64,000 nucleotides of DNA from Nitrosopumilaceae archaeon (lineage in GTDB: Archaea > Thermoproteota > Nitrososphaeria > Nitrososphaerales > Nitrosopumilaceae): NCBI GenBank assembly GCA_028279545.1, contig JANQNN010000047.1, positions 1-64,000 of the forward strand, in the 5' to 3' direction. Made by a program: the position numbers and the translations under genes. Positions within the stretch are counted from its first letter, which is position 1; each line of letters starts with the position of its first letter. This document shows positions 1 to 64,000 of the stretch, in pieces. The notes below the pieces were generated by a model. The model was not told where the DNA came from. It searched no databases and saw nothing but the letters and a program-made list of their open reading frames with translations.

Positions 1-480
1 TTCCCGTCCTGTTGTGTAAACATCAGGAGCCGGAATGTCTTTTTGTGGTCCAATAATTTCAGAAATTTTGTATGCAAAACCTCTTGTCAGTCTGTCAAGT
101 TCCGCTTCGCTAATCTTTTCTGTTTTGGGATTTACATAGATTGCACCTTTACCGCCACCAAGTGGAATATCCACTATTGCACATTTCCATGTCATCCAAG
201 ATGAAAGTGCCATAACTTCGCGTTCCATGTATTCTACCCCACCATCGGGATTAAAGTAACGAATTCCTCCTTTGTAAGGACCTCTATCATTGTTATGTTG
301 ACTTCTAAAACCTGTAAAGATTCTGATTTTGCCGTTATCCATTTTTACTGGAATTTTCACCCTCAAAACTTTGTTGGGCATTGCAAGATATTCTCTAATC
401 CCCTTGTCTTTAATTCCTAAAATATCACATGCATCATTTACTTGCTGTGTTGCATTGGCAAACGGATCGGACTTAACCAA
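1..480 (-). CDS. gdhA: Glutamate dehydrogenase, N-terminal 160 residues (runs off window)
   Basis: Glu/Leu/Phe/Val dehydrogenase family: interconverts glutamate and 2-oxoglutarate plus ammonia. Only the N-terminal substrate-binding domain is present, because the gene leaves the window at base 1. The diagnostic stretch RGPYKGGIRY is at residues 66-75, and the lysine motifs TWKCA (K99) and PLGGGKG (K111) match the substrate and catalytic lysines of the family. No ATG fits. I chose TTG at 480 because it yields the expected N-terminus MVKSDPFANA and lies about 29 bp after a TATA-like element, consistent with a leaderless transcript. Cofactor preference cannot be judged without the C-terminal Rossmann domain. 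Confidence 0.95.
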   Translation of the reverse strand, partial: MVKSDPFANATQQVNDACDILGIKDKGIREYLAMPNKVLRVKIPVKMDNGKIRIFTGFRSQHNNDRGPYKGGIRYFNPDGGVEYMEREVMALSSWMTWKCAIVDIPLGGGKGAIYVNPKTEKISEAELDRLTRGFAYKISEIIGPQKDIPAPDVYTTGRE

Positions 481-505
481 GATAGTCGTAACTGTGGAGG
501 ATTGG

Positions 506-513
506 ATTATATG
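506..513 (-). promoter_or_regulatory. TATA-like box of glutamate dehydrogenase gene
   Basis: On the minus strand the sequence CATATAAT is centred about 29 bases before the proposed TTG start at 480. That is the usual distance from an archaeal TATA box to a transcription start, so the mRNA probably begins at or next to the start codon. Confidence 0.55.
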
Positions 514-552
514 TTTTTGGTTGAAAACCTCTGATCGCTATTTTTGGTAATT

Positions 553-939
553 TTAGATGTAAACCTTCTTTCTGTTCATTTTTCTATCTAGCTTATCAAT
601 TGCCTGGTCTAGTGCAAGAATGTTAACCTCTAAAAAGTTAGAAAGGTGATAAAGTGCACCATACTTAACTCCAACTTTTGAAACCATGTTATTTTTCTCA
701 AGAACCTTCATGTGGTGCTGAACAGCCTTGTAATCTAAGTCCAGTTCCAAAGAGACCTGATGTGTGTTTAAGGGCTTTTCAAGTAGAAGCATAATAATTC
801 TTAATCTTGTAAACCCTCCCCTTGTACTTGTAAACAAGTAAAACAAAAGCTTACGAGACTCCTTGTCTGGTTTTCGTTCATCAGAACCTGACTTAGATCT
901 AATTTTCTCTTTAAATTCTAGGAGTTGGTTTGTGCTCAT
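553..939 (-). CDS. Winged-helix (ArsR-like) transcriptional regulator
   Basis: 128-residue protein with one winged helix-turn-helix. Helix 2-turn-recognition helix spans about residues 50-80 (NTHQVSLELDLDYKAVQHHMKVLE), followed by a wing region with KYGALY. The recognition helix sequence DYKAVQHHMKVLE is typical of archaeal ArsR/MarR-like repressors. The C-terminus (about 100-128) is a charged helix that could dimerise. A clear paralogue lies in this window at 29448-29846 with the same core pattern (TR-L/M-RII, P-NT, LDYK-QH-KVLE). It is convergent with nothing and sits just upstream of glutamate dehydrogenase on the same strand, so control of that gene is possible but unproven. Confidence 0.85.
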   Translation of the reverse strand: MSTNQLLEFKEKIRSKSGSDERKPDKESRKLLFYLFTSTRGGFTRLRIIMLLLEKPLNTHQVSLELDLDYKAVQHHMKVLEKNNMVSKVGVKYGALYHLSNFLEVNILALDQAIDKLDRKMNRKKVYI

Positions 940-1064
940 TTTCTCTTCCTTAGTTCAAATATACAATTTGTGCTTAAAACACTATTTCCAAATCTTTTCC
1001 ATATCTGTTCAGATTGGCCCTAGATAATTACCCTTAAATTGACTTAGGAGGGATTCGAATTATC

Positions 1065-1790
1065 ATGATGGCATCACGCGGTTACGACATGACACCTACA
1101 ATGTACTCACCAGATGGCAGAATCTACCAGGTGGAATATGCTATTGAGACTGTAAAGCGTGGAACATTAGCACTTGGAATTACTACCAAAGAAGGCGTCA
1201 TTATGGCAGTAGAAGAAAAACCCAGATCCCTTCAAACAAGCGACCTAACCCAAAAGATCTTTCAAGTTGATTTTCACATTGGAGTAGCAGCTGCAGGGTA
1301 TATTCCCGATGCTAGAGTACAAGTCGATAATGCAAGGCTTTTCTCTCAGGGAAACAAAATGACCTACGATGAATCAGTGGAAGTAGGAACTGTGGCAAAA
1401 CACTTGGCAGACCAGTCTCATCAATTTACTCAGTATTCTGGCGTCCGTCCAAACGGTGTTGCTCTGATTATTGCTGGAGTTGATCAAAAAGGGGAATCAA
1501 TGTATGTTACTGACCCAAGTGGAACCTTTGTCCAGTACGCAGCTGTTGCTATTGGAGCAGGTTCCGAAGATGTAAATTCATTTTTAGAGAATAACTACAA
1601 CGCAGATATGAGTCTTGAGGAAGCCGCGTCACTTGCAATTGCCGCAGTAAACCTAAAGGAAGAGAAAAAGGAAGGGATTACAAATGTAAAGATGGCCAAA
1701 GTTACTACCAAAGATAAGGTCTTTGAAAAAATTTCTGAATCAGAATTAAAAAATTATTCTCAAAATGCATCAAAATTTTCTGCAAAATAA
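1065..1790 (+). CDS. psmA: Proteasome subunit alpha
   Basis: Alpha subunit of the archaeal 20S proteasome; forms the outer rings that gate the proteolytic chamber. The N-terminal gate and H0 helix pattern RGYDMTPTMYSPDGRIYQVEYA at about residues 5-26 is diagnostic, and the protein has the normal length (241 residues). There is no N-terminal catalytic threonine, which excludes a beta subunit. Two consecutive ATGs (1065, 1068) follow a GGAGG stretch at 1047-1052. The first is annotated, but spacing cannot decide between them. The gene is transcribed alone, with the regulator gene divergent from it. Confidence 0.97.
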   Translation: MMASRGYDMTPTMYSPDGRIYQVEYAIETVKRGTLALGITTKEGVIMAVEEKPRSLQTSDLTQKIFQVDFHIGVAAAGYIPDARVQVDNARLFSQGNKMTYDESVEVGTVAKHLADQSHQFTQYSGVRPNGVALIIAGVDQKGESMYVTDPSGTFVQYAAVAIGAGSEDVNSFLENNYNADMSLEEAASLAIAAVNLKEEKKEGITNVKMAKVTTKDKVFEKISESELKNYSQNASKFSAK

Positions 1791-1847
1791 ACCGAAGTTT
1801 TTTAGATTTGCAATTTTTTCCAACATTTGTCACAGGAGATTAACCAA

Positions 1848-2537
1848 ATGGGTTTAGGAAGTTATTGGGGAGAAGTAATAGAAGTACTTCGCGAAATAAT
1901 TCCTGTTTATGATAAAGTAAATTCATACATTTCGCTTGGAAAAGACGTAGAACACAGAAATCGAGGGATTAAGGGAAGGGTTCTTCCAGGAAATAAAATA
2001 CTTGATGCAGGTTCGGGATTTGGAAACATGTCAAAGACAGCTTCCACGCAATGCAATGAAAATATTTCAATTACGCTTTATGATCCATTAGTTCCTATGC
2101 TGAAAAACACTAGCACATATTTTGAAAATATACCTAATTTAGTTAATGGAGTTTTTGAACACATACCCATTAAAGATGAAGAATTTGATGCGGTCCTCTG
2201 TGGATATTCTTTAAGAGACGCAATCAATCTAAAAATAGCAATATCAGAAATTCATAGGATTTTAAAAAAAGGTGGTCGATTCGTAATCGTTGATTTGGGA
2301 AAACCTGATGAGCCATTAATTCGATTTGGAGTATCATTTTACCTCAGAGCAATTCTTCCCATTTTAGCTTTAATCGCAGGAGGAAGATTAGGATTAAAAT
2401 TTGCAACCCTATATGGAACTTACAAAAGGTGGCCTAAAAACAAGAAATTAGAAAGCCTACTGCTTGAGAAATTTTCACGAGTAGAATTTGAGAAAGATCT
2501 TATGGGTGGAGCAATAATGGTTGCAGCGTACAAATGA
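1848..2537 (+). CDS. UbiE/COQ5-like class I SAM methyltransferase
   Basis: SAM-dependent methyltransferase of 229 residues. Motif I is LDAGSGFGNM near residues 51-60, and the post-I acidic position is LYDP. IPIKDEEFDAVLCGYSLRD resembles the UbiE/MenG signature, so quinone-ring methylation (thaumarchaea use menaquinones) is a reasonable but unproven role. A hydrophobic helix follows near residue 165. The reading frame opens at a TTG at 1827, but ATG 1848 is preferred because GGAG at 1834-1837 lies at Shine-Dalgarno distance. The stop overlaps the ATG of the following MFS gene by 4 bases, indicating translational coupling. Confidence 0.85.
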   Translation: MGLGSYWGEVIEVLREIIPVYDKVNSYISLGKDVEHRNRGIKGRVLPGNKILDAGSGFGNMSKTASTQCNENISITLYDPLVPMLKNTSTYFENIPNLVNGVFEHIPIKDEEFDAVLCGYSLRDAINLKIAISEIHRILKKGGRFVIVDLGKPDEPLIRFGVSFYLRAILPILALIAGGRLGLKFATLYGTYKRWPKNKKLESLLLEKFSRVEFEKDLMGGAIMVAAYK

Positions 2538-3691
2538 ATAGAATTCTAATACTGGTAAATCTAACTGGTCTGATAATTGGAATATCCTATGGCCTTCATG
2601 GTCCCTTACTTCCAATCTTTGCAAAAAATGTAATTGGAGCCTCTTATTCTGAGCTGGGCCTTATCGGTCTGGCAAATTTTATTCCATACATGTTTATCCC
2701 CATTTTTGTTGGTATCTTACTTGACAGGTTTAACAATGGATATCTTTTATCACTTGGTGTAGTTATAAACTCTGCATCAATCTATCTTCTATCAATTGCA
2801 CATTCGGTTCCTGAAATAATGAGTTTTAGAATTATGACAGGAGTTGCACATGCTTTTTTTTGGCCCCCGTGTGAATCAATTATTTCAAGAGAAAGTACCG
2901 AGAAAAACAGGGTAAAAAATATCTCGTGGTTTACAATGTTTTTTGTTTTGGGATTTATGATTGGACCCCTCTTAGGGACAGTTTTCCTCGAGAATCTTGA
3001 CCTTAGCTACAGAATTCTATTTCAGGTTACTGCTTTTATCTTAGCAACCTCACTTGTGGCATCACTGTTAGTTTCAAGACGAGGAAAAAAAGAGCATCAT
3101 GAGAGATTTTCATTTTCCTCTCTTAAGGAGATGAAAAAATTTCCTGAAGTCATAATACTTTTAATTTTTTGCACATCTTCGTTTGGGATAATACTTTCAA
3201 TTTATCCTGCATTTTTAAATGATAAAGGAATGTCTGACACTGACATTTTACTTTTGTATTTTGCATTTGGTGTATCACGTGTAATTTCCCTGGCACTTGC
3301 AGGTAAATTATCAAGGAAAACAAGCCAGACTTTGATTTCTGCAACACTTTCAGTTACCATAGGACTAGCCCTTTCAGTAGTTTCTGATTCGATTATTGTA
3401 TTTGGTGTTGCCTTAGTTCTAATGGGCTTTGGATTTAGCATATTTTTCCCGTTAACTTTGGAGATTATTTTGAGTAAAACAAGAAAAGGAATTTCAGGTA
3501 AGATAATTGGTGCCTATGAAACAGTTTTTGGAATTGGATGGGCAATTGGTCCAACCCTTGGAGGGCCTATCACCCAGGCTTTTGGAGCCGACGCCCCATA
3601 CATTGCGTTTTTTGTAATTGGAATAGGAGTAACGGTTCTTGCAGTAATATACAGAAATAGACTCGAACCACGCAGGTTACAACAAATTTGA
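2534..3691 (+). CDS. Major facilitator superfamily transporter
   Basis: 385-residue polytopic membrane protein with about twelve hydrophobic segments in two halves, as in MFS carriers. The loop after helix 2 reads GILLDRFNNGYL, matching the MFS motif G-x-x-x-D-R-x-x-x. A basic central loop (SRRGKKEHHERFS) separates the halves. The substrate is not predictable. Because it is coupled by a 4-base overlap to the methyltransferase upstream, the two may act on the same lipid-like or quinone-like molecule; this is inference only. Confidence 0.9.
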   Translation: MNRILILVNLTGLIIGISYGLHGPLLPIFAKNVIGASYSELGLIGLANFIPYMFIPIFVGILLDRFNNGYLLSLGVVINSASIYLLSIAHSVPEIMSFRIMTGVAHAFFWPPCESIISRESTEKNRVKNISWFTMFFVLGFMIGPLLGTVFLENLDLSYRILFQVTAFILATSLVASLLVSRRGKKEHHERFSFSSLKEMKKFPEVIILLIFCTSSFGIILSIYPAFLNDKGMSDTDILLLYFAFGVSRVISLALAGKLSRKTSQTLISATLSVTIGLALSVVSDSIIVFGVALVLMGFGFSIFFPLTLEIILSKTRKGISGKIIGAYETVFGIGWAIGPTLGGPITQAFGADAPYIAFFVIGIGVTVLAVIYRNRLEPRRLQQI

Positions 3692-3762
3692 TTTGCATTT
3701 AAGGTAGAATTGTATTTTTTAAAAAACATTAGGTTTAATTTAAAATGAAATAATTTGAAAAT

Positions 3763-4203
3763 GTGTTTGGATATTTCCTGAACATTCTTGGCGGAGAATG
3801 GATGATAATTATTTTTGTGGCATTAATTTTGTTTTTAGGTTCGGGGCAACTTCCCGGGGCAGCAAAAAAGCTTGGAAAGGTTGTAAGTGAATACAACAAA
3901 GCCAAAACAGATGTTCAAAATCAGATAAAGGAAGTTTCAAATGAAAAAATGAACATAACAGGTCCGGTAGAAAGCTCTAGAGAAAGAAATGAAATAATTG
4001 CAAAATCTATTGGAATTGAATCCGAAGGCCTAACAGATGAGGAACTTCAAAATTTAATTGATGGTAGAATGAATCAAAAAAAAGAAGAGAATTTGGATGA
4101 TCCTCTAAAAGAAAGAGACGATACAAAAAATAAAAAAACAGATGAGAATTTGGATGATCCTCTAAAAGAAAGAGACGAAACTAAAAATAAAAAATCCAAG
4201 TAA
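3763..4203 (+). CDS. tatA: Sec-independent protein translocase TatA/B-like protein
   Basis: TatA/Hcf106 family: a short N-terminal transmembrane helix (about residues 13-28) followed by an amphipathic helix with the pattern LPGAAKKLGKVVSEYNKA. FLGSGQLP matches the FG-x-x-x-LP hinge of the family. It would act with TatC in export of folded proteins; no tatC is in the window. The C-terminal half is an unusually long, highly charged tail. It ends in two near-identical 19-residue units, ENLDDPLKERD followed by a lysine-rich stretch. The start is GTG at 3763; no ATG gives the complete helix. Confidence 0.85.
   Translation: MFGYFLNILGGEWMIIIFVALILFLGSGQLPGAAKKLGKVVSEYNKAKTDVQNQIKEVSNEKMNITGPVESSRERNEIIAKSIGIESEGLTDEELQNLIDGRMNQKKEENLDDPLKERDDTKNKKTDENLDDPLKERDETKNKKSK
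4087..4200 (+). repeat. Tandem 57-bp repeat in the tatA-like gene
   Basis: Two adjacent in-frame units of 57 bp (4087-4143 and 4144-4200). The first 36 or so bases are identical and the A-rich ends differ slightly. Each encodes ENLDDPLKERD plus a lysine-rich linker, forming the acidic/basic tail of the protein. This looks like a recent in-frame duplication. Confidence 0.9.
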
Positions 4204-4204
4204 A

Positions 4205-4981
4205 TTAATTTGATTTTTTTATTCGATAAATATTCTGGTCAAGTCGTTTTTTTGCAAATTTATAATAATCTGGAACAATCTCAAATCCAACAAATTGTCT
4301 ACCCAATGACTTGCTAATTACAGCTACTTGTCCGGATCCCAAAAACGGATCTAAAACTATATCTTTTTTCTTACTAGAATACTCTAATAATTTTTTAATT
4401 AATTCTGAAGGAAGTTTTGTTGGAGTTTTTTCGTCGCCTGTCCAGTATTCCCGATTAATTTCCCATACATCTTCTTTATCCTTGTAATGCAAACTTCTAC
4501 CTTTTTCATTTTTATCTTCTTTTTTGAATCTTGAAAAAGGAAAAAATCTTCTTGCTTTTTCATCTTTACAAACATAAAGACAATGATAATGGGATGTTAC
4601 GAATTTTTTTTTCGTTACGACACCAAATTGGTATTTCCATATAATGTGGTTTACTGTGATAAAACCTACATCATCAATTGCCTGTAGAATATCTTTAAGA
4701 TTGTTCCAACCCGAAAAAACGTACATACTGCCTGATTTTTTTAAAATACGGTATACTTCACTCATCCATCCAAAAGTAAAATCATAGTAATTTTGGGGAT
4801 TTATTTCATTATATCCCGAAATTACCCTTGAAGAAATACGATTATAATTTGCCTTTTTTGCCTTAAAATTTATCGCAAAAGGAGGATCTGTTATCACCAA
4901 ATCAATTTTATTTTTGGCAATAGATTTCATTCCCTCAATACAATTTACATTGTAAATTTGATTAAATTCAATTTTCTTCAA
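4205..4981 (-). CDS. Site-specific DNA methyltransferase (N4-C/N6-A type), orphan
   Basis: 258-residue beta-class amino-methyltransferase. The catalytic motif IV comes first (VITDPPFAINF, near residue 30). The SAM-binding motif I comes near the C-terminus (LDPFLGSGQVAV, about residue 213), followed by GRQFVGFEI. This order defines the beta group of N6-adenine/N4-cytosine methylases. No restriction endonuclease or specificity subunit lies nearby, so it is probably a solitary, possibly epigenetic, methylase. DPPF rather than DPPY or SPPY does not settle the target base. It is convergent with the tatA-like gene, one base apart. Confidence 0.88.
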   Translation of the reverse strand: MKKIEFNQIYNVNCIEGMKSIAKNKIDLVITDPPFAINFKAKKANYNRISSRVISGYNEINPQNYYDFTFGWMSEVYRILKKSGSMYVFSGWNNLKDILQAIDDVGFITVNHIIWKYQFGVVTKKKFVTSHYHCLYVCKDEKARRFFPFSRFKKEDKNEKGRSLHYKDKEDVWEINREYWTGDEKTPTKLPSELIKKLLEYSSKKKDIVLDPFLGSGQVAVISKSLGRQFVGFEIVPDYYKFAKKRLDQNIYRIKKSN

Positions 4982-5086
4982 TTTTAAAATTCAAATTTGG
5001 TCACCATCTTAATAATGTCGTGAAACCACTAATTAAAAACAATCAAAAAATAAATCTCTAACCTAAATCAAATGATTTGAGAATAA

Positions 5087-7597
5087 ATGAAATTTTCGTG
5101 TCCTAAATGTAAATCTAAAATTGAAATTCAAAAGACATTTAACAAAAAAATGCACATCCTTTGCAGTACTTGCAGGATTGAAGATCTTTTAGAATTTTCA
5201 AAAAACCATGACGAGGTATTTTTGGAATTTTTATCTAGATATGATAAAGGTCTTGTTTCAGAAAAAGGAATCTCTGAAAATCTAAAAGAGGAAGGAATTG
5301 TTAGAGATGAAAATGAAATTAGGAAAATGATTGGAAAAAATCAACCTGATGAAATAACTGAAACTGTATTATTCTCAAAAAGGGATTTTATTTCTCAGTA
5401 CAAGATTTTAAAACATCCTCCCCCAATAATGGGCTGTAGTGTAGAGAAGATTGGGTTAGAAGATGAGACTGCAAAATTTCTAAAAAAAAATCAAATTAAA
5501 AATTTTTACAAATTTCAAGAAGAAGCAATTAAAGAGATTACTTTTGGAGAAAATGTAATAATTGAGGCCCCTACGGCATCAGGAAAAACTGAGGCATTCT
5601 TGATTCCCGTAATTCAAAAGATAAAAAATACTGAAACAGAGGGAAACGTTTTTGCAGTATTTGTTTATCCTACCAAAGCCTTAGCAAGGGATCAATATCC
5701 AAAGATTCAAAACTTTGCTGAAAAGGTTGGAATTGAAGTTAAGGTATTTGATGGAGACACAAATCAAAATGACCGTAGAGATATTTTAGATAAACCTCCT
5801 CAAATCATAATTACAAATTTTGATGTTATCCATTTTCATTTATGGCATCAAACAAAATTTTCCTCGCTTTTGACTACTGTAAAAATATTGATAGTTGATG
5901 AAGCACATGTTTATTCAGGGATTTTTGGCTCAAATGTGCATTATATTATCAAGAGATTAAAAAGAATAGCCTCAAATAAAATCCAATTTGTGGCAGCATC
6001 TGCAACCTTGGAAGACGCAAAACAATTTTGCGAAAAACTATTTGATGTAAAAATGAAGATAATACATGGGTCTGGAAAAAAAGGGGAAACAGATTTTGTT
6101 ATGTTGTTTCCATCCTTAAGGACTCAAAGAGCTCTAATGGTAGATTTGACAAAAAAATTAACTGAAAAAAATCATAAAACAATGGTATTTAGTAATTCAC
6201 ATTTAAATTCAGAACTCTTGGCAATCCAAGCAAAAAAACAAAGAGTGAATATCAAAGTACACAGAGCTGGACTAATGGCAAATTATCGTAAATCAGTAGA
6301 AAATCAATTCAAAGGAGATTCCCTGCAAGCAATATCTTGTACTCCAACCTTAGAGCTTGGGATTGATGTAGGAAATGTTGATGGAGTAATATCCTCTACT
6401 ATTCCAGTTAATCGATTAATTCAAAGAATAGGAAGAGCTGCAAGGAAAGGGCAAAGAGGATATGCATTTTTAGCATTAGGAAATGATCCAATATCACAAT
6501 ACTACAAAAACCATCCAGATGATTATTTTGAAGATGTAGAAAGAAAATACATTGATCCCAAAAATCCCTTTGTTGAAGAATTTCAAGTTTTATCAATGGC
6601 ATGTGATAAACCAATTTCCAAACATGAATTAAAAGAGCATAAAGAAATTATCAGACATCATTTAGCACAAGAGAATCTAAAAATGGAAAATAATCGAATG
6701 ATTCCAAATTTTGAAAAAATAAATTCTACGTTAAATGATTACAGTATACGAGGAATTGGGAAATCCATTGATATTTTCTTAAACGACCGAAAGGTAGGAG
6801 ATAGAATTCTACCCATTGCACTTGAGGAACTTCATAAAGATGCGATCTATTTTTTGGCAGGAACCAGATATAGAGTAAAAGAACTTGGATACCCAAAAAA
6901 GAAATATGCAAAAATTGAAAGAATTTCAAAGGACTATCCATACTATACCAAAGCCCTCACAGAGGAGTGGCCAACGATTGAAGAAGTATTTGAGCAACGA
7001 CAAGTTTTAGGTATGAAAGTTGCTTTTTGTAAATTGCACATCAAAAAACAAGTCTACGGATATGTGAATATTGAGTTAGGTCAGGAGGTTACTCAAGGAG
7101 AAAAGGTCTTACTTGATGAGCCTTTAGACTATGATTTTATTACAAAAGGAATAGTTTTTCATGCACCAAGACCACTAAAAGAGATTCAGGAGGCAGATGA
7201 TGAAGACTATGTTGAAGCAAGTGGATACCACGCCACTGAACATGTGGTAATTGAAGGAAGTAATATGATTACTGGAGGGGTCTCACAAGACCTTGGTGGA
7301 ATTTCCCTTGGTACATCTGGTTTAATTTTCATTTATGATGGAGCAATTGGTGGAAATGGGGCAAGTAAAGCACTTTATGACAGATTTGAAAAAGCTTTGG
7401 AACGAGGGATGTATATCATTAAAGAATGTCCCTGTAAAAATGAATCTGGTTGTCCTCGTTGCACTTTTTCATATCGATGCGGAAATAACAATGAATATCT
7501 TCACAAAAATTCGTCTTTAGAAATTCTGCAACGAATAAACTCTGGGGAAAAAACTGAATTAGTAGATCCTACAGAAGGCGATAGGCCATTAGTATAA
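5087..7597 (+). CDS. DEAD/H-box helicase with DUF1998 domain (MrfA/Hrq1-like)
   Basis: 836-residue superfamily 2 helicase. An N-terminal zinc finger has CPKC and CSTC (residues 5-29). The Q-like and Walker A motif APTASGKT is at about 161-168, DEAH near 271 (VDEAHVYSG), SAT near 307 and motif VI QRIGRAARKGQRG near 450. The C-terminal DUF1998/MZB module ends in a four-cysteine cluster, CPC-x5-CPRC-x6-C. This layout is that of bacterial MrfA/YprA and eukaryotic Hrq1, 3'-5' DNA helicases linked to crosslink and mitomycin damage repair. Normal length and intact motifs suggest an active enzyme. It stands alone between the DNA methylase and an SDR gene. Confidence 0.92.
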   Translation: MKFSCPKCKSKIEIQKTFNKKMHILCSTCRIEDLLEFSKNHDEVFLEFLSRYDKGLVSEKGISENLKEEGIVRDENEIRKMIGKNQPDEITETVLFSKRDFISQYKILKHPPPIMGCSVEKIGLEDETAKFLKKNQIKNFYKFQEEAIKEITFGENVIIEAPTASGKTEAFLIPVIQKIKNTETEGNVFAVFVYPTKALARDQYPKIQNFAEKVGIEVKVFDGDTNQNDRRDILDKPPQIIITNFDVIHFHLWHQTKFSSLLTTVKILIVDEAHVYSGIFGSNVHYIIKRLKRIASNKIQFVAASATLEDAKQFCEKLFDVKMKIIHGSGKKGETDFVMLFPSLRTQRALMVDLTKKLTEKNHKTMVFSNSHLNSELLAIQAKKQRVNIKVHRAGLMANYRKSVENQFKGDSLQAISCTPTLELGIDVGNVDGVISSTIPVNRLIQRIGRAARKGQRGYAFLALGNDPISQYYKNHPDDYFEDVERKYIDPKNPFVEEFQVLSMACDKPISKHELKEHKEIIRHHLAQENLKMENNRMIPNFEKINSTLNDYSIRGIGKSIDIFLNDRKVGDRILPIALEELHKDAIYFLAGTRYRVKELGYPKKKYAKIERISKDYPYYTKALTEEWPTIEEVFEQRQVLGMKVAFCKLHIKKQVYGYVNIELGQEVTQGEKVLLDEPLDYDFITKGIVFHAPRPLKEIQEADDEDYVEASGYHATEHVVIEGSNMITGGVSQDLGGISLGTSGLIFIYDGAIGGNGASKALYDRFEKALERGMYIIKECPCKNESGCPRCTFSYRCGNNNEYLHKNSSLEILQRINSGEKTELVDPTEGDRPLV

Positions 7598-7639
7598 CAA
7601 ATCAACATGGGATAAATATAACAAATTATTACCATCCCT

Positions 7640-8470
7640 ATGGACAAAGTTGCACTTGTTACTGGCAGTTCATCAGGAATAGGATATGAAACGGCTCTAG
7701 CACTTGCGAGAGATGGATATCACACTTTTGCAAGTATGAGAGATACAACAAAGGGCCAAGACTTGACTAATACAGCAAGAAAGGAAAATCTCTCAATTAG
7801 TGTTATTGAGCTTGATGTAGATAAAGAAGAATCAATTGTTGAGGCAATAAAAAAAATAATGTCTGAAAAAAACAGAATTGATCTTCTTGTAAACAATGCA
7901 GGATATGGTCAGTTCGGATGCACTGAAGATGTATCTATTGAGGATTTTAGAAAACAATTTGATACCAATTTTTTTAGCATTGTAAGAATTATTCAAGAGA
8001 TTGCGCCAATCATGAGAAAACAAAACTCTGGAATTATTGTAAATATTAGTTCAGTAGTTGGAAGGATGGGTCTTCCAGGATCTACTGCTTATATTAGCTC
8101 TAAATTTGCACTTGAGGGGTTAAGTGAATGTTTGCGATATGAGCTTGGAATGTTTGGAATAAAGACCACTGTGATTGAACCTGGAGTCATTAAAACAAAA
8201 TTTTTTGAGTCGATGAAAATACCCCAATCAAAAGAGGATCCAAAATACAAAAAATTAACCGATAATATGCTTTCAGGCCTTAAAATGATGGTTGAGATGG
8301 GAACTTCGCCCTCTCAGGTTGCTGATGCAGTAATAAAGTCAATTCATGATAAGGAGATTTTACCACGATATGTAGTGGGAACAGATGCGGCAATGTTTAT
8401 GGAGGCAAAAAACTCAAAATCAGACCTTGAATTTGAAAAATATATGTCAAAAGAACTTTTTCCAGCCTGA
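7640..8470 (+). CDS. Short-chain dehydrogenase/reductase
   Basis: 276-residue classical SDR. The cofactor-binding motif TGSSSGIG is at residues 8-15, LVNNAGYG near 84-91, catalytic Ser in ISSVVGR near 138, and YISSK near 153-157. FASMRD at the end of beta-2 suggests an arginine contacting the NADP phosphate. The C-terminal extension is longer than the 250-residue core, as in the retinol/hydroxysteroid-like 'classical' group. The natural substrate is unknown. The start is ATG 7640, shortly after the helicase gene stop. Confidence 0.92.
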   Translation: MDKVALVTGSSSGIGYETALALARDGYHTFASMRDTTKGQDLTNTARKENLSISVIELDVDKEESIVEAIKKIMSEKNRIDLLVNNAGYGQFGCTEDVSIEDFRKQFDTNFFSIVRIIQEIAPIMRKQNSGIIVNISSVVGRMGLPGSTAYISSKFALEGLSECLRYELGMFGIKTTVIEPGVIKTKFFESMKIPQSKEDPKYKKLTDNMLSGLKMMVEMGTSPSQVADAVIKSIHDKEILPRYVVGTDAAMFMEAKNSKSDLEFEKYMSKELFPA

Positions 8471-8547
8471 AAATATTACTACGTTAAATTGATATACACA
8501 TAGAATATCATTTTTGTCAAAGTCCGCAATTTTAAGAATGATGATAA

Positions 8548-10212
8548 ATGAAATGGAAAACTTTACAACATAACGGAATCCTGTTTCCCCCTGCCTTTGA
8601 ATCTCTTGGCATTAAACTAAAGGTCAAAGGAGAGAACATTCCACTTGAACTTAACCAAGAGGAGATGGTCTACCAATGGGCAAAAAAGAAAGATACCCCG
8701 TATGCTCAAGACAAGGTTTTTCAGAAAAATTTTACCTTGGATTTTGCAAAAACGCTTCCTGAAAAATTTAAAAAAATATCTTATGGGGATCTAGACTTTT
8801 CTGATGCCTACAAGTATGTAGACAAAGAAAAAGATCGCAAAGAGATGATGACCAAGGAGGAAAAAAAGTCCCTTGCTGCTAAAAGAAAAGAACTACGAGA
8901 GCAACTAAAAGAAAAATTCGGAAAGGCCATCATGGATGGAAAGGAGGTAGAAGTTGGAAACTATATGGCAGAACCTCCGGGAATTTTTATTGGTAGAGGT
9001 GAACATCCACTAAGGGGAAGATGGAAACCTCCAGTTACTCCTAAAGATGTGACACTTAATCTTGGAAAAGAAGCAACAATCCCAGAAGGGGATTGGGGCA
9101 AAATTGTTCATGATAAGGAATCTATGTGGTTGGCAGGCTGGACAGATTACCTCACACAAAAAAGAAAATATGTTTGGCTTGCAGATACTGCAGGTCTAAA
9201 ACAAGACAGAGACAAAGCCAAATACGAAAAGGCAGTTCATCTCTCAAATGAAATTGAAAAGATAAAGGACAGAATTGTAAAGGACATGAAAAGTAAAGAT
9301 CCAAAAATTAATCAGATTTCAACAGCATGTTATTTGATTTATAGAACTGCCATGAGAGTTGGTGACGAAAAGGATCCTGAAGAAGCTGATACTGTTGGTG
9401 CAACTACTTTAAGAAAAGAACACATCAATATTACTCTAAACGCTATAGAGTTTGATTTCTTAGGAAAAGATAGTGTAAGATGGCAAGAAACTGTTCCTGC
9501 GAAAGGACATGATGAACAATTTCATGAAAATTTAAAAAAAATTATTCAAAATAAAAAACCAAAAGATGAGATTTTTGAAGGGATTACTTCACGACACGTA
9601 AATGCATATTATTCAAGTATAGTTCCTGGTTTGACTGCCAAAGTTTTCAGAACATATCTTGCTACAAATGTAGTAAAAAATTACTTAAAACAGCATGATA
9701 ATCTTAAAGGAAAAACACCTTCAGAGAAACTCTATCATGCAAAGCTTGCAAATTTGGAGGCTGCAATAATGTGTAATCATAAAAGAACAATTCCTAAAAC
9801 CTTTGAGCAGACTTTGCAGAAGAAGAAGGATACTCTCAAAAAAATTGAAAAAGACCAACCATGGGTAAAAAGCGAAGAGACTCTAAAGAAGGTACAAGAA
9901 AAACAAACAAAAACAGATACCCAGAAAAAAGCAAAAGAAAAGAGGATTAAAACCCTAAAAGAGCAAATCAAAAAGCAAAAGAAAAAACAAAAAGAAAGAC
10001 AAGAAAAATTAAAGCTACAAATTGATTTATCTGGAAAAACTCGTGATTATAACCTTGGAACATCACTTCGAAATTACATTGATCCTCGCGTAGTAAAAGC
10101 CTGGACAGATGAAGTTGGTGCAGAATGGGGAAAACTCTACACCGCAGCCTTGCAAAAAAAATTCCTTTGGGTACAAAATGAAAAACTTGATTGGAAGAAA
10201 TTAGCCGATTAA
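8548..10212 (+). CDS. topIB: DNA topoisomerase IB (eukaryote-type)
   Basis: 554-residue type IB topoisomerase that relaxes supercoils by a 3'-phosphotyrosyl intermediate. It carries the N-terminal DNA-binding core (KWKTLQHNGILFPP), the catalytic core with RVGDEKD and KDSVRW, a basic coiled linker (about residues 415-495), and the C-terminal catalytic motif NYIDPR with Tyr510. Among archaea the eukaryote-like enzyme is a known hallmark of Thaumarchaeota, so the gene supports the taxonomic assignment. It is shorter than the human enzyme because it lacks the long N-terminal tail. Confidence 0.97.
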   Translation: MKWKTLQHNGILFPPAFESLGIKLKVKGENIPLELNQEEMVYQWAKKKDTPYAQDKVFQKNFTLDFAKTLPEKFKKISYGDLDFSDAYKYVDKEKDRKEMMTKEEKKSLAAKRKELREQLKEKFGKAIMDGKEVEVGNYMAEPPGIFIGRGEHPLRGRWKPPVTPKDVTLNLGKEATIPEGDWGKIVHDKESMWLAGWTDYLTQKRKYVWLADTAGLKQDRDKAKYEKAVHLSNEIEKIKDRIVKDMKSKDPKINQISTACYLIYRTAMRVGDEKDPEEADTVGATTLRKEHINITLNAIEFDFLGKDSVRWQETVPAKGHDEQFHENLKKIIQNKKPKDEIFEGITSRHVNAYYSSIVPGLTAKVFRTYLATNVVKNYLKQHDNLKGKTPSEKLYHAKLANLEAAIMCNHKRTIPKTFEQTLQKKKDTLKKIEKDQPWVKSEETLKKVQEKQTKTDTQKKAKEKRIKTLKEQIKKQKKKQKERQEKLKLQIDLSGKTRDYNLGTSLRNYIDPRVVKAWTDEVGAEWGKLYTAALQKKFLWVQNEKLDWKKLAD

Positions 10213-10280
10213 GAATCAAAATTCCAAGTTACCTTTCTAACAGAATCATTTAATTTCCCAAATTATCAGGCATAAAATAT

Positions 10281-10396
10281 GCCGGGGTAGCTCAGCCTGG
10301 TTAGAGTGCCAGTTCGATTGGTAAAATCTAACAGGTCTTCCAAAGAAGGCAATACTCATAATCTGGAGGTCGCGGGTTCGAAACCCGCCCCCGGCA
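10281..10396 (+). tRNA. tRNA-Met (CAU), with a 41-nt intron at a non-canonical position
   Basis: The acceptor stem GCCGGGG pairs with CCCCGGC and is followed by A73. The D-arm (GCTC/GAGT) and T-arm (GCGGG-TTCGAAA-CCCGC) are complete. The anticodon stem forms only if about 41 nt (10313-10353) are removed: CCAG at 10309-10312 then joins ACTCATAA and TCTGG to give a 5-bp stem and loop CTCATAA with anticodon CAU. The intron therefore falls between positions 30 and 31, not the usual 37/38. The G1-C72 pair and the stem sequence favour elongator Met over initiator; a tRNA-Ile2 is not fully excluded. Confidence 0.88.
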
Positions 10397-10489
10397 CACT
10401 TAGGGTTTCTAACTAAAACAATGAAACTCCAACCTAAAATCTAGGCATAAAACTATGCCAAACTATGCCATTTTTTTGAGCACCCAGAA

Positions 10490-10717
10490 TTACAATTTCA
10501 AAAGTTTCTTTTCATACGAGTCCTTTAAAATCAAAATTAATTCTTCTAATGTGCATTTTCTAAAGGACTCTGGAAATTCATTTAAATCTAATTTTGAAAT
10601 CTTTTTTGCTTTTCTTCTGACAATAAATTTCACAGGGCCCGGAATTTCTTTGTCATATTTGTTGTTAATATAGTCAATTATCTGTTGAATTTCAGTTTCA
10701 TTCATATTTTTATACAA
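10490..10717 (-). CDS. Small conserved-looking hypothetical protein
   Basis: 75 residues, charged and helix-rich (IDYINNKYDKEIPGPVKFIVRRKAKKIS). It has an amino-acid composition like real proteins of this genome, whereas the overlapping plus-strand frame is Phe/Ser-rich. The start may be the second methionine (ATG 10705), giving 71 residues that begin MNETEIQQIID. No family is recognised. It lies between tRNA-Met and the HD-domain gene, on the same strand as the latter. Confidence 0.55.
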   Translation of the reverse strand: MYKNMNETEIQQIIDYINNKYDKEIPGPVKFIVRRKAKKISKLDLNEFPESFRKCTLEELILILKDSYEKKLLKL

Positions 10718-10791
10718 AATTTTCTAGGCAAGTCTGAATTATTTTTTTCTATTTTTCCTTGTCAATATGAAATAGGCAAATTTCTTTGAGT

Positions 10792-12123
10792 TCAAACAAT
10801 TCCACGCAAGAGATCAACCCTATAGTAATCCCAATGTTCAGGATCAATCATGGTAACAAACTCTACGTTTTCTGAACCCATTCTTTTTTGGATTAAATCA
10901 CGCAAGGCAAAACTTGTCAAATATCTATACCTTTGATTATTTGCTAAAAGAGAAAACACCTTTCTAAGTCTAGTCCCTCCTCCTAACCCCCAATAACCCA
11001 TTTTCATTGCAATTGGCTCAAGAAATATTGTATTTTTTTGCCCAAAATTCTCATCTTGAACGTCTGCATACAATTGATAATTTTCAAGGGGCCCTCCCTT
11101 AGCATAGCCTACTATAGTATCATTTCCATCAGTTAGTCTTAAAGTGGCAACTATTGTTTTTGAATCCAATATTGATTGTGCAAAACTATGTTTTTGAAAC
11201 TGTAAAGGTTGAGGTAGCTCTTTGTAAATTTGAGTAAGTGAATCCAAATACTCATCAGAGTTTCTCTCTTCAATTGAATCAACTTTAGTTTCAAATTTTT
11301 GATTTTCAAATTCAAACTTTGATTCAATACGAATTTCTTGCTGACGTAAATTCATAAATGACAAAACGGTATCCATAAAATTTTTCCTCATCTCCGAAGG
11401 TAAAGCGTGTAAAACACGCCTGCACATCTGGGTTTCCTTGTTTAGAAGAGTTTCAAAGTAATTTACTGACATTCTTACGATATTTGATTGATGCCAAGCA
11501 AATGCATGAGCATTTTTTTTGGCCTTCTCCATCGCGTCAGGAAAATTTCCAATAGCATATCCACCAATTCGGTCAACGACTGACAAGAACCATCCAAGTT
11601 GTTCATAGTGGGTTTGCATTTGTGGATTGTCTTGGGTAATTTTAGATGTCTGGAAACATTCTTTCATTTGTTTTTCAGGTCTTAACTTAAACTCACCAGT
11701 CCAAGGGTAAGATGTTCTTAAAATTAACGCCTTAATTATATCAATGTCTAGGTTTGCCTCAGCAATTAATTTTTTAGATTCCTTGTCAAGTGAGATAAAT
11801 TGAATTACACTTTCTTCATGTGGTCTATCAATTGATTTTTGAGGATCAAAATCATGAAACAATGCAGAGGTAAACAGATATTCTACATCGTTTAGGCTCA
11901 TTCTTTGCAGTTGTTTTTCCCTAATTGCAGCAAGTAAGGTAAGGTATGTTACTTCGAGTTCATGATCAATGTTATGATATCCATAATAATTTCGTCCTAA
12001 ACCTTGATTTTCAAAAATTTCAATAGTGTAATCTAGCATCCTATTGTAACAATCAGTTTTATCAATACCTGCCTCTAGAAGTAATTCTTGAATTTTGTCT
12101 TTTAAGGGATGATCATTCCCCAT
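10792..12123 (-). CDS. HD-domain phosphohydrolase-like protein
   Basis: 443 residues. The N-terminal 200 residues form an HD domain: YHNIDHELEV (about 48-57) supplies the first histidine and LFHDFDPQ (about 88-95) the HD pair, with later conserved H/D positions. Such domains are metal-dependent phosphohydrolases or phosphodiesterases. The C-terminal 170 residues (from about 270) are a separate domain with GYWGLGGGTRLRKVFSLL and ending FVTMIDPEHWDYYRVD. Its look is GNAT-acyltransferase-like, but I cannot confirm that. The substrate is unknown. Confidence 0.75.
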   Translation of the reverse strand: MGNDHPLKDKIQELLLEAGIDKTDCYNRMLDYTIEIFENQGLGRNYYGYHNIDHELEVTYLTLLAAIREKQLQRMSLNDVEYLFTSALFHDFDPQKSIDRPHEESVIQFISLDKESKKLIAEANLDIDIIKALILRTSYPWTGEFKLRPEKQMKECFQTSKITQDNPQMQTHYEQLGWFLSVVDRIGGYAIGNFPDAMEKAKKNAHAFAWHQSNIVRMSVNYFETLLNKETQMCRRVLHALPSEMRKNFMDTVLSFMNLRQQEIRIESKFEFENQKFETKVDSIEERNSDEYLDSLTQIYKELPQPLQFQKHSFAQSILDSKTIVATLRLTDGNDTIVGYAKGGPLENYQLYADVQDENFGQKNTIFLEPIAMKMGYWGLGGGTRLRKVFSLLANNQRYRYLTSFALRDLIQKRMGSENVEFVTMIDPEHWDYYRVDLLRGIV

Positions 12124-12228
12124 TACTCTAATAGATTCTTCACATTTTTTAATAAGGTATAATGATTTTCACGTTTGGTTTTTGTATTTCCCCTTCAAAT
12201 ACAATTTAGAGGAAAAATTGGTTGAATC

Positions 12229-13035
12229 TTGGAACCCTCAAATTCAAGTATATCTGATCGCTCGCTAGGTGAACTTTTAGGAAATTCTCTTACTTCAACT
12301 CCCTGTGCAAACGTAAGAAAAGATGCACGAGTTAAAGTAGTATCAGGAATGCTAAGCCAATACCTAGAATCTTTTACTGATTCGGTTGTTGTCAGAGACA
12401 TGACAACTCCCATCGGAGTTGTGGGAGGACGAGAAATTATTCAAGGAGTTTTCAAAAATCCAACTTCAGATTTTTTTGAGTTAAATTTTGTAGAGGATAT
12501 CGCTGACAAGCGGCTTAAAGTCATTTCTGCTGATTTAAGTCTAAAAAAATTAATTTCTATTTGGAAGGAAGTAAAAAGGGCTTTTGCATTAATTAACCTG
12601 GGAAACGATGACTATTCAGTTATATCAGCAAAAAAATTGATGGAGATTGGAGCAAATTATGAATCTGACTTTCATATTTCGGAAATTCCTAAAAAGAAAA
12701 TTGTGACATTAAATCAGGGAGCAACCTTTGGCGATGCCATAAAGTTAATGCTTGAAAACAAAAGTAGAAAAATTATTCTTCATGAGACAAATCAATTCAT
12801 AAACGATAGAATCATTATCGAGTCCATTGAGAAATTTAATTTTCTTTTAAACCAAAGAAATTTCCTAGACATACCTTTGGGTTCTGTTGCACTTGAAGAA
12901 GTTCTTAAAATAAATGAAGATTTGACCCTTTCTGAAATTTCAAAGATAATGTATAATCGGTCTCACCCTCTTGTAATTTACGAAGAAAGTGTAATTACTC
13001 CTTGGGATATTTGCTTAGCTCTAGAAAAAATATAA
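12229..13035 (+). CDS. CBS-domain protein
   Basis: 268 residues containing four CBS-like repeats in two pairs; CBS pairs bind adenine nucleotides and act as energy sensors. Recognisable segments are VRDMTTPIGVVGGREIIQGV (about 55-75), KRAFALINLG (120-130), KSRKIILHETNQFINDRIIIESI (180-205) and HPLVIYEESVITPWDICLAL (245-265). No catalytic domain is attached. The TTG start lies about 28 bp after the A/T-rich ATACAATTTA, as in other leaderless genes here. It is divergent from the HD-domain gene with only 105 bp between them. Confidence 0.8.
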   Translation: MEPSNSSISDRSLGELLGNSLTSTPCANVRKDARVKVVSGMLSQYLESFTDSVVVRDMTTPIGVVGGREIIQGVFKNPTSDFFELNFVEDIADKRLKVISADLSLKKLISIWKEVKRAFALINLGNDDYSVISAKKLMEIGANYESDFHISEIPKKKIVTLNQGATFGDAIKLMLENKSRKIILHETNQFINDRIIIESIEKFNFLLNQRNFLDIPLGSVALEEVLKINEDLTLSEISKIMYNRSHPLVIYEESVITPWDICLALEKI

Positions 13036-13048
13036 TTTGTAAAATTTT

Positions 13049-14359
13049 TTATGACTTCTTTCTAAATATCTCATCTTTTTCCTGCAACTGATCTGTATAC
13101 TCATCCATATCTAACAAAAATTCTTCCTCATCAGAATAAGCCGATTCTGCATGTTCGCTTATATCCAAACCAATATCTTCAACTTCAGGTGAAACTCGGA
13201 TTCCAATGGTTCGTTTCATTATTTGTAAAATTACCCACGTGCCACCAAAGCCCATTGCAGCTGCAACCGCTACTCCCAGAGCTTGTATCCACAGCTGATC
13301 CGGATTTCCAAACAATAATCCATCAACTCCTCCAGGATTTATCATAGTACTAGCAAAGATTCCTATTCCAAGCGAACCTACAATACCTGCAACCCCGTGG
13401 ACTGAGGAGACATCAAGGGCATCATCAATCTTTAGTTTCTCTTTGAATAATACCACTCCTGAATATGAGATAACACCAATTGCAATTCCAATAATAAAAG
13501 CAGATTCTACACTTACAAACCCAGAAGCTGGAGTAATTCCTGCAAGTCCGGCTATTGCACCATTAATTGTAGCTACAACAGATGGCTTTCCAGTTCTAAT
13601 CCAAGACAAACCTGCCCAAATTAATGCAGAAATTGAAGAGGCCATATGAGTGACAATTACAGTATTTCCTGCAACACCACCTGTGGCAGAAAGTGCACTT
13701 CCTGCATTAAATCCAAACCAACCTAACCATAACAATGAAGACCCAAGTACTGCAATCGGAATGCTGTGAGGAATCATAATGGCAGGGCCGTAATTTTTTC
13801 GTCTTCCTAAGACTAGTGCAGCAGCCAAAGCTGCCATTCCCACACTTGTATGAATCACTATACCTCCTGCAAAGTCTACAACACCAAGTTGGGCCATCCA
13901 GCCACCACCCCAAACCCAATGAACAAGTGGGTAATAGATTAGCGTGGACCAAGCTGCAATGAAAATAATAAACGAACTAAACTTCATTCTCTCTGCAATT
14001 GTTCCAGTTAATAATAGCGGGGTAATTGCTGCAAACATTAGTTGAAACTTTACAAACAAGACACCAGGAATTGTCGGCGCGTATTGTTCTAATGGAGCGT
14101 CAGACGGAACTCCCCTTAGAAATACCCAATCAAAATTCCCATACAACCCATCAGTTGTAGGTCCAAAAGAAACACTAAACCCAAACACAAACCACATCAC
14201 ACTCAAAAGCGCCAAACCAAAAAAGATCTGCATGAAAATAGATGCAGCATTCTTTTTTCTTAAAAGCCCTGATTCAAAAAGACCCAAGGCCGGGATCATT
14301 AAAAGTACAAGACTTCCGGCAACTAACATCCATGCGGTATCACCAGAGTCAAGAACCAT
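13049..14359 (-). CDS. amtB: Ammonium transporter
   Basis: 436-residue Amt/MEP/Rh channel with about eleven membrane helices. The family signature DFAGGIVIHTSVGMAAL is at about residues 160-176, and the C-terminal cytoplasmic tail has GLDISEHAESAY, the segment contacted by PII proteins in characterised systems. The tail continues as a very acidic extension of about 30 residues. It brings ammonium to the cell, directly relevant to an ammonia oxidiser. It diverges from glnK across a 114-bp region holding three palindromes. Confidence 0.97.
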   Translation of the reverse strand: MVLDSGDTAWMLVAGSLVLLMIPALGLFESGLLRKKNAASIFMQIFFGLALLSVMWFVFGFSVSFGPTTDGLYGNFDWVFLRGVPSDAPLEQYAPTIPGVLFVKFQLMFAAITPLLLTGTIAERMKFSSFIIFIAAWSTLIYYPLVHWVWGGGWMAQLGVVDFAGGIVIHTSVGMAALAAALVLGRRKNYGPAIMIPHSIPIAVLGSSLLWLGWFGFNAGSALSATGGVAGNTVIVTHMASSISALIWAGLSWIRTGKPSVVATINGAIAGLAGITPASGFVSVESAFIIGIAIGVISYSGVVLFKEKLKIDDALDVSSVHGVAGIVGSLGIGIFASTMINPGGVDGLLFGNPDQLWIQALGVAVAAAMGFGGTWVILQIMKRTIGIRVSPEVEDIGLDISEHAESAYSDEEEFLLDMDEYTDQLQEKDEIFRKKS

Positions 14360-14400
14360 GAAGAAAAAAAATTTTCAAAATTAATAACAATACCTAAGAT

Positions 14401-14431
14401 TGATAATCAAGTGATTATCAAATGATAATCA
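14401..14431. promoter_or_regulatory. Three palindromic sites TGATWATCA, 11 bp apart, between amtB and glnK
   Basis: TGATAATCA (14401-14409), TGATTATCA (14412-14420) and TGATAATCA (14423-14431) are each palindromic, and the units repeat every 11 bp, about one helical turn. The array centre (14416) is 57 bp from the amtB start and 58 bp from the glnK start. Both predicted TATA-like boxes (TTATTAAT near 14385 on the minus strand, ATTATATTT near 14445) lie between the array and the genes. Such a position suits an activator or a shared divergent operator. The binding protein is not known. Confidence 0.7.
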
Positions 14432-14473
14432 AAATCAGAAATTATATTTGTGTACTTTTCAAATTAGCATTAA

Positions 14474-14803
14474 ATGTTAAAAATTGAAGTCACCCTTGGC
14501 GAAAATGACGTCATGGCAATTAGTGAAGAATTAAAAAGAATTGGAGTTGGAGGTCTCACTGTTTTCAAAATCAGAGGTAGAGGAAAAAGACCAGGGCCTG
14601 AAATTCATGCATCAAAGGGAAGTCAAATTTTTGTACCCCAATTTAGTGATAAATATAGACTCGAATTAATTATTCCAGATACAAAAGAAGAAGAAGTAAT
14701 AGATATTATCAAAGCGAAAGGAAGGGTTGGTAAAATTTTCATATCTCAAGTCCTACGGGCAGTTGACATTTCGACAGGTTCTGAAGGAGAGGATACGATC
14801 TAA
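14474..14803 (+). CDS. glnK: Nitrogen regulatory protein PII
   Basis: 109-residue PII signal protein that senses 2-oxoglutarate and adenine nucleotides and blocks Amt channels in characterised systems. Family features are the beta1 start MLKIEVTLGENDV, the KIRGRGKRPGP segment leading into the T-loop, YRLELIIPDTKEEEVIDII and GRVGKIFISQVLRAVDISTG at the B/C-loops. The T-loop (about residues 37-55) lacks the uridylylatable Tyr of bacterial RGxY. Uridylylation at that site is therefore not expected. It is immediately followed by two tiny membrane-protein ORFs on the same transcript. Confidence 0.95.
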   Translation: MLKIEVTLGENDVMAISEELKRIGVGGLTVFKIRGRGKRPGPEIHASKGSQIFVPQFSDKYRLELIIPDTKEEEVIDIIKAKGRVGKIFISQVLRAVDISTGSEGEDTI

Positions 14804-14938
14804 ATGAAAGAATTTCTTAGAAATAATAAATTATTTCAAAGAGAAAAAATGCAACCACTTGAACCAAAAGATTTTGTAAAAGTGGGTGCAATAATTGGAA
14901 TAATTGTTATACCATTACTTTTTAGTTTAGCCATATGA
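14804..14938 (+). CDS. 44-residue single-span membrane protein, coupled to glnK
   Basis: The ATG begins at the base directly after the glnK stop. The product starts MKEFLRNNKLFQREKM, a charged N-terminus, followed by a hydrophobic segment at about residues 25-44 (VGAIIGIIVIPLLFSLAI) and then the stop. One membrane helix with a cytoplasmic basic N-terminus is predicted. No family is recognised. The exact junction with glnK and the overlap with the next ORF favour a real translated gene. A link to Amt or PII at the membrane is inference. Confidence 0.65.
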   Translation: MKEFLRNNKLFQREKMQPLEPKDFVKVGAIIGIIVIPLLFSLAI

Positions 14939-15027
14939 AAGTATCAAAAATTTTTATTGCAAAACTGGCACTTGCTGTAATTGGAATGACTTTGATTGGA
15001 TTGTATTTGTTTTTGCCAATTATGTAA
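14935..15027 (+). CDS. 30-residue single-span membrane protein
   Basis: Starts with an ATGA overlap on the stop of the preceding 44-residue ORF and ends one base before the convergent PII-like gene. The product begins MKVSKIFIAKLA and is almost wholly hydrophobic afterwards (AVIGMTLIGLYLFLPIM), so a single membrane helix is expected. The chain glnK, 44-residue, 30-residue with 0 and -4 base junctions looks like one translationally coupled unit. No homologue family is known to me. Confidence 0.55.
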   Translation: MKVSKIFIAKLALAVIGMTLIGLYLFLPIM

Positions 15028-15028
15028 A

Positions 15029-15607
15029 TTAAAAGGTTCCAAATTTATTTTCATAAACTATTGTTGAATTCATTAATTGTTTTTCTAAGGTTGGAAGAGA
15101 TTTCATAATACAGTAATTTACAAAATCACTAAATGATTTTATTCGATAATCTTCTCGAAGTGTATCGCTATTTTTTTCGTAAATTAATTGTAATTTTTCG
15201 AGGGTGAATTTTTGTAAAGGGACAAACCTGCCACGTTTAGTTAGTCTTTTGGTTTCATAGGTTTTTTCAAAAGTTGTTTCAAGGTCCTGCTGACCATCAA
15301 GTGTTTCCATATCTACAACCTCTTCCATTTCTGAGACAAAGATCTTCCCACCATATTTGGGGGATATGCCAGAGTTTTTGGAAATCATTTTTACCACTTG
15401 GTTTGCATCTTTATTTGAAACCACAATTTCGATTTTGGCCAAAGGTATAGATTTTAGATTTGATTTTCCATTGGTATCTCTAGATTCATCGAAAATATGG
15501 GCATCATCTAAATTCCTTTTATCAATAATGTAAGAGCCTAAAATATTCAAATTTGTCTTTATCAAAGTAAAATTTCTCCTTTTAATTACAGCCTCTATCT
15601 TTTTCAT
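15029..15607 (-). CDS. Divergent PII-like protein with C-terminal extension
   Basis: 192 residues. The N-terminal 105 residues follow the PII fold order: MKKIEAVIKRRNFTLIKTNL as beta1-alpha1, a long T-loop-like insert, IEIVVSNKDANQVVKMISKNSG as beta3-alpha2, and GKIFVSEMEEVVDMETL matching the PII C-terminal strand ('GKIFV..V..VV.I.T'). Residues about 125-192 are an added helical domain (RFVPLQKFTLEKLQLIYEKN, FSDFVNYCIMKSLPTLEKQL) of unknown function. It is convergent with the glnK unit, one base apart. Upstream (15642-15653) TGATCATTATCA resembles half-sites of the amtB-glnK array. Confidence 0.7.
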   Translation of the reverse strand: MKKIEAVIKRRNFTLIKTNLNILGSYIIDKRNLDDAHIFDESRDTNGKSNLKSIPLAKIEIVVSNKDANQVVKMISKNSGISPKYGGKIFVSEMEEVVDMETLDGQQDLETTFEKTYETKRLTKRGRFVPLQKFTLEKLQLIYEKNSDTLREDYRIKSFSDFVNYCIMKSLPTLEKQLMNSTIVYENKFGTF

Positions 15608-15754
15608 AAGTTTTTTTTTAAAGGGGGCTATTTATCCGAAATGATCATTATCATATCTAGAAATAAGATATCATTAATTCAAACAAAAATTTCCTAATTC
15701 AATCAAATCTTCTTTGTTAATTTAGATGGCTAATTTTCCGATCTAAATTTTAAA

Positions 15755-16162
15755 TTAATTTTTGATTTTTTTGGCAATTTCATTGGTTTCTTGTAAAAGG
15801 TGTTTTATTACGTTCATATCCACATCTTCCAATTTTTTAAATCTAATGCAGCTTTTTCCAATGTTTGCCTTGGGTAATTCACTTTTATGTTTTTCAGCGA
15901 TGTATTTTTTTCCATCTGATAAACAAGCATAAAGAGAAATGTAATTTTTTTGATTTGCCAAACCAATCACCATCCAATCACCTTCTCTGCCTGAAGAATA
16001 CTTGTAATGATAGGTGCCATAGCCTAACATTCCAAATTTCATATGAGGTTTTAGGTCGGGGACCGTTTTTCGTATTAATTTATGTAATTGTTTAATTTCG
16101 TTTTTCCTTGGCTCTTTTATTGAATTAATGTATTCAGTGGGCGTTTTTGCGTCACTCTTCAT
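15755..16162 (-). CDS. DUF1801 (YdhG-like) protein
   Basis: 135 residues with the DUF1801 pattern: TPTEYINSIKEPRKNEIKQLHKLIRKTVPDLKPHMKFGMLGYG, then YISLYACLSDGKKYI and KANIGKSCIRFKKLEDVD. The family adopts a YjbR-like alpha/beta fold; one bacterial member was described as a frataxin-like iron chaperone. No role is established in archaea. Single gene, with no obvious operon partners. Confidence 0.85.
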   Translation of the reverse strand: MKSDAKTPTEYINSIKEPRKNEIKQLHKLIRKTVPDLKPHMKFGMLGYGTYHYKYSSGREGDWMVIGLANQKNYISLYACLSDGKKYIAEKHKSELPKANIGKSCIRFKKLEDVDMNVIKHLLQETNEIAKKIKN

Positions 16163-16258
16163 TTCTTACAATTAATTTTTCCTTCATTATTTTATCTGTT
16201 ATCCAATCTAAAAAGCCAAAATAATGCTAAAAGAAATTAGAAAAATAAGAAAAATAAT

Positions 16259-16939
16259 TTAGGTTCGAGTTACTTCGTAAACTGGATACGAATACCTGAA
16301 CCCAATTGAAAATCCTTGTTTCTGGGAATAATGATAATCCCGGATTTCCTTGACGTGTTGATACAAATCCCCGCCAATGACCACACCATTAGTGGCTGCT
16401 TGGTGATTTATCTTGGCACACATGTTAACAGGAGGACCAATTAAATCTGGAGATAATGAATTGTTGGAATTCATTATGACTACTTTTCCATAGTCTAGGC
16501 TTACACGATAGTTTAAGCGTGGTAAGCCTTCTCTCTTTAGGCGTTGGCAAATTCTTTCATTCTCCTCAACCATTGTTATACTACTCTCAATTGGGTCAAT
16601 AAAACCAAGTTTTGTTCCCCCTGATGACTCTGGAAAATAAAACAAGAGACTATCTCCTTGATTCTTTATTACCTTACCACCAAATCTAGGGAGAATTTTG
16701 GCCATAGAGTTTAAGAAAACTCCATAATACTTACACCACTCTATCTCATTCATACCAGCAGAAATTTTGGTAGAATTTACCATATCTACCATTCCTACAC
16801 AATAACTTTTTGTCAAGCCAGAAAAAGCAACCATGTAATCTTCTGCAGCCATTTTCTGGAAAGTAGAACCTTGTTGTTCTGCTAGTTGTTTTTCAGTTCT
16901 CAAGGCGGTTTTGTTTTTCAGGATTATTGTGTTTTCCAT
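16259..16939 (-). CDS. Class III adenylate/guanylate cyclase-like protein
   Basis: 226 residues with one cyclase homology domain. The first metal-binding aspartate is D52 in VGMVDMVNST, and the second is D96 in KNQGDSLLFYF, with K92 at the purine-selecting position. DLIGPPVNMCAKI carries the purine Asp and catalytic Asn, but the usual transition-state Arg is Lys. It is soluble, with no sensor domain other than a short N-terminal helix. Conservation is good enough for real cyclase activity to be plausible. A related but more degenerate protein is at 18653-19882. Confidence 0.85.
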   Translation of the reverse strand: MENTIILKNKTALRTEKQLAEQQGSTFQKMAAEDYMVAFSGLTKSYCVGMVDMVNSTKISAGMNEIEWCKYYGVFLNSMAKILPRFGGKVIKNQGDSLLFYFPESSGGTKLGFIDPIESSITMVEENERICQRLKREGLPRLNYRVSLDYGKVVIMNSNNSLSPDLIGPPVNMCAKINHQAATNGVVIGGDLYQHVKEIRDYHYSQKQGFSIGFRYSYPVYEVTRT

Positions 16940-17046
16940 ACTAGTGGTTAGAAGATTTACTTGTTATCTTATTTGAAGCTCTAATTGGGAATAGTTAGCT
17001 GATTTGTAGAGTAATTATTAGATACCTTTTGTCACTATTTTATTCA

Positions 17047-17184
17047 TTGATTAAAACTAAAGTTATTCAGAAAATACCCTGTTACCTCTGCGGGTTTAAA
17101 CAAACTATAATTTTTTATGATCCTCGATATAATGGAATACGAGGGTCTTGTGCTGTTTGTGAAGCAAATTGGCCAGAATCTTAA
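17047..17184 (+). CDS. 45-residue zinc-ribbon protein
   Basis: TTG start; product begins MIKTKVIQKIPCYLCG and ends CAVCEANWPES. Two CxxC pairs (C12/C15 and C35/C38) separated by about 20 residues form a zinc ribbon occupying almost the whole protein. The 22 residues between them (FKQTIIFYDPRYNGIRGS) resemble the beta-hairpin of rubredoxin-like ribbons. No family name can be assigned. It lies between the cyclase-like gene and another cysteine-containing small gene on the opposite strand. Confidence 0.65.
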   Translation: MIKTKVIQKIPCYLCGFKQTIIFYDPRYNGIRGSCAVCEANWPES

Positions 17185-17274
17185 AATTTTTGTAAGTAAC
17201 ATTGCCGGTTTTTAGATATTGGGATTTTTTTACATCGTGGAGTATAAATTAATTCTAAAAAATAATTTATTTTT

Positions 17275-17589
17275 TTATAAATCCCAAAGATCACTATTTT
17301 TCCTTAAATTATTAATCACTTTTGGGTTTTTTTTAATAGATTCGTCAAAGCAAAATCCTGCTTTAAAAATTTTGTATTCAGTTAAATTCTTACATACAAA
17401 ATTTACATCCCAACAAGGAAAAAAATAATGAAAGGGTAATAGTTTATGTTTTTCAGTAATGTCTTTTACAATTAAAAATCTGTATGGTAGATCTATTATA
17501 GAAGATTTACAAGTGTGGCAAATGGGATAATTTTCGTTTAGTAAAACAGCTTGTTTTTGACGAATCAATTTGGGACTTGAATTTTTCAT
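17275..17589 (-). CDS. Small CxxC-containing hypothetical protein
   Basis: 104 residues from ATG 17589, chosen over an upstream ATG (17631) that would add a Phe-rich, unlikely N-terminus. It contains CHTCKSS near residue 24 and later cysteines in FPCWDVNFVCKNLTEYKIFKAGFCFDE, so a structural metal site is likely. IVKDITEKHKLLPFHYFFPCWDV is a pattern I associate with small thaumarchaeal proteins of unknown role. It is convergent with the 45-residue zinc ribbon gene. Confidence 0.65.
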   Translation of the reverse strand: MKNSSPKLIRQKQAVLLNENYPICHTCKSSIIDLPYRFLIVKDITEKHKLLPFHYFFPCWDVNFVCKNLTEYKIFKAGFCFDESIKKNPKVINNLRKNSDLWDL

Positions 17590-17832
17590 AATATACAAAA
17601 GAAAAAAAACCACAAAAGACTTAGTTAACAAAGTTGTATAGTACTAAGCTGTAATTTTTACAAATTAATAGTATTTTTCCAAGAAAATGTACCAAAGAAA
17701 AAAAGGTAAAAAAAAAAAATAATAAAAAAACCTCCAATTTGAAAATAAAATAAATCTGATATTTAGGCATGAAAATCCTATTGGGCGCCAAAATAAAGAA
17801 AAATTTAGATAAAGTCTATCCAAAAATAGTTT

Positions 17833-18642
17833 GTGAATTTTTTAACAGATGAAATCTCATCTGAATTTTTTGAAATTGGAAGTGAGCAAAGATTAAGCAT
17901 TATTTTAAATTTAAATGAAAAACCTTGGACAATTTCCACCCTAGCAAAAGAACTTGGGGCTACTATTACTGAGGTACATCGTAATTTTACAAGACTTCAA
18001 AAAGCAGGTTTGATTTTGAAAAATACCGATGGGACTTATCAATTGACTATCATTGGAAAAAATGTTTGTTCACATGTTTCTTCCCATCAGTTTTTGATTG
18101 AAAATAAGAAATATTTTGAAACCCATAATTTTGGAGATTTACCCTCAAAATTTCAGTATAGAATTGGACAGATCTACAGGCAAAAACACATCAAGGGATT
18201 TGTAAGAGTTTTAGAAAAATGGAAAGAGGTTCATAATAACGCCTCTGAATATATTTACAATATTTTAACAGAAGTTCCTTATTCAAAAGAAATTATTGAT
18301 ATTGTTGAAAAAAAATTGGAAAATAAAATAAAAATTCAAACAGTTTTTGCCGAAAATGTTATTGTTCCTGAAGAAAGAAAAACTATTTTCAAAATTAAAA
18401 AATTTAACAGGTTTATCAAAGAGGATTTGTTAGTAAGACGAATGATTAAACAAGTTTCAATTGTAATTCTACTCAATGAAAAAGAAGCTTGTGTTATTTT
18501 CCCAGATCAAAATGGACAACCAGATATGAGAGAAATGTTCCATAGTGATGATCCAGAATTCCATGAGTGGTGTTTGGATTATTTTGATTATTGTTGGAAA
18601 AATTCTTCTAGTTTTCTCGAGTCAAAGATGAAATCGGACTAG
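17833..18642 (+). CDS. FilR1-like (DUF1724) winged-helix transcriptional regulator
   Basis: 269 residues. The N-terminal winged helix-turn-helix is at about residues 15-80 (SEQRLSIILNLNEKPWTISTLAKELGATITEVHRNFTRLQKAGLI). The C-terminal part resembles the DUF1724/FilR1 middle domain found in archaeal regulators, with VVILLNEKEACVIFP near residue 215 and a tail rich in aromatic and acidic residues (HEWCLDYFDYCWKNSSSF). The effector is unknown. The GTG start at 17833 is the first that includes the whole HTH. The cyclase-like gene follows 10 bases downstream, so the two are probably co-transcribed. Confidence 0.82.
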   Translation: MNFLTDEISSEFFEIGSEQRLSIILNLNEKPWTISTLAKELGATITEVHRNFTRLQKAGLILKNTDGTYQLTIIGKNVCSHVSSHQFLIENKKYFETHNFGDLPSKFQYRIGQIYRQKHIKGFVRVLEKWKEVHNNASEYIYNILTEVPYSKEIIDIVEKKLENKIKIQTVFAENVIVPEERKTIFKIKKFNRFIKEDLLVRRMIKQVSIVILLNEKEACVIFPDQNGQPDMREMFHSDDPEFHEWCLDYFDYCWKNSSSFLESKMKSD

Positions 18643-18652
18643 AATCTTTTTT

Positions 18653-19882
18653 TTGGTAACTCTACTTTTTTATTTGCCAGAGTTATTCCAATTTACAACT
18701 TTGAAAGTTCCTGAAAATATGATGCATGCCTCGTTTTTTTTTATCGATATTGTAGGTTTGTCAAATCCCCTTCTTTCCACGACAACTCAATCTTCCAAAA
18801 TTAAAATTTTAAACAATAGTATTGCACAATGTCCATCATATGAAAGCACTCCTACAAAAGAAAAAATTGTTTTTCCAACAGGAGATGGAATGTGGATTGC
18901 CTTTCTAGATGGTCTTGAAAAACCGATTAATTTAGCGTTGGAATTACATCAAAAGTTAAAAAAACACAATCAAGAACAAACGAAAAATGAGCAAATTCAA
19001 GTAAGAATAGGCTGTCATAGTGGTGAGGTTTTTTTTGTTAATGACCTTAATGGAACGGTAAATCTTTGGGGTCCAGGAATAATTATGGCTAGAAGGGTAA
19101 TGGATGCCGGAGATGCTGAGCATATTTTAATGACCTCAACAATGGCAGAAAACCTAATTGAACTATCGGACGAATATAGGAAAATAATTCATCCAATCCA
19201 TGATTTTAAAATTAAACACGGTGAAGTGTTACTAGTTTATTCAGCCTATGGAGATAATTTTGGAAATTCTGAAAGACCAAAAAAAGGACTTGTTGTTAGT
19301 AAAGTGGATCAAAATTTAGAGAGCATAACCCCTATTGTATACAATTGCTTGGATTTAGTTGTTAATTTAAAAAATTCTGAAACGAATATTTGTAAAATTT
19401 CCAAAACTTTTGCAGTTGAAAACCAATCTATGAATCCCATTTATGAGGTATCTGATACCATCCAGACTCATTCTAAAAAATTATTTGGAGACCTAAATGT
19501 AAAAGCATACGATGAAAATAATGAAAATTTAGAAATTGCTGGTGTAAATTTAGATACAGAGAATAAAAAAGAATTCAAGTTAAAATTAAACAAACCCATT
19601 TTTCAGAAGGATAAAAATAAAAAATTTACGATTAGCTATGAAATTGAGTTAAAGAACAATTTTTTTGAAGAAATTTTTCCTATTAACATTGAACAACTCG
19701 GAATCGAATTTACTTTTCCAACAAATGTGAAAATACAACCCAAACTTTACCTGCTTACCATCAAAGACAGACAAAAATCAATTCAAGAAGAGGTTGATCT
19801 AAAAAGAGGAATCAGTACGCAAATTAAATGGAATGAAATTAAGAATGTAGAAATTAATGATTTGGTGCGACTGGAATGGTAA
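18653..19882 (+). CDS. Degenerate cyclase-domain protein with novel C-terminal domain
   Basis: 409 residues. Residues about 25-195 form a class III cyclase homology domain: FFFIDIVGLSNP has the first metal Asp, FPTGDGMWIAF the second, and LWGPGIIMARRVMDAGDAEHIL corresponds to the C-terminal catalytic strand. The purine-selecting Lys and the catalytic Asn are absent (Phe and Ile respectively), so activity is doubtful. Residues 215-409 are an unrecognised beta-rich domain. The TTG at 18653 opens the frame; TTG 18674 or ATG 18719 are alternatives. It follows the FilR1-like regulator by 10 bases. Confidence 0.72.
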   Translation: MVTLLFYLPELFQFTTLKVPENMMHASFFFIDIVGLSNPLLSTTTQSSKIKILNNSIAQCPSYESTPTKEKIVFPTGDGMWIAFLDGLEKPINLALELHQKLKKHNQEQTKNEQIQVRIGCHSGEVFFVNDLNGTVNLWGPGIIMARRVMDAGDAEHILMTSTMAENLIELSDEYRKIIHPIHDFKIKHGEVLLVYSAYGDNFGNSERPKKGLVVSKVDQNLESITPIVYNCLDLVVNLKNSETNICKISKTFAVENQSMNPIYEVSDTIQTHSKKLFGDLNVKAYDENNENLEIAGVNLDTENKKEFKLKLNKPIFQKDKNKKFTISYEIELKNNFFEEIFPINIEQLGIEFTFPTNVKIQPKLYLLTIKDRQKSIQEEVDLKRGISTQIKWNEIKNVEINDLVRLEW

Positions 19883-19898
19883 ATTTATTCAATATTCC

Positions 19899-20462
19899 TT
19901 AAAAATTCAAATTAAAATTATGGATTTTGTTTAATTCTTGTAACAAATTTTCGTAACATTCGGTCGACTCTTGATATTTTCCCAATTTGGTAAGAGAGAT
20001 AGCTTTGTAGTGCCAAAATTGGTAAGGTATAGGCTCCATTTTTTTTAATTCAGTGGAATATTTTACAATCTTTACAAATTCCTTATGTTTTTTTAATGAT
20101 TGAACCTGGTTTTGGGTTTTTAGAAAACTAGAATATTTAATTTCAAAAGCCTTGTTAAAACATTCATTCGCCTCAGCATAATTTTCAAAATTAAAATAGA
20201 TAATCCCCTTTTGATAAAATGTTTCAAAAGTAGGTTGGTTGAGATTCAAATCTTTTTCAAAACAGGATAATGCCTTTTCATATTCCTTAATTTCAGAATA
20301 TGCTAGTCCATTTTTATACCAAAAATCTGGTTGGTTTTTTGTTTCTTCTATCCCTTTAATTTTTTCTGTGTACTTGATAGCATCTTCAAAATTTTTTGTC
20401 TTTTTTAAATCCTTGATCTTTTTTAACCAGAACTCTTTAGGTTCCATTACTTTTTTTTTCAT
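19899..20462 (-). CDS. Tetratricopeptide-repeat protein
   Basis: 187 residues composed of about four TPR units. Typical repeats are FWYKNGLAYSEIKEYEKALSCFEKDLNL and FYQKGIIYFNFENYAEANECFNKAFEI. A fourth, YQFWHYKAISLTKLGKYQESTECYENLL, is also clear. TPRs are protein-protein interaction scaffolds, and no other domain or signal peptide is present. It is convergent with the cyclase-domain gene. Confidence 0.88.
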   Translation of the reverse strand: MKKKVMEPKEFWLKKIKDLKKTKNFEDAIKYTEKIKGIEETKNQPDFWYKNGLAYSEIKEYEKALSCFEKDLNLNQPTFETFYQKGIIYFNFENYAEANECFNKAFEIKYSSFLKTQNQVQSLKKHKEFVKIVKYSTELKKMEPIPYQFWHYKAISLTKLGKYQESTECYENLLQELNKIHNFNLNF

Positions 20463-20557
20463 ACAGGGCTATAAGATTAAGTTTTTTAATTCTGGAAATG
20501 CTTCTTGAGGGTAATTTATTCAAATTAAAAAGATTTGAGGGAACTTACGCTATTGAA

Positions 20558-20776
20558 TTATTTATTGTCAGTTGGTTTTATTATTCCCCATTGAATTCTG
20601 CTCCAAATTCGTTCATGGAAATAATAGAAGGACCATGCGATTGCATTGTAAATTACAACCACTGTTGTTACAGTGTACCAATCTCCTGTGTAATAGAAGG
20701 TCAAAGTTCCAATTGTCGTTATTGCCACCATTCTGTAAATTAGGGTTTTTAAAATAGACCTTAATCGACTTTCCAC
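20558..20776 (-). CDS. DUF2061 small membrane protein
   Basis: 72 residues with two hydrophobic segments (about 15-31 and 34-50). The pattern RSILKTLIYRMVAITTIGTLTFYYTGDW followed by YNAIAWSFYYFHERIWSRIQWG matches the DUF2061 family of predicted membrane proteins. The function is unknown. Confidence 0.85.
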   Translation of the reverse strand: MESRLRSILKTLIYRMVAITTIGTLTFYYTGDWYTVTTVVVIYNAIAWSFYYFHERIWSRIQWGIIKPTDNK

Positions 20777-20916
20777 AAAAAAAGTATTTTTTTCATCCTT
20801 AATTACTTTTAAAAATTTAAAATTGAAAAAATCAATTTTAAAAAAGCCAGAAAACAGGTTTTAAAAAGAAATAAGCCAAGAACATCTTTATTAATAAATA
20901 ATAAAACAAGAAAATA

Positions 20917-21249
20917 TTGGCAAGGAAATTTTCCCATGACACGAACCAATATCTTGAGGTTCTCAAAAAAAGAAAAGGAACAGAAATCTACAAAACCTTC
21001 GTTAGAGGCAACAAGCTTTCAATGGGAATTCAAATACTAAGAAAAGGAGAAGATTACGGGGAACCCGCCCACAAAAATGGAGAAGTTTACTATATTGTGA
21101 AGGGTAGTGCAACCCTAAAAATTGGTAAAAAAAATTACAAAGTGTCTCCAGGAATGGCCATGCATGTACCACCAAAAGTAGTTCATAAATTTTATAATGT
21201 TAAAAAAGAACTAATTTTTCTATTCATCTTTGGCGGTTTGGACGATTAA
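20917..21249 (+). CDS. Cupin-domain protein
   Basis: 110-residue single-domain cupin. Motif 1-like GEPAHKNGEVYYIVKGSATLKIG and motif 2-like PGMAMHVPPKVVHKFYN provide the histidines and glutamate that typically bind a metal. The TTG start (20917) is about 27 bp after a TTAATAAATAATA promoter-like tract. The gene just downstream starts 5 bases after its stop. Confidence 0.87.
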   Translation: MARKFSHDTNQYLEVLKKRKGTEIYKTFVRGNKLSMGIQILRKGEDYGEPAHKNGEVYYIVKGSATLKIGKKNYKVSPGMAMHVPPKVVHKFYNVKKELIFLFIFGGLDD

Positions 21250-21253
21250 GTAA

Positions 21254-21853
21254 TTGGTTCTTTCTAGTTTTTTGTTGCAAGTAAGTAATGCTACACAAAA
21301 CACTGGGGATGCTGTTCAGCATGATTGGTTTTCAGCAGTGGGTTTGGGAACCATGGTAATGGGCATTGGAAGTTTATTGATTCTTTATTTAACAATTAAA
21401 CAACACAATAGCGTAAAATATCTTGATTTTATAAAAAATACCGATATAGAAATTTCTCAATTAATCAAAGAGGAATTAACTTTGAAAAACAAAGAAGAAT
21501 GTGTAATTTATGCATACAACTATATTGACTTGTGTGACCGAATATTATTTCTTATTCAAAATAAATCAGTACAAAAAGGATTTGCAGAATATTATTTTGA
21601 TTTTTTTAATTATGCAATTACCATAATGTGGTGGTATTCAAAAATTAAGCCAGAAGATAGACACTCCTTTAAAATTAGTTGGTCAGCCTTAAAAAAGTGG
21701 ATTGAAGAAGGGAATAAAATAGATCCTTACCCAATAAGTCATTTACCAGAAGAGATGAAAAAAGCACTTACAGATAGTAGGATTAGTTTAGAAAAAAATG
21801 AACATGAGATGTTTGAAGAAATTAAAGAGACATTTAATCGCAACACAGTTTAA
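21254..21853 (+). CDS. Membrane-anchored hypothetical protein
   Basis: 199 residues with one transmembrane helix at about 28-48 (AVGLGTMVMGIGSLLILYLTI) and a long soluble C-terminal part rich in charged helices. The latter includes EECVIYAYNYIDLCDRILFLIQNK and FFNYAITIMWWYSKI. I do not recognise the family; the soluble part is similar in character to DUF4760-type single-helix anchored proteins. The start may lie at the following TTG. Probably co-transcribed with the cupin gene. Confidence 0.65.
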   Translation: MVLSSFLLQVSNATQNTGDAVQHDWFSAVGLGTMVMGIGSLLILYLTIKQHNSVKYLDFIKNTDIEISQLIKEELTLKNKEECVIYAYNYIDLCDRILFLIQNKSVQKGFAEYYFDFFNYAITIMWWYSKIKPEDRHSFKISWSALKKWIEEGNKIDPYPISHLPEEMKKALTDSRISLEKNEHEMFEEIKETFNRNTV

Positions 21854-21874
21854 TCTATCTGGAATTTAGGAAAT

Positions 21875-23017
21875 TCAAATACTGATTGGAATTTGGAAAT
21901 TAAAGTTTGCTTCTGTGTTTTGTCTTCGTTTCCAAAATAAATTGTCTTTCCAGCGCTTTTCAATTTCATAAAAATATTTTCTGTTTTTGAGATAAAGTTG
22001 GAAATTACCATAAACTTTTTTTAGATACCTAGTTCCAAGTGTTCCATCATTTTTTAATGCATCATATGCAATCCGTGCAGATTCTATTCCTGAAACTATT
22101 GCATGGCCAATTCCGGTGGATGATAAGGGATCAAATGATGCCACTGCATCTCCAGCAGGAATCCAGTTTGAGCCATCGGTTTTTTGAATTATTTGAGAAT
22201 ATGCAGGAAAAATTATCGGTTTTTCTAATAATTTAGAATTCTCTATGGTTTTTTTAATATGTAGAGTTTTTTTTAAAGAAGTTTTCCAGTTTTCTAAGTT
22301 TTGCAATTCTATTTCCTTGGCAATGTCACTATCAGTCATAAAGACCACAACCCTCCTATTTTGGGGAATTAAACTAGAATACCACCAACCATTTGGATTT
22401 GATTCTAGAAGAGTATAGGATTGTTCCTCATCAACATCTTTTATTTCATAAACAGATGCGATTCCTACTAAATTATCTAAGATGTTCCATTTTGCACCAA
22501 GGTTTCGTGCAAAAACGGCATTTTTTCCACTTGCATCAATTACATAATCTGAATTTACACGAATGATATTTTCATTCTCTTGTTTTGCAAAAAGGGTCCA
22601 TTTATTTTTCAATTTTTGTTGTTTTACAACCTTGGCAGAAGTAAAAATAATTCCATTTCTTTTTTTTACTTCATTTGCTAGCATTCTATCAAATTTTTTT
22701 CTATTAAGGTTCCAACCATTTCCTTGACCCGTAGGAAAGAAATCACGAGAGCGCAATTGGGTGCTTCCCCAAGAAGTGTCAATTCCATGGGAAGCTATTT
22801 GCATATCTGGGGAAAATTCGTCATCAACTTTGAGATATCTTAGCAAAGAAGGAAAGTTTGGCGATACTGATTCACCAATTCTAAATTTATCATAATTGGT
22901 TGATTCAAATATTCCTACCTTGAGCGAAGTTTGATTTAAAAGAGTTAATGCAGCGGCGCACCCTGCAGGACCTCCGCCAATTATAGATACATCAAGATCT
23001 AAGGAATTATTCACCAT
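21875..23017 (-). CDS. LodB-like FAD-dependent oxidoreductase (CTQ maturase)
   Basis: 380-residue flavoprotein of the halogenase/geranylgeranyl-reductase group. The dinucleotide motif VSIIGGGPAGCAAA is at residues 10-23, the conserved RIGESVSPN at about 47-55 and the second FAD motif PAGDAVASFDPLSSTGIGHAI near 288-307. It directly follows, and overlaps by 11 bases, a LodA/GoxA-type oxidase gene. In characterised bacteria the LodB/GoxB flavoprotein is required to make the cysteine-tryptophylquinone cofactor of that partner. Sequence plus context therefore support a LodB role. Confidence 0.82.
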   Translation of the reverse strand: MVNNSLDLDVSIIGGGPAGCAAALTLLNQTSLKVGIFESTNYDKFRIGESVSPNFPSLLRYLKVDDEFSPDMQIASHGIDTSWGSTQLRSRDFFPTGQGNGWNLNRKKFDRMLANEVKKRNGIIFTSAKVVKQQKLKNKWTLFAKQENENIIRVNSDYVIDASGKNAVFARNLGAKWNILDNLVGIASVYEIKDVDEEQSYTLLESNPNGWWYSSLIPQNRRVVVFMTDSDIAKEIELQNLENWKTSLKKTLHIKKTIENSKLLEKPIIFPAYSQIIQKTDGSNWIPAGDAVASFDPLSSTGIGHAIVSGIESARIAYDALKNDGTLGTRYLKKVYGNFQLYLKNRKYFYEIEKRWKDNLFWKRRQNTEANFNFQIPISI

Positions 23018-25103
23018 CTTTACTGTATTGAATAAGATCCTTCTTCAGATGGTATCCATGTTCAAATCTAACGCCAAATGGATCCACAATATTTCTTTTA
23101 TTTGCAACCGATACTGCTGAGACTTCAAATTCTTCATGGTTTCGTTCCTTTTCTACAAAATATGGATAGTCTTCTCTGTTTTCATCTTCGTTTTGATTTA
23201 CAATAAATCCGAGGTAACTCCAAGCATAAACCATTTCAATATGATTATGAACTCCTCTAATGAAATTAACTTGCTGACCAGCTGAAGCACCAGATGCTTC
23301 TATCTCAGTTTTTGCTTTTTCTTTTTTATTCTCTATATCAGTTATTTCAGAATCCGTTACACCAAGAATTACATCCCATGGAGCTTGTGGAGGCCACCAA
23401 TATGCAAGATAGGTTGGTGGTTCTTCAAGTTGATGTCCGGCGGTTAGAGCTCTATCCGCATCTGTAAAATTAATGTGGTTAACATTGCATTCAAAAAGAT
23501 CAGATACCCATGGATCTGCCATTCGTTTAGTCAAGTCTCCAGGTTCGCATCCACCTCCAATTTTGCCTATAGGAGCTGTTTCATCCCAATTGTAAGAAAG
23601 CCCATGTTCAAAATAAAAATTAGAATCAAACTTTCCCTCTTGATTTTTATTTCTATGTTTTATTTTATAAGGGTCTTCAAATATTGAAGGGTTTTTTATA
23701 TTCCAGGTGACTTCAATTCCAGGACATAAAGGAGCACCTGCACAGTTTCCTAAATCGGCATGGTCTAACTCTGAAAGTCCCAAAATGTCCTCTGGCTCCT
23801 CAGTCGTAAACTTTCCTTCCGACCACTGTTTTAAAAAATAGTATTGAGTCCTTGAAAGCTCAACAAATTTATCCACAATTCTATTGCTAACCGAATTGGA
23901 TCCTGCATTTAACGGCATTAAAGGGATTCCATTAAGATAATCATCCTTGTTGGAAAATAATTGATTTGACTGACCTCCTATACCCCAATAATTTTCACCT
24001 GATTTTCTAAAATAATTAAAATAGGTTTGACGGTTGGTAAGATTTTCTGGCGAATTATCTTGTAAATCGAAATGGGGAATACAAAAATCCATCATGGAGG
24101 GAACATTGGCAACCCATCGATAACATCCAATACTTTTGATGATGGGTTCTATATCTCGTTTAAAATTTACTATGTAGTCTGGGTTCCATCCATTTTTTTT
24201 AGTGTAAATATCTGGGGCTGCTTCCAAATGATATATTGCGACATCGCGCATTGTATCATCAAGAGTTGTAATGTTTACAAGCTCTGGGGCAAATTTTGGC
24301 GGGCCAACAATTACCCAAGCATCAAGTACAATTTTTGAATCATCAGCTAATGTAATCTCACAAATTACAGGCCCATCTGAAATATCATCATACCAAGTTT
24401 CACCTCCCGCAAAGGTAGCAAAAAGTTCATCACCTCCTGAGTTTCCATGACCACCCAAAACAACAAGGTTTTTCTTTGAATCACAAATAACTTCGCCCAG
24501 ATAATTCACCCGTTTTCCATAAAGGGGTTTACCCTTGTTTTTGGTAGAGTACTTAGGTTCAGATATTTTATAATCTCCTTTTTGGTCATTGTTCATAAAT
24601 TTTAATCTCATCTTTGGAGAATTTACTGTACGAGGACCAAAATCTACTATGAGTTTGTTTCTGTCATCTCCTTTAATTTCTTTATTTCGCCATTCTGCAT
24701 CTTCATCTTTTCTTCCTTCATAGGTATTATCTTCACCCAACATTAAATCTCCTTTAAATTCTGAAAAATGAAACCATGCAGCTTTTTTGTTAGCCAAATG
24801 GACAGTCCACTTTACGTTTTTTATTTGCGAGGTATCTGAGAGATCAATTTCTTCAGGGGAGGTTTTAGATGAATCGTGTTTAAAAATTCTAAATTTCGCT
24901 GCTTGTTTTTTTACTCTTTTTTGTTTGTCTTTGAATTTTTTTACATATCTGAATTTTCCATTCTCGGCGTCAAAGCATTCATCACCAAATTCTGTACATT
25001 CGATTGGTCTACCACCAATTTTTATCGGGGATAGATAAAAATCTCCACTATTTCCAAGACGTGCTACTCCTATAGGCGGATGAATTTTATATTCTACGCC
25101 CAT
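23007..25103 (-). CDS. LodA/GoxA-like CTQ-dependent amine/amino-acid oxidase
   Basis: 698 residues, close to the length of characterised L-lysine 6-oxidase (LodA) and glycine oxidase (GoxA). The N-terminus EYKIHPPIGVARLGNS matches the family start. MADPWVSDLFEC places D535 and C539 in the spacing of the LodA Asp-x3-Cys pair that flanks the cofactor, and YWWPPQAPWDV supplies the tryptophan (W570, followed by Pro). These enzymes oxidatively deaminate an amino group, giving ammonia and hydrogen peroxide. There is no signal peptide, so the protein is cytoplasmic unless exported unconventionally. The substrate cannot be told. Confidence 0.87.
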   Translation of the reverse strand: MGVEYKIHPPIGVARLGNSGDFYLSPIKIGGRPIECTEFGDECFDAENGKFRYVKKFKDKQKRVKKQAAKFRIFKHDSSKTSPEEIDLSDTSQIKNVKWTVHLANKKAAWFHFSEFKGDLMLGEDNTYEGRKDEDAEWRNKEIKGDDRNKLIVDFGPRTVNSPKMRLKFMNNDQKGDYKISEPKYSTKNKGKPLYGKRVNYLGEVICDSKKNLVVLGGHGNSGGDELFATFAGGETWYDDISDGPVICEITLADDSKIVLDAWVIVGPPKFAPELVNITTLDDTMRDVAIYHLEAAPDIYTKKNGWNPDYIVNFKRDIEPIIKSIGCYRWVANVPSMMDFCIPHFDLQDNSPENLTNRQTYFNYFRKSGENYWGIGGQSNQLFSNKDDYLNGIPLMPLNAGSNSVSNRIVDKFVELSRTQYYFLKQWSEGKFTTEEPEDILGLSELDHADLGNCAGAPLCPGIEVTWNIKNPSIFEDPYKIKHRNKNQEGKFDSNFYFEHGLSYNWDETAPIGKIGGGCEPGDLTKRMADPWVSDLFECNVNHINFTDADRALTAGHQLEEPPTYLAYWWPPQAPWDVILGVTDSEITDIENKKEKAKTEIEASGASAGQQVNFIRGVHNHIEMVYAWSYLGFIVNQNEDENREDYPYFVEKERNHEEFEVSAVSVANKRNIVDPFGVRFEHGYHLKKDLIQYSKDGE

Positions 25104-26497
25104 TGTGTTATTCTCACTGCAGGATCCCCAAAAATATGATAGTTTTTTAGTTCGTATCTTCGCATAAATAAACTCCCATACTCTTCAATTCGTGAATCCT
25201 CCACCTTTTTTCCATTCCTTAAATCGTCAATTATTCTCTGCGTTTTTCGAGTAATTTGGTCATTGACAGTATTATAATCTTCTTTAATTTGAGAAAGAGC
25301 ATATCCCACTGGACCTCCTTTTAGAATAGTGTCAAGGGCAAACAAAAAAGGCCTCGTACGTGTAGGACGATCTTCCAATTGAAAATCGCTATCTTCAGAG
25401 ATGGTATATGACAACATTTCATCAAAATGGCCAATAAAGGCAAGTGGGCCTTTAGAATGAAAAATTAATTTTTTTGGAAGAGAAGCTACAAATGAAGTAG
25501 GAGCAATTTGTGGTGCCTGCAAAGTTTCTTTTTTACCAAACAATTTGTAAATCTCACTTGAAGGAGGGGTCCCAAAACTAAAACTTGATTGTTGAAAAAA
25601 CACTCCTCCTTCTAAAAAAGGCTCAGGAAAAACATCATCAGCTCCAAAAATTTGTTTTTCAGCAGGAACATCAGATTCAGGTTGACAACGAATGGAGCCC
25701 CCAAGTTTTTTTTGTAATCCCAAATCTTCCCCTGGAAATGATACTCCACGACTCGAAGTTAAGATTAATCCAGGGATAGAATCATTGATTGAATGGCTTA
25801 GTTTTTCTTTAGTAGCGTCTTCTTCAATCAATTCATTTGTAACTGATGGTAATCCTTTGACGGCTGGAATTAGTGCCTTTTCAACATCAAATCTTTTGAA
25901 ATGGGTTGGATCATAGCATCCAGTAGAGTTGACCCCATGGTCTGTCGCAAAAAAAGTTGTTTCTTTATTTACAAAACCAGAATTATTTTTTTCGATTCGT
26001 ATAACTTTTTCTCCATATTCTTTTATTTGATCAAGATTATCAAAATCAAGTCGTCCCACAAAAGCATATGTGGATAATAAATTTTCAAATTCTAAAGGGA
26101 TGCTTTGTAAATCTCCAATGATTAGAATATATTTACTTGTAGATTGACTTTTAAAATCATCTACTACGTCAAGCCAATGCTCCTCTGGTTCATTGTCAAA
26201 AAATAAGGGCCTTCTAAAATCCTGTTTTTCCCGATGTATGGCCAAGGGTCTTATAGCATCAATTATTTCTGTAGAATCTTTATTGATAAGAAATGTCCAA
26301 CCCGCCTGTTCAGGAATTGCAGGGTTATAACCCACTTGCGGTGCATCACCTGCTTTACCCATCCCCCTTTTTCTAGATTCAGGTTCTTGGATTTTTTCTT
26401 TTAATCCTTGGATTATTTTTTTTCTAAAATCATCAGAGTTTATTGGATTAAAAGAAATCTTGTCGGTTAGAGTCTGTCCTTGAGAGGAAATCTTCAA
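25094..26497 (-). CDS. Gingipain/CHAT-like (caspase-fold) protein, apparently without catalytic dyad
   Basis: 467 residues. KYILIIGDLQSIPLEF (about 120-135) and YAFVGRLDFDN (about 141-152) match the GD-xx-IP and GRL patterns of peptidase C25. KGPLAFIGHFDEMLSYT and the C-terminal IFGDPAVRI match the late strand and 'GDP-x-hR' ending seen in C25 and CHAT proteins. The position expected to hold catalytic His-Gly reads TSSRGVSFPG, and the expected Cys region reads FFQQSSFSFG, so the dyad seems lost. No signal peptide. It is first gene of the operon, overlapping the LodA-like gene by 10 bases. Confidence 0.6.
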   Translation of the reverse strand: MKISSQGQTLTDKISFNPINSDDFRKKIIQGLKEKIQEPESRKRGMGKAGDAPQVGYNPAIPEQAGWTFLINKDSTEIIDAIRPLAIHREKQDFRRPLFFDNEPEEHWLDVVDDFKSQSTSKYILIIGDLQSIPLEFENLLSTYAFVGRLDFDNLDQIKEYGEKVIRIEKNNSGFVNKETTFFATDHGVNSTGCYDPTHFKRFDVEKALIPAVKGLPSVTNELIEEDATKEKLSHSINDSIPGLILTSSRGVSFPGEDLGLQKKLGGSIRCQPESDVPAEKQIFGADDVFPEPFLEGGVFFQQSSFSFGTPPSSEIYKLFGKKETLQAPQIAPTSFVASLPKKLIFHSKGPLAFIGHFDEMLSYTISEDSDFQLEDRPTRTRPFLFALDTILKGGPVGYALSQIKEDYNTVNDQITRKTQRIIDDLRNGKKVEDSRIEEYGSLFMRRYELKNYHIFGDPAVRITQWA

Positions 26498-26511
26498 CGT
26501 GTAATAATTTT

Positions 26512-26521
26512 CTCTGATCTA
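26512..26521 (-). promoter_or_regulatory. Copy 1 of TAGATCAGAG, promoter of the oxidase operon
   Basis: On the minus strand TAGATCAGAG begins within the TATA-like stretch CTTAAATA and lies 15-24 bases before the ATG of the C25-like gene. An identical 10-mer stands in the divergent promoter at 26614-26623, in the sense direction of that gene, so it could be a shared control site. Confidence 0.4.
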
Positions 26522-26613
26522 TTTAAGACTGATCAAAAGTTTTAGCTTTAGGAAGAATAAGTTTTTATTTTTTTAGGATTATAATAAATAACTAACATAT
26601 TCTCAGATACTGT

Positions 26614-26623
26614 TAGATCAGAG
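26614..26623 (+). promoter_or_regulatory. Copy 2 of TAGATCAGAG, promoter of the membrane-protein gene
   Basis: Identical to the minus-strand 10-mer at 26512-26521. It sits directly upstream of the TATA-like TTAATAA (about 26624-26630), 30-39 bases before the ATG at 26653. Confidence 0.4.
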
Positions 26624-26652
26624 TTAATAACATGTGATTTGTATAAATTTCC

Positions 26653-27489
26653 ATGTCGGGGGAGATAGAAAAAGAGATCAAGCCTGGGAGGGGTCTTAAT
26701 TATTATGTTCTAGGCGCTATTTTGATTGGACTGCTAATTTTCTTTATAGGAAATTCCATTACGCCTGATGATGAGGAGACCCTTGATGAATATGAGTTCA
26801 CTACATCGGTTGGTTGGGCAGCTGCTTGTATTTTCTCGTTTATTGTTGCAAAAAGATACTGGGGTTCTGAAATTTTTGGAAAGGCGTATCTTGCTCTTGC
26901 TATAGGCTTTCTTTTTTATAATATTGGGTGGAATCTTTGGTGGTTTTATGAAATTTGGTATCACATAGAAAATCCTTTTGTTGCCCTCCCCGATGTTTTT
27001 TTCATTGCATTTTATCCATTAGCAATTTATCATATCCGAAAAAATTATAATCATTTTAAACCGTCAGTTTCAAAAAATCAAAAAATCATAATAATTATTA
27101 TTCCTATAATTTGCTGTTCTGTCTATGCTTTCTTTGGTTCGTTCCAAATTAGTGCTGTTGGTGGTTTTTCAAATATTCAAACCTCACCTATAGTATTCAC
27201 CGAAATAGTAGAAATAGCTGGATTTTATTTAGGCTTGGTATTTGTATTTTTATCAGCATTAACTTTTTCTTCTGCTATTGTTGCTGTACAAATATTTCGT
27301 AATACTGTTCTGGGTACTGCATGGGGACTTTTACTTCTGGGTATTTTATTAAATGCAAGTGCAGATATTTACTATTACATAAATGAGAATTTTGGAGGTT
27401 ATGTTCGTTCTGAACCTTATACAGCAATTTGGCTTGCAGGTGCTGTTTTCATTTGTTATGGATTGTATTTACATCGAAAAGAAATTTAA
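26653..27489 (+). CDS. Polytopic membrane protein, unknown function
   Basis: 278 residues with about eight hydrophobic segments and very short loops. Conserved-looking membrane motifs include YNIGWNLWWFYEIWYHIENPF near residue 88 and LLGILLNASADIYYYINENFGGY near 236. The pattern resembles the membrane sensor modules that precede histidine kinases in archaea, but no kinase or other soluble domain is attached. It is divergent from the oxidase operon and shares a 10-bp promoter motif with it. A sensor or transporter role is inference. Confidence 0.75.
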   Translation: MSGEIEKEIKPGRGLNYYVLGAILIGLLIFFIGNSITPDDEETLDEYEFTTSVGWAAACIFSFIVAKRYWGSEIFGKAYLALAIGFLFYNIGWNLWWFYEIWYHIENPFVALPDVFFIAFYPLAIYHIRKNYNHFKPSVSKNQKIIIIIIPIICCSVYAFFGSFQISAVGGFSNIQTSPIVFTEIVEIAGFYLGLVFVFLSALTFSSAIVAVQIFRNTVLGTAWGLLLLGILLNASADIYYYINENFGGYVRSEPYTAIWLAGAVFICYGLYLHRKEI

Positions 27490-27528
27490 TAAAAATTATT
27501 TTCTAAAAAAGGAATTTAAGAGTACATA

Positions 27529-27903
27529 CTAGGAACCAAACGTATAATCTTTGTAAACAACTTGATTTAGGAGTGCATCAAGTATCTGCTTTTGTCCCCC
27601 TGCATTATCTATTGTAACCAATAAAATCCGGTCATTAGATAATGGCATTGTAACTCTTCTTAATTTTTCATAAACTGCCAAAGTGTAAAGACCTCTCCCA
27701 ATTTCATCAAAATGCTTCATTCTGGATTTCCAAGCAGAAGCTGCATGATGTAAGGTATCTTTGGTAGATTCAGGAGATAAGAAAAGATTAGCACCTTCTC
27801 TACTTTTAGAGGCAATTAAATTACCATCTAAATCACTAATAGCTGCAAATCTAATATTTTCGTCAATGGCTAATATTTTATCAAGTTGTTGTTGCTCAGA
27901 CAT
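27529..27903 (-). CDS. DUF6659-type protein, copy 1
   Basis: 124 residues. The core pattern is shared with two other genes in this window (28067-28429 and 31530-31952): IRFAAISDLDGNLIAS at the N-terminus, a middle KSRM and GLYTLAVYEKLRRVTMPL, then DRILLVTIDNA before a C-terminal helix. The order of strands and helices suggests a roadblock/profilin-like sensor fold. I believe this is the thaumarchaeal DUF6659 family. No enzyme motif or membrane segment is present. It is convergent with the membrane-protein gene. Confidence 0.75.
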   Translation of the reverse strand: MSEQQQLDKILAIDENIRFAAISDLDGNLIASKSREGANLFLSPESTKDTLHHAASAWKSRMKHFDEIGRGLYTLAVYEKLRRVTMPLSNDRILLVTIDNAGGQKQILDALLNQVVYKDYTFGS

Positions 27904-28066
27904 CTATATCACAATTGTATAAACACTCTAAAATTTAAGTATACATCTAATTATTGGACTTGATTCAGGATAAAAAGTCAAAATTTCAAAATTTTTTTCA
28001 ATATTGAAATATTTTTGTTGTAAGAATGGGATTAAACGCAGTTTTAAAGGTTCTAGAATTAGAAAT

Positions 28067-28429
28067 TTAACCTAAATTTTTGTAGTAAAGCTTGATCACA
28101 GAATCAACAACAACATTGGTATCTGCATCTTTTTCTGCACTAACCAATAGTAAGTTATCATCTCCTAGGTAAAAGGAGAAGCGCTTTACCTTGTCATATT
28201 CAGCCAAGGTGTAAATTGTTTTTCCAAGCCATTTTGACATTTCTTTTCTGGCTTTCCAGTCCATGACAGAAAGGTTGACTAGTTCATTTTCCTTCTTATC
28301 TGAGAGAAGATTTGTAACTCCCTCACGCATTCCACCCCCTACTTTTACTGCCCATTCGTCATAAGCTGTGGCAAACCTGATTTTTGGATTAGATTCTAAA
28401 ATTTGTGCGCAAAAATTCTCATAATCCAT
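28067..28429 (-). CDS. DUF6659-type protein, copy 2
   Basis: 120 residues. It starts MDYENFCAQILESNPKIRFATAYDE, then REGVTNLLSDKKENEL, the core KTIYTLAEYDKVKRFSFYL and GDDNLLLVSAEKDADTNVVVDSVI. The alignment with copies 1 and 3 is continuous without large gaps. The residues between IRFA and the REG segment (DEWAVKVGGGM) replace the D-x-x-GN of the other copies. Its own promoter is likely, since 164 bp separate it from copy 1 downstream. Confidence 0.75.
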   Translation of the reverse strand: MDYENFCAQILESNPKIRFATAYDEWAVKVGGGMREGVTNLLSDKKENELVNLSVMDWKARKEMSKWLGKTIYTLAEYDKVKRFSFYLGDDNLLLVSAEKDADTNVVVDSVIKLYYKNLG

Positions 28430-28595
28430 TATTCTTTTATGTGTTCTTAATTATTAGAGTGTTATTAATTTCATAATTTTTTGAATAAAAATTAAAAAAA
28501 AATTTAGAAAAAATAGGGATTAACTTGATTTTTGAAATTTGGTGTCTAATTTTAAAAAATAAAAAAAGAACGGTTTTCGTCCTAATAATTTTGAA

Positions 28596-28847
28596 TCATT
28601 TTAAGGGATCTAACCTAATTCGTACATGCATTCCATTTCCATGAGCACGGAGATCACGATTTATCTCTAGAATCTTCCAGTTTTTTTTATTCAAAATAAT
28701 TTTTGAATTAGAACTAGCTTGAAAATGCTCTACAAGATGGGAAGGTAAATCTTCAAATTTATTATATTTTGCAATGATTTTTTCTTCTCCTTCATCCCAA
28801 TGTGTAAATTCTATGCTGGTTGTGTTAAAAAAATCTTCATGAGACAT
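28596..28847 (-). CDS. Small hypothetical protein
   Basis: 83 residues, soluble, beginning MSHEDFFNTTSIEFTHWDEGEEKIIAKYNKFEDLP and ending NGMHVRIRLDPLK. Codon use and charge distribution look like those of true genes here. It is unrelated in sequence to the neighbouring DUF6659-type genes. No family is recognised. Confidence 0.6.
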   Translation of the reverse strand: MSHEDFFNTTSIEFTHWDEGEEKIIAKYNKFEDLPSHLVEHFQASSNSKIILNKKNWKILEINRDLRAHGNGMHVRIRLDPLK

Positions 28848-29037
28848 TTCTTTTACCAGAGAAAATTATGTTTTAACTGTTAGGTAGTTTCAACAATGCA
28901 CAACAAAAATACTATAAACTAGACGATTTTTGGAAGAAAGGGAAAGATTAAAGATTATTTGAATTTATGAAGGCAGGTTTTTTGATGTTCAAATTGAACA
29001 CACAGAATGTTATGATCTTTTGGCATGAAAAAGCTTA

Positions 29038-29406
29038 TTGAACATACTGCATGTGGATGATTCTCCGGAAATTTGTCAGCTCTATTCAGATATGTTATCT
29101 ATGGGAGATAATAAAGTAAAGAGCGTAAATGATGGAAGAGAAGGTTTAGAATTAGCATTGAAAAATAATTATGATTTAATTTTGCTTGATATTTGCATGC
29201 CAAAATATAGCGGAATGGAATTTATTTATGATTTAAAGGAAAAGAGACCGTCTGAGGTTAACAAAGTAATTATTGTGAGTGTTTTGGAATTAAGTGAGGC
29301 GCATAAGAAAAAATTATTAAAACTTGGTATTCATTCAGTTGAAGAAAAGCCCTCAACAGTTCAAAAATTAGAAACAATAAAAAAAGATTTGTTATTAAAA
29401 AATTAA
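29038..29406 (+). CDS. Stand-alone response regulator receiver protein
   Basis: 122-residue receiver domain only. The acidic pair is D7-D8 in NILHVDDSPE, the phosphoacceptor D51 in LILLDICMP, the Ser of IIVSVLE replaces the usual Thr/Ser switch residue, and the lysine lies in EEKPSTVQ. All catalytic positions are present, so it should be phosphorylated by a histidine kinase, none of which is in the window. The TTG start is the only one giving the full first strand. The lack of an output domain suggests action by protein-protein contact. Confidence 0.88.
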   Translation: MNILHVDDSPEICQLYSDMLSMGDNKVKSVNDGREGLELALKNNYDLILLDICMPKYSGMEFIYDLKEKRPSEVNKVIIVSVLELSEAHKKKLLKLGIHSVEEKPSTVQKLETIKKDLLLKN

Positions 29407-29447
29407 TTCATATCAAATTGACTTTAAGCTTCCTCTAACATTTCATT

Positions 29448-29846
29448 TTAGTCTATGTATTTTTTTGATTTGTTCAATCTTTTCTCAACATTTCTAATTA
29501 CCAGATATAGAGTTGGTAAATTAGAAGAGATTAGATCAGATGGGAAAAAAAGATCTCCATATCCTTCTCCCTTTCTTATAATAAAATTGTGACTTTCTAA
29601 GACTTTGATGTTGTGTTGTATTGTTTTATAATCTAATCCTAATTTTTTTGAAATCTCCAATGTATTCATTGGTTCTTCTGTAATAGCACAAATTATTCTC
29701 ATTCTTGTATATCTTCCACTCATTCCAGTAAAAACCGAGGAAAACAATTTTTTCATGTGCGGATCTTCTTTGATTTGATCTAAATCTGGAACGTCCTTGA
29801 AAATTTTATTTTTACAAAGAGAATCAAACTCCATAAAACAACCCAT
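29448..29846 (-). CDS. Winged-helix (ArsR-like) regulator, paralogue of the 553-939 gene
   Basis: 132 residues. GMSGRYTRMRIICAITEEPMNTLEISKKLGLDYKTIQHNIKVLESHNFI is the DNA-binding core, followed by a KGEGYGDLFFPS wing and a C-terminal helix ending NKSKKYID. It matches the regulator near the start of the window over its whole length, including the N-RKVYI/N-SKKYI end. It has a shorter, cysteine-containing N-terminus (CFMEFDSLCKNK). It is convergent with the response-regulator gene. The start could be the second ATG, at 29834. Confidence 0.82.
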   Translation of the reverse strand: MGCFMEFDSLCKNKIFKDVPDLDQIKEDPHMKKLFSSVFTGMSGRYTRMRIICAITEEPMNTLEISKKLGLDYKTIQHNIKVLESHNFIIRKGEGYGDLFFPSDLISSNLPTLYLVIRNVEKRLNKSKKYID

Positions 29847-29982
29847 CCTGATTTATACAATTAGACATGAAAAATGAGCTCAAATGATTTTTTTTCTGAA
29901 ATTGATTTAATTTCTCATTCATTTTAAAAAAATACTCAATTCAAAAAATAAAAGATTTCCACCAAATGTCTGCTTTTTTAAT

Positions 29983-30177
29983 TTGGACATAATTTGGGAA
30001 TTTGTTTATATGGTTTTTTCACCCTCTATGGGCATGTTACAACTAAATTATACCAACAGCGACATTGAGAAAATTTACAAAAAATTAGACACGCATTTTG
30101 AAAATATGGATTATGTAATTGAAAATGCACTTGAAATTGTTGAAAAATATGAAAAACAAATTTTTTCGAAAAATTAG
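29983..30177 (+). CDS. Small hypothetical protein
   Basis: Up to 64 residues. The C-terminal part (YTNSDIEKIYKKLDTHFENMDYVIENALEIVEKYEK) is a convincing pair of amphipathic helices. The N-terminal 15 residues look untranslated, so ATG 30010 or 30028 is a likelier start, giving 55 or 49 residues. No family is recognised. Confidence 0.45.
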   Translation: MDIIWEFVYMVFSPSMGMLQLNYTNSDIEKIYKKLDTHFENMDYVIENALEIVEKYEKQIFSKN

Positions 30178-30227
30178 ATACTAAGAAAAATTATTGGTTA
30201 ATTATAAAAAAAGAAAAAGAAATCTTC

Positions 30228-31463
30228 CTATTGGAAGGGATCTATGAAGGGACAATTTACAATATGGTCACTATCCATTGGTCTTGCAAGTCCTACAGAA
30301 ATTAACCCTGCTTTTTGGAATGCATCTATATCGGATTTTGTCTCAAGGACTGAAGCATCCTCAGGATTGTCCCAGCCTATCATGAATATTCTCCACATTG
30401 GAGAATAGTTTTCATCGCCAGGCGCTCCTGCTGCAATCCCTGGTTGGAATCCCATTGGACCTGAACCTGTAATTCCATTGCCAAATTGGAATAAATCAAC
30501 AGCTGCTGAGTTTGCAATCAAACTTGCTGATGTTGGAGCATCAACTACTCCCATCATCTCTGCTGGACCACTAGGTGTTGCATCAGTTACAATGTAATAG
30601 ATTGTTCTACCATCAGGTCCCCAACCTCTGTGAGCAATGAAAGTTACAGTCATCTCTTCTGTGTCAATGTCTAAGACTTGTCCACCGCCATAGGGCATAT
30701 CATCAGTTAGTGTCTTGTCTTCTTTTACCATCATTTGTCCTTCAGGCCAAATGATTTGTGGCATGTTTAGCACAACTGGAAGTGGTGTAAGTGTTACCTC
30801 CCCTGATTGTTCTGCTGTCATTACCATCTCTTCAGAATCAAGAACTCTTGGGTCTGCATCCTCATTCCAAGTAACATGTACATGACCTGTTAGTGCACTG
30901 TAAATGTCTGGTTGAGCTGGTGTGCTTGTAAAGACTTCACCTTGGAATCCATGAACACCATCACCTGGCACTCCGTTTGTAAACATGAATGTCTTGGAGA
31001 GTGCTTCTGGTGGTGCATTGGCCAAGAGTGGTGCCAGTTCTACTTTCCATCCTTGGTTTTCTGTAATGATTTCAGCATGGGTAGGATCACTTGAATCAGT
31101 TATGATGTAATAGACTGATTCACCATTGTAGAATCCTTGATGCATTGGAATCGTTGCAGGAACGTTTGCTCTAGATAAGGCTAGTAACGATCCAGGAGAT
31201 GCAATATCTTCCCCTTCTTCCATCATTACGTTGTCATTTGATTGCACGATAGTTCCCCATCCCCTAGCTTCTACTACAAGGGCAGAAGATTCATGCAGAC
31301 AAGCGTGATTTCCAGTATGAGTTTTTTTTACAAGAACATTACCTTCACTACAGGTGACCATATCAATTGCAAAAGATTCTGAAATGATATTTGGAGAAAC
31401 AAATACCATCAATAATGGAACCATTGCAATAAAAGCCCATTTTTTGGAAAAATTGGGTGTCAT
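30228..31463 (-). CDS. Secreted protein with tandem DUF7482-like domains
   Basis: 411 residues. A signal peptide (basic NFSKKW, hydrophobic core, cleavage after SESFA at about residue 31) is followed by CSEGNVLVKKTHTGNHACLHESSALVVEARGWG. Two homologous units follow. The first (about 68-215) carries RGWG, VYYIITDSSDPTHAE, FMFTNGVPGDGVHGFQ and VTWNEDADPRVL. The second (about 283-400) carries RGWG, IYYIVTDATPSGPAE, FQFGNGITGSGPMGFQ and GWDNPEDASVL. Acidic overall, with several conserved His. I know such domains from thaumarchaeal exported proteins; the function is not established. Confidence 0.85.
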   Translation of the reverse strand: MTPNFSKKWAFIAMVPLLMVFVSPNIISESFAIDMVTCSEGNVLVKKTHTGNHACLHESSALVVEARGWGTIVQSNDNVMMEEGEDIASPGSLLALSRANVPATIPMHQGFYNGESVYYIITDSSDPTHAEIITENQGWKVELAPLLANAPPEALSKTFMFTNGVPGDGVHGFQGEVFTSTPAQPDIYSALTGHVHVTWNEDADPRVLDSEEMVMTAEQSGEVTLTPLPVVLNMPQIIWPEGQMMVKEDKTLTDDMPYGGGQVLDIDTEEMTVTFIAHRGWGPDGRTIYYIVTDATPSGPAEMMGVVDAPTSASLIANSAAVDLFQFGNGITGSGPMGFQPGIAAGAPGDENYSPMWRIFMIGWDNPEDASVLETKSDIDAFQKAGLISVGLARPMDSDHIVNCPFIDPFQ

Positions 31464-31529
31464 CTACTTTAGGCAAGTCAAATACTATAAAATATTTTCA
31501 CCAACTTTTTGATATTAAGAAAAAGCCAA

Positions 31530-31952
31530 TTATTTTGTAATTTTCAGGATTTTTCTGGCAGTAATATCAATATCAACTTCAGGATCTGCAGAAACAAAAA
31601 GAACCTTATTGCCTACTAAAAATGTCATAGTAACAACTTTTTCTCTCCTTGCAGCGGCATATTCCACTGGCCCTAAATTTTCATCAAATTCCTGTCTAGT
31701 CCTAATTCTCAAAACCGCTTCAATAAACATTTTTTTTCTTTCGTTTTCATTTTTTAGAGGTTTTACATTCTTCCTAAACTGTCCAGCAACTAAATTTCCC
31801 ATTAAATCCAAAAACCCTGCAAATCTAATTTCTGGTTCATTTGTTAATTGATCACATATTTTTTGTAAAGTTTGGTTTTCTGAAGACGTATTTTCCAATA
31901 TAAAAATTGTAGATAAATAGGATTCATTGATTTTCATAATTGATATTTTCAA
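31530..31952 (-). CDS. DUF6659-type protein, copy 3
   Basis: 140 residues. IRFAGFLDLMGNLVAG, PVEYAAARREKVVTMTFLVGNKVLFVSADPEVDIDITARKI align with the two other copies, separated from them by about 3 kb of unrelated genes. An N-terminal extension of about 20 residues is absent from the others. The true start may be an internal codon: ATG 31937 gives MKINESYLSTIFILENTSSENQTLQKIC. Confidence 0.72.
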   Translation of the reverse strand: MKISIMKINESYLSTIFILENTSSENQTLQKICDQLTNEPEIRFAGFLDLMGNLVAGQFRKNVKPLKNENERKKMFIEAVLRIRTRQEFDENLGPVEYAAARREKVVTMTFLVGNKVLFVSADPEVDIDITARKILKITK

Positions 31953-31972
31953 TCAAGATATTAAATGAAAAA

Positions 31973-33061
31973 TTATTCTTTAACCAAAAAAAATTTAGAT
32001 AGTTTTTTTTGTGCAAATATCATCCCAAACATTCCAGAAATTCCTCCTGGGATAATTGTCATTAACCAAATTTTTCCAATTAAATCAGATGAGGAATGAA
32101 TTACATCATATGAAAAAATATCATTAAAAACGTAAAAATCAAGAAATGTCATGGATAGCATTGGAAAACAAAACATGAAAAACATTGAACCTAGTATAGC
32201 TCCAGAAAATTTTATGGAATGATTTTGAATAAATTTTGAGTTTATTTTTTTACTTAATATGTAATCTGCAATTATTGCGCTTATCATCGGTGCTGCAAAC
32301 CAAGGAACATAAAACAAAAGTTTTTCAGAAGTAAAAATATTGGATGTAATATTCATTGTAAGAAATACAAATGTAGCTATGCTTGCAACACCAAATCTAT
32401 TGATTGTTTTAAATGCCAACCAAAAGATCATCGAAAACGAAAATGGTAAAATTGTCACTCCAAGTACTACCGCGAAATAGGGATTTGGATTAAAATTGTG
32501 TGTTTCTCCCTCCGAAATGGGCAAAATAAAGAAAAAGAGAAGCCACATTATACTAAACCAAAAAATTCCAAACGAAATTGGGAGAATTATTTGTGGAAAA
32601 TTCCTTTTTTTACTATTTTCTAAAGGAATTCTTGCAAATCCAATTATGGAACCAATAGTAACCATGATTATCCCAATTGCTAAGGCTAAATGAGTAGGAC
32701 TTAGTAACCCGTCTATTCCAAATAATTCATGCCAGTAAAAATCACCTGGACCAGCAATGATTTGTATCAAAGCCCCAATAACAATTATTTTTATTCCAAA
32801 CACAAATGAATGATTCCTTATTTCTTTTTTTGAAAAAAATAAAGTTAAACCAAGAATCGCACCAATCAAGCTGATTCCCACACCTAGATATAATATCATA
32901 TGAGAAGGTGTGAAAAATGTTTCAGGAGTTCTTAGTAAGTGGGAAGTTATATCCCAACTAGCACCCCACATCGAAATAGAAACTCCACTAAATCCTAGAA
33001 AAAAAGAAGTAAGAACTAGCTTTCTAATTTTTGGATTTAAATTAAATTTTGAGGTCTTCAA
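31973..33061 (-). CDS. Histidine-rich polytopic membrane protein
   Basis: 362 residues with about ten transmembrane segments. Two related motifs recur in the first half: WDITSHLLRTPETFFTPSHMILYLG near residues 31-55 and DFYWHELFGIDGLLSPTHLALAIG near 106-129. Both give W/D-x-x-x-H and P-x-H at membrane boundaries. Two further histidines are in GETHNFNPNP and DVIHSSSD. Repeated His pairs near helix ends suggest metal or haem/quinone contacts, but no known enzyme family is recognised. Confidence 0.75.
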   Translation of the reverse strand: MKTSKFNLNPKIRKLVLTSFFLGFSGVSISMWGASWDITSHLLRTPETFFTPSHMILYLGVGISLIGAILGLTLFFSKKEIRNHSFVFGIKIIVIGALIQIIAGPGDFYWHELFGIDGLLSPTHLALAIGIIMVTIGSIIGFARIPLENSKKRNFPQIILPISFGIFWFSIMWLLFFFILPISEGETHNFNPNPYFAVVLGVTILPFSFSMIFWLAFKTINRFGVASIATFVFLTMNITSNIFTSEKLLFYVPWFAAPMISAIIADYILSKKINSKFIQNHSIKFSGAILGSMFFMFCFPMLSMTFLDFYVFNDIFSYDVIHSSSDLIGKIWLMTIIPGGISGMFGMIFAQKKLSKFFLVKE

Positions 33062-33128
33062 CTATTCCAATTAAATTTTTGAGTCTCATAAACTCTTTGA
33101 ATTGTTTAAAAATTTATAAAAAATAAAT

Positions 33129-33998
33129 TTATTTTTCTGTAATTACCAAATCTACTTTGTAAATTAAATTTGTTCTAGGGTTTATTTTTAGATTCCATGA
33201 AATGTGTGAGGGTTTTAGAGTTTTGGAATTTATTTTAAATTTTAAATCTCGCAAGTTTTTTCTCAATGAATTTTCATCCATCGGATGTTTAATGGAGTTT
33301 GGGCCACGATCATTATCATAAGGATCTGTGATTATCAATTTTCCTTTTTTTAATTGTCTTGATATTTTCTTTAAAAAATCCAAAGGTTCAATTAATTCTA
33401 AAATATTTAGTGCCAAAATTAAATCAAATTTGGTTTTTCCAAAAATGGGCGAATTTGAATCAGCTACAAAATAATCTAAATTTGCTTTAGAATTACTAGA
33501 TGCAATTTTTATTGCAATAAAGGATCGATCAACGCCAAATGCTAGTTCATTTGATTTAGCAAGAGTAGGAGTAATTGTCCCTATAGAACACCCATATTCT
33601 AAGGCCATTTTCGAATGGGGTAAATTTTCTAACTCTTTTCTTATAACAGAATAAAACTTTGACCTGCTACTTTTTTGATAAATGTTAGCCCATCTTTCTT
33701 CTAATCTAGTCCTATCTTCATGAATTCTATCTTTAGTCTTTAGAGAATTTTTAATAAAGTCCTTCATTGGGTTTGAAACAGAATTTACTAATTTTCCACC
33801 CAACATTCTCCTATTTGAAATATAAGAGGTAAAATCATCCCAAAGGATTGGAATCTTTTCGATTATTGGAAAGAGGGATTTACATTGTTTACATTGCAAA
33901 AATCCCTCTTCAATTTCGTTGTGTTTTTTGAGAATTTCCAGTTCTAATTTTGAGGCACATTTTATGCATTTCAAATAGTCTAAACTAAACTCCTTCAA
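33129..33998 (-). CDS. Class I SAM methyltransferase with N-terminal zinc ribbon
   Basis: 289 residues. The N-terminal zinc ribbon (CIKCASKL and CKQCKSLFPI, residues 11-45) is Trm112-like. The methyltransferase domain follows a helical spacer: LEYGCSIGTITPTLA is motif I near residue 133, FGVDRSF the acidic loop and FDLILALNILELI motif IV. LIITDPYDNDRGPNSIKHPMDENSLRK then resembles small-molecule methylases. The Trm112-like ribbon in cis suggests a fused activator-methylase. The substrate is unknown. Confidence 0.82.
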   Translation of the reverse strand: MKEFSLDYLKCIKCASKLELEILKKHNEIEEGFLQCKQCKSLFPIIEKIPILWDDFTSYISNRRMLGGKLVNSVSNPMKDFIKNSLKTKDRIHEDRTRLEERWANIYQKSSRSKFYSVIRKELENLPHSKMALEYGCSIGTITPTLAKSNELAFGVDRSFIAIKIASSNSKANLDYFVADSNSPIFGKTKFDLILALNILELIEPLDFLKKISRQLKKGKLIITDPYDNDRGPNSIKHPMDENSLRKNLRDLKFKINSKTLKPSHISWNLKINPRTNLIYKVDLVITEK

Positions 33999-34090
33999 TA
34001 TTCTGATTTAGTAATTTTTTTTTTAATAATAGTTTCTTGGAGAAAAATTTCAAGATAATATTAAATGTAGTTTTATGTGAGAAAATAAAA

Positions 34091-35290
34091 ATGGAAGAAT
34101 ATGATGAATTTGCCGAAGCCTTAATTGATCAATTATTGGTAGAAATTAAAGAAGAAAAAGAAAACTTTGAGTTAGCCTTAAAAATTGATGAAGATTCTTC
34201 GTTTAATGTAACTTTTGATTCTTTAGAGGATCTAAGTAAAACCATATTTTCAGATATTAAACAAAAAATTAAAGAATTTACTGAAATAGAAGTTCCAAAG
34301 GATACAAAAATAGAATTTCCAGATTTGCCAGATTTAAAAAAAATTAAAGGAAAACGAATTTTTACCACAAAGGGTTCAAGAGATTTTGTAGATTTTTTAG
34401 TTGAGGCAATAATTAATGAAGATTTGGAGAAAATCTCAAGTTTAATGAAACAAGACAAAATAAAATATTTTGTCTATTCAACTTATGTTAAAAATTATAT
34501 TTCAAAAATCTCTGTTACTTTTGGAGATTTTGTGGATGGAAAAATATATCTAAATAAATTATTTTTATCTATTTTACCTAAAATCAAACTCTACCAAGAA
34601 GGACCTCCATTTGAGGAGCATTTTAATGAAATACGATCTTGTTATCACGGAGCAATAAAAATGGCCATTCTGGAAGAATCAATTCATGCAATTCAAAGTG
34701 ACTTGTATAATTATAATAAAGATGCAGTAGAGCAGGTCAATGAAATCTATGAAGAACTAGCCAAAGTAATTTTAGATTTGGATGATTCTACTCTTTCTAA
34801 AATTTTTGATTATATGAATTTGGAACCTATACCAGATGAATTTCCAATTGCTAAAAGGGCAAATTTGTATTTTATATTAAATCCTGAAAATTTTATTTTA
34901 GGAACTTTACCTTCTGACCAAATGGCAACTAAAGAGGGACAAATTGATACCAAATTAAAAGAAATGATTCCAGAGTTATCTGGTATTTATAGTAGGTGGC
35001 TAGAACCTAGGCAAAAACAATATTCTGCTATGATGGTTATACAAGGAATGGCAAATTTTGTAATTAAGAGTATATTAAAAGATGATGAGGATTTCAAAAA
35101 TTATTTGTCTATTTTCAAGGGAACTAATTTTGACATGTTTAGTTCTCAAACGAATTTGGGTATTACCTTTGTAGAATCCATTTATGAAAAATTCGGTACG
35201 AGTTCTTTTAGAAAATTAATTTCCGAACCACCAAATGCTTTAGAATTGAAAGATTCACAATTATACTTCGATAGGATACTAAAACAATAA
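34091..35290 (+). CDS. Conserved hypothetical protein upstream of SirB1-like gene
   Basis: 399 residues from ATG 34091. This start is preferred to an upstream TTG (34037) because ATAATATTAAAT about 30 bp before it fits a TATA box. All-helical and acidic; starts MEEYDEFAEALIDQLL. The segment FNEIRSCYHGAIKMAILEESIHAIQSDLYNYN near residue 200 has a Glu-Glu-x-x-His arrangement reminiscent of, but not equal to, zincin HExxH. The stop is immediately followed by the TTG of the next gene, so they form a pair. Confidence 0.7.
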   Translation: MEEYDEFAEALIDQLLVEIKEEKENFELALKIDEDSSFNVTFDSLEDLSKTIFSDIKQKIKEFTEIEVPKDTKIEFPDLPDLKKIKGKRIFTTKGSRDFVDFLVEAIINEDLEKISSLMKQDKIKYFVYSTYVKNYISKISVTFGDFVDGKIYLNKLFLSILPKIKLYQEGPPFEEHFNEIRSCYHGAIKMAILEESIHAIQSDLYNYNKDAVEQVNEIYEELAKVILDLDDSTLSKIFDYMNLEPIPDEFPIAKRANLYFILNPENFILGTLPSDQMATKEGQIDTKLKEMIPELSGIYSRWLEPRQKQYSAMMVIQGMANFVIKSILKDDEDFKNYLSIFKGTNFDMFSSQTNLGITFVESIYEKFGTSSFRKLISEPPNALELKDSQLYFDRILKQ

Positions 35291-36115
35291 TTGCAAGAAA
35301 AATTTGATCCATTTGTTGCCGAATGGATTTCGTTTGTAAGAAATCCCAACTTTAATCTAGTGGAAAAATGCCTCAAGTTTGCTCAAATTTTAGAATATCC
35401 TGATTTGAACATTGAAAAATACATTCAAAAAATAAATCAGATGGGAGTCACTCTTAGAGAATCGACCAATGAGGTAAAAAATGCAACTTATCTCATCTCA
35501 ATTTTAAATGAATTTTTATTTGAAAATTTAGGCTTCACAGGAGAAATTGATGATTACTATAATCCAAAAAATAATTTTCTCAATGAAGTTATTGATAAAA
35601 AATCAGGTCTTCCAATTACTTTATCTATTTTGTATGTGGAGTTGGCAAAATTTATCGGATTGGATTTAAGAATTATTGGTTTTCCAAGTCATGTTCTAGT
35701 AAAATACAATGAAGAAATGGTTCTGGATCCATTTAATGATGGAAGATTAATGAGCATCGATGATTTACAAGAAATATTAGATAGGAATTTTGATGGTCAA
35801 CTAGAATTTGAACCAGAATTTTTAGATGAAATAAATTCAGAGAAAATCTTAGTAAGAATGGCCCGTAATTTGAAACAATCCTATCTTCAATCATATGCAA
35901 ATGAAAAAGCCCTAAAATGTGTCAACATGACCTTGGCGATTGAACCAGAATCACCAGAAGATATTAGAGATAAAGGAGTATTAGAAGAAAAATCATTGAA
36001 CCATGAAACAGCTTTAAAATATCTAAATCACTATTTAGAAATAAATCCAAATGCAGAAGATGTAGATTTTGTTTTAGAATTGATTAGAAACATAAAAGAA
36101 GAATTTAATCAATAA
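35291..36115 (+). CDS. SirB1-like transglutaminase-fold/TPR protein
   Basis: 274 residues. The N-terminal domain matches the SirB1/transglutaminase-like family: NFLNEVIDKKSGLPITLSILYVELAKFIGLDLRIIGFPSHVLVKY and VLDPFNDGRLMS. It has the His-Asp part of a transglutaminase triad but Ser or Thr where Cys would be. The C-terminal 70 residues are two TPR-like repeats (NEKALKCVNMTLAIEPES, HETALKYLNHYLEINPNA). The TTG start begins directly after the upstream stop. Bacterial relatives sit in various regulatory loci; the role is unknown. Confidence 0.82.
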   Translation: MQEKFDPFVAEWISFVRNPNFNLVEKCLKFAQILEYPDLNIEKYIQKINQMGVTLRESTNEVKNATYLISILNEFLFENLGFTGEIDDYYNPKNNFLNEVIDKKSGLPITLSILYVELAKFIGLDLRIIGFPSHVLVKYNEEMVLDPFNDGRLMSIDDLQEILDRNFDGQLEFEPEFLDEINSEKILVRMARNLKQSYLQSYANEKALKCVNMTLAIEPESPEDIRDKGVLEEKSLNHETALKYLNHYLEINPNAEDVDFVLELIRNIKEEFNQ

Positions 36116-36275
36116 TAGATTCAATATCTTGCCCTTTTTTTATCATGCCAATTTCATGTCGGGCAATTTTGTTCCTAAGGGCGTGTTTAATTAAATCCAG
36201 TTCACTCCTTAGTAGGGCAATTTCATCTTCTAATTTTGCCACACGCTCATAGATGGTCTCAGCATCAGAACTCAT
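36105..36275 (-). CDS. 56-residue coiled-coil protein
   Basis: ATG at 36275; the product begins MSSDAETIYERVAKLEDEIALLRSELDLI, a heptad-like coiled coil, and ends GQDIESIID. Leu/Ile/Val fall at a/d positions through about residue 32. It is antisense to the last 11 bases of the SirB1-like gene. No family is recognised; it may dimerise as an adaptor. Confidence 0.7.
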   Translation of the reverse strand: MSSDAETIYERVAKLEDEIALLRSELDLIKHALRNKIARHEIGMIKKGQDIESIID

Positions 36276-36348
36276 AATTATTTATCATTAAAAAATTGTC
36301 TTAAAAAGTTATGGGTTAATTTGTTGATGTTCAGGTTAGCTTTTTGTG

Positions 36349-36510
36349 CTATAATTCAAATTCCTGTCTACACTTTTCACATTTTCCTCTTTCCTGACCT
36401 GGTTGACCAAGAATGAAAATTTTACCAATAGTCATGCATTCGGGACACATTCCTGTTGTTGCGTTTTTTGGTCCACTGCGTATAATTTTTTGAGTTTTTC
36501 TTCGTCCCAC
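36349..36510 (-). CDS. 53-residue zinc-ribbon protein
   Basis: GTG start; product MGRRKTQKIIRSG, then CPEC (residues 22-25) and CEKC (about 44-47), separated by a 18-residue hairpin (MTIGKIFILGQPGQERGK). A basic N-terminus precedes the ribbon, as in small nucleic-acid-binding ribbons of archaea. It lies between the 56-residue coiled-coil gene and tRNA-Ser, all on the minus strand. Confidence 0.72.
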   Translation of the reverse strand: MGRRKTQKIIRSGPKNATTGMCPECMTIGKIFILGQPGQERGKCEKCRQEFEL

Positions 36511-36555
36511 GTTAATCCTTTTTTTTACGGTCTATTAAATTTAATTTTTAAATGG

Positions 36556-36639
36556 CGCGGGGAGGGGGATTTGAACCCCCGTGTCCTTGCGGACATAGGA
36601 TTAGCAATCCTACGCCCTACCAGGCTAGGCGATCCCCGC
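36556..36639 (-). tRNA. tRNA-Ser (GCU)
   Basis: 84-nt class II tRNA. The acceptor GCGGGGA pairs with TCCCCGC, with G73 as discriminator, which SerRS recognises. The anticodon arm is TAGGA-TTGCTAA-TCCTA with anticodon GCU. The long variable arm GTCC-GCAA-GGAC is the serine hallmark. The T-arm is GGGGG-TTCAAAT-CCCCC. There is no intron. It reads AGC/AGU codons. Confidence 0.96.
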
Positions 36640-36954
36640 ACAAAGAGGGTTTGAATTAATCTGTAAATAAGTCAAACTTTGTTTGGTATTTTTTTAGATT
36701 TTGTACTCCGGTAAATTTTTTGGTCTTCTCTTTGAATTTGTGATATTTCTCAAAATTAAATGAGAATTGCCAGTATTGATTTTTTAAATTTAAATCAGAT
36801 TTTAAGGAAAATTTGAAAATTCAAATAAATTCTGTGGATTCTGGGAAAGATTTCTAGGTATTGAGTTTTCTTTATAATAATTTTAAATTAAAGGTGTAGT
36901 GTTTTTTACCAAATTTATTCTAGGGCATGAAATAATTTTTTATAATTTAATTTT
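36640..36954. other. Gene-free, A/T-rich stretch between tRNA-Ser and a small gene
   Basis: About 315 bases with no ORF of convincing composition on either strand and no RNA fold I can support. A promoter for tRNA-Ser (TATA box on the minus strand) should lie at its left edge. Nothing else is visible. Confidence 0.5.
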
Positions 36955-37119
36955 TTAACAACCGCCATCCATACCACTTCCTGTTCCACCGTCACCCCAA
37001 CCTTGATGATGGCGAGAATTTTTGTCACTTTTAACTCCACAGAAAATACAAACCTTCAAATCATTTTTTTCTAACTCATATGAATGAAAACCAATCTTAC
37101 ATCTAAACTTTTTAGTCAT
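36955..37119 (-). CDS. 54-residue small zinc-finger-like protein with Gly-rich tail
   Basis: ATG 37119; begins MTKKFRCKIGFHSYE, then VCIFCGVKSDKNSRHHQG and a glycine-rich end (GDGGTGSGMDGGC). The cysteines at residue 7, in VCIFCG, and His12 could form a CHCC site. The 'CxxGxH...CxxCG' pattern is found in many tiny archaeal and phage ORFs without known role. Flanked by about 315 and 196 bp of non-coding A/T-rich DNA. Confidence 0.65.
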   Translation of the reverse strand: MTKKFRCKIGFHSYELEKNDLKVCIFCGVKSDKNSRHHQGWGDGGTGSGMDGGC

Positions 37120-37315
37120 TATGGAAAATTATAATACTAACTTTAAAATAAGTTTTGAAAAATTGAGGATTTTCACCAAAAAAACCAAAATACAATCAAA
37201 TTTTTATTTTTTTTTATTACCAATTTTTTCTTCATTAAAAAACTAAATTTAAAAAAATATTTTTTTAATTAAATTCGTTTTAATTTGAAATTATAAACAA
37301 CTTTTTTCAGTAAGG

Positions 37316-38062
37316 TCATTCATCACCAAATTGACTATAATTACTAACAATGTCTCCAATTGGGATTCGTTTTCCTCCCACTGTTTTTAGGTCCACGTTT
37401 ACTTGATTGTTTGAAATTGTAATAATATTGTAAGTATTTTCAAACAAACCTCTTACTCGTTCGGATGTAGCTGCTCCTGCATTTACAACCATCAATTTTC
37501 CAAAATTCCAGACCCAAGGTCGATGTTTATGACCACATAATACAAGATCAACCCCAGTATCAAGGATAGTTCGTAAGACATCACCTGCATCTACAACCGT
37601 TAATTGATCTGAACCCGTATCTGGAATAGGAATAAGATGATGATGCATTGCGAGAATTTTGATTTTATCTTTATATTTTTTCATTGTTCGCTCTAGCCAA
37701 AGATTTTGCCTATAACCAACTTCACCCTCATTTCTATCAGGTCTAGCTGTCCCAAGTGTAACCAGGACAACATTATCATTCAATTCATTTATCGTTTCAA
37801 AAGGAAAGAACTTTTTGAAAAGTAGATATCCAGTATTTCTGTAATCATGATTTCCACTAATGGATATTATTTTTTTGGTAGTGAATTTAGTTAGAAGTTT
37901 TTTACATTTTTCATATTCCTTCATCAGCCCCTCATTTGTTAGGTCTCCAGTTATTACAATTACATCCGGGTTAAGTTGATTTATTTCGTCAACTAAAATG
38001 TCAAATTTTTCTTGTATGAATTGAGATCCAATGTGTAAGTCAGAAATCTGAACAAGTATCAT
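37316..38062 (-). CDS. Calcineurin-like metallophosphoesterase
   Basis: 248 residues with all motifs of the family: ISDLHIGS (D8, H10), VITGDLTNEG, ISGNHDYR, AMHHHLIP and LVLCGHKHRPW. The group resembles CpdA/Icc-type cyclic nucleotide phosphodiesterases. With two cyclase-like proteins in the same window a role in cyclic nucleotide turnover is conceivable, but it could also act on other phosphodiesters. Divergent from the isocitrate dehydrogenase gene. Confidence 0.9.
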   Translation of the reverse strand: MILVQISDLHIGSQFIQEKFDILVDEINQLNPDVIVITGDLTNEGLMKEYEKCKKLLTKFTTKKIISISGNHDYRNTGYLLFKKFFPFETINELNDNVVLVTLGTARPDRNEGEVGYRQNLWLERTMKKYKDKIKILAMHHHLIPIPDTGSDQLTVVDAGDVLRTILDTGVDLVLCGHKHRPWVWNFGKLMVVNAGAATSERVRGLFENTYNIITISNNQVNVDLKTVGGKRIPIGDIVSNYSQFGDE

Positions 38063-38170
38063 TTCATTGTTTTTGATTTATTATTTAATAAACTATCACC
38101 AATATTTTTTGAAACCAAAATCAAAATTTAAGGTAGAATTAAATAATAACTATCTCAAATTTGGGCAGTT

Positions 38171-39202
38171 TTGAGTAAAAAGGCTGCAGTTATGAAAGGT
38201 GATGGGATTGGTCCTGAGGTTGTAGAATCAATGTTAAGAGTTTTAAAAGAATGTAATTTACAATCTGAAATAATTTTATGCGAAGCAGGTTCTGAACAAT
38301 GGGATAAGAATGGAAGGAAAGACAAATCCTACATTCCAGAGGAAACACTCACAATTTTAGAAGAATCTGATGCTTGTTTTAAAGGACCAACTACAACTAT
38401 TCCTGTTCCAAATGCACCTAGGAGTGTGGCAGTTACTTTACGCCAGAAATTTGAATTGTATTCCAACATAAGACCAACAAAAACCTATGATAGATTAACT
38501 CCAAACAGGAAATTAGACTGTGTTTGTTTTAGAGAGGCAACTGAGGGATTATACACTGGGATAGAAACAAAAATTTCAGATGATGCAGCAATTGCGATAA
38601 GAAAAATTTCACGGCAAGGATCTAGAAGATTTTTAAATTCTGCTGTAAATTGGGCCAAAAATTATGATTTAAAAAAAATGGTTGCAATAACAAAAAGAAA
38701 TATTCTAAAGGAAACTGATGGAATTTTTTTCGATGAGGCTCAAAAATCAATTGAAGGAACTCAAATAGAATTGTCTGAAATTTATATTGATAATATGGCT
38801 CAACAATTGGTTGTTGCTCCAGAGCAATTTAATGGAGCTGTTCTTGTTAGTACCAATTTATTTATGGATATTATTTCAGAATTAGCCTCAGGTCTTGTAG
38901 GTTCCATTGGTTTAATTTATTCCGCAAATATGGGAGATAATTTTGCCATGTTTGAAGCAGCTCATGGAAGTGCCCCTCAATTTGCAGGACAAAACAAGGT
39001 AAATCCAACAGCCACAGTTCTCTCTGGAGCATGGATGGCCGAATATTTGGGTGAAACAGAAATTAGAGATGCAATATTTGCAGCAACTGAACAAGTAATT
39101 AATGAAGGGAATTCAGTGACTTGGGATATTGGAGGTAGTGCTTCCACATCTCAAATGACTGACGCAATTATTTCATATGCAAAAAATAATCTAAAAAGGT
39201 AA
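38171..39202 (+). CDS. icd: Isocitrate/isopropylmalate-family dehydrogenase, probably isocitrate dehydrogenase
   Basis: 343 residues. The family features are VMKGDGIGPEVV at the N-terminus, the substrate loop SVAVTLRQKFELYSNIRP, and the catalytic REATEGLYTG with its Tyr. Further matches are ITKRNILKETDGIFF (Lys), IYIDNMAQQLV and FEAAHGSAPQFAGQNKVNPTA. The loop S-x-A-x-x-L-R is closer to isocitrate (S-x-N-x-x-L-R) than to isopropylmalate dehydrogenase, though the Asn is Ala. Length matches NAD-linked IDH/IPMDH. It would serve the oxidative branch of the TCA cycle. TTG start at 38171. Confidence 0.85.
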   Translation: MSKKAAVMKGDGIGPEVVESMLRVLKECNLQSEIILCEAGSEQWDKNGRKDKSYIPEETLTILEESDACFKGPTTTIPVPNAPRSVAVTLRQKFELYSNIRPTKTYDRLTPNRKLDCVCFREATEGLYTGIETKISDDAAIAIRKISRQGSRRFLNSAVNWAKNYDLKKMVAITKRNILKETDGIFFDEAQKSIEGTQIELSEIYIDNMAQQLVVAPEQFNGAVLVSTNLFMDIISELASGLVGSIGLIYSANMGDNFAMFEAAHGSAPQFAGQNKVNPTATVLSGAWMAEYLGETEIRDAIFAATEQVINEGNSVTWDIGGSASTSQMTDAIISYAKNNLKR

Positions 39203-39739
39203 TCATAACTTTCTAGCTTCTATTAAAATTAATTCTTCAAAAAAAAGTTTTTTTTTAGCAATTACTTGAGACCTTAATCCTAACTGGAAAGAGTAATCTA
39301 TCAATTTTTGATAATTGGAAAGAGAAGAAGTAATGAAAATAAATTTTCCCGCTGGTCTTATTTTTTTATAAACTGAATCAAATATTTTTTTAGGAATCTC
39401 AAATCCTTCTTTTCCACCGTCAGTTGCAATATCTAAAATCTCATCTGTTGCAAGATAAGGAAGATTGCATACAATCAAATCAAATTCAAATTTAATTGCA
39501 TCTGAGGCACTACAGCAGATTAAATTTTCTGTTTTATATGTCTGGTTTTGAAGAACTTGAAAATTAATGTCTGTTCCCAAAACAAAAGAAAAATTTTGAG
39601 AAAGTAATTTGGTAAGATACCCAGAACCACTACCAATGTCTAAAGCTGAAAAACCTTTTTCGTTTTCAATATGTTTTGCAATAAAAAAAGTATCTTCAGC
39701 AGGTTCGTATTCCTTATTTAGGTCGAATTTCTTTTGCAA
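39203..39739 (-). CDS. HemK2/Mtq2-like methyltransferase
   Basis: 178 residues. EYEPAEDTFFIAKHI is the archaeal/eukaryotic HemK2 N-terminus, LDIGSGSGYLTKLL motif I, and LIVCNLPYLATDEI the N-x-P-Y motif. Family members methylate the GGQ glutamine of release factor 1. Here the motif is NLPY instead of NPPY. It is the last gene of the eL21-rpo4-DUF655-ksgA group and overlaps ksgA by 26 bases, so the start might be a later codon. Confidence 0.85.
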   Translation of the reverse strand: MQKKFDLNKEYEPAEDTFFIAKHIENEKGFSALDIGSGSGYLTKLLSQNFSFVLGTDINFQVLQNQTYKTENLICCSASDAIKFEFDLIVCNLPYLATDEILDIATDGGKEGFEIPKKIFDSVYKKIRPAGKFIFITSSLSNYQKLIDYSFQLGLRSQVIAKKKLFFEELILIEARKL

Positions 39740-40421
39740 GTTCTACAATCTCCTCAGTGGATAAATCATCGAGTCTTTGATCCGTTTGTTTTTCTTTTCC
39801 AAATTGTTTTACTATATTTGAAATTTTTTTTCGTCTATATGAAAAAATGTTATTAATTATTTCAATAATCTCTTTTTCCATAGATTGTTTTTTAGATATT
39901 TTTAAAATAATTGAGTCTACTTTTGGATTTGGGGAAAAATTTTTTTTTCCTACTTTTAAAATATTTTGAATTTCAAAGGAATAATTTGCTATTACGTTTA
40001 TTGCTCTTCTTTTTTTATTAGATTTTGTAAGTAATTTTTCTGCAAATTCTCTTTGAACCATAATCACACCATGAGAAAAGGTAATAGTTGCAAGCCATTC
40101 AAGAATCTTTTTACTTTTTGAATAGGGTAAATTTGAGACAAAAATATCAAATTTGTCATTTGAATTTATCCCATCTCCAAACTTTATAGTTAGGTTGGGG
40201 ATCTTTGAGAAATTTTTTTTTGCTTCCTTAAACAGATCCTCATCTACCTCAATGGAAATTACTTTTTTTGAATTTTTACAAAGTAATGGAGTTAAAATTC
40301 CTAATCCTGTGCCTAATTCGAAGACGACGTCTTTTTTAGAAATTTTGGCCTCATTTGTTATTTTTTCAGCAATAATTTGGGAATTCAGAAAGTGTTGGCC
40401 TAATTTTTTTCTCTTTATCAT
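39714..40421 (-). CDS. ksgA: rRNA adenine dimethyltransferase KsgA/Dim1
   Basis: 235 residues. KKLGQHFLNSQIIAEKI is the family start, VFELGTGLGILTPLL motif I, IFVSNLPYSKSKKILEWL the NLPY motif, and VQREFAEKLL the conserved QxEFA segment. It dimethylates two adenines in the 3' hairpin of 16S rRNA during small-subunit assembly. The C-terminal helical domain is short. The start overlaps the DUF655 stop by 4 bases. Confidence 0.95.
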   Translation of the reverse strand: MIKRKKLGQHFLNSQIIAEKITNEAKISKKDVVFELGTGLGILTPLLCKNSKKVISIEVDEDLFKEAKKNFSKIPNLTIKFGDGINSNDKFDIFVSNLPYSKSKKILEWLATITFSHGVIMVQREFAEKLLTKSNKKRRAINVIANYSFEIQNILKVGKKNFSPNPKVDSIILKISKKQSMEKEIIEIINNIFSYRRKKISNIVKQFGKEKQTDQRLDDLSTEEIVELAKEIRPK

Positions 40422-40984
40422 CTCTTAACAAAGAGATTCATCCTACTTTCTCCGGTAATCTCGTCCATAATTCTCTCTGAAATATGTTTAATTGGATCTT
40501 TGAGTCCAACACGTTCTTCTAAATCCTGATAACTCTCAAATCTTTTTTTATCTCTTTCTTCAAGCATGATTTTCATGTATGTTTTTCCAATTCCAGGAAT
40601 TAGTTCAAGAGCATGAATTCTTGGAGTAAGAGGTTGGGCATTATTGAGATATTCTACAAACCTTGATTCATTTTTTGTGACAATATTTACCACCACTGCT
40701 TCTAATTCTGTTTGAGCTGATGAGGATATGTGTTCATAATCTAATTTTCCCAAAACCGAAAGTACTTTGGTACGACCTTCCTTTCCAATGTATATTTTCT
40801 CACCAATTTCAAACGTAGAATTTGGAACGCCAAGAATTTCCAAAATTGTTAATCTATCTTCTCCAATTCCAGTAATGATTACTCCATCTCTTCCTTTGAC
40901 AGTAATTGATTTTCCTCGAGGATTAAAATCTAAAACATATGCATGTTCCTCATATTTTCTAGGTGCATGTTGTTCCTTATACAA
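40418..40984 (-). CDS. DUF655 protein
   Basis: 188 residues with N-terminal EEHAYVLDFNPRGKSITVKGRDGVIITGIGEDRLTILEI and a C-terminal helix-hairpin-helix (PRIHALELIPGIGKTYMKIMLEERDKKRFESYQDLEERVGL). This is the archaeal DUF655 family, which is conserved between rpo4 and ksgA. Basic and HhH features suggest nucleic-acid binding in ribosome biogenesis or transcription. Overlaps ksgA by 4 bases. Confidence 0.92.
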   Translation of the reverse strand: MYKEQHAPRKYEEHAYVLDFNPRGKSITVKGRDGVIITGIGEDRLTILEILGVPNSTFEIGEKIYIGKEGRTKVLSVLGKLDYEHISSSAQTELEAVVVNIVTKNESRFVEYLNNAQPLTPRIHALELIPGIGKTYMKIMLEERDKKRFESYQDLEERVGLKDPIKHISERIMDEITGESRMNLFVKR

Positions 40985-41004
40985 ATTAAAATTCCCCTCA
41001 GAAT

Positions 41005-41340
41005 TTAAGAAAGTCCCTGAAGAATTTTAAGCATTTTTTCGAGTGTTTCGGCTAAAATAAGTTTCTTCCAACCAAATGTAAAAGACCGTAGCTCGGCCAA
41101 ACTGGTGGGCCTAATGTTTATAATTTCAACTGCCTCTTCTTCGGTTAATTCACATTCTTTCATTAGTTGTTTTTTAATTTCCCGAGTATCTTTTGGATCA
41201 GTAGAAACAAATTTCGAAACATAATCATATGTCCAGCGTTGTATTTGATCCATTTCGTCTGGATCCACTTTTCCTAAAATTTCTTTTACTTCTGAAAGTG
41301 ACACTGCTTGTTTCTTTTTTACTTCTTCCATATCATACAC
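41005..41340 (-). CDS. rpo4: RNA polymerase subunit Rpo4 (Rpb4/F)
   Basis: 111 residues, all helical: KKKQAVSLSEVKEILGKVDPDEMDQIQRWTYDYVSKFVS and EEEAVEIINIRPTSLAELRSF match RpoF/Rpb4. It forms the polymerase stalk with Rpo7. The gene overlaps eL21 by 8 bases, the classical archaeal order. Confidence 0.93.
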   Translation of the reverse strand: MYDMEEVKKKQAVSLSEVKEILGKVDPDEMDQIQRWTYDYVSKFVSTDPKDTREIKKQLMKECELTEEEAVEIINIRPTSLAELRSFTFGWKKLILAETLEKMLKILQGLS

Positions 41341-41632
41341 CGAATGGTTTGATATGGTCTAATCTAGTGATTAAGGTTTTGGTTTTATTCCCCAATTTGA
41401 CATCTAGGGTAATTGCCCTTAAGCCTACATTTACAATATTTCCCACTTTTCCGTGATATCGTCTATGTGGCATGCCCTTATGCTGCCTTGGATCTATTAT
41501 TACCAAGGCTTGCTCACCTTCATGGTACTCTCTAAGCAAAAAAGACACTCCTCGTGGGGCCTTTTTTGTCATCACTTTTCTAGATTTATGCTTAAATCCA
41601 TGAGAACGACCAGAAGATTTCTTGGTTGCCAT
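41333..41632 (-). CDS. rpl21e: 50S ribosomal protein eL21
   Basis: 99 residues. SGRSHGFKHKSRKVMTKK, GVSFLLREYHEGEQALVIIDPRQHKGMPHRRYHGKVG and LGNKTKTLITRLDHIKP match archaeal/eukaryotic eL21, strongly basic, with a full-length S/G-rich start. It heads the operon ending in hemK2. Confidence 0.96.
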   Translation of the reverse strand: MATKKSSGRSHGFKHKSRKVMTKKAPRGVSFLLREYHEGEQALVIIDPRQHKGMPHRRYHGKVGNIVNVGLRAITLDVKLGNKTKTLITRLDHIKPFGV

Positions 41633-41896
41633 ATCTGAGTTGGATTTTTTAAAACCCTATTTTAACACTTTTCTTTTAAAATTAATCAATTTTTCAATCT
41701 ATCTCATTATTGATGTTTTTAAAAAAATAAAACTAAATTTTTGAAAAAATAAGAGTATACAGAAAATACTGAAGAATTAACAAATCACAGAAAATCGGAA
41801 CTTTTACATGATAATTTGCAAAAATTTTTGAAAATCTATTTTTAAATTTACCAGATTATTATCTACATTTATCTAATTCCGATAAAAAAATATTGT

Positions 41897-42367
41897 ATGA
41901 AATCCAACATTAATTCATCAACTAATGAATCCCTTGATGTATTTAATTTAGAATCAAAAAAACTAGAATTAAAAATTAATAGGTTTTTAAAAAATTCCGA
42001 AGAATTATCTATACCTGAAATAATAGAAATGTATTATCACGTAATTAATTTAAAATCCCTATCAAAATTTTTAAAAGCAAATTTTAACGATGAAAAAAAT
42101 CAAGAAGAAACAGTGATTTTGAAAAAAATAAATGAGGTCGAGGGTTTTATTGGCAAAGAATTTGATGATAGTTTACATCCACAAATAATGTTAAATCTTA
42201 AAAATTTTGTAGAAAATTTTATGATTAAACTCAAAACCTCAAATTCCAAAAATGATACAAAAGCCAAAGAAAATTTAGAGGGTAGAGCCGAAATGTATGA
42301 AAAATTACGGCAAATTATGAGTACAAAAGAGTTTGTAGATCAGTATAATTTGGGATTAACTAATTAA
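41897..42367 (+). CDS. Hypothetical protein, helical
   Basis: 156 residues, acidic and helical, no membrane segment. ISTNESLDVFNLESKKLELKINRFLKNSEELSIPEIIEMYYHVINLK and a charged C-terminus are visible. No family is recognised. The methyltransferase-like gene follows 64 bp downstream in the same direction. About 260 bp of A/T-rich sequence without genes precede it. Confidence 0.65.
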   Translation: MKSNINSSTNESLDVFNLESKKLELKINRFLKNSEELSIPEIIEMYYHVINLKSLSKFLKANFNDEKNQEETVILKKINEVEGFIGKEFDDSLHPQIMLNLKNFVENFMIKLKTSNSKNDTKAKENLEGRAEMYEKLRQIMSTKEFVDQYNLGLTN

Positions 42368-42431
42368 ATTTGAAATTAAGAAATAAATTTTTTGCAGTGA
42401 GTTTATCAATCCCCATTGAATATTCTTTTTT

Positions 42432-43271
42432 ATGATTGATCAAGTTGTAAAAAATTTAGTTAAATTAAAACAAGAATTTACAAGAGTATATGATGGAAAT
42501 AGTCACATTCAGGAAGTGATACCTCTTGAAAAATCAGATAATTTTCCTTTGAGCGAAGATCATTTGGAGATGCTTCATAATTTTGCAGAAAAAAATCCCA
42601 TTTATTATAACTCATTTGATTTAGATATTGATAAAATTTCATGCAAAGTTTACGAGGGGGATATTAATGAATATTGGTTAAACAGTATCAGTAACGGAGC
42701 AAGCTATCAACCATTTTATCCAACATGGATTCTTACGGCATATCTTATTTCATCAATGGCAAAGAATCTTCAGTTTAAGGAAGTTATAGATATTGGTTCT
42801 GGTGATGGTCGTATTGCATATTGTGCAAAAATTTTAGGATTAGAAACCTATTCAATTGAAGTTGATGAATCACTGGTGAATCTACAAAAATTAATTTCCT
42901 CTTCAACAAAAATTGATTTTAACCCAGAATGCGCAGATGCTGTGGAATTTGATTATTCGGATTTAAAATTAAAGGCACCTGTATTTTTTATTGGTGGACT
43001 TGCACAAATGGGAGGCGACGTTCTAGCAAAAAACATTATTGAAAAATTAAACACAATTTCTAATCTTAAAAATAATTTTGGAATGACCTTTGCTGGTACT
43101 TATTCTAAAAAATATTTTCCAGGAACTTTGTCAGAAGATATGTCCGAAGGAGGCTGGAAAGCAATTATTGAGGAGAATAATTTGAAGATAATCAAAACCA
43201 TAATTCTCCCTACAGTATGGACTTTTGACCAACCAATTGATACCCCTTACATCTTCACTCAAAATAAGTAG
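42432..43271 (+). CDS. Class I methyltransferase-like protein
   Basis: 279 residues. VIDIGSGDGRIAYCAKILGLETYSIEVDESLVNLQKLI is a clear motif I plus acidic loop. PECADAVEFDYSDLKLKAPVFFIGGLAQMGG corresponds to motifs III-IV but lacks an N/DPPY signature. The sequence from about 60 to 100 (VYEGDINEYWLNSISNGASYQPFYPTW) is a distinctive N-terminal cap. The substrate is unknown. Confidence 0.8.
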   Translation: MIDQVVKNLVKLKQEFTRVYDGNSHIQEVIPLEKSDNFPLSEDHLEMLHNFAEKNPIYYNSFDLDIDKISCKVYEGDINEYWLNSISNGASYQPFYPTWILTAYLISSMAKNLQFKEVIDIGSGDGRIAYCAKILGLETYSIEVDESLVNLQKLISSSTKIDFNPECADAVEFDYSDLKLKAPVFFIGGLAQMGGDVLAKNIIEKLNTISNLKNNFGMTFAGTYSKKYFPGTLSEDMSEGGWKAIIEENNLKIIKTIILPTVWTFDQPIDTPYIFTQNK

Positions 43272-43300
43272 ATTTTTTAAAAAAAATATAGAAAAAATTT

Positions 43301-44479
43301 CTATGCATCTGTTGGCGAAGCGTCTCTAAACTCATCATCAAGGGCTTCTGAGACAGCCAATTCCTCTGGAGTCTCAACTGTAGTAAGTTCTTGGCTCTCA
43401 GTATTTGATACTTCAGGAGCAGTAACTATTGGATCTTTAGGTTCTTCTTTAGATTTGTCTTTTTTTGTTGCTTTCTTAGTTTCTTTTTTTGCAACGGTCT
43501 TTTTGGTTTTCTTTTCTGCCTCTTCAGGGTCCATTATTCCTGCCTCGCCCAAAGCAAAAATCACTTCTTCTTCTGGATGATGAGGACTATCTACCATTCG
43601 TGCAATTCTCTTTTTTCCTGATTTTTTGAAATATACTCTATAGGTACTTGTGTGAGCAACTACATTACCACCAATTGGGCGAGTTGGATCTCCAAAAAAG
43701 ACATCTGGGGATGCCATAACTTGATTTGTTGCAAGAGCAGCACAATTGTAAGTTTCTGCAATTCTAGAGAGTAGATGAACAAAATGATTTAATTTTTGTT
43801 GTCTGTTTGATAGGGTACCTCTTCCTAAGTATTCAGAGCGGAATAATCCTACAGCAGAATCTGCAATAATCAATTTGATATTATTCTCTTCAATTAAAGG
43901 ACCAATTTCTTCAAGAATTAATGTTTGATGTGCACTATTGTATGCACGTGCGACAATAATATTATCAAGAACCTTTTGTGGATCCATACCATTTGCATTT
44001 GCAATGGATACAATTCTTTCAGGTCGGAAAGTATTTTCAGTATCAATATAGATAGCTCCACCTTCTAATCCACCCTCTTCTTTTGATTTTTGAACTTGAA
44101 CACACATTGTAAGACATAGTTGTGTTTTTCCACATCCAAATTCACCATAAACTTCAGTGAGTGCTTGTGTCTCAAGACCACCATCAAATAACGTATCTAA
44201 ACAATTAGTACCAGTTGTAATTTTACCAATATCTTGTCTTCGTTTATAGATTTCACTTGCACTAACAAAGTCTTTGGAAATTAATCCTCCCTCAACTAAA
44301 TGTTCTCGGGCTTTGTTAACAATTTTTTCTGCAGTGTCTTTTTCCATTCCAGTTATGTCTGAAATTTCTACAGGGCCTCTAACTATGAGATCCATAATAT
44401 TGTGAACTCCTGCGTCAGCTAATTTTTTTGTAGTTACAGGTCCAACACCTGCCAAACTATCTAATCTTAAATCTTCCAT
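43301..44479 (-). CDS. radA: DNA repair and recombination protein RadA
   Basis: 392 residues. An N-terminal helix-hairpin-helix (LAGVGPVTTKKLADAGVHNI) precedes the RecA/Rad51 core: EVYGEFGCGKTQLCLTMCVQV (Walker A), LIIADSAVGLFRSEYLGRG (Walker B) and loop regions IGGNVVAHTSTYRVYFKKSGKKR. It forms filaments on ssDNA for homologous recombination. After residue 315 comes a long unusual tail, first lysine-rich (KKTKKTVAKKETKKATKKD) then acidic (EPKDPIVTAPEV to EALDDEF). The ATG at 44479 lies 26 bp after a TATA box. Confidence 0.97.
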   Translation of the reverse strand: MEDLRLDSLAGVGPVTTKKLADAGVHNIMDLIVRGPVEISDITGMEKDTAEKIVNKAREHLVEGGLISKDFVSASEIYKRRQDIGKITTGTNCLDTLFDGGLETQALTEVYGEFGCGKTQLCLTMCVQVQKSKEEGGLEGGAIYIDTENTFRPERIVSIANANGMDPQKVLDNIIVARAYNSAHQTLILEEIGPLIEENNIKLIIADSAVGLFRSEYLGRGTLSNRQQKLNHFVHLLSRIAETYNCAALATNQVMASPDVFFGDPTRPIGGNVVAHTSTYRVYFKKSGKKRIARMVDSPHHPEEEVIFALGEAGIMDPEEAEKKTKKTVAKKETKKATKKDKSKEEPKDPIVTAPEVSNTESQELTTVETPEELAVSEALDDEFRDASPTDA

Positions 44480-44509
44480 ACGGTATGGTACGGTACAGTA
44501 CTTTATAAG
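44480..44509 (-). promoter_or_regulatory. radA promoter with TATA box and pentamer repeats
   Basis: TTTATAAG-type box at 44502-44509 (TTATAAA on the minus strand). From 44501 down to 44477 the minus strand is built of five successive 5-bp units close to GTACC. The second and third are exact; the first and fourth differ at one base; the fifth overlaps the ATG and differs at two. The array thus fills all of the space between TATA box and probable transcription start. Confidence 0.6.
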
Positions 44510-44563
44510 CTTACTGTTTTAGAATATGATCGTAATTATATGATTTATTTTAAAAAGAAAGGT

Positions 44564-44746
44564 TTATCGTCTCTTTTTTCTCTGACCAGGTTTGTTTTGT
44601 CCTGGAAGTCGTCCTAAAACAAATCGTTTCTTAAAATTACTTTTATTTCTAAGACTTGAGTTGGTTCCGGTAATCTTTCTACCTTCGACTTTTGGAGTTT
44701 GACCTCTAACTTTTCCTGCCTTTGTAAGCGAACCGTGAGTTGCCAT
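44564..44746 (-). CDS. rps30e: 30S ribosomal protein eS30
   Basis: 60 residues, highly basic: MATHGSLTKAGKVRGQTPKVE, NSSLRNKSNFKKRFVLGR and a terminal PGQRKKRR match archaeal eS30, without the ubiquitin-like fusion found in animals. It is upstream of radA in the same direction, with 84 bp between. Confidence 0.95.
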   Translation of the reverse strand: MATHGSLTKAGKVRGQTPKVEGRKITGTNSSLRNKSNFKKRFVLGRLPGQNKPGQRKKRR

Positions 44747-44785
44747 GATTAAACTCCTTGATTATCGAATTTATGTATTTGGAAA

Positions 44786-46510
44786 TCACCAATATTTGGC
44801 CTTGACCTTTTCGATAACTTTTTCATGCTCTCGTCCCTTGTTTCGTGCATATCTCTCCATTGCGCCAAGGGGGACACCTCCAAGAGCTCTTGCTAGCCCG
44901 TTGAAGAAGTATTTTTGAGGTCCTTTGGCTCCTGTTTTATTCATGAATTTTTGAATACCGTATTTGAAATTATGTTGCCAAGTTTTGTATAATACACCTA
45001 GTTGCGCTGGAGTCATCTCGTTACCTATGTTAAAGAAATCGGATTTTTCCAATAAGCCAATGGGTACAAAAGTTAATGCTGTTGTAGTAAACATTGAACT
45101 TGGTTGTTCCTGTTCTAATTCACTAATCAAACTAATAGTTTCCCAAGAATCTTCAGGTGTCTCATCGTTGTCTAATCCCATAATCAGCGTAAATGCAGGT
45201 ACCCAGTAATGCTTGTTCAAAGTTTTTACTCCTTCTTTTACAACCCAATGCCATTCTTCAGGGGAATATGGAGCAAGTTTTCTGTCTGCATATTTTTCAA
45301 TTAGTCTAAGGCTTCCTGTTTCAAACCCAGCCTGAACTCCAGTCATGTTGTCAGGGCCTGATTTAATAATTCTAGAAATATTTGGAATTAATTTTTCATC
45401 AGCTATTGCACCTGCAAGTGTTCCGTGAGTAGGATTAGTGTGTTTTACACCAGTTGACATTATTGCAGTAAAAAGTTCTTCAAGAGCTTCTCGGTTGGGT
45501 TCCATTCCTTTTGCGGTTCTTGGGTCCATTCCATAAACAAAGATATCATCACTGTGAATCCAAGCAGATGTTGTTCCACCTTTTTTTATGTTGATTTCAA
45601 TTTCTTTCTTAACTTTCTCTGGTGGATAGTATCTTAAGGATCTTAATGTTACATCACAAAATTTACAACCACGTCCACATCCCCGCATCACCTCGACCAT
45701 TCCATGCATACTTGGCTCAACAATGTTTGGAATTTCTTCAAGGTCTGGTCGGTCCCAAAAGTTTACAAACCTACCATGGATTTTCTTATCGTGTCTTTCA
45801 AATTCTTTAATGTTAACTTTAAAATCGCTTCTTTTTCTAAAGGGGTCCATATTTTCAAAATCTCCATTAATAAGATAGTTAAAGAAACGTCCTGCATGGC
45901 CGTCAATTTCGGGAGCTATTCCTCCAAGCTCCCCTTCCAAAATAGCATAAATTCCAAATTCTTCAATTTTTTCTGGATCATAATTGTATTGCCAAGTTCC
46001 TGAAGCTCCTGAAATTACTTTTGCCTTACTTCCGGTTTTTTGTTTTGCCGCTTTTATTCTTCGATGTAATTCTGTATTGTAAAGTTCATCATATGAAATT
46101 TGTTTTCTTCCATAAGTAAATGTCATAGTTACAGGACCCATTCCAAGTGGGTCCATTTCATAAGTTCCAATTACTTCGGTGTCTGGTCCAATAAATTGTT
46201 CAATATGATCAGGATGAGCAACAACGACTTCATCTCTTCTAAAACCATCCCTAAGTAAGCCAGCCTCTACTTTTCTTAATCCATAGGGAGCATAATTGGC
46301 AACGCCGTTTGTATGAGGAATATAATTACAGATAAAGTCAAAAAGAATTTTTGGGGTAACTTGATTTTTTAAAATTTTATACCAAAAACTGCTTTTTTCT
46401 CTATAAGGATCAATTGCTGGAGCGCAACCAAAGAAAGTAGCCAAAGATAAACCCCGATAGGGGGACATTAAAGTCCGATCAGCCGTAAGTACAATTTTTG
46501 GATTACCCAA
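44786..46510 (-). CDS. Radical SAM protein with N-terminal B12-binding-like domain
   Basis: 574 residues. MRGCGRGCKFCDVTLRSLRYYPPEKV (near residue 278) contains the CxxxCxxC cluster motif of radical SAM enzymes. The N-terminal 250 residues contain ADRTLMSPYRGLSLATFFGCAP and a tyrosine-rich region of unknown role. Later motifs GFETGSLRLIEKYADRKLAPYSPEEW and PAFTLIMGLDNDETPEDSW belong to the TIM-barrel core, close to the YgiQ/B12-radical SAM group. The reaction is not assigned. Single gene. Confidence 0.88.
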   Translation of the reverse strand: MGNPKIVLTADRTLMSPYRGLSLATFFGCAPAIDPYREKSSFWYKILKNQVTPKILFDFICNYIPHTNGVANYAPYGLRKVEAGLLRDGFRRDEVVVAHPDHIEQFIGPDTEVIGTYEMDPLGMGPVTMTFTYGRKQISYDELYNTELHRRIKAAKQKTGSKAKVISGASGTWQYNYDPEKIEEFGIYAILEGELGGIAPEIDGHAGRFFNYLINGDFENMDPFRKRSDFKVNIKEFERHDKKIHGRFVNFWDRPDLEEIPNIVEPSMHGMVEVMRGCGRGCKFCDVTLRSLRYYPPEKVKKEIEINIKKGGTTSAWIHSDDIFVYGMDPRTAKGMEPNREALEELFTAIMSTGVKHTNPTHGTLAGAIADEKLIPNISRIIKSGPDNMTGVQAGFETGSLRLIEKYADRKLAPYSPEEWHWVVKEGVKTLNKHYWVPAFTLIMGLDNDETPEDSWETISLISELEQEQPSSMFTTTALTFVPIGLLEKSDFFNIGNEMTPAQLGVLYKTWQHNFKYGIQKFMNKTGAKGPQKYFFNGLARALGGVPLGAMERYARNKGREHEKVIEKVKAKYW

Positions 46511-46562
46511 TTCCCTTCACGCCAATAATTTCATGATTTATTTTAAACCTTGCTGGTCTAGC

Positions 46563-47375
46563 CTAATATTTTTCCAATATTCCAGCCTTATTTCTAAAAA
46601 AATAGCCAAATTCTTCATTAGATAATAGGTGATCTCCTTCAAAAACCGTACCATCTTTACATACCAAGTCTTCGCCTACGCAGCAACTCCCACAAATTCC
46701 CACACCACATTTCATCATTCTTTCAAGACTAGCTTGAACAAAAATGCCCTTTGAATGAGCCAATTGAACTGTTTTAAACATCATTTTTTCAGGACCACAA
46801 GTATAGACACCCTCATATCTATTTTGATTCACTAATTTTTCAACGATGTCAGTAACAAGTCCTTTTTCTCCATAAGAACCATCATCTGTTGTTACAATTA
46901 CTCTATGAGAATTATTTTTCAATAAATCTTCGGCTAAATTTTCAAAAAAGACTTCTTCTTTTGTTTTTGCTCCCATTAAAAGCGTAACATCATCATCTGG
47001 TTCTAACGTGGTCAATAAACGCATTAATGGAACCAATCCGGTACCGCCACCTACAAGTAAAATTTTTCCATGTCGTAAATTAAAAGAGTTGCCGTAAGGA
47101 CCTCTTATTCCGATTTTATCTCCTTTCTTTAAGTTAAATAATCCAGTTGAAGCTGCTCCATGTTTTCTTACAGTAAAAGCTGCTTTACCAGTTTCTTGAG
47201 AAATCATAACACTCATAGGTAATTCATTGATTTTTGGAATCCAAACCATTGCAAATTGTCCGGGAAGAACCTTTGACATTACATCATCTGAATAAGTTAG
47301 AGTTCTAACCGTAGGAGTTTCATCTACTACTTTTTCAATTGTACAAATTGTGGTATGATTATGATTTCTTTGCAA
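46563..47375 (-). CDS. pyrK: Dihydroorotate dehydrogenase electron transfer subunit
   Basis: 270 residues. The FAD-binding region is PGQFAMVWIPKINELPMSV, the NAD-binding part LLVGGGTGLVPLMRLL, and the C-terminal [2Fe-2S] cluster CGVGICGSCCVGEDLVCKDG. It pairs with the class 1B PyrD subunit to pass electrons from orotate synthesis to NAD+. Overlaps pyrD by 17 bases. Confidence 0.93.
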   Translation of the reverse strand: MQRNHNHTTICTIEKVVDETPTVRTLTYSDDVMSKVLPGQFAMVWIPKINELPMSVMISQETGKAAFTVRKHGAASTGLFNLKKGDKIGIRGPYGNSFNLRHGKILLVGGGTGLVPLMRLLTTLEPDDDVTLLMGAKTKEEVFFENLAEDLLKNNSHRVIVTTDDGSYGEKGLVTDIVEKLVNQNRYEGVYTCGPEKMMFKTVQLAHSKGIFVQASLERMMKCGVGICGSCCVGEDLVCKDGTVFEGDHLLSNEEFGYFFRNKAGILEKY

Positions 47376-48270
47376 TGCCTACCATCTCTTCTATTTTTGA
47401 AAAACCATTTTTTTCCATGTATTGTAATATACCTTTGTTAATTTCATTAAAACTATCTAGCCATTTCTCTCCAATAACACTCCCAATCTGAATGGCAGAT
47501 GCGCCAGCTAGAAAAAATTCAATTGCATCTTCCCACGTTGAAATACCTCCACATCCAATGATGGGTATGTTATGTTTTGAGGAAATTTCATAAACACAAC
47601 GAAGAGCAATGGGTTTAATTGGTGTTCCAGAAAGTCCGCCGAATTTATTGCTTAGAATTGGTTGTTGGGTATCTACGTTAATTGCCATTGCTCGGATTGT
47701 ATTAATTGCAGTAATTGCATTTACCCCAGAATCAATTGCTGTAGCTACAGTGTCTAAATAATTGGTAGTTCCTAATCCCACCTTTGCAATTACTGGTACA
47801 TTTGTAACTTGTTTAACGGTAGAAATAATTTTCTTAACTAATTCAGGATCATCTCCTACCTCTAAACCCACCTTTGCAACATGAGGACACGATAAATTTA
47901 ATTCAAAACCGGCTACTTTACAATCTTCAAATTCCTTTATCATAAATTCAAAATCTTCTGGAATTGAACCAACTAAACTAACAATTATTGGTACTTCTTT
48001 GTTGGGTTCAATCATTTTTGCAAAATTGGGTGCACCAGGATTTGAAAGCCCAACCGCATTAAGCCATCCTCCTCCTTTCATTCCAAAAATAGTTGGATTT
48101 GGATATCCATCCCAAGGTTCTTTGCTAAGAGATTTTGTAACCACGGCTCCAGCACCAGAGCGATAAATCCTTTTAAAAACATCTAAAGAGATACCTAAAA
48201 TTCCAGAGGCAAGCATAACTGGACGTTCTAGATTAATTGGACCAACTGAAGTAACTAAACTAGGTTCCAC
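47359..48270 (-). CDS. pyrD: Dihydroorotate dehydrogenase class 1B, catalytic subunit
   Basis: 303 residues with VMLASGILG, the Cys-containing FELNLSCPHVAKVGLE segment (active-site Cys rather than Ser defines class 1), and the FMN-phosphate loop IPIIGCGGISTWEDAIEFFLAGASAIQIGS. It catalyses the flavin-dependent step of pyrimidine synthesis. Co-transcribed with pyrK. Divergent from the nop5-flpA pair. Confidence 0.96.
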   Translation of the reverse strand: MEPSLVTSVGPINLERPVMLASGILGISLDVFKRIYRSGAGAVVTKSLSKEPWDGYPNPTIFGMKGGGWLNAVGLSNPGAPNFAKMIEPNKEVPIIVSLVGSIPEDFEFMIKEFEDCKVAGFELNLSCPHVAKVGLEVGDDPELVKKIISTVKQVTNVPVIAKVGLGTTNYLDTVATAIDSGVNAITAINTIRAMAINVDTQQPILSNKFGGLSGTPIKPIALRCVYEISSKHNIPIIGCGGISTWEDAIEFFLAGASAIQIGSVIGEKWLDSFNEINKGILQYMEKNGFSKIEEMVGIAKKS

Positions 48271-48358
48271 TTTGAATTCTTCCTTTAGATTCGAATATAA
48301 TAGTTGAGTCCATCCTAATTTGTTACCTTTTTTAAAGGAGACCTTGAATCAACTAGTC

Positions 48359-49651
48359 ATGTATTCTGTAATTCTTACGGAGTTTGGAATCTCTGTTTTT
48401 AATGATAATAAATTTGAAAAGGCTTTTCCATTTTCTAATCCTGTAAAAAATTATCTTTCTGTAAAAAACAAGGAAGAGGATTTAACTAGTTTAATTGAGT
48501 TTTTGAGTCCATTTCAAAGGGGAGTAATTACAAATGAACCATCTTTGGTTAGCACTCTAAAAAAAAATTCTATTGATGCTCAATTAATGGAAGAAAACGA
48601 GCTGACAAAAATCCAAACTTCAAAACCTCAGATAATAGTGGATTCCGGATTTGCAGAAAATATAACTGATGTTTTAAACAAATTGAGAGAATTTGCTATT
48701 GGATTATCCTCTTCAAGAGTTACCGAGGTATCAGAAAGTCCGGATTTACATATTATTCAAAGCATTGGTTCACTTGATGAAATTGATAAAATCGCAAATG
48801 CGCTTAGCTCAAGATTAAGGGAATGGTATGGATTACATTTTCCTGAATTAGAAAATGTAATTGATAGTATCAACGGATATGCTCAAATTGTTCTGGCAGG
48901 TAAACGGGACAATCTAACAAAAAAAATCTTTGAAGATGCAGGATTTCCTGAATCAAAGGTAGAGATGTTATCTCTTGTTGCATCAAAAAGTAGGGGAGGA
49001 GAAATTTCAGAAAAAAATTTAAAAATTGTTCAAAAAATGGCTCAACAATTATTGGATTTTCATGACCTTCGGAAAAATTTGGAAGACCATGTTGAATCTG
49101 AGATGGAATTGGTTGCGCCAAATCTTTCAGCCGTATTAGGTACTGCTGTAGGTGCTAGAATTTTAGGAAAAGCCGGAAGCTTAAAAAAACTTGCAGCCAT
49201 GCCAGCTAGTACCATTCAAGTAATTGGAGCAGAAAAGGCTCTGTTTCGAGCATTAAAAACTGGTGCTCAACCACCTAAGCATGGAATTTTATTCCAACAT
49301 CCACTGGTACATGCTGCACCAAGATGGCAAAGGGGAAAAATTGCAAGAGCCATTGCAGCCAAAGCCGTAATAGCTGCAAGAGTAGATGTTTTTGGTAAAG
49401 GGCTTAATGAAACTCTTCTTGAAAAACTTGATGTAAGAGTAAAGGAAATAGGTAAAAAATATGAAAACCCCCCAGAAAAACAAACCAGCAGAAATTTTCC
49501 ATCAAATCAAAATCAACGAGTTTTTGAAAAAAGAGGAAACAGATTTTCTAAAAGGAATTTAGGTTCCTCAAAAAAGGTAGAAAAAACTCGAAGAGTAGGA
49601 AGTTCTAAAAAAAATAAAAACAAAAAGAGAAAAAAGTTTGGAAGAAGATAA
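48359..49651 (+). CDS. nop5: C/D box RNP protein Nop5 (Nop56/58)
   Basis: Core protein of archaeal C/D box methylation RNPs. The Nop domain has the diagnostic IGAEKALFRALKTGAQPPKHGILFQHPLVHAAPRWQRGKIARAIAAKAVIAARVD; the N-terminal domain binds fibrillarin. The last 45 residues are a lysine/arginine tail ending KKRKKFGRR. The frame opens at TTG 48320, but ATG 48359 fits a TTTTTTAAAG box about 26 bp upstream and gives the usual start MYSVILTEFG. It overlaps the fibrillarin gene by 14 bases. Confidence 0.95.
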   Translation: MYSVILTEFGISVFNDNKFEKAFPFSNPVKNYLSVKNKEEDLTSLIEFLSPFQRGVITNEPSLVSTLKKNSIDAQLMEENELTKIQTSKPQIIVDSGFAENITDVLNKLREFAIGLSSSRVTEVSESPDLHIIQSIGSLDEIDKIANALSSRLREWYGLHFPELENVIDSINGYAQIVLAGKRDNLTKKIFEDAGFPESKVEMLSLVASKSRGGEISEKNLKIVQKMAQQLLDFHDLRKNLEDHVESEMELVAPNLSAVLGTAVGARILGKAGSLKKLAAMPASTIQVIGAEKALFRALKTGAQPPKHGILFQHPLVHAAPRWQRGKIARAIAAKAVIAARVDVFGKGLNETLLEKLDVRVKEIGKKYENPPEKQTSRNFPSNQNQRVFEKRGNRFSKRNLGSSKKVEKTRRVGSSKKNKNKKRKKFGRR

Positions 49652-50312
49652 CCTTCAGTATTTTTGGATAAAATCAGATGGCGACCAAAAATTAGCTACT
49701 GAAAATTTAGTAAAAGGTAACCAGGTGTATAAAGAAAAATTAGTATTAAAAAAAGGTGTAGAATACAGATTATGGGAGCCATTTAGAAGTAAATTAGCCG
49801 CTGCCATTATGAATGGTTTAGAAACCTTTCCCTTTCAAAGAAAATCAACAGTATTGTATCTTGGCGTATCTACAGGAACAACTATTAGTCATATTTCAGA
49901 TATAGTAGGACCTAGTGGAATTATTTTTGGTGTAGAGCATTCTAGCAGAGTGGCAAGAGATTTTCTAGATAGAGTTGCAACTTTTAGAAAAAACATTATT
50001 CCTATTTTACAAGATGCACGTAAACCCAAAGAATATTTTTCCGTATTTGGAAAAGTAGACATTGTATATGTAGACATTGCACAACCAGATCAAACCGAAA
50101 TAGCTTTAGCCAATTGTAAAATTTATCTAAAAAATCAAGGTTACCTTTTTTTAGTAATTAAAACTAGAAGTATAGACGTTACAAAACCACCAAAAACAAT
50201 AATTGAAGAAGAGATCCAAAAATTAAGCAATAATTTCGACATATTACAAACAATTGATCTTCATCCATTTGACAAAGATCATGCAATGGTAATTGCTAGG
50301 TATCAAAAATAA
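49638..50312 (+). CDS. flpA: Fibrillarin-like rRNA/tRNA 2'-O-methyltransferase
   Basis: 224 residues. YRLWEPFRSKLAAAIMNG is the fibrillarin start, VLYLGVSTGTTISHISDIVGPSG motif I (Val-Ser where most have Gly-Ala), GVEHSSRVARDFL, and VDIVYVDIAQPDQTEIA. It is the methylating enzyme of the C/D box RNP with Nop5. Convergent with rnhB, overlapping it by 10 bases. Confidence 0.95.
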   Translation: MEEDNLQYFWIKSDGDQKLATENLVKGNQVYKEKLVLKKGVEYRLWEPFRSKLAAAIMNGLETFPFQRKSTVLYLGVSTGTTISHISDIVGPSGIIFGVEHSSRVARDFLDRVATFRKNIIPILQDARKPKEYFSVFGKVDIVYVDIAQPDQTEIALANCKIYLKNQGYLFLVIKTRSIDVTKPPKTIIEEEIQKLSNNFDILQTIDLHPFDKDHAMVIARYQK

Positions 50313-50947
50313 ATTTCTTCAAGAATTTTTTTTGTAGGACTCCAACTTTTACGTACAAAATTGGGAATAGTTTTTTGCTCCTTGTAATAATTTTTTACAA
50401 AATTTATTGTTTTTTTATCTGAGGGATATCCACTTCCTAAATCATAATTCTTTCTCAGGCGTGCAATGGCTCTATCGCGAGTAACCTTGGCCAAAATTGA
50501 AGCTGCTGAGACAACAATGAATTTAGAATCAGCATGATGATAAGAACGTATTTTTTTATTATTGGAAAGTCTGGAAACTTCCAACCCAAATCGTTTTGGA
50601 TTTACGTCACATGAATCAATGTATGAGGTGTCGGGGCCAAGTTTTGTGATTACTTTCGCCATGTATTTTGCCTCAAGTTGATTCAAACGGTGTTTGCTTA
50701 CACTAGTATCGATAGATTTTGGTAAAATTTTTGCAACATAATAACAATCAACAATCGAAATTATTTGGGAATAAAGTAACTCCCGTTTGTTTTTAGAAAG
50801 TTTTTTAGAATCTTTAACCCCTAATTGAGAAAGTTTACGAACTTTTTTTTTATCTATAGATACACCTGCAATAACCAAAGGTCCCAACATTGAGCCTCTT
50901 CCAGCATCATCCACCCCGCAAATTTGCACAGATTTTGTCAATTTCAA
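50303..50947 (-). CDS. rnhB: Ribonuclease HII
   Basis: 214 residues. CGVDDAGRGSMLGPLVIAG (residues 10-28) is the motif normally reading DEAGRG; the Glu of the DEDD metal site is Asp (D14). The other acidic residues occur in TSYIDSCDVNPKRF and DSKFIVVSAASILAKVTRDRAI. It removes RNA from RNA:DNA hybrids and single ribonucleotides. Start ATG 50947. Confidence 0.93.
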   Translation of the reverse strand: MKLTKSVQICGVDDAGRGSMLGPLVIAGVSIDKKKVRKLSQLGVKDSKKLSKNKRELLYSQIISIVDCYYVAKILPKSIDTSVSKHRLNQLEAKYMAKVITKLGPDTSYIDSCDVNPKRFGLEVSRLSNNKKIRSYHHADSKFIVVSAASILAKVTRDRAIARLRKNYDLGSGYPSDKKTINFVKNYYKEQKTIPNFVRKSWSPTKKILEEIYF

Positions 50948-50990
50948 TTAGTATTAAACCGTTATACAATCAATTATCCTAGAAAAATTA

Positions 50991-52133
50991 TTGCAAATAA
51001 CAAATGATGCTTTTGCAGAAATTATTGAAGGAACAACAAAATTAATGGTGCCAAAAAAATCTATTACAGATACCGTTCCTCCAAGAGAACCTGCATTTTT
51101 TAATCCCAAAGCAAGCTTAAGTAGAGATTTTTCAATAATTGCCTATAAGGCTTTTTTAAAAAATTTTGAGGGGCCAAAAACTTTCCTTGAGGGTTTATCA
51201 GGAATCGGGGCAAGAGGCTTGCGAGTCGCCAATGAACTTAATGTTCAAAGAGTTGTTTTAAATGACTTAAATCATTCTGCATTGGAACTTGCAAAATATT
51301 CAAGACAATTAAATAAATTGGAAAATGTAGATTTTTCTGAAAATGATATTTGTCGATTCTTAAGTGATTACTCAGCAAAAGGTAAACGAGCATCCATTGT
51401 AGATATTGATCCCTTTGGTTCACCGGCACAATTTTTTGATTGTGGATTAAGAGCTACAATGCATAAGGGAATCTTATCAAGTACGGCAACAGATTTGCAA
51501 GTATTAAATGGTCTTTTTCCCAATGCTTGTAGAAGAAAGTATGGTGGAGTTCCCATAAGAGTGGAATATGGAAATGAGATTGCTATTCGATTAATTTTAG
51601 GCTGCCTAAGGTTAGTTGCAAGTCGTTTAGGACTAGAAATTATTCCCCTTTATGTAGAAAGTAATTTTCATTATTATAGAACTTATGTAAAAGTAATCAA
51701 AAAACCAGATCAAGAAAATAATTTAGGATATATTTTACATTGTAATATTTGCTCTCACCGAAAATTAGTTTTTGAAAAAACAAATCAATGTGAACTTTGT
51801 GGATCTCAAAATAAGATAGCAGGTATATTATGGATTGGAAAAATTTTTGACAGAGAATTTATAGAAAAAATGATTTCTGAAATTTCTGGTTTAAATGTAA
51901 ATAAAATTTGTGAAAAAGATCTAAGAAAATGTTTATCAGAATCAGAAATGCCAGGAATTTATTTTACTTTAGATGAAATTGCCTCCAAAGTTAAATCATC
52001 TCCCCCCAAACTCCGCGATTTGATAACTAAATTACAAAACAAAGGATTCAAAGCAAGCCCAACCGTGTTTAGTCCAACAGGTTTTAGAACTAATGCAAAC
52101 GTAAAAGAAATTATTAAAATTCTTTATGATTAA
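50991..52133 (+). CDS. trm1: tRNA (guanine26-N2)-dimethyltransferase Trm1
   Basis: 380 residues. FFNPKASLSRDFSIIAYKAF and EGLSGIGARGLRVANEL (motif I), DIDPFGSPAQFFD (motif IV, DPFG) and GILSSTATDLQVLNGLFPNACRRKYGG are signatures of Trm1. A four-cysteine finger (CNICSHRKL to CELCG) lies at about 253-280. TTG start at 50991, about 44 bp from the divergent rnhB start. Confidence 0.94.
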   Translation: MQITNDAFAEIIEGTTKLMVPKKSITDTVPPREPAFFNPKASLSRDFSIIAYKAFLKNFEGPKTFLEGLSGIGARGLRVANELNVQRVVLNDLNHSALELAKYSRQLNKLENVDFSENDICRFLSDYSAKGKRASIVDIDPFGSPAQFFDCGLRATMHKGILSSTATDLQVLNGLFPNACRRKYGGVPIRVEYGNEIAIRLILGCLRLVASRLGLEIIPLYVESNFHYYRTYVKVIKKPDQENNLGYILHCNICSHRKLVFEKTNQCELCGSQNKIAGILWIGKIFDREFIEKMISEISGLNVNKICEKDLRKCLSESEMPGIYFTLDEIASKVKSSPPKLRDLITKLQNKGFKASPTVFSPTGFRTNANVKEIIKILYD

Positions 52134-52723
52134 CCTCTATAGCCTAAACAAACAAAGTATAATTCGCTACTTTGTTTTCTACTAGCAGGTGGTTTTGTTA
52201 GATTAACTCGAGTAAATTTTTTCTTTATGAAATCTCTAAATTCCATTGAATATTCCCCATCAAATACCTTAAACACAGCATTTCCCTTGGGTTGCAATAC
52301 TTTGTCCATAATTTTTGTACAATCATAATTTAGTGAAATTTGTTTAGCATGGTCAATTGACCAATTTCCTGAAACTTGCGGAGAAAGATCACAAATTACT
52401 GTGTTTACTTTTCTTCCAAAATAATCCAAAATTTCATCTAGAATAGATTCATCCTCAATATTACCTTGAAGAATTCGCGCACCTGGTATTTCTTCCACAA
52501 ACGAAAGGTCCACTCCCATTACTTTTCCTTTATTGCCTGCAAGTTTTACAGCCATTTGAGTCCATCCACCAGGTGCACATCCTAAATCCAAAACAAAAAA
52601 TCCGGGCCCTATTAGTCGATATGAACGATTTAATTCTTTGAGTTTATAGGCAGCTCTACTACGGTAACCCTGTTCATGAGCAAGTTTTCTATAATGATCT
52701 CGTCTTGCGTCTTGTAATTTCAT
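52130..52723 (-). CDS. rlmE: RrmJ/FtsJ-like rRNA 2'-O-methyltransferase
   Basis: 197 residues: DHYRKLAHEQGYRSRAAYKLKELNRSYRLI, VLDLGCAPGGWTQMAV (motif I), VICDLSPQVSGNW, NAVFKVFDGEYSMEFRDFIKKKF with the K-D-K-E tetrad components. Modifies 23S rRNA in homologues. Overlaps both trm1 (convergent, 4 bases) and the upstream RPC34-like gene (4 bases, same operon). Confidence 0.92.
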   Translation of the reverse strand: MKLQDARRDHYRKLAHEQGYRSRAAYKLKELNRSYRLIGPGFFVLDLGCAPGGWTQMAVKLAGNKGKVMGVDLSFVEEIPGARILQGNIEDESILDEILDYFGRKVNTVICDLSPQVSGNWSIDHAKQISLNYDCTKIMDKVLQPKGNAVFKVFDGEYSMEFRDFIKKKFTRVNLTKPPASRKQSSELYFVCLGYRG

Positions 52724-53394
52724 TTATTTTTCGACGGCTTTTTCATTTCAGCTAGTACCCATTCCTCAATTAGTTGACAGTTTCTGGGGCTAATCTCGCC
52801 TTCCAGCGAACATTTCTGTTCTACCGGACAGACAAGACATGGAGCATTTTCAATTGATTGAGTACTGATTGGGGTTTTCTTTAAAATTAATTTATAAGTC
52901 CAACGACCCTTTTCAAGAAGTTTTTCACGATAAATCATTCCCATTCTTTCTAATTTCAAAGCAAGACGTGAGCCGTCTCTGCTAGAAAGTTTTAGTTTTT
53001 TCCATAATTCACTTTGGAACATTCCATCAGATTCTTTTTCTGCTAAAGTATCACAAACTCTTGCAGTTAATCTCTCCATGTCAACTTTTTCAATTTGAAA
53101 ATTTTCAATTTCGTTTTCTGTTAATTGTTCTTCTAACTCTTCTTCAAGTGTTCTTTCTTCCTTTCTTTTAATTTCTTCCAGTTCTTTTTTGGTTAATTTT
53201 TTAGCTTTCGCAGGTTTTTCTTCTGTCTTTTTTACAGACTTTTTAGCTTTGGATGGTTTTTCTTCTGTCTTTTTTACAGACTTTTTAGCTTTGGATGGTT
53301 TCGCATCTAAGATTTTTGTCTTTTCTTTCAAAACAGCTATTTCAGCTTTTATTTTGGAGGCTTCTTCAATTAGGGAATCTTTTTTACTTGTCAT
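52720..53394 (-). CDS. RPC34-like winged-helix Fe-S protein
   Basis: 224 residues. After a lysine-rich repeat region come a winged helix (LAEKESDGMFQSELWKKLKLSSRDGSRLALKLERMGMIYREKLL, about 110-155) and the cysteine cluster CLVCPVEQKCSLEGEISPRNC-x-LIEEW near the C-terminus. That cluster corresponds to the cubane [4Fe-4S] motif of eukaryotic RNA polymerase III subunit RPC34/RPC39 and its archaeal homologue. The N-terminal third has two exact KPSKAKKSVKKTEE units. Confidence 0.85.
   Translation of the reverse strand: MTSKKDSLIEEASKIKAEIAVLKEKTKILDAKPSKAKKSVKKTEEKPSKAKKSVKKTEEKPAKAKKLTKKELEEIKRKEERTLEEELEEQLTENEIENFQIEKVDMERLTARVCDTLAEKESDGMFQSELWKKLKLSSRDGSRLALKLERMGMIYREKLLEKGRWTYKLILKKTPISTQSIENAPCLVCPVEQKCSLEGEISPRNCQLIEEWVLAEMKKPSKNK
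53213..53296 (-). repeat. Exact 42-bp tandem repeat in the RPC34-like gene
   Basis: Units 53213-53254 and 53255-53296 are identical and encode the 14-residue repeat KPSKAKKSVKKTEE. A third, diverged unit (KPAKAKKLTKK) precedes it on the coding strand's 3' side. Identity at DNA level suggests recent duplication or slippage. Confidence 0.92.
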
Positions 53395-53441
53395 TAAATC
53401 ACCGTGTTTTTAATAATTTTAATTATAAAATAAGTCAAACC

Positions 53442-53906
53442 CTATTTAACGTTAAATTCCTCACTGGTAGTTATACTATTCTCTTGGTCCTTATCAAGAA
53501 ATTCAACCACTATTTCATATCTGCCAGGGTTGTCTACAATTTCAGAAAATCTCGCGTTGTTTGGGAGAAAGGGATTTTCACTATCAAAACATTGTTCAAA
53601 GTACCCACTTTGGGTAATTACATTAGAGTTTCCCAAAGTATAGATAGAAATGTAAAGGTCTCCACATGAAAACGAAATGTCCTCAATTATCACTTGGATT
53701 TGAACAGGGTCTGAGGTAGAATATTGTTTTTGCAATCCGATAATTTTTAGAGGTTTATCAAGGGAGATATTTCCAAAGGAACCCATCTGTGCGAAGTTTA
53801 ATTCCCTGTCGGGTTCTTGTAAAATACCTGAGATTACAATAGTTCCAAAAATTAACGAAAGTGCTACTGGTAAGACATAAACCACAAAAGTTATCCCTTT
53901 GGCCAT
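53442..53906 (-). CDS. Membrane-anchored/exported hypothetical protein
   Basis: 154 residues. One hydrophobic helix at about 7-28 (FVVYVLPVALSLIFGTIVISGI), then a beta-sandwich-like domain (PLKIIGLQKQYSTSDPVQIQVIIEDISFSCGDLYISIYTL, RYEIVVEFLDKDQENSITTSEEFNVK). It has the character of thaumarchaeal surface proteins with Ig-like C-terminal domains. Two cysteines could be disulfide-bonded. Confidence 0.72.
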   Translation of the reverse strand: MAKGITFVVYVLPVALSLIFGTIVISGILQEPDRELNFAQMGSFGNISLDKPLKIIGLQKQYSTSDPVQIQVIIEDISFSCGDLYISIYTLGNSNVITQSGYFEQCFDSENPFLPNNARFSEIVDNPGRYEIVVEFLDKDQENSITTSEEFNVK

Positions 53907-54007
53907 TTTGATTTCTCAAGATAAAGCCCCTATATCTATTTCGCAAAATTCAAAGTAAATATTAATTTGACGAATAAGTTAAATCGTAGTCAACGGAGTA
54001 TCGCTAG

Positions 54008-56101
54008 ATGCGTTTAAGAAAATTCAGAGTTAGAGCTTATAGGTGTATTCACGACTCAGGTGAAATAACAGTAGGGGATTTGGCTGCTTTTGTAGGAAGA
54101 AATGAAAGTGGAAAAACAACAATCTTACAAGCACTTACCATGCTAAACAAAGATGAAACATTATCAGCATTAGATCTTTGTGATGAAATGGCAGAAGATT
54201 TGAAAAAAGAGATTAGATTAGTTGAAGGCGAATTTGAATTAAACACAAGTGAATCAAACATGATCAAAGAAAAATTTCTAGATTTACCCCCTATTAAAAA
54301 AATTAAATTATTTAGAACAAACAAAAAACCAGAAGTTCAATATGAGTTTGAAAATATAAAAATTAGTGAGAGTACAGATAGAGAAATTAATTCATGGGAA
54401 AACTTTTCCAAAAGGATTCTTGAATTTTTGGATACTATTCCCAATCATCTTAGAATTCAAATAAACACAAAGTTCTTTGAAGATCCTCCACCTGTTAATC
54501 AATCTAAATTTGATTCCGCTTTGGCAGAGTTTAACAACCAATTTCATGTTATTGCGATGCAAGATCCAAAGGTTATTGAAGAATGGGAGAAAATTTACTC
54601 CAAACCAGAAAATCAATTTTCAAATTTACTCTCCGGAGGAAATGAAAAAAGTGCGTTAGAGAACTTTATTGCAAATCAATTGCATCCAAGGTTTGTTTAC
54701 TTTTCTGATTATAAAAAAATCTATGGAAATATTAACTTAAATGAGTACATAAGAGAAGAAAAAGGAGAACGACGGGAATCAATAGAATATATCGAAGATT
54801 TTGATAAGGCTGAAAGTGTAAGGAATCTTTTCTATTTAGCAGAATTAAACATTAATGAGTTAGAAGAGGTAAAAAATAGCCCCTCAAGGTGCATTAAACT
54901 TCTAAATGCTGCAAGCAACAGATTAACCAGGAAATTAAATCCTGCATGGAAAGGTGATCCAATACATGTGGAATTAAGATATAATCCTGGAAATATTATG
55001 AGTGTTGTAATTTCTGATGTACATAGGGATGGAACTGTTACAAATACGGGTTTGTTAAATAGAAGGGCTGAAGGTTTTAAATGGACTTTTTCTTTTATTG
55101 TAAATTTTGCAGCAGAAACTCAAAGAGCAGAACTAAAAGAGGCAATACTCTTACTTGATGAACCAGCAAGAAATCTCCATCCCACCCAACAAATGGGAAT
55201 TTCTGATCTTTTAAAAAATTTAGCCGGCTCCAATCAAGTACTTTATGCAACACATTCACCGTTTATGATTTTTGATTATACCCCTGGAAACCTGTTAGTT
55301 GTAGAATTAGATAAAAGAAAACATCTTAGTAGAATTTTTTATGATTACTGGAATGCTGATGATAAAACCCTCACACCAATCCTTTATGGGTTATCCAGAG
55401 GTCTTGTTGAATCGATTGTAGATAGAGAAATTGGTAGAAACTCTAGACCTGTAATTATAGTAGAGACAATGTCAGATTCGATGTATTTGAATTCTTTTGA
55501 TAAGTTCTTACAGGATCCAAATATTTCAATGAATCCCCTAAACGTTGTTGCTGCATTCAATAAAAATGCTGTATTACCATTGGCAATTTTCTATAGAAAC
55601 CATGGTTACAACACATTCATTTTACTTGACAATACAGAAGAATCAAAACAAATTTCTTCACAGCTGACTTCAAATGATTTTAATCCGATTCAAACTATAT
55701 TTTTTGAAAAGGATGGAAAAACAATTGAATCTATTGAAGATTATGTTGTTCTTGAGGATTACCTTTATGCCGTAAACCAAACATATGAAATTAAACTTCG
55801 CAATGAAGGATACTCAAGTCTTACACCTGAAGAAGTAATGTCCAAAAAGAAAAAAGGTGTTTTAGAGAATTTAAAAACGATTTGGGATGAACATCAAGAC
55901 GATGATTGGGGTGAATTTGAAAATGAGGACATTACCAGATACATTTGTGAGAAAATTGCATTAGGGGAAACCGATTTCCTCTCCGATAAAACCAAGGATC
56001 AAATTCGTTCACTATATCGCTTAATAGCTGAAAGAATTAGACAATATCAAAATGCAGCCGTAAAGACCGAATTTGATAAGTTACAAAAGCCTCAAAAATG
56101 A
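54008..56101 (+). CDS. OLD-family AAA ATPase with TOPRIM-like domain
   Basis: 697 residues. FVGRNESGKTTILQAL (Walker A, residues 30-37), a long coiled/helical insertion, and AILLLDEPARNLHPTQQMGISDLLKNLAGSNQVLYATHSPFMI (signature, Walker B and H-loop, about 377-420). The C-terminal region starts with VIIVETMSDSMYL, with the TOPRIM glutamate, and FILLDNTEES occupies the D-x-D position as D-N-T. The architecture is that of OLD nucleases (class 1 or GajA-like). No partner gene such as a UvrD-like helicase is adjacent. Confidence 0.82.
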   Translation: MRLRKFRVRAYRCIHDSGEITVGDLAAFVGRNESGKTTILQALTMLNKDETLSALDLCDEMAEDLKKEIRLVEGEFELNTSESNMIKEKFLDLPPIKKIKLFRTNKKPEVQYEFENIKISESTDREINSWENFSKRILEFLDTIPNHLRIQINTKFFEDPPPVNQSKFDSALAEFNNQFHVIAMQDPKVIEEWEKIYSKPENQFSNLLSGGNEKSALENFIANQLHPRFVYFSDYKKIYGNINLNEYIREEKGERRESIEYIEDFDKAESVRNLFYLAELNINELEEVKNSPSRCIKLLNAASNRLTRKLNPAWKGDPIHVELRYNPGNIMSVVISDVHRDGTVTNTGLLNRRAEGFKWTFSFIVNFAAETQRAELKEAILLLDEPARNLHPTQQMGISDLLKNLAGSNQVLYATHSPFMIFDYTPGNLLVVELDKRKHLSRIFYDYWNADDKTLTPILYGLSRGLVESIVDREIGRNSRPVIIVETMSDSMYLNSFDKFLQDPNISMNPLNVVAAFNKNAVLPLAIFYRNHGYNTFILLDNTEESKQISSQLTSNDFNPIQTIFFEKDGKTIESIEDYVVLEDYLYAVNQTYEIKLRNEGYSSLTPEEVMSKKKKGVLENLKTIWDEHQDDDWGEFENEDITRYICEKIALGETDFLSDKTKDQIRSLYRLIAERIRQYQNAAVKTEFDKLQKPQK

Positions 56102-56182
56102 GATTTAAGAAGTTTTCTTATGATTACTACTCAAGTTAAAAATTCAAAATTTAAGGAATGTTCTTTAAGGTTTAATTGAGAG

Positions 56183-58339
56183 ATGAGGCAAATGTTTTCC
56201 ATGAATAAATCCTCTATGAGAGGAATCTTCCTTTTGTTAATTATTGTTTTTTCAATATCAATAATTTCAATTCCAACAAACGCGTATGCTGGAAATGAGT
56301 TAAAAGTAACAAGTGAATCTTTTGAGAAAAGTACAATTATAGAATTTTCAAATGGAGGAGAAATTGAAATTAGCTCCTTTAGAATTTGGCTTAGTGCTGG
56401 AAGTAATTTTGAATCATTCAAAACTGAAGATGGATGGTTGGGTGAAAAAACCCCTTTAGGAGTAATTATTTTTACTTCTGATAAACCAGTAACACAAGGA
56501 AACTCCGTAAAATTTGGAGTAAAAACAGACGTTCCAAAACCAGGAATAAATTGGAAAGCAATTGACAAAAATGGTGAGCAAATTTCGCTAGGAAAATCTA
56601 TTCCAACTGAGTTTGGTAATGGTGTTATTGTATCATCGGATACCAGTGTAAATAAAGGAGTTTTTGATGATTCCTTTTTTAAAATTATTCCAGATAAACC
56701 AAATGCAGGAGGATCTATTAGAGTAACGGGGGATAATTTTGGTTCATCACAACAATTTGATTTTTTCCTAAACACAAAAAAATTAGGTTCATTTAATACA
56801 GATGATAAAGGTTATTTTGTTTCTACATTTCAAATTCCTGAAAACCAAAAGGCAGAAAGGGTAGATTTTTTCATTAAAGATAAAACTAGTGAATCAAAAT
56901 CCATCAGTCTTATTTTAGGATCAAAGGGAACGAATCTTCCATCAGGAGAGATCGTAAAGCTTACCATCAAAGGAGTACCAGATGTTTTGTATAGAGGAGA
57001 CTTTCTAGAAATTTCAGGTACTGCGCAACCAGGAAGTGCCATAACTGCGTCTGTAAAAAATCCAGATAATGAAATAATTAACACTAGAACAGCAGAAGTT
57101 ACAGCAAAGGGCACATGGGAATTACCAGAACCAATCATTGTTCCACTTGACACACCTTTTGGAAAATATACAGCAGAAATTTCGGATGGTCGTGAAAGTA
57201 TTACTCGAACTTACACAGTAGAATCAGCTAAAGTAATTGTAATAGCGCCTTCTAATTTGAAATTTGAACCAGGAGAAATTTTAAAATTTTCGGGGACAGC
57301 TTTGCCAAATCAAAAAATAGATTTAATCCTTAAGGACCCATTGGGTGATGAAAAAATTTCAGATATAATGGATGTGAATAGTACTGGAATAGTTGAGTTT
57401 GAATATGATACAATTGCCAATGTGGATAAAGAAGGAACTTGGACACTCATTGCAAGTCAAGGAATTCATAAAGAATTCATTTATGCTGGATTAGGCGAAC
57501 TTCCCTCCATTCCAATAAATCTATCTTTTGATAAACTTAATTACAAACCAACCGAAGATGCTAAAATTACTTTTGCCGGAAAACCCTCAGAAGTAATAAC
57601 GTTATTGATTATTGATCCCTCAGACAATCCCAAGGGAGACGCAATTTCAATTACTCTCAAACCTGATGGAACACAAATTTATTCCCTAGACTTAACTGGA
57701 TATTCTTCTGGAATTTATTCGGCAGTTCTCAGTAAAGGAAGTGCAAAAAGTACAGCAACATTTACTGTTGGGCTTCAAACAGGTTCAGGAGAAATCAGTA
57801 TCAATACAACTAGAGATAGTTATGAACCAGGAGAACCAATTTTAGTTTTAGGTGAAACAAAACCTAGTGTGCTTTTAACATTAACTTTGGTAGATCCCAA
57901 TAATAATGAAATAAAATCTACCCCAGTTCATTCAGATAAACTTGGAAAGATTACAGAAGAGTCCTTTAGAGTACCTTCTGAAGCAACACCTGGAGTTTGG
58001 AAAATAAATGCAAATAGTGGTGCCAATTTTGACGTGGCCGAATTTGAGGTGACTTCAGTTCAAGTTGAAGGCTTGTCGATCTCCGTAGAGGAAGCTGAGC
58101 AAATTCCAACAGTAGGAAAAGTTCTTACAATAAAGGTGATTGGTGCTCAGCAAACCATTGAAATTGAAATTGTCTCCGAAGATGGTGAACTTATAGAGGA
58201 GTTTACGCCATTCCCTGCTGACAAGGAAGGACGTCTTATTCAGCCCTGGATTGTCCCATCAGGAATTGAACCAGGTAATTATATCTTTAAAGTAAAAGAT
58301 GGTTTTGATACTGACGAAACGACCTTTAAGATAGATTAA
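56183..58339 (+). CDS. Large secreted Ig-like repeat protein
   Basis: 718 residues. A signal peptide (hydrophobic core LLLIIVFSISIISIP, cleavage near NAYA-GN at about 35) precedes a beta-rich N-terminal domain. At least four Ig/MG2-like repeats of 90-100 residues then start YRGDFLEISGTAQPG, EPGEILKFSGTALPN, KPTEDAKITFAGKPS and EPGEPILVLGETKPS, the same pattern as alpha-2-macroglobulin-like domains. No C-terminal anchor is clear. A likely cell-surface structural or adhesion protein. Confidence 0.8.
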   Translation: MRQMFSMNKSSMRGIFLLLIIVFSISIISIPTNAYAGNELKVTSESFEKSTIIEFSNGGEIEISSFRIWLSAGSNFESFKTEDGWLGEKTPLGVIIFTSDKPVTQGNSVKFGVKTDVPKPGINWKAIDKNGEQISLGKSIPTEFGNGVIVSSDTSVNKGVFDDSFFKIIPDKPNAGGSIRVTGDNFGSSQQFDFFLNTKKLGSFNTDDKGYFVSTFQIPENQKAERVDFFIKDKTSESKSISLILGSKGTNLPSGEIVKLTIKGVPDVLYRGDFLEISGTAQPGSAITASVKNPDNEIINTRTAEVTAKGTWELPEPIIVPLDTPFGKYTAEISDGRESITRTYTVESAKVIVIAPSNLKFEPGEILKFSGTALPNQKIDLILKDPLGDEKISDIMDVNSTGIVEFEYDTIANVDKEGTWTLIASQGIHKEFIYAGLGELPSIPINLSFDKLNYKPTEDAKITFAGKPSEVITLLIIDPSDNPKGDAISITLKPDGTQIYSLDLTGYSSGIYSAVLSKGSAKSTATFTVGLQTGSGEISINTTRDSYEPGEPILVLGETKPSVLLTLTLVDPNNNEIKSTPVHSDKLGKITEESFRVPSEATPGVWKINANSGANFDVAEFEVTSVQVEGLSISVEEAEQIPTVGKVLTIKVIGAQQTIEIEIVSEDGELIEEFTPFPADKEGRLIQPWIVPSGIEPGNYIFKVKDGFDTDETTFKID

Positions 58340-58378
58340 CATCAAACAATTTTATTCCACTAATTTTCGAAATAGGAT

Positions 58379-58891
58379 ATGAATCTAAAGGAGAAAATTT
58401 CAGAATATCCCAATTTTCCGAAAAAAGGAATATTATTTCGTGATTTCAGTCCCATTTTGAAAGATCCATCAGCCCTATCATTTATTGCTGATGAGTTTAC
58501 AAAAATTTTTCATCCAAAAGATGTTGATCTTTTTGCGGGAGTTGAATCAAGAGGGTTCTTGCTTGCAAGTATTCTTGCAATTAGGTATAACAAAGGAATG
58601 ATTATGATTAGAAAGGCTGGAAAATTACCAGGTAAAACAACGAAATTATCATATAAAATTGAATACGGTAAAGATACTCTTGAAATTCAAAAAGATACAA
58701 TAAAGGATGGTCAAAGGATTGTAATCTGTGATGATTTACTAGCAACAGGAGGAACCGCTTTGGCATCAGCAAAATTAATTGAAAAAGTTGGAGGAAAGAT
58801 AACTGGATTTGCCTTTATTATTGAACTAACTGAATTGGGAGGAATGAAAGGAATTAGCAAATACAAGTTTAAATCATTGGTGAAATATTAA
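58379..58891 (+). CDS. apt: Adenine phosphoribosyltransferase
   Basis: 170 residues. Starts [20 protein letters not shown], contains [14 protein letters not shown] and the PRPP-binding [17 protein letters not shown]. It salvages adenine to AMP. Its stop overlaps the ATG of the MTA phosphorylase gene by 1 base: the product of that enzyme, adenine, is its substrate. Confidence 0.95.
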
Positions 58892-59682
58892 TGGAAAAAG
58901 ATGTAGAGATTGGAATTTTTGGGGGAACTGGTATTTATGATTCAGGATTATTGGAAGAACCACAGGAAGTCACAGTTGATACTCCTTTTGGAAAACCCTC
59001 AGATTCAATAACTGTAGGTATTTTCAAGGGAAGAAAAATTGCATTTTTACCAAGACATGGAAAAAATCATTCAATCCCTCCACACATGATAAACTATAGA
59101 GCAAATATTTGGGCTTTCAAGGAGTTGGGAATTTCTAGAATCATTGCCCCTTCGGCAGTAGGAAGTCTAAAGGAAACAATTGAACCTGGTCATTTTGCAT
59201 TACCCAGTCAATTTTTAGATTTTACTAAATCAAGAATCGGCTCTTTTTCTAAGGAGGGAAGGGTAATTCACATTTCGGTTGCTGATCCATTTTGCCCTGA
59301 ATTACAAGAATCAATTAAACAAGTTGTAAATGAACAAGGTGATGAAATTCATAAAGATTGTACGTATGTGTGTATTGAAGGACCAAGATTTTCAACTAAA
59401 GCCGAATCACGTTTTTTTAGAACAATGAATGCCGATATCATTGGAATGACTTTAGTTCCTGAATGTCAACTTGCAAGAGAGGCCCAAATGTGTTATGCTT
59501 CCATTTCTACTGTTACTGATTATGATGTTTGGGCTGAGAAACCAGTTACTGCAAAAGAGGTATTAGAAACTCTTGGGAAAAATGTTGAAAGAACAAAAAA
59601 AATTCTATCCGATTTGATTAGCAAAATTCCTAAAACCAAGGGATGTATTTGCGCAAAAGCTTTGGAAGAAGCAGAATTTTAA
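58891..59682 (+). CDS. mtnP: S-methyl-5'-thioadenosine phosphorylase
   Basis: 263 residues of the PNP/MTAP family: [15 protein letters not shown] (phosphate loop), [40 protein letters not shown] and [35 protein letters not shown]. It has six or more cysteines late in the chain (ending [11 protein letters not shown]). Cleaves MTA from polyamine or SAM metabolism to adenine and methylthioribose-1-phosphate. Follows apt with a 1-base overlap. Confidence 0.92.
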
Positions 59683-59963
59683 TCGTCTACAAACGATTCT
59701 CTTTTCAAACCCTCAGGAAGTGTAAGATCTCCCTGAAGTAGTTTTTTTTGTAATGACAAAATCACCTCCTCAACCTTGTATCCTAATGATTCTAATTTCT
59801 TTTCTGTGGCTTTTGATATTTTTGCTCCGATATTTTGTCCTCCAATTCTACCAAAGGCAATTGCTGAAAATCTAAAAGTATTTTCTTCAATTGAAAAATT
59901 TCCGGTTATTTTTGCAGCCATTTGGCTTCCATGAATATTATTGATTTTTACTTTGATGTCCAT
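59679..59963 (-). CDS. Small hypothetical protein
   Basis: 94 residues from ATG 59963; the frame extends upstream into the next gene, so that extension is not credible. [62 protein letters not shown]. Alpha/beta with a helix near the C-terminus; no family is recognised. Overlaps the mtnP stop by 4 bases (convergent). Confidence 0.7.
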
Positions 59964-59971
59964 TTTTAGAA

Positions 59972-60352
59972 TTAAATTTCTACAGCTTTGTTGATATTGT
60001 CTTCTACCAAGAAACTCCAATGATCGTCATCTTTAATTGCGTAATTTTCTACAGGAAGCTCCAGTATTTTTTCATCAATAGTTTCAAATTTTATTGATCC
60101 ATTTTCAGGTAGTTTAACTAGTTTCCATTTGTCTTTTCCTTTTTGTAATTTGCTAACTGCAACTGCCCATTTGTGATCTGGTTTAATTTCAGGCATACCT
60201 ACAGTATCTGCTAATGCTTCTATACCTAGTTGTTTTTCTTCACAATAGAATTGTTTAGTTCTAGCTGAACGCCAAACATCAACAGAACCAATAGTTCTTT
60301 CATCAATGTTTATGTTAATTACTCCAAAATAGGTAATATCGTTTTCCAACAA
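59972..60352 (-). CDS. Hypothetical protein
   Basis: 126 residues: ITYFGVININIDERTIGSVDVWRSARTKQFYCEEKQLGIEALADTVGMPEIKPDHKWAVAVSKLQKG, beta-rich. The C-terminal part (FETIDEKILELPVENYAIKDDDHWSFLVEDN) is acidic. No family is recognised. It lies 8 bp upstream of the previous gene and in the same direction, so probably one transcript with the regulator gene above. Confidence 0.72.
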   Translation of the reverse strand: MLENDITYFGVININIDERTIGSVDVWRSARTKQFYCEEKQLGIEALADTVGMPEIKPDHKWAVAVSKLQKGKDKWKLVKLPENGSIKFETIDEKILELPVENYAIKDDDHWSFLVEDNINKAVEI

Positions 60353-60370
60353 AGTAAAGATTCAATAGTT

Positions 60371-60724
60371 CTATTTAGTCCTTGCATCATCATAGGGCTT
60401 TTCTAAAATCACTCCTATATTATCAACAATCTTGTTTCGCCCAAATTCAATATTTTCTCGTTCACACATACGTCGGTACATGTTAACGGCAGTAAATCTT
60501 GGATGCATTGCTTCAAAATCTTTTTCAGAATAATCAATAAAGGCACCTAGATTAATTAGCTCCTTGGCGGTCCTTAGGGCCATGTCTTCTGGAATGCCCA
60601 ATTTTTCTGCTATTAATGAATAGTTCATTTTTCCATAACAGGTTATTAAAAGAAAAGTTTTTGCTTGTAAAGAAGTTAATTTTATTTCGGAAATTAATTT
60701 TTCTTCAATTTGTTTAGTGTCCAT
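60371..60724 (-). CDS. TrmB-like winged-helix regulator
   Basis: 117 residues: LTSLQAKTFLLITCYGKMNYSLIAEKLGIPEDMALRTAKELINLGAFIDYSEKDFEAMHPRFTAVNMYRRMCE. The HTH and the 'HPRFTAVNMYR' pattern after the wing are typical of archaeal TrmB-type regulators. No effector domain. Likely co-transcribed with the two small genes below it. Confidence 0.8.
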   Translation of the reverse strand: MDTKQIEEKLISEIKLTSLQAKTFLLITCYGKMNYSLIAEKLGIPEDMALRTAKELINLGAFIDYSEKDFEAMHPRFTAVNMYRRMCERENIEFGRNKIVDNIGVILEKPYDDARTK

Positions 60725-60766
60725 ATTTAATGATATTAAACTCAGATAATTAAAGAATAATTATTT

Positions 60767-60988
60767 TTAAGACTTAACAAAGAATTTTCTTGATATTTTT
60801 AAAGAAAATCCCATTGCCATAAAATGAACCACTCCCCCAATAATGATTGCTTGAATAAGATTTTCTAAAATGTTCCAAGACAAAAAAAATGCCACAAGTG
60901 ATGGGCCAACTACAATAATTGCTAAAAAAGAACCTTTTAGAAAAATTTCTTTTTTGGAAAGCATATCCGGTTTTTTTCCTTCAGACAA
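60767..60988 (-). CDS. Small two-helix membrane protein
   Basis: 73 residues with hydrophobic segments at about 18-38 (SFLAIIVVGPSLVAFFLSW) and 44-64 (IQAIIIGGVVHFMAMGFSL), flanked by basic ends KKPDMLSKKEIF and KISRKFFVKS. No family is recognised. Confidence 0.68.
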   Translation of the reverse strand: MSEGKKPDMLSKKEIFLKGSFLAIIVVGPSLVAFFLSWNILENLIQAIIIGGVVHFMAMGFSLKISRKFFVKS

Positions 60989-61070
60989 CGATTCAAAAAT
61001 AATGCCTCATTATAAAAATCAAGAATAAAGGTTTGAGGTTAAAAAATATGAATCAAAATGCCAGGTTAAA

Positions 61071-62711
61071 TCATGGATTTTCTTGAAGTATCATGTAAAG
61101 GTCTCTGTCGATAAATGGAACCCAAGTGGTGGTATAGTATGTATGATATGAGTTGATACCATCAAATGGGTCTTGAGGATCTATATCTCTCGTAATTGCA
61201 ACAAAATTTGCTGCATCTCCACCAGTAAACTTTATTCCAATTCTATCTTCTGGTTGTATTTCATATTTTTGTCCCAACGGAAGAGAAAATGAATGGTCAG
61301 TTGAACTGGTAGTAAGGGTTGAAACATCAATGGTGCCAAACAATTTTTTTACTTCTAAATTAACATCAAAAACTCCTATTTGTGCAGTACCAGTTGGTAG
61401 TCCACCTTTCTTTATTTTTATAATTATAGTATCAATATTATCTCCAACTAGTTGAGATGAAGGTGAAACATATTCGGCATGTATTTGCCTTCCCAAATGT
61501 ACACTTTGAGCAGTTCCAAATGTGGTATCACTCATATGAATAATTGGTCCTGAAGAAGAATTAACTTGTAATGTTCCCCCTGATTTTATTAAAACTCCAC
61601 TTCCTGTTTTCACAGTCAGGTTTTTCCCTGACGTAACAGTCAATGTTTCTCCACTTGGGATTGTAAGGACTGCGCCATCTTGTACAGTAACATCGCCTGA
61701 AAGGAAGTGAGGAGAAGTAAGAATTATTGATGAATTGATGATGTTTTCATCATCCAAGTCATTTGGTATTCCATCGATATCAATATCGTTTGGTGGAACA
61801 GTATTGTTTTGAATTTCTCTTACACTAAAATTTTTGAAATCAAAATCATCAGCATCATCTGATCTAAAAGTAACTATAGGTCCTCCCCAGGAAATTGGCA
61901 TGTTATCTGCAAATGCGGGTCCACAATGAGTAGCACCCGAACCAAAACCGTCATCAATAAAGGAGTGTACCAACAACCAATTGTTATTGTTAAATTCATC
62001 CAACCAAATTTCCTGATGAACTTGTTGTGCGAAATTTATTCCAGGTTGATTATATACAATAAATTTGAATCCAATCCATCTATCAAGTAATGGTGGGTTA
62101 CTTGTTATTTTATCAGAAAAATCATATTTTACATGCCAACTTTCCTTTTCGATTTGGGTTTGACCATTGAAATGTAAAGCACCCTTTGTTGATGAACCTT
62201 CACATCCATTATTGAGACTATTATGTGCTCCCCCCCTACCATACCAAGTAAACTGTTGGTCAAGGCCTCCCTGAGTAATACTGTTTAGTTTAACATATCC
62301 TGTAATCTCAAAGTTTCTCCAATCAGATGAAAGTTGCATGTAGCCATTGTTTGTCAATTGGGTTCTTGAAAAGGTAGGAATTGAGGTAGTTTCGTATGTG
62401 GTTTGGTCAGAACCATAAACAAGCATTCGTACTTGACTTTGTTGCATTTTCCAAGATCCGTCTGGATTTTGAGTAATATTGAATTGTGGGTCAAATCTTG
62501 GGTCAGAAGCTGGATTTGCCATATTCATAAACCATGTATTTCCGCCATTTTTTGTAGGGTAAATTTTGGTAATTCCAAATACATCAGTATGATTATCCCG
62601 GGTTTGACCAGTTTTCTCTTTTGCTTCTGGCATAGCCTCAGCATAAAAAATTGAGCCTATTAAAACCAAAAGGGTAATTGATAATCCTACTAGAAAATTT
62701 GCTTTATTCAC
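61071..62711 (-). CDS. Secreted adhesin-like protein
   Basis: 546 residues. Signal peptide (residues 1-27, cleavage near AEA). The N-terminal domain (about 35-300) is a jelly-roll-like module with many Trp, WRNFEITGYVKLNSITQGGLDQQFTWYGRGG and IWLDEFNNNNWLLVHSF, similar in layout to LamG/polysaccharide-lyase-like domains. A thrombospondin type 3-like calcium loop, NDIDIDGIPNDLDDEN, follows (about 305-320). Then comes a beta-helix-like stretch (VQDGAVLTIPSGETLTVTSGKNLTV) and a C-terminal beta-sandwich. Probable carbohydrate or cell-surface contact. Confidence 0.78.
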   Translation of the reverse strand: MNKANFLVGLSITLLVLIGSIFYAEAMPEAKEKTGQTRDNHTDVFGITKIYPTKNGGNTWFMNMANPASDPRFDPQFNITQNPDGSWKMQQSQVRMLVYGSDQTTYETTSIPTFSRTQLTNNGYMQLSSDWRNFEITGYVKLNSITQGGLDQQFTWYGRGGAHNSLNNGCEGSSTKGALHFNGQTQIEKESWHVKYDFSDKITSNPPLLDRWIGFKFIVYNQPGINFAQQVHQEIWLDEFNNNNWLLVHSFIDDGFGSGATHCGPAFADNMPISWGGPIVTFRSDDADDFDFKNFSVREIQNNTVPPNDIDIDGIPNDLDDENIINSSIILTSPHFLSGDVTVQDGAVLTIPSGETLTVTSGKNLTVKTGSGVLIKSGGTLQVNSSSGPIIHMSDTTFGTAQSVHLGRQIHAEYVSPSSQLVGDNIDTIIIKIKKGGLPTGTAQIGVFDVNLEVKKLFGTIDVSTLTTSSTDHSFSLPLGQKYEIQPEDRIGIKFTGGDAANFVAITRDIDPQDPFDGINSYHTYYTTTWVPFIDRDLYMILQENP

Positions 62712-62903
62712 TAAATATTTTTTGAAATTAGCATAGTTATAGTATGTGGTTTGTTACAAAAAAAGCTACAAATTAACAAAAACGAAAGAGTTTTGATAAC
62801 AACATTTACCCAGTAAATTTAAGAAATTTTTCGGACTTTTGAAGTGAGAAGAGGTTGAATATTCAAAAATACTTTATATTTGGCAAAGGGGGATTTTGAT
62901 TGT

Positions 62904-63365
62904 TTGGCGAGTTATAAAGGAACGTATTCTAACGAACAATCACTTAATTTTGTTATTCCTATAATGATAATTCTTTTTTTGGGAATAATTTATGTAATGA
63001 CCCAAAGAGCAGGTTCTGGTTTTGTAAGTTTTATTTTAATTGGAATTGCTGCAATTACAATGTTTTATTGGGTAAGGGTTTTAAAAAAAATGACCAAGGA
63101 TCAAAAACCTACTTTTTCAGCTAGAGAGCAAGAAGCAAAAAATTGGGTATATGATCTCATAAAAGGTGATGGAGATTTTGTCTTTGTAGCTGAGGTTCCT
63201 GGCCCTGAAGATAAGATAATGGTAAGGTTGATTGATGGAGTTTTGTATATTCGGGGTTCTGCAAACTTTTCTAAGGAAATTCCTATTGAAGGTTCAGTTG
63301 GGATGCAGATTGTTGATTTCAAATATAGGAACGGAGTTCTAACTCTTAGAATCAAAAAAGATTAG
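62904..63365 (+). CDS. Membrane-anchored Hsp20/CS-domain-like protein
   Basis: 153 residues from TTG 62904. This start is preferred over TTG 62880 because TTTATAT at 62873-62879 would be a TATA box 28 bp before it. Two transmembrane helices (IPIMIILFLGIIYVM and FVSFILIGIAAITMFYWVRVL) are followed by a C-terminal domain of about 85 residues: GDFVFVAEVPGPEDKIMVRLIDGVLYIRG, FSKEIPI, VDFKYRNGVLTLRI. This reproduces the strand order of an alpha-crystallin (Hsp20/CS) domain, including the NGVLTLR signature. Convergent with the top6A gene. Confidence 0.75.
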   Translation: MASYKGTYSNEQSLNFVIPIMIILFLGIIYVMTQRAGSGFVSFILIGIAAITMFYWVRVLKKMTKDQKPTFSAREQEAKNWVYDLIKGDGDFVFVAEVPGPEDKIMVRLIDGVLYIRGSANFSKEIPIEGSVGMQIVDFKYRNGVLTLRIKKD

Positions 63366-64000
63366 AGACTTTTTGCTAATTCTAATTTCTGTGGGAGATA
63401 CTTGTCAGTAATATTGGTCAAACCATATTTGGAAAAGGCTTCAAGTTCAGCTTTTCTTTTTAATCGTAAAAATACTTCCAACTCTTTTTTCCAAATCCCA
63501 TCCAAATATCTAGGATCTTTTTGTAAATCATAACATCTCTTAATGTCTGATTCTGTCATAGGAATTGTAGGAAGTTTATACTTTTCAATATCTGTGGCCC
63601 AAACACCAACCCATTTTGCATCAGGAACAGTTAATTCTCTAAGATGAGCTGCATTTGCCGAACCGGATTTAATTACCATTGCAATGTGTTCTCCATAAAC
63701 ATCTCCATCTGTCAAAATAATAACTGGTAATTTCATTTCATCATGTAATCTCTTAAGAAGAGTTCTAGTGGAACGTGGAGCTTGTCCTCCGGTGTTGATT
63801 ATAATTGATTTGAATTTCTTATCAATTTGTTCTTCTACAAATCTTGTAAATAATCCACCCTTTTCAATAGCAATTACAATCTCAGCAGATGTATCAACCA
63901 GCTCTGCAGTAGTTAAACTTGGTCCAATTGAATATCCATCTGGATGGTTTGATAAGTTCATTTTTTTCCCTTCATAGCCCGGAATAGTATACTCTATATT
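63362..64000 (-). CDS. top6A: DNA topoisomerase VI subunit A, C-terminal part (runs off window)
   Basis: The frame continues to the window edge without a start codon (residues before the first Met read ITIPGYEG-like sequence), so the gene is cut at its 5' end; 213 residues are present. The TOPRIM domain is seen: IVIAIEKGGLFTRFVEEQ (Glu), ILTDGDVYGEH (D-x-D), and QAPRSTRTLLKRLHDE, ATDIEKYKLPTIPM, with the normal C-terminal end. The missing N-terminus would hold the catalytic Tyr domain. Subunit B would be beyond the window. Confidence 0.95.
   Translation of the reverse strand, partial: NIEYTIPGYEGKKMNLSNHPDGYSIGPSLTTAELVDTSAEIVIAIEKGGLFTRFVEEQIDKKFKSIIINTGGQAPRSTRTLLKRLHDEMKLPVIILTDGDVYGEHIAMVIKSGSANAAHLRELTVPDAKWVGVWATDIEKYKLPTIPMTESDIKRCYDLQKDPRYLDGIWKKELEVFLRLKRKAELEAFSKYGLTNITDKYLPQKLELAKSL

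Follow-up and report, generated by a model that had tools for sequence, protein, structure and literature searches.

Oxidases of the LodA family carry cysteine tryptophylquinone (CTQ), and in the characterised bacterial enzymes formation of this cofactor is assisted by the flavoprotein LodB, after which amines are oxidised with production of ammonia and hydrogen peroxide (PMC4417212; PMC4699246; PMC7876137). The L-lysine epsilon-oxidase of Marinomonas mediterranea (LodA; PDB 3weu, 2ymw) belongs to group IA, whose members are antimicrobial L-amino acid oxidases (PMC4417212), and the glycine oxidase pair GoxA/GoxB represents the same superfamily with the same cofactor chemistry. Another CTQ enzyme, quinohemoprotein amine dehydrogenase (QhpC), is encoded in an operon with a flavoprotein maturase (QhpG) and a dedicated protease, QhpE (PMC7876137). 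A 2015 survey of 602 archaeal genomes found no member of the LodA family (PMC4417212), and no later report of an archaeal LodA was found in the open-licence literature.

Here, we describe a lodA-lodB pair from an archaeon of the family Nitrosopumilaceae (assembly GCA_028279545.1), located on a stretch of 64,000 nucleotides (contig JANQNN010000047.1, positions 1 to 64,000), which is referred to below as the window. An earlier note on this DNA had claimed a unit of three overlapping genes in an ammonia oxidiser, and all three open reading frames were indeed confirmed at the claimed positions (Table 1). The novelty lies in the host domain, for which an authentic LodA protein had not been reported, and in the pseudo-protease that accompanies it. 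The known range of CTQ oxidases thus widens to take in a third domain of life and, within it, ammonia-dependent organisms, which are frequently catalase-negative.

Table 1. Positions of the genes, gene overlaps and cofactor residues in the window, and of two related loci in other archaeal genomes.
Feature	Position	Strand	Remarks
pseudo-C25, Clan-CD/C25-like pseudo-protease	25094..26497	-	467 aa, TTG start
lodA, LodA-type CTQ amine/amino-acid oxidase	23007..25103	-	698 aa
lodB, LodB-type FAD-dependent maturase	21875..23017	-	380 aa
Overlap pseudo-C25/lodA	25094..25103	-	10 bases, ATGGGCGTAG, read off the sequence
Overlap lodA/lodB	23007..23017	-	11 bases, ATGGTGAATAA, read off the sequence
D535-x3-C539, Asp and Cys of the CTQ cofactor	23487..23501	-	LodA D512, C516
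W570, tryptophan of the CTQ cofactor	23394..23396	-	LodA W581
Divergent membrane-protein gene, family unassigned	26653..27489	+	278 aa; operon membership uncertain
Second archaeal LodA-family locus	L163 4910-9843 (G829)		1271-aa protein and LodB-like gene
Tandem C25-like genes ahead of lodA	L010 10462-13648 (G001)		copy 1 with intact dyad, copy 2 dead

A LodA-LodB pair in an ammonia-oxidising archaeon

The genes are read on the minus strand in the order pseudo-C25, lodA, lodB, and both overlaps have exactly the lengths that had been claimed. A genome from another genus of the family (G809; contig L162) contains the same C25-lodA junction, identical in the ten-base overlap (L162 292-301), together with a TTG start and a divergent membrane-protein gene upstream, as in the window; this conservation indicates that the arrangement is not due to chance. 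In that genome, the C25-like homologue begins with TTG followed by the peptide MKIS, which supports the TTG start assigned in the window. The membrane-protein gene, for which a Pfam search gave no match, also adjoins the operon in a further genome (G001), with its orientation flipped. Scans for sigma-70 promoters and terminators, using models unsuited to archaea, gave chance-level hits only.

Profile and structure comparisons place the oxidase firmly within its family. The protein scored 706.4 bits against the LodA equivalog model NF038172 (cut-off 600) and only 165 bits against the GoxA model NF038173 (cut-off 750), and the domains LodA_N (PF17990) and LodA_C (PF18417) were matched at 193.5 and 140.4 bits, with cut-offs of 26.3 and 25, respectively. 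Searches with phmmer recovered the sequences of both distinct LodA chains from Marinomonas, with E values of about 1e-145 (7e-146 for 2ymw). An AlphaFold model, built with an alignment of 22 sequences as input, reached a pTM of 0.81, and a Foldseek search with this model returned the six solved LodA chains first, with 3weu, 3wev and 2ymw on top at a TM score of about 0.77 (E 3.6e-57 to 3weu_A). The 698-residue protein is thus a true member of the LodA family and does not fall outside it in profile searches, the outcome that the earlier note had named as fatal to its proposal. The CTQ residues claimed there align with those of Marinomonas LodA, and Asp, Cys and Trp are invariant in all 84 aligned family sequences that cover these columns; in the model, the cofactor loop formed by residues 537-565, which includes C539, has a pLDDT below 50.

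The best NCBIfam match of the flavoprotein is the LodB model NF038171, at 346.5 bits. This score lies below the model's own equivalog cut-off of 400, which counts against the explanation preferred below. On the other hand, the flavin motif GGGPAG, which had been claimed for this protein, is present, and the FAD motifs are conserved across 70 LodB proteins. In the LodB tree, the window sequence stands beside group IA LodB, in a clade matching that of lodA (support 99); motif, tree position and best-scoring model hence agree on the proposed identity. That the host is an ammonia oxidiser is borne out by an Archaeal_AmoA match (PF12942) of 386 bits in its genome. A second, weak match to this model (33.5 bits) was seen outside the window, in a 238-aa frame on contig C16 of the same assembly (G000; 116460-116579).

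The archaeal locus therefore resembles Marinomonas LodA/LodB in the domains, the fold and the Cys, Trp and Asp of CTQ, as well as in the adjoining downstream LodB flavoprotein of the same clade; it differs in its archaeal host and in the extra upstream pseudo-C25 gene. Differences also extend to the substrate pocket. Among the residues invariant in bacterial group IA (15 sequences, all agreeing at Y211 and K530), 158 of 211 are kept in archaeal LodA. Those changed both in the window and in the copy of a genome from the same genus (G006) include Y211F, K530A and Y577L, for which the window counterparts are F231, A555 and L566; the K530 column sits in a poorly aligned stretch. GoxA likewise carries Phe at the Y211 position, which we take to be F316 of that enzyme, consistent with the titles of mutant entries in the PDB; unlike GoxA, however, window LodA retains Cys, rather than His, at the position of LodA C448. 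Because Y211 and K530 are both replaced, lysine should not be assumed as the substrate, and substrate and rate could differ from those of bacterial group IA.

Distribution and origin of the genes

LodA-family genes were detected in five of 250 Nitrosopumilaceae genomes, and the LodA_C domain in only two of 398 genomes in a phylum-wide sample. The lodA-lodB pair of G006 is 74-76% identical to that of the window, with shared flanks; taking G006 and G809 together, the copies show 74-77% amino-acid identity, again with shared flanks. In G001, only the first 28 residues of lodA (68% identity) precede the end of the contig. The fifth genome, G829, is a closed, single-contig genome of 2.17 Mb from the same family. 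Its LodA-family protein is GoxA-leaning, retains the CTQ residues and carries a long C-terminal part of unassigned kind; an amoC gene is located at a distance of about 8 kb from its coding sequence.

In a LodA tree of 82 sequences, the window and G006 proteins branch together, and their sister group comprises Cyanobacteria and marine Gammaproteobacteria, with Marinomonas LodA among them; the 17-row clade with group IA has an SH-aLRT support of 100. The lodA and lodB clades match in that the archaeal pair is grouped with marine Gammaproteobacteria and Cyanobacteria in both. At 0.22-0.24, the GC3 of the three genes does not stand out from the rest of the window. This native GC3, combined with the 74-77% identical copies and the flanks shared between two genera, is consistent with a lodAB pair that came from bacteria by transfer and has since resided in archaea for a long time. 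Moreover, the G829 protein is placed elsewhere in the tree, so that two or more separate entries of the LodA family into these archaea are probable. Carriage by viruses or mobile elements was rejected, as viral contigs, scanned twice, yielded no hit.

LodA-family genes of other LodA groups were also observed in Nitrosomonas (L041, L048, L051, L052, L056) and in methanotrophs (L045, L047, L050, L076, L092).

A C25-like gene with a lost catalytic dyad

Among the 250 family genomes, the C25-like gene occurs only in that of the window, G001 and G809, and it directly precedes lodA in all three. It was undetected in G006, a genome that is 98% complete but offers no information on this point, as its contig ends inside lodA, and a search of the whole G829 genome found no such gene. 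The earlier note had held that this third gene is not part of the bacterial pairs. In agreement, none of 79 bacterial lodA loci contains a C25-like open reading frame within flanks of up to 10 kb on each side (some contigs being short), while most have a lodB-like gene nearby. When 15 lodA-bearing bacterial genomes were searched whole, C25-like genes were found only in a Corallococcus, none of them inside the 10-kb flanks of its lodA.

The 467-aa protein barely passes the Peptidase_C25 model (PF01364; 24.3 bits, cut-off 23), which also matches ten of 11 aligned relatives; a single-sequence fold model gave a mean pLDDT of 36. An identity as a CHAT protease was ruled out, as PF12770 gave no match up to an E value of 1. 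Nearly full-length homology links the protein to bacterial proteins annotated as C25 peptidases (gingipain-like, clan CD) in Myxococcota, Cyanobacteria and Sinorhizobium, with which it shares a C-terminal GDPAVRL-like motif. Peptidases of clan CD use a His/Cys catalytic dyad (PMC4357240). In the bacterial relatives, an SHG...ACFG-type dyad is kept, with His and Cys in every one, apart from a single truncated sequence in the alignment that lacks the Cys segment. In contrast, the window protein has R250 (codon 25748-25750) in place of the His and S305 (codon 25583-25585) in place of the Cys, and the corresponding pairs are W/S in G809 and K/D in the second copy of G001, where a copy with intact dyad stands in tandem. 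With both catalytic positions substituted in all three lodA-linked copies, the protein is presumably not a functional protease. Thus, the earlier note is upheld in that the third gene is absent from the bacterial loci searched, and its view of the product as a protease is not supported as stated.

The dead copies nonetheless keep open frames. Estimates of dN/dS for the C25-like gene are 0.29 (window against G809) and 0.35 (window against G001), compared with 0.15 for lodA (window against G006); these values are rough, with dS near or above 1. They indicate that the dead frame is under purifying selection. Self-processed quinone cofactors would thereby gain a partner of a new kind, a catalytically dead protease that is linked to lodA and maintained by selection.

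Unlike the window protein, the bacterial relatives have no lodA beside them and instead adjoin CHAT, nSTAND-WD40, zf-HC2-TPR-CHAT and SAVED-CHAT genes. Such loci (L149, L155, L154, L136, L012), for which PADLOC holds no model, possibly represent an undescribed family of conflict-system proteases.

Possible roles of the three-gene operon

On balance, we consider it probable that the operon combines a lodAB pair of bacterial derivation with a non-catalytic protein of clan CD as binding partner or regulator of the oxidase, and that its function is accessory and based on peroxide. By analogy with the bacterial enzymes, LodB would use its FAD to assist the formation of cysteine tryptophylquinone from W570 and C539 of LodA, and mature LodA would then oxidise a primary amine or amino acid with O2, releasing ammonia and hydrogen peroxide along with an aldehyde or oxo product. 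For the C25-like protein, gained in archaea and probably co-translated, binding to LodA or to the LodA precursor is most likely, and it may act there without catalysis, as scaffold, chaperone or gate; physical contact between the two is suggested by their linkage and overlapping genes. The peroxide might serve the host in competition or in life on surfaces, and the ammonia formed as a by-product could be oxidised by it. Because the distribution is patchy and the nearest bacterial relatives have antimicrobial or biofilm roles, such an accessory function is favoured, with modest confidence, over a general supply of nitrogen. A peroxide producer is nevertheless hard to reconcile with the existence of catalase-negative ammonia-oxidising archaea (PMC10432482).

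The same difficulty faces the less probable view that LodA chiefly frees ammonium from lysine or organic amines for ammonia monooxygenase, with the C25-like protein as a scaffold and peroxide as an unwanted product that would be costly to catalase-negative archaea (PMC10432482). Ammonium release by LodA-type enzymes (PMC4417212), the archaeal amoA of the host and the proximity of the second archaeal LodA-family gene to amoC all speak for this view, as does the presence of LodA-family genes in Nitrosomonas; the Nitrosomonas proteins, however, fall in other LodA groups, and a gene found in so few genomes of the family does not constitute a general nitrogen route. Yet less probable is a peroxide effector for defence or self-harm: LodA would be sensed or held by the dead clan-CD protein, and its release would lead to a burst of peroxide. 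The patchy distribution, the tandem of intact and dead copies in G001 and the neighbours of the bacterial C25-like relatives, which are of a kind known from bacterial conflict systems, would all be in keeping with such gating. The archaeal operon, however, has no adjoining CHAT, NTPase or sensor gene, the dead copy stands alone in two of the three genomes, and no PADLOC model was matched, so that a known defence family was rejected. A broader proposal, to be held only tentatively, is that the three archaeal parts form a system under the control of the caspase-fold protein, which, itself non-catalytic, would let the self-made quinone oxidase release peroxide and ammonia on a trigger only. With equally slight assurance, such an operon would link a clan-CD pseudo-protease to a CTQ enzyme for the first time, and Archaea would have their first LodA system.

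The Qhp operon offers a further parallel, as it too combines a CTQ enzyme, a flavoprotein maturase and a protease-fold protein, and its dedicated protease (PMC7876137) raises the idea that cofactor formation involves cleavage of LodA, or of a leader, by the C25-like protein. The position of the gene and its overlap with lodA would suit such a role. The two operons differ, however, in that the oxidase folds are unrelated and QhpE is an active enzyme of the subtilisin type. The bacterial lodAB loci searched lack such a gene, and window LodA begins directly at the LodA domain, without a leader; an active maturation protease was rejected on account of the dyad lost at both positions in the three lodA-linked copies, and we regard this role as very improbable. 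Least credible of all is assembly contamination or a functionless, decaying import, which might be suspected from an otherwise bacterial LodA phylogeny and a host genome in 57 contigs. Contamination is refuted by the native GC3 and by the junctions and flanks common to independent archaeal genomes of two genera; intact frames and dN/dS values well below 1 argue against decay, and the closed chromosome of G829 carries another member of the family.

In the preferred reading, the locus raises the question of how hosts with a peroxide-making, ammonia-releasing enzyme use organic nitrogen and maintain their oxidative balance. Elsewhere in the window, positions 54008-56101 encode a 697-aa protein that by eye resembles an OLD-type AAA ATPase/nuclease.
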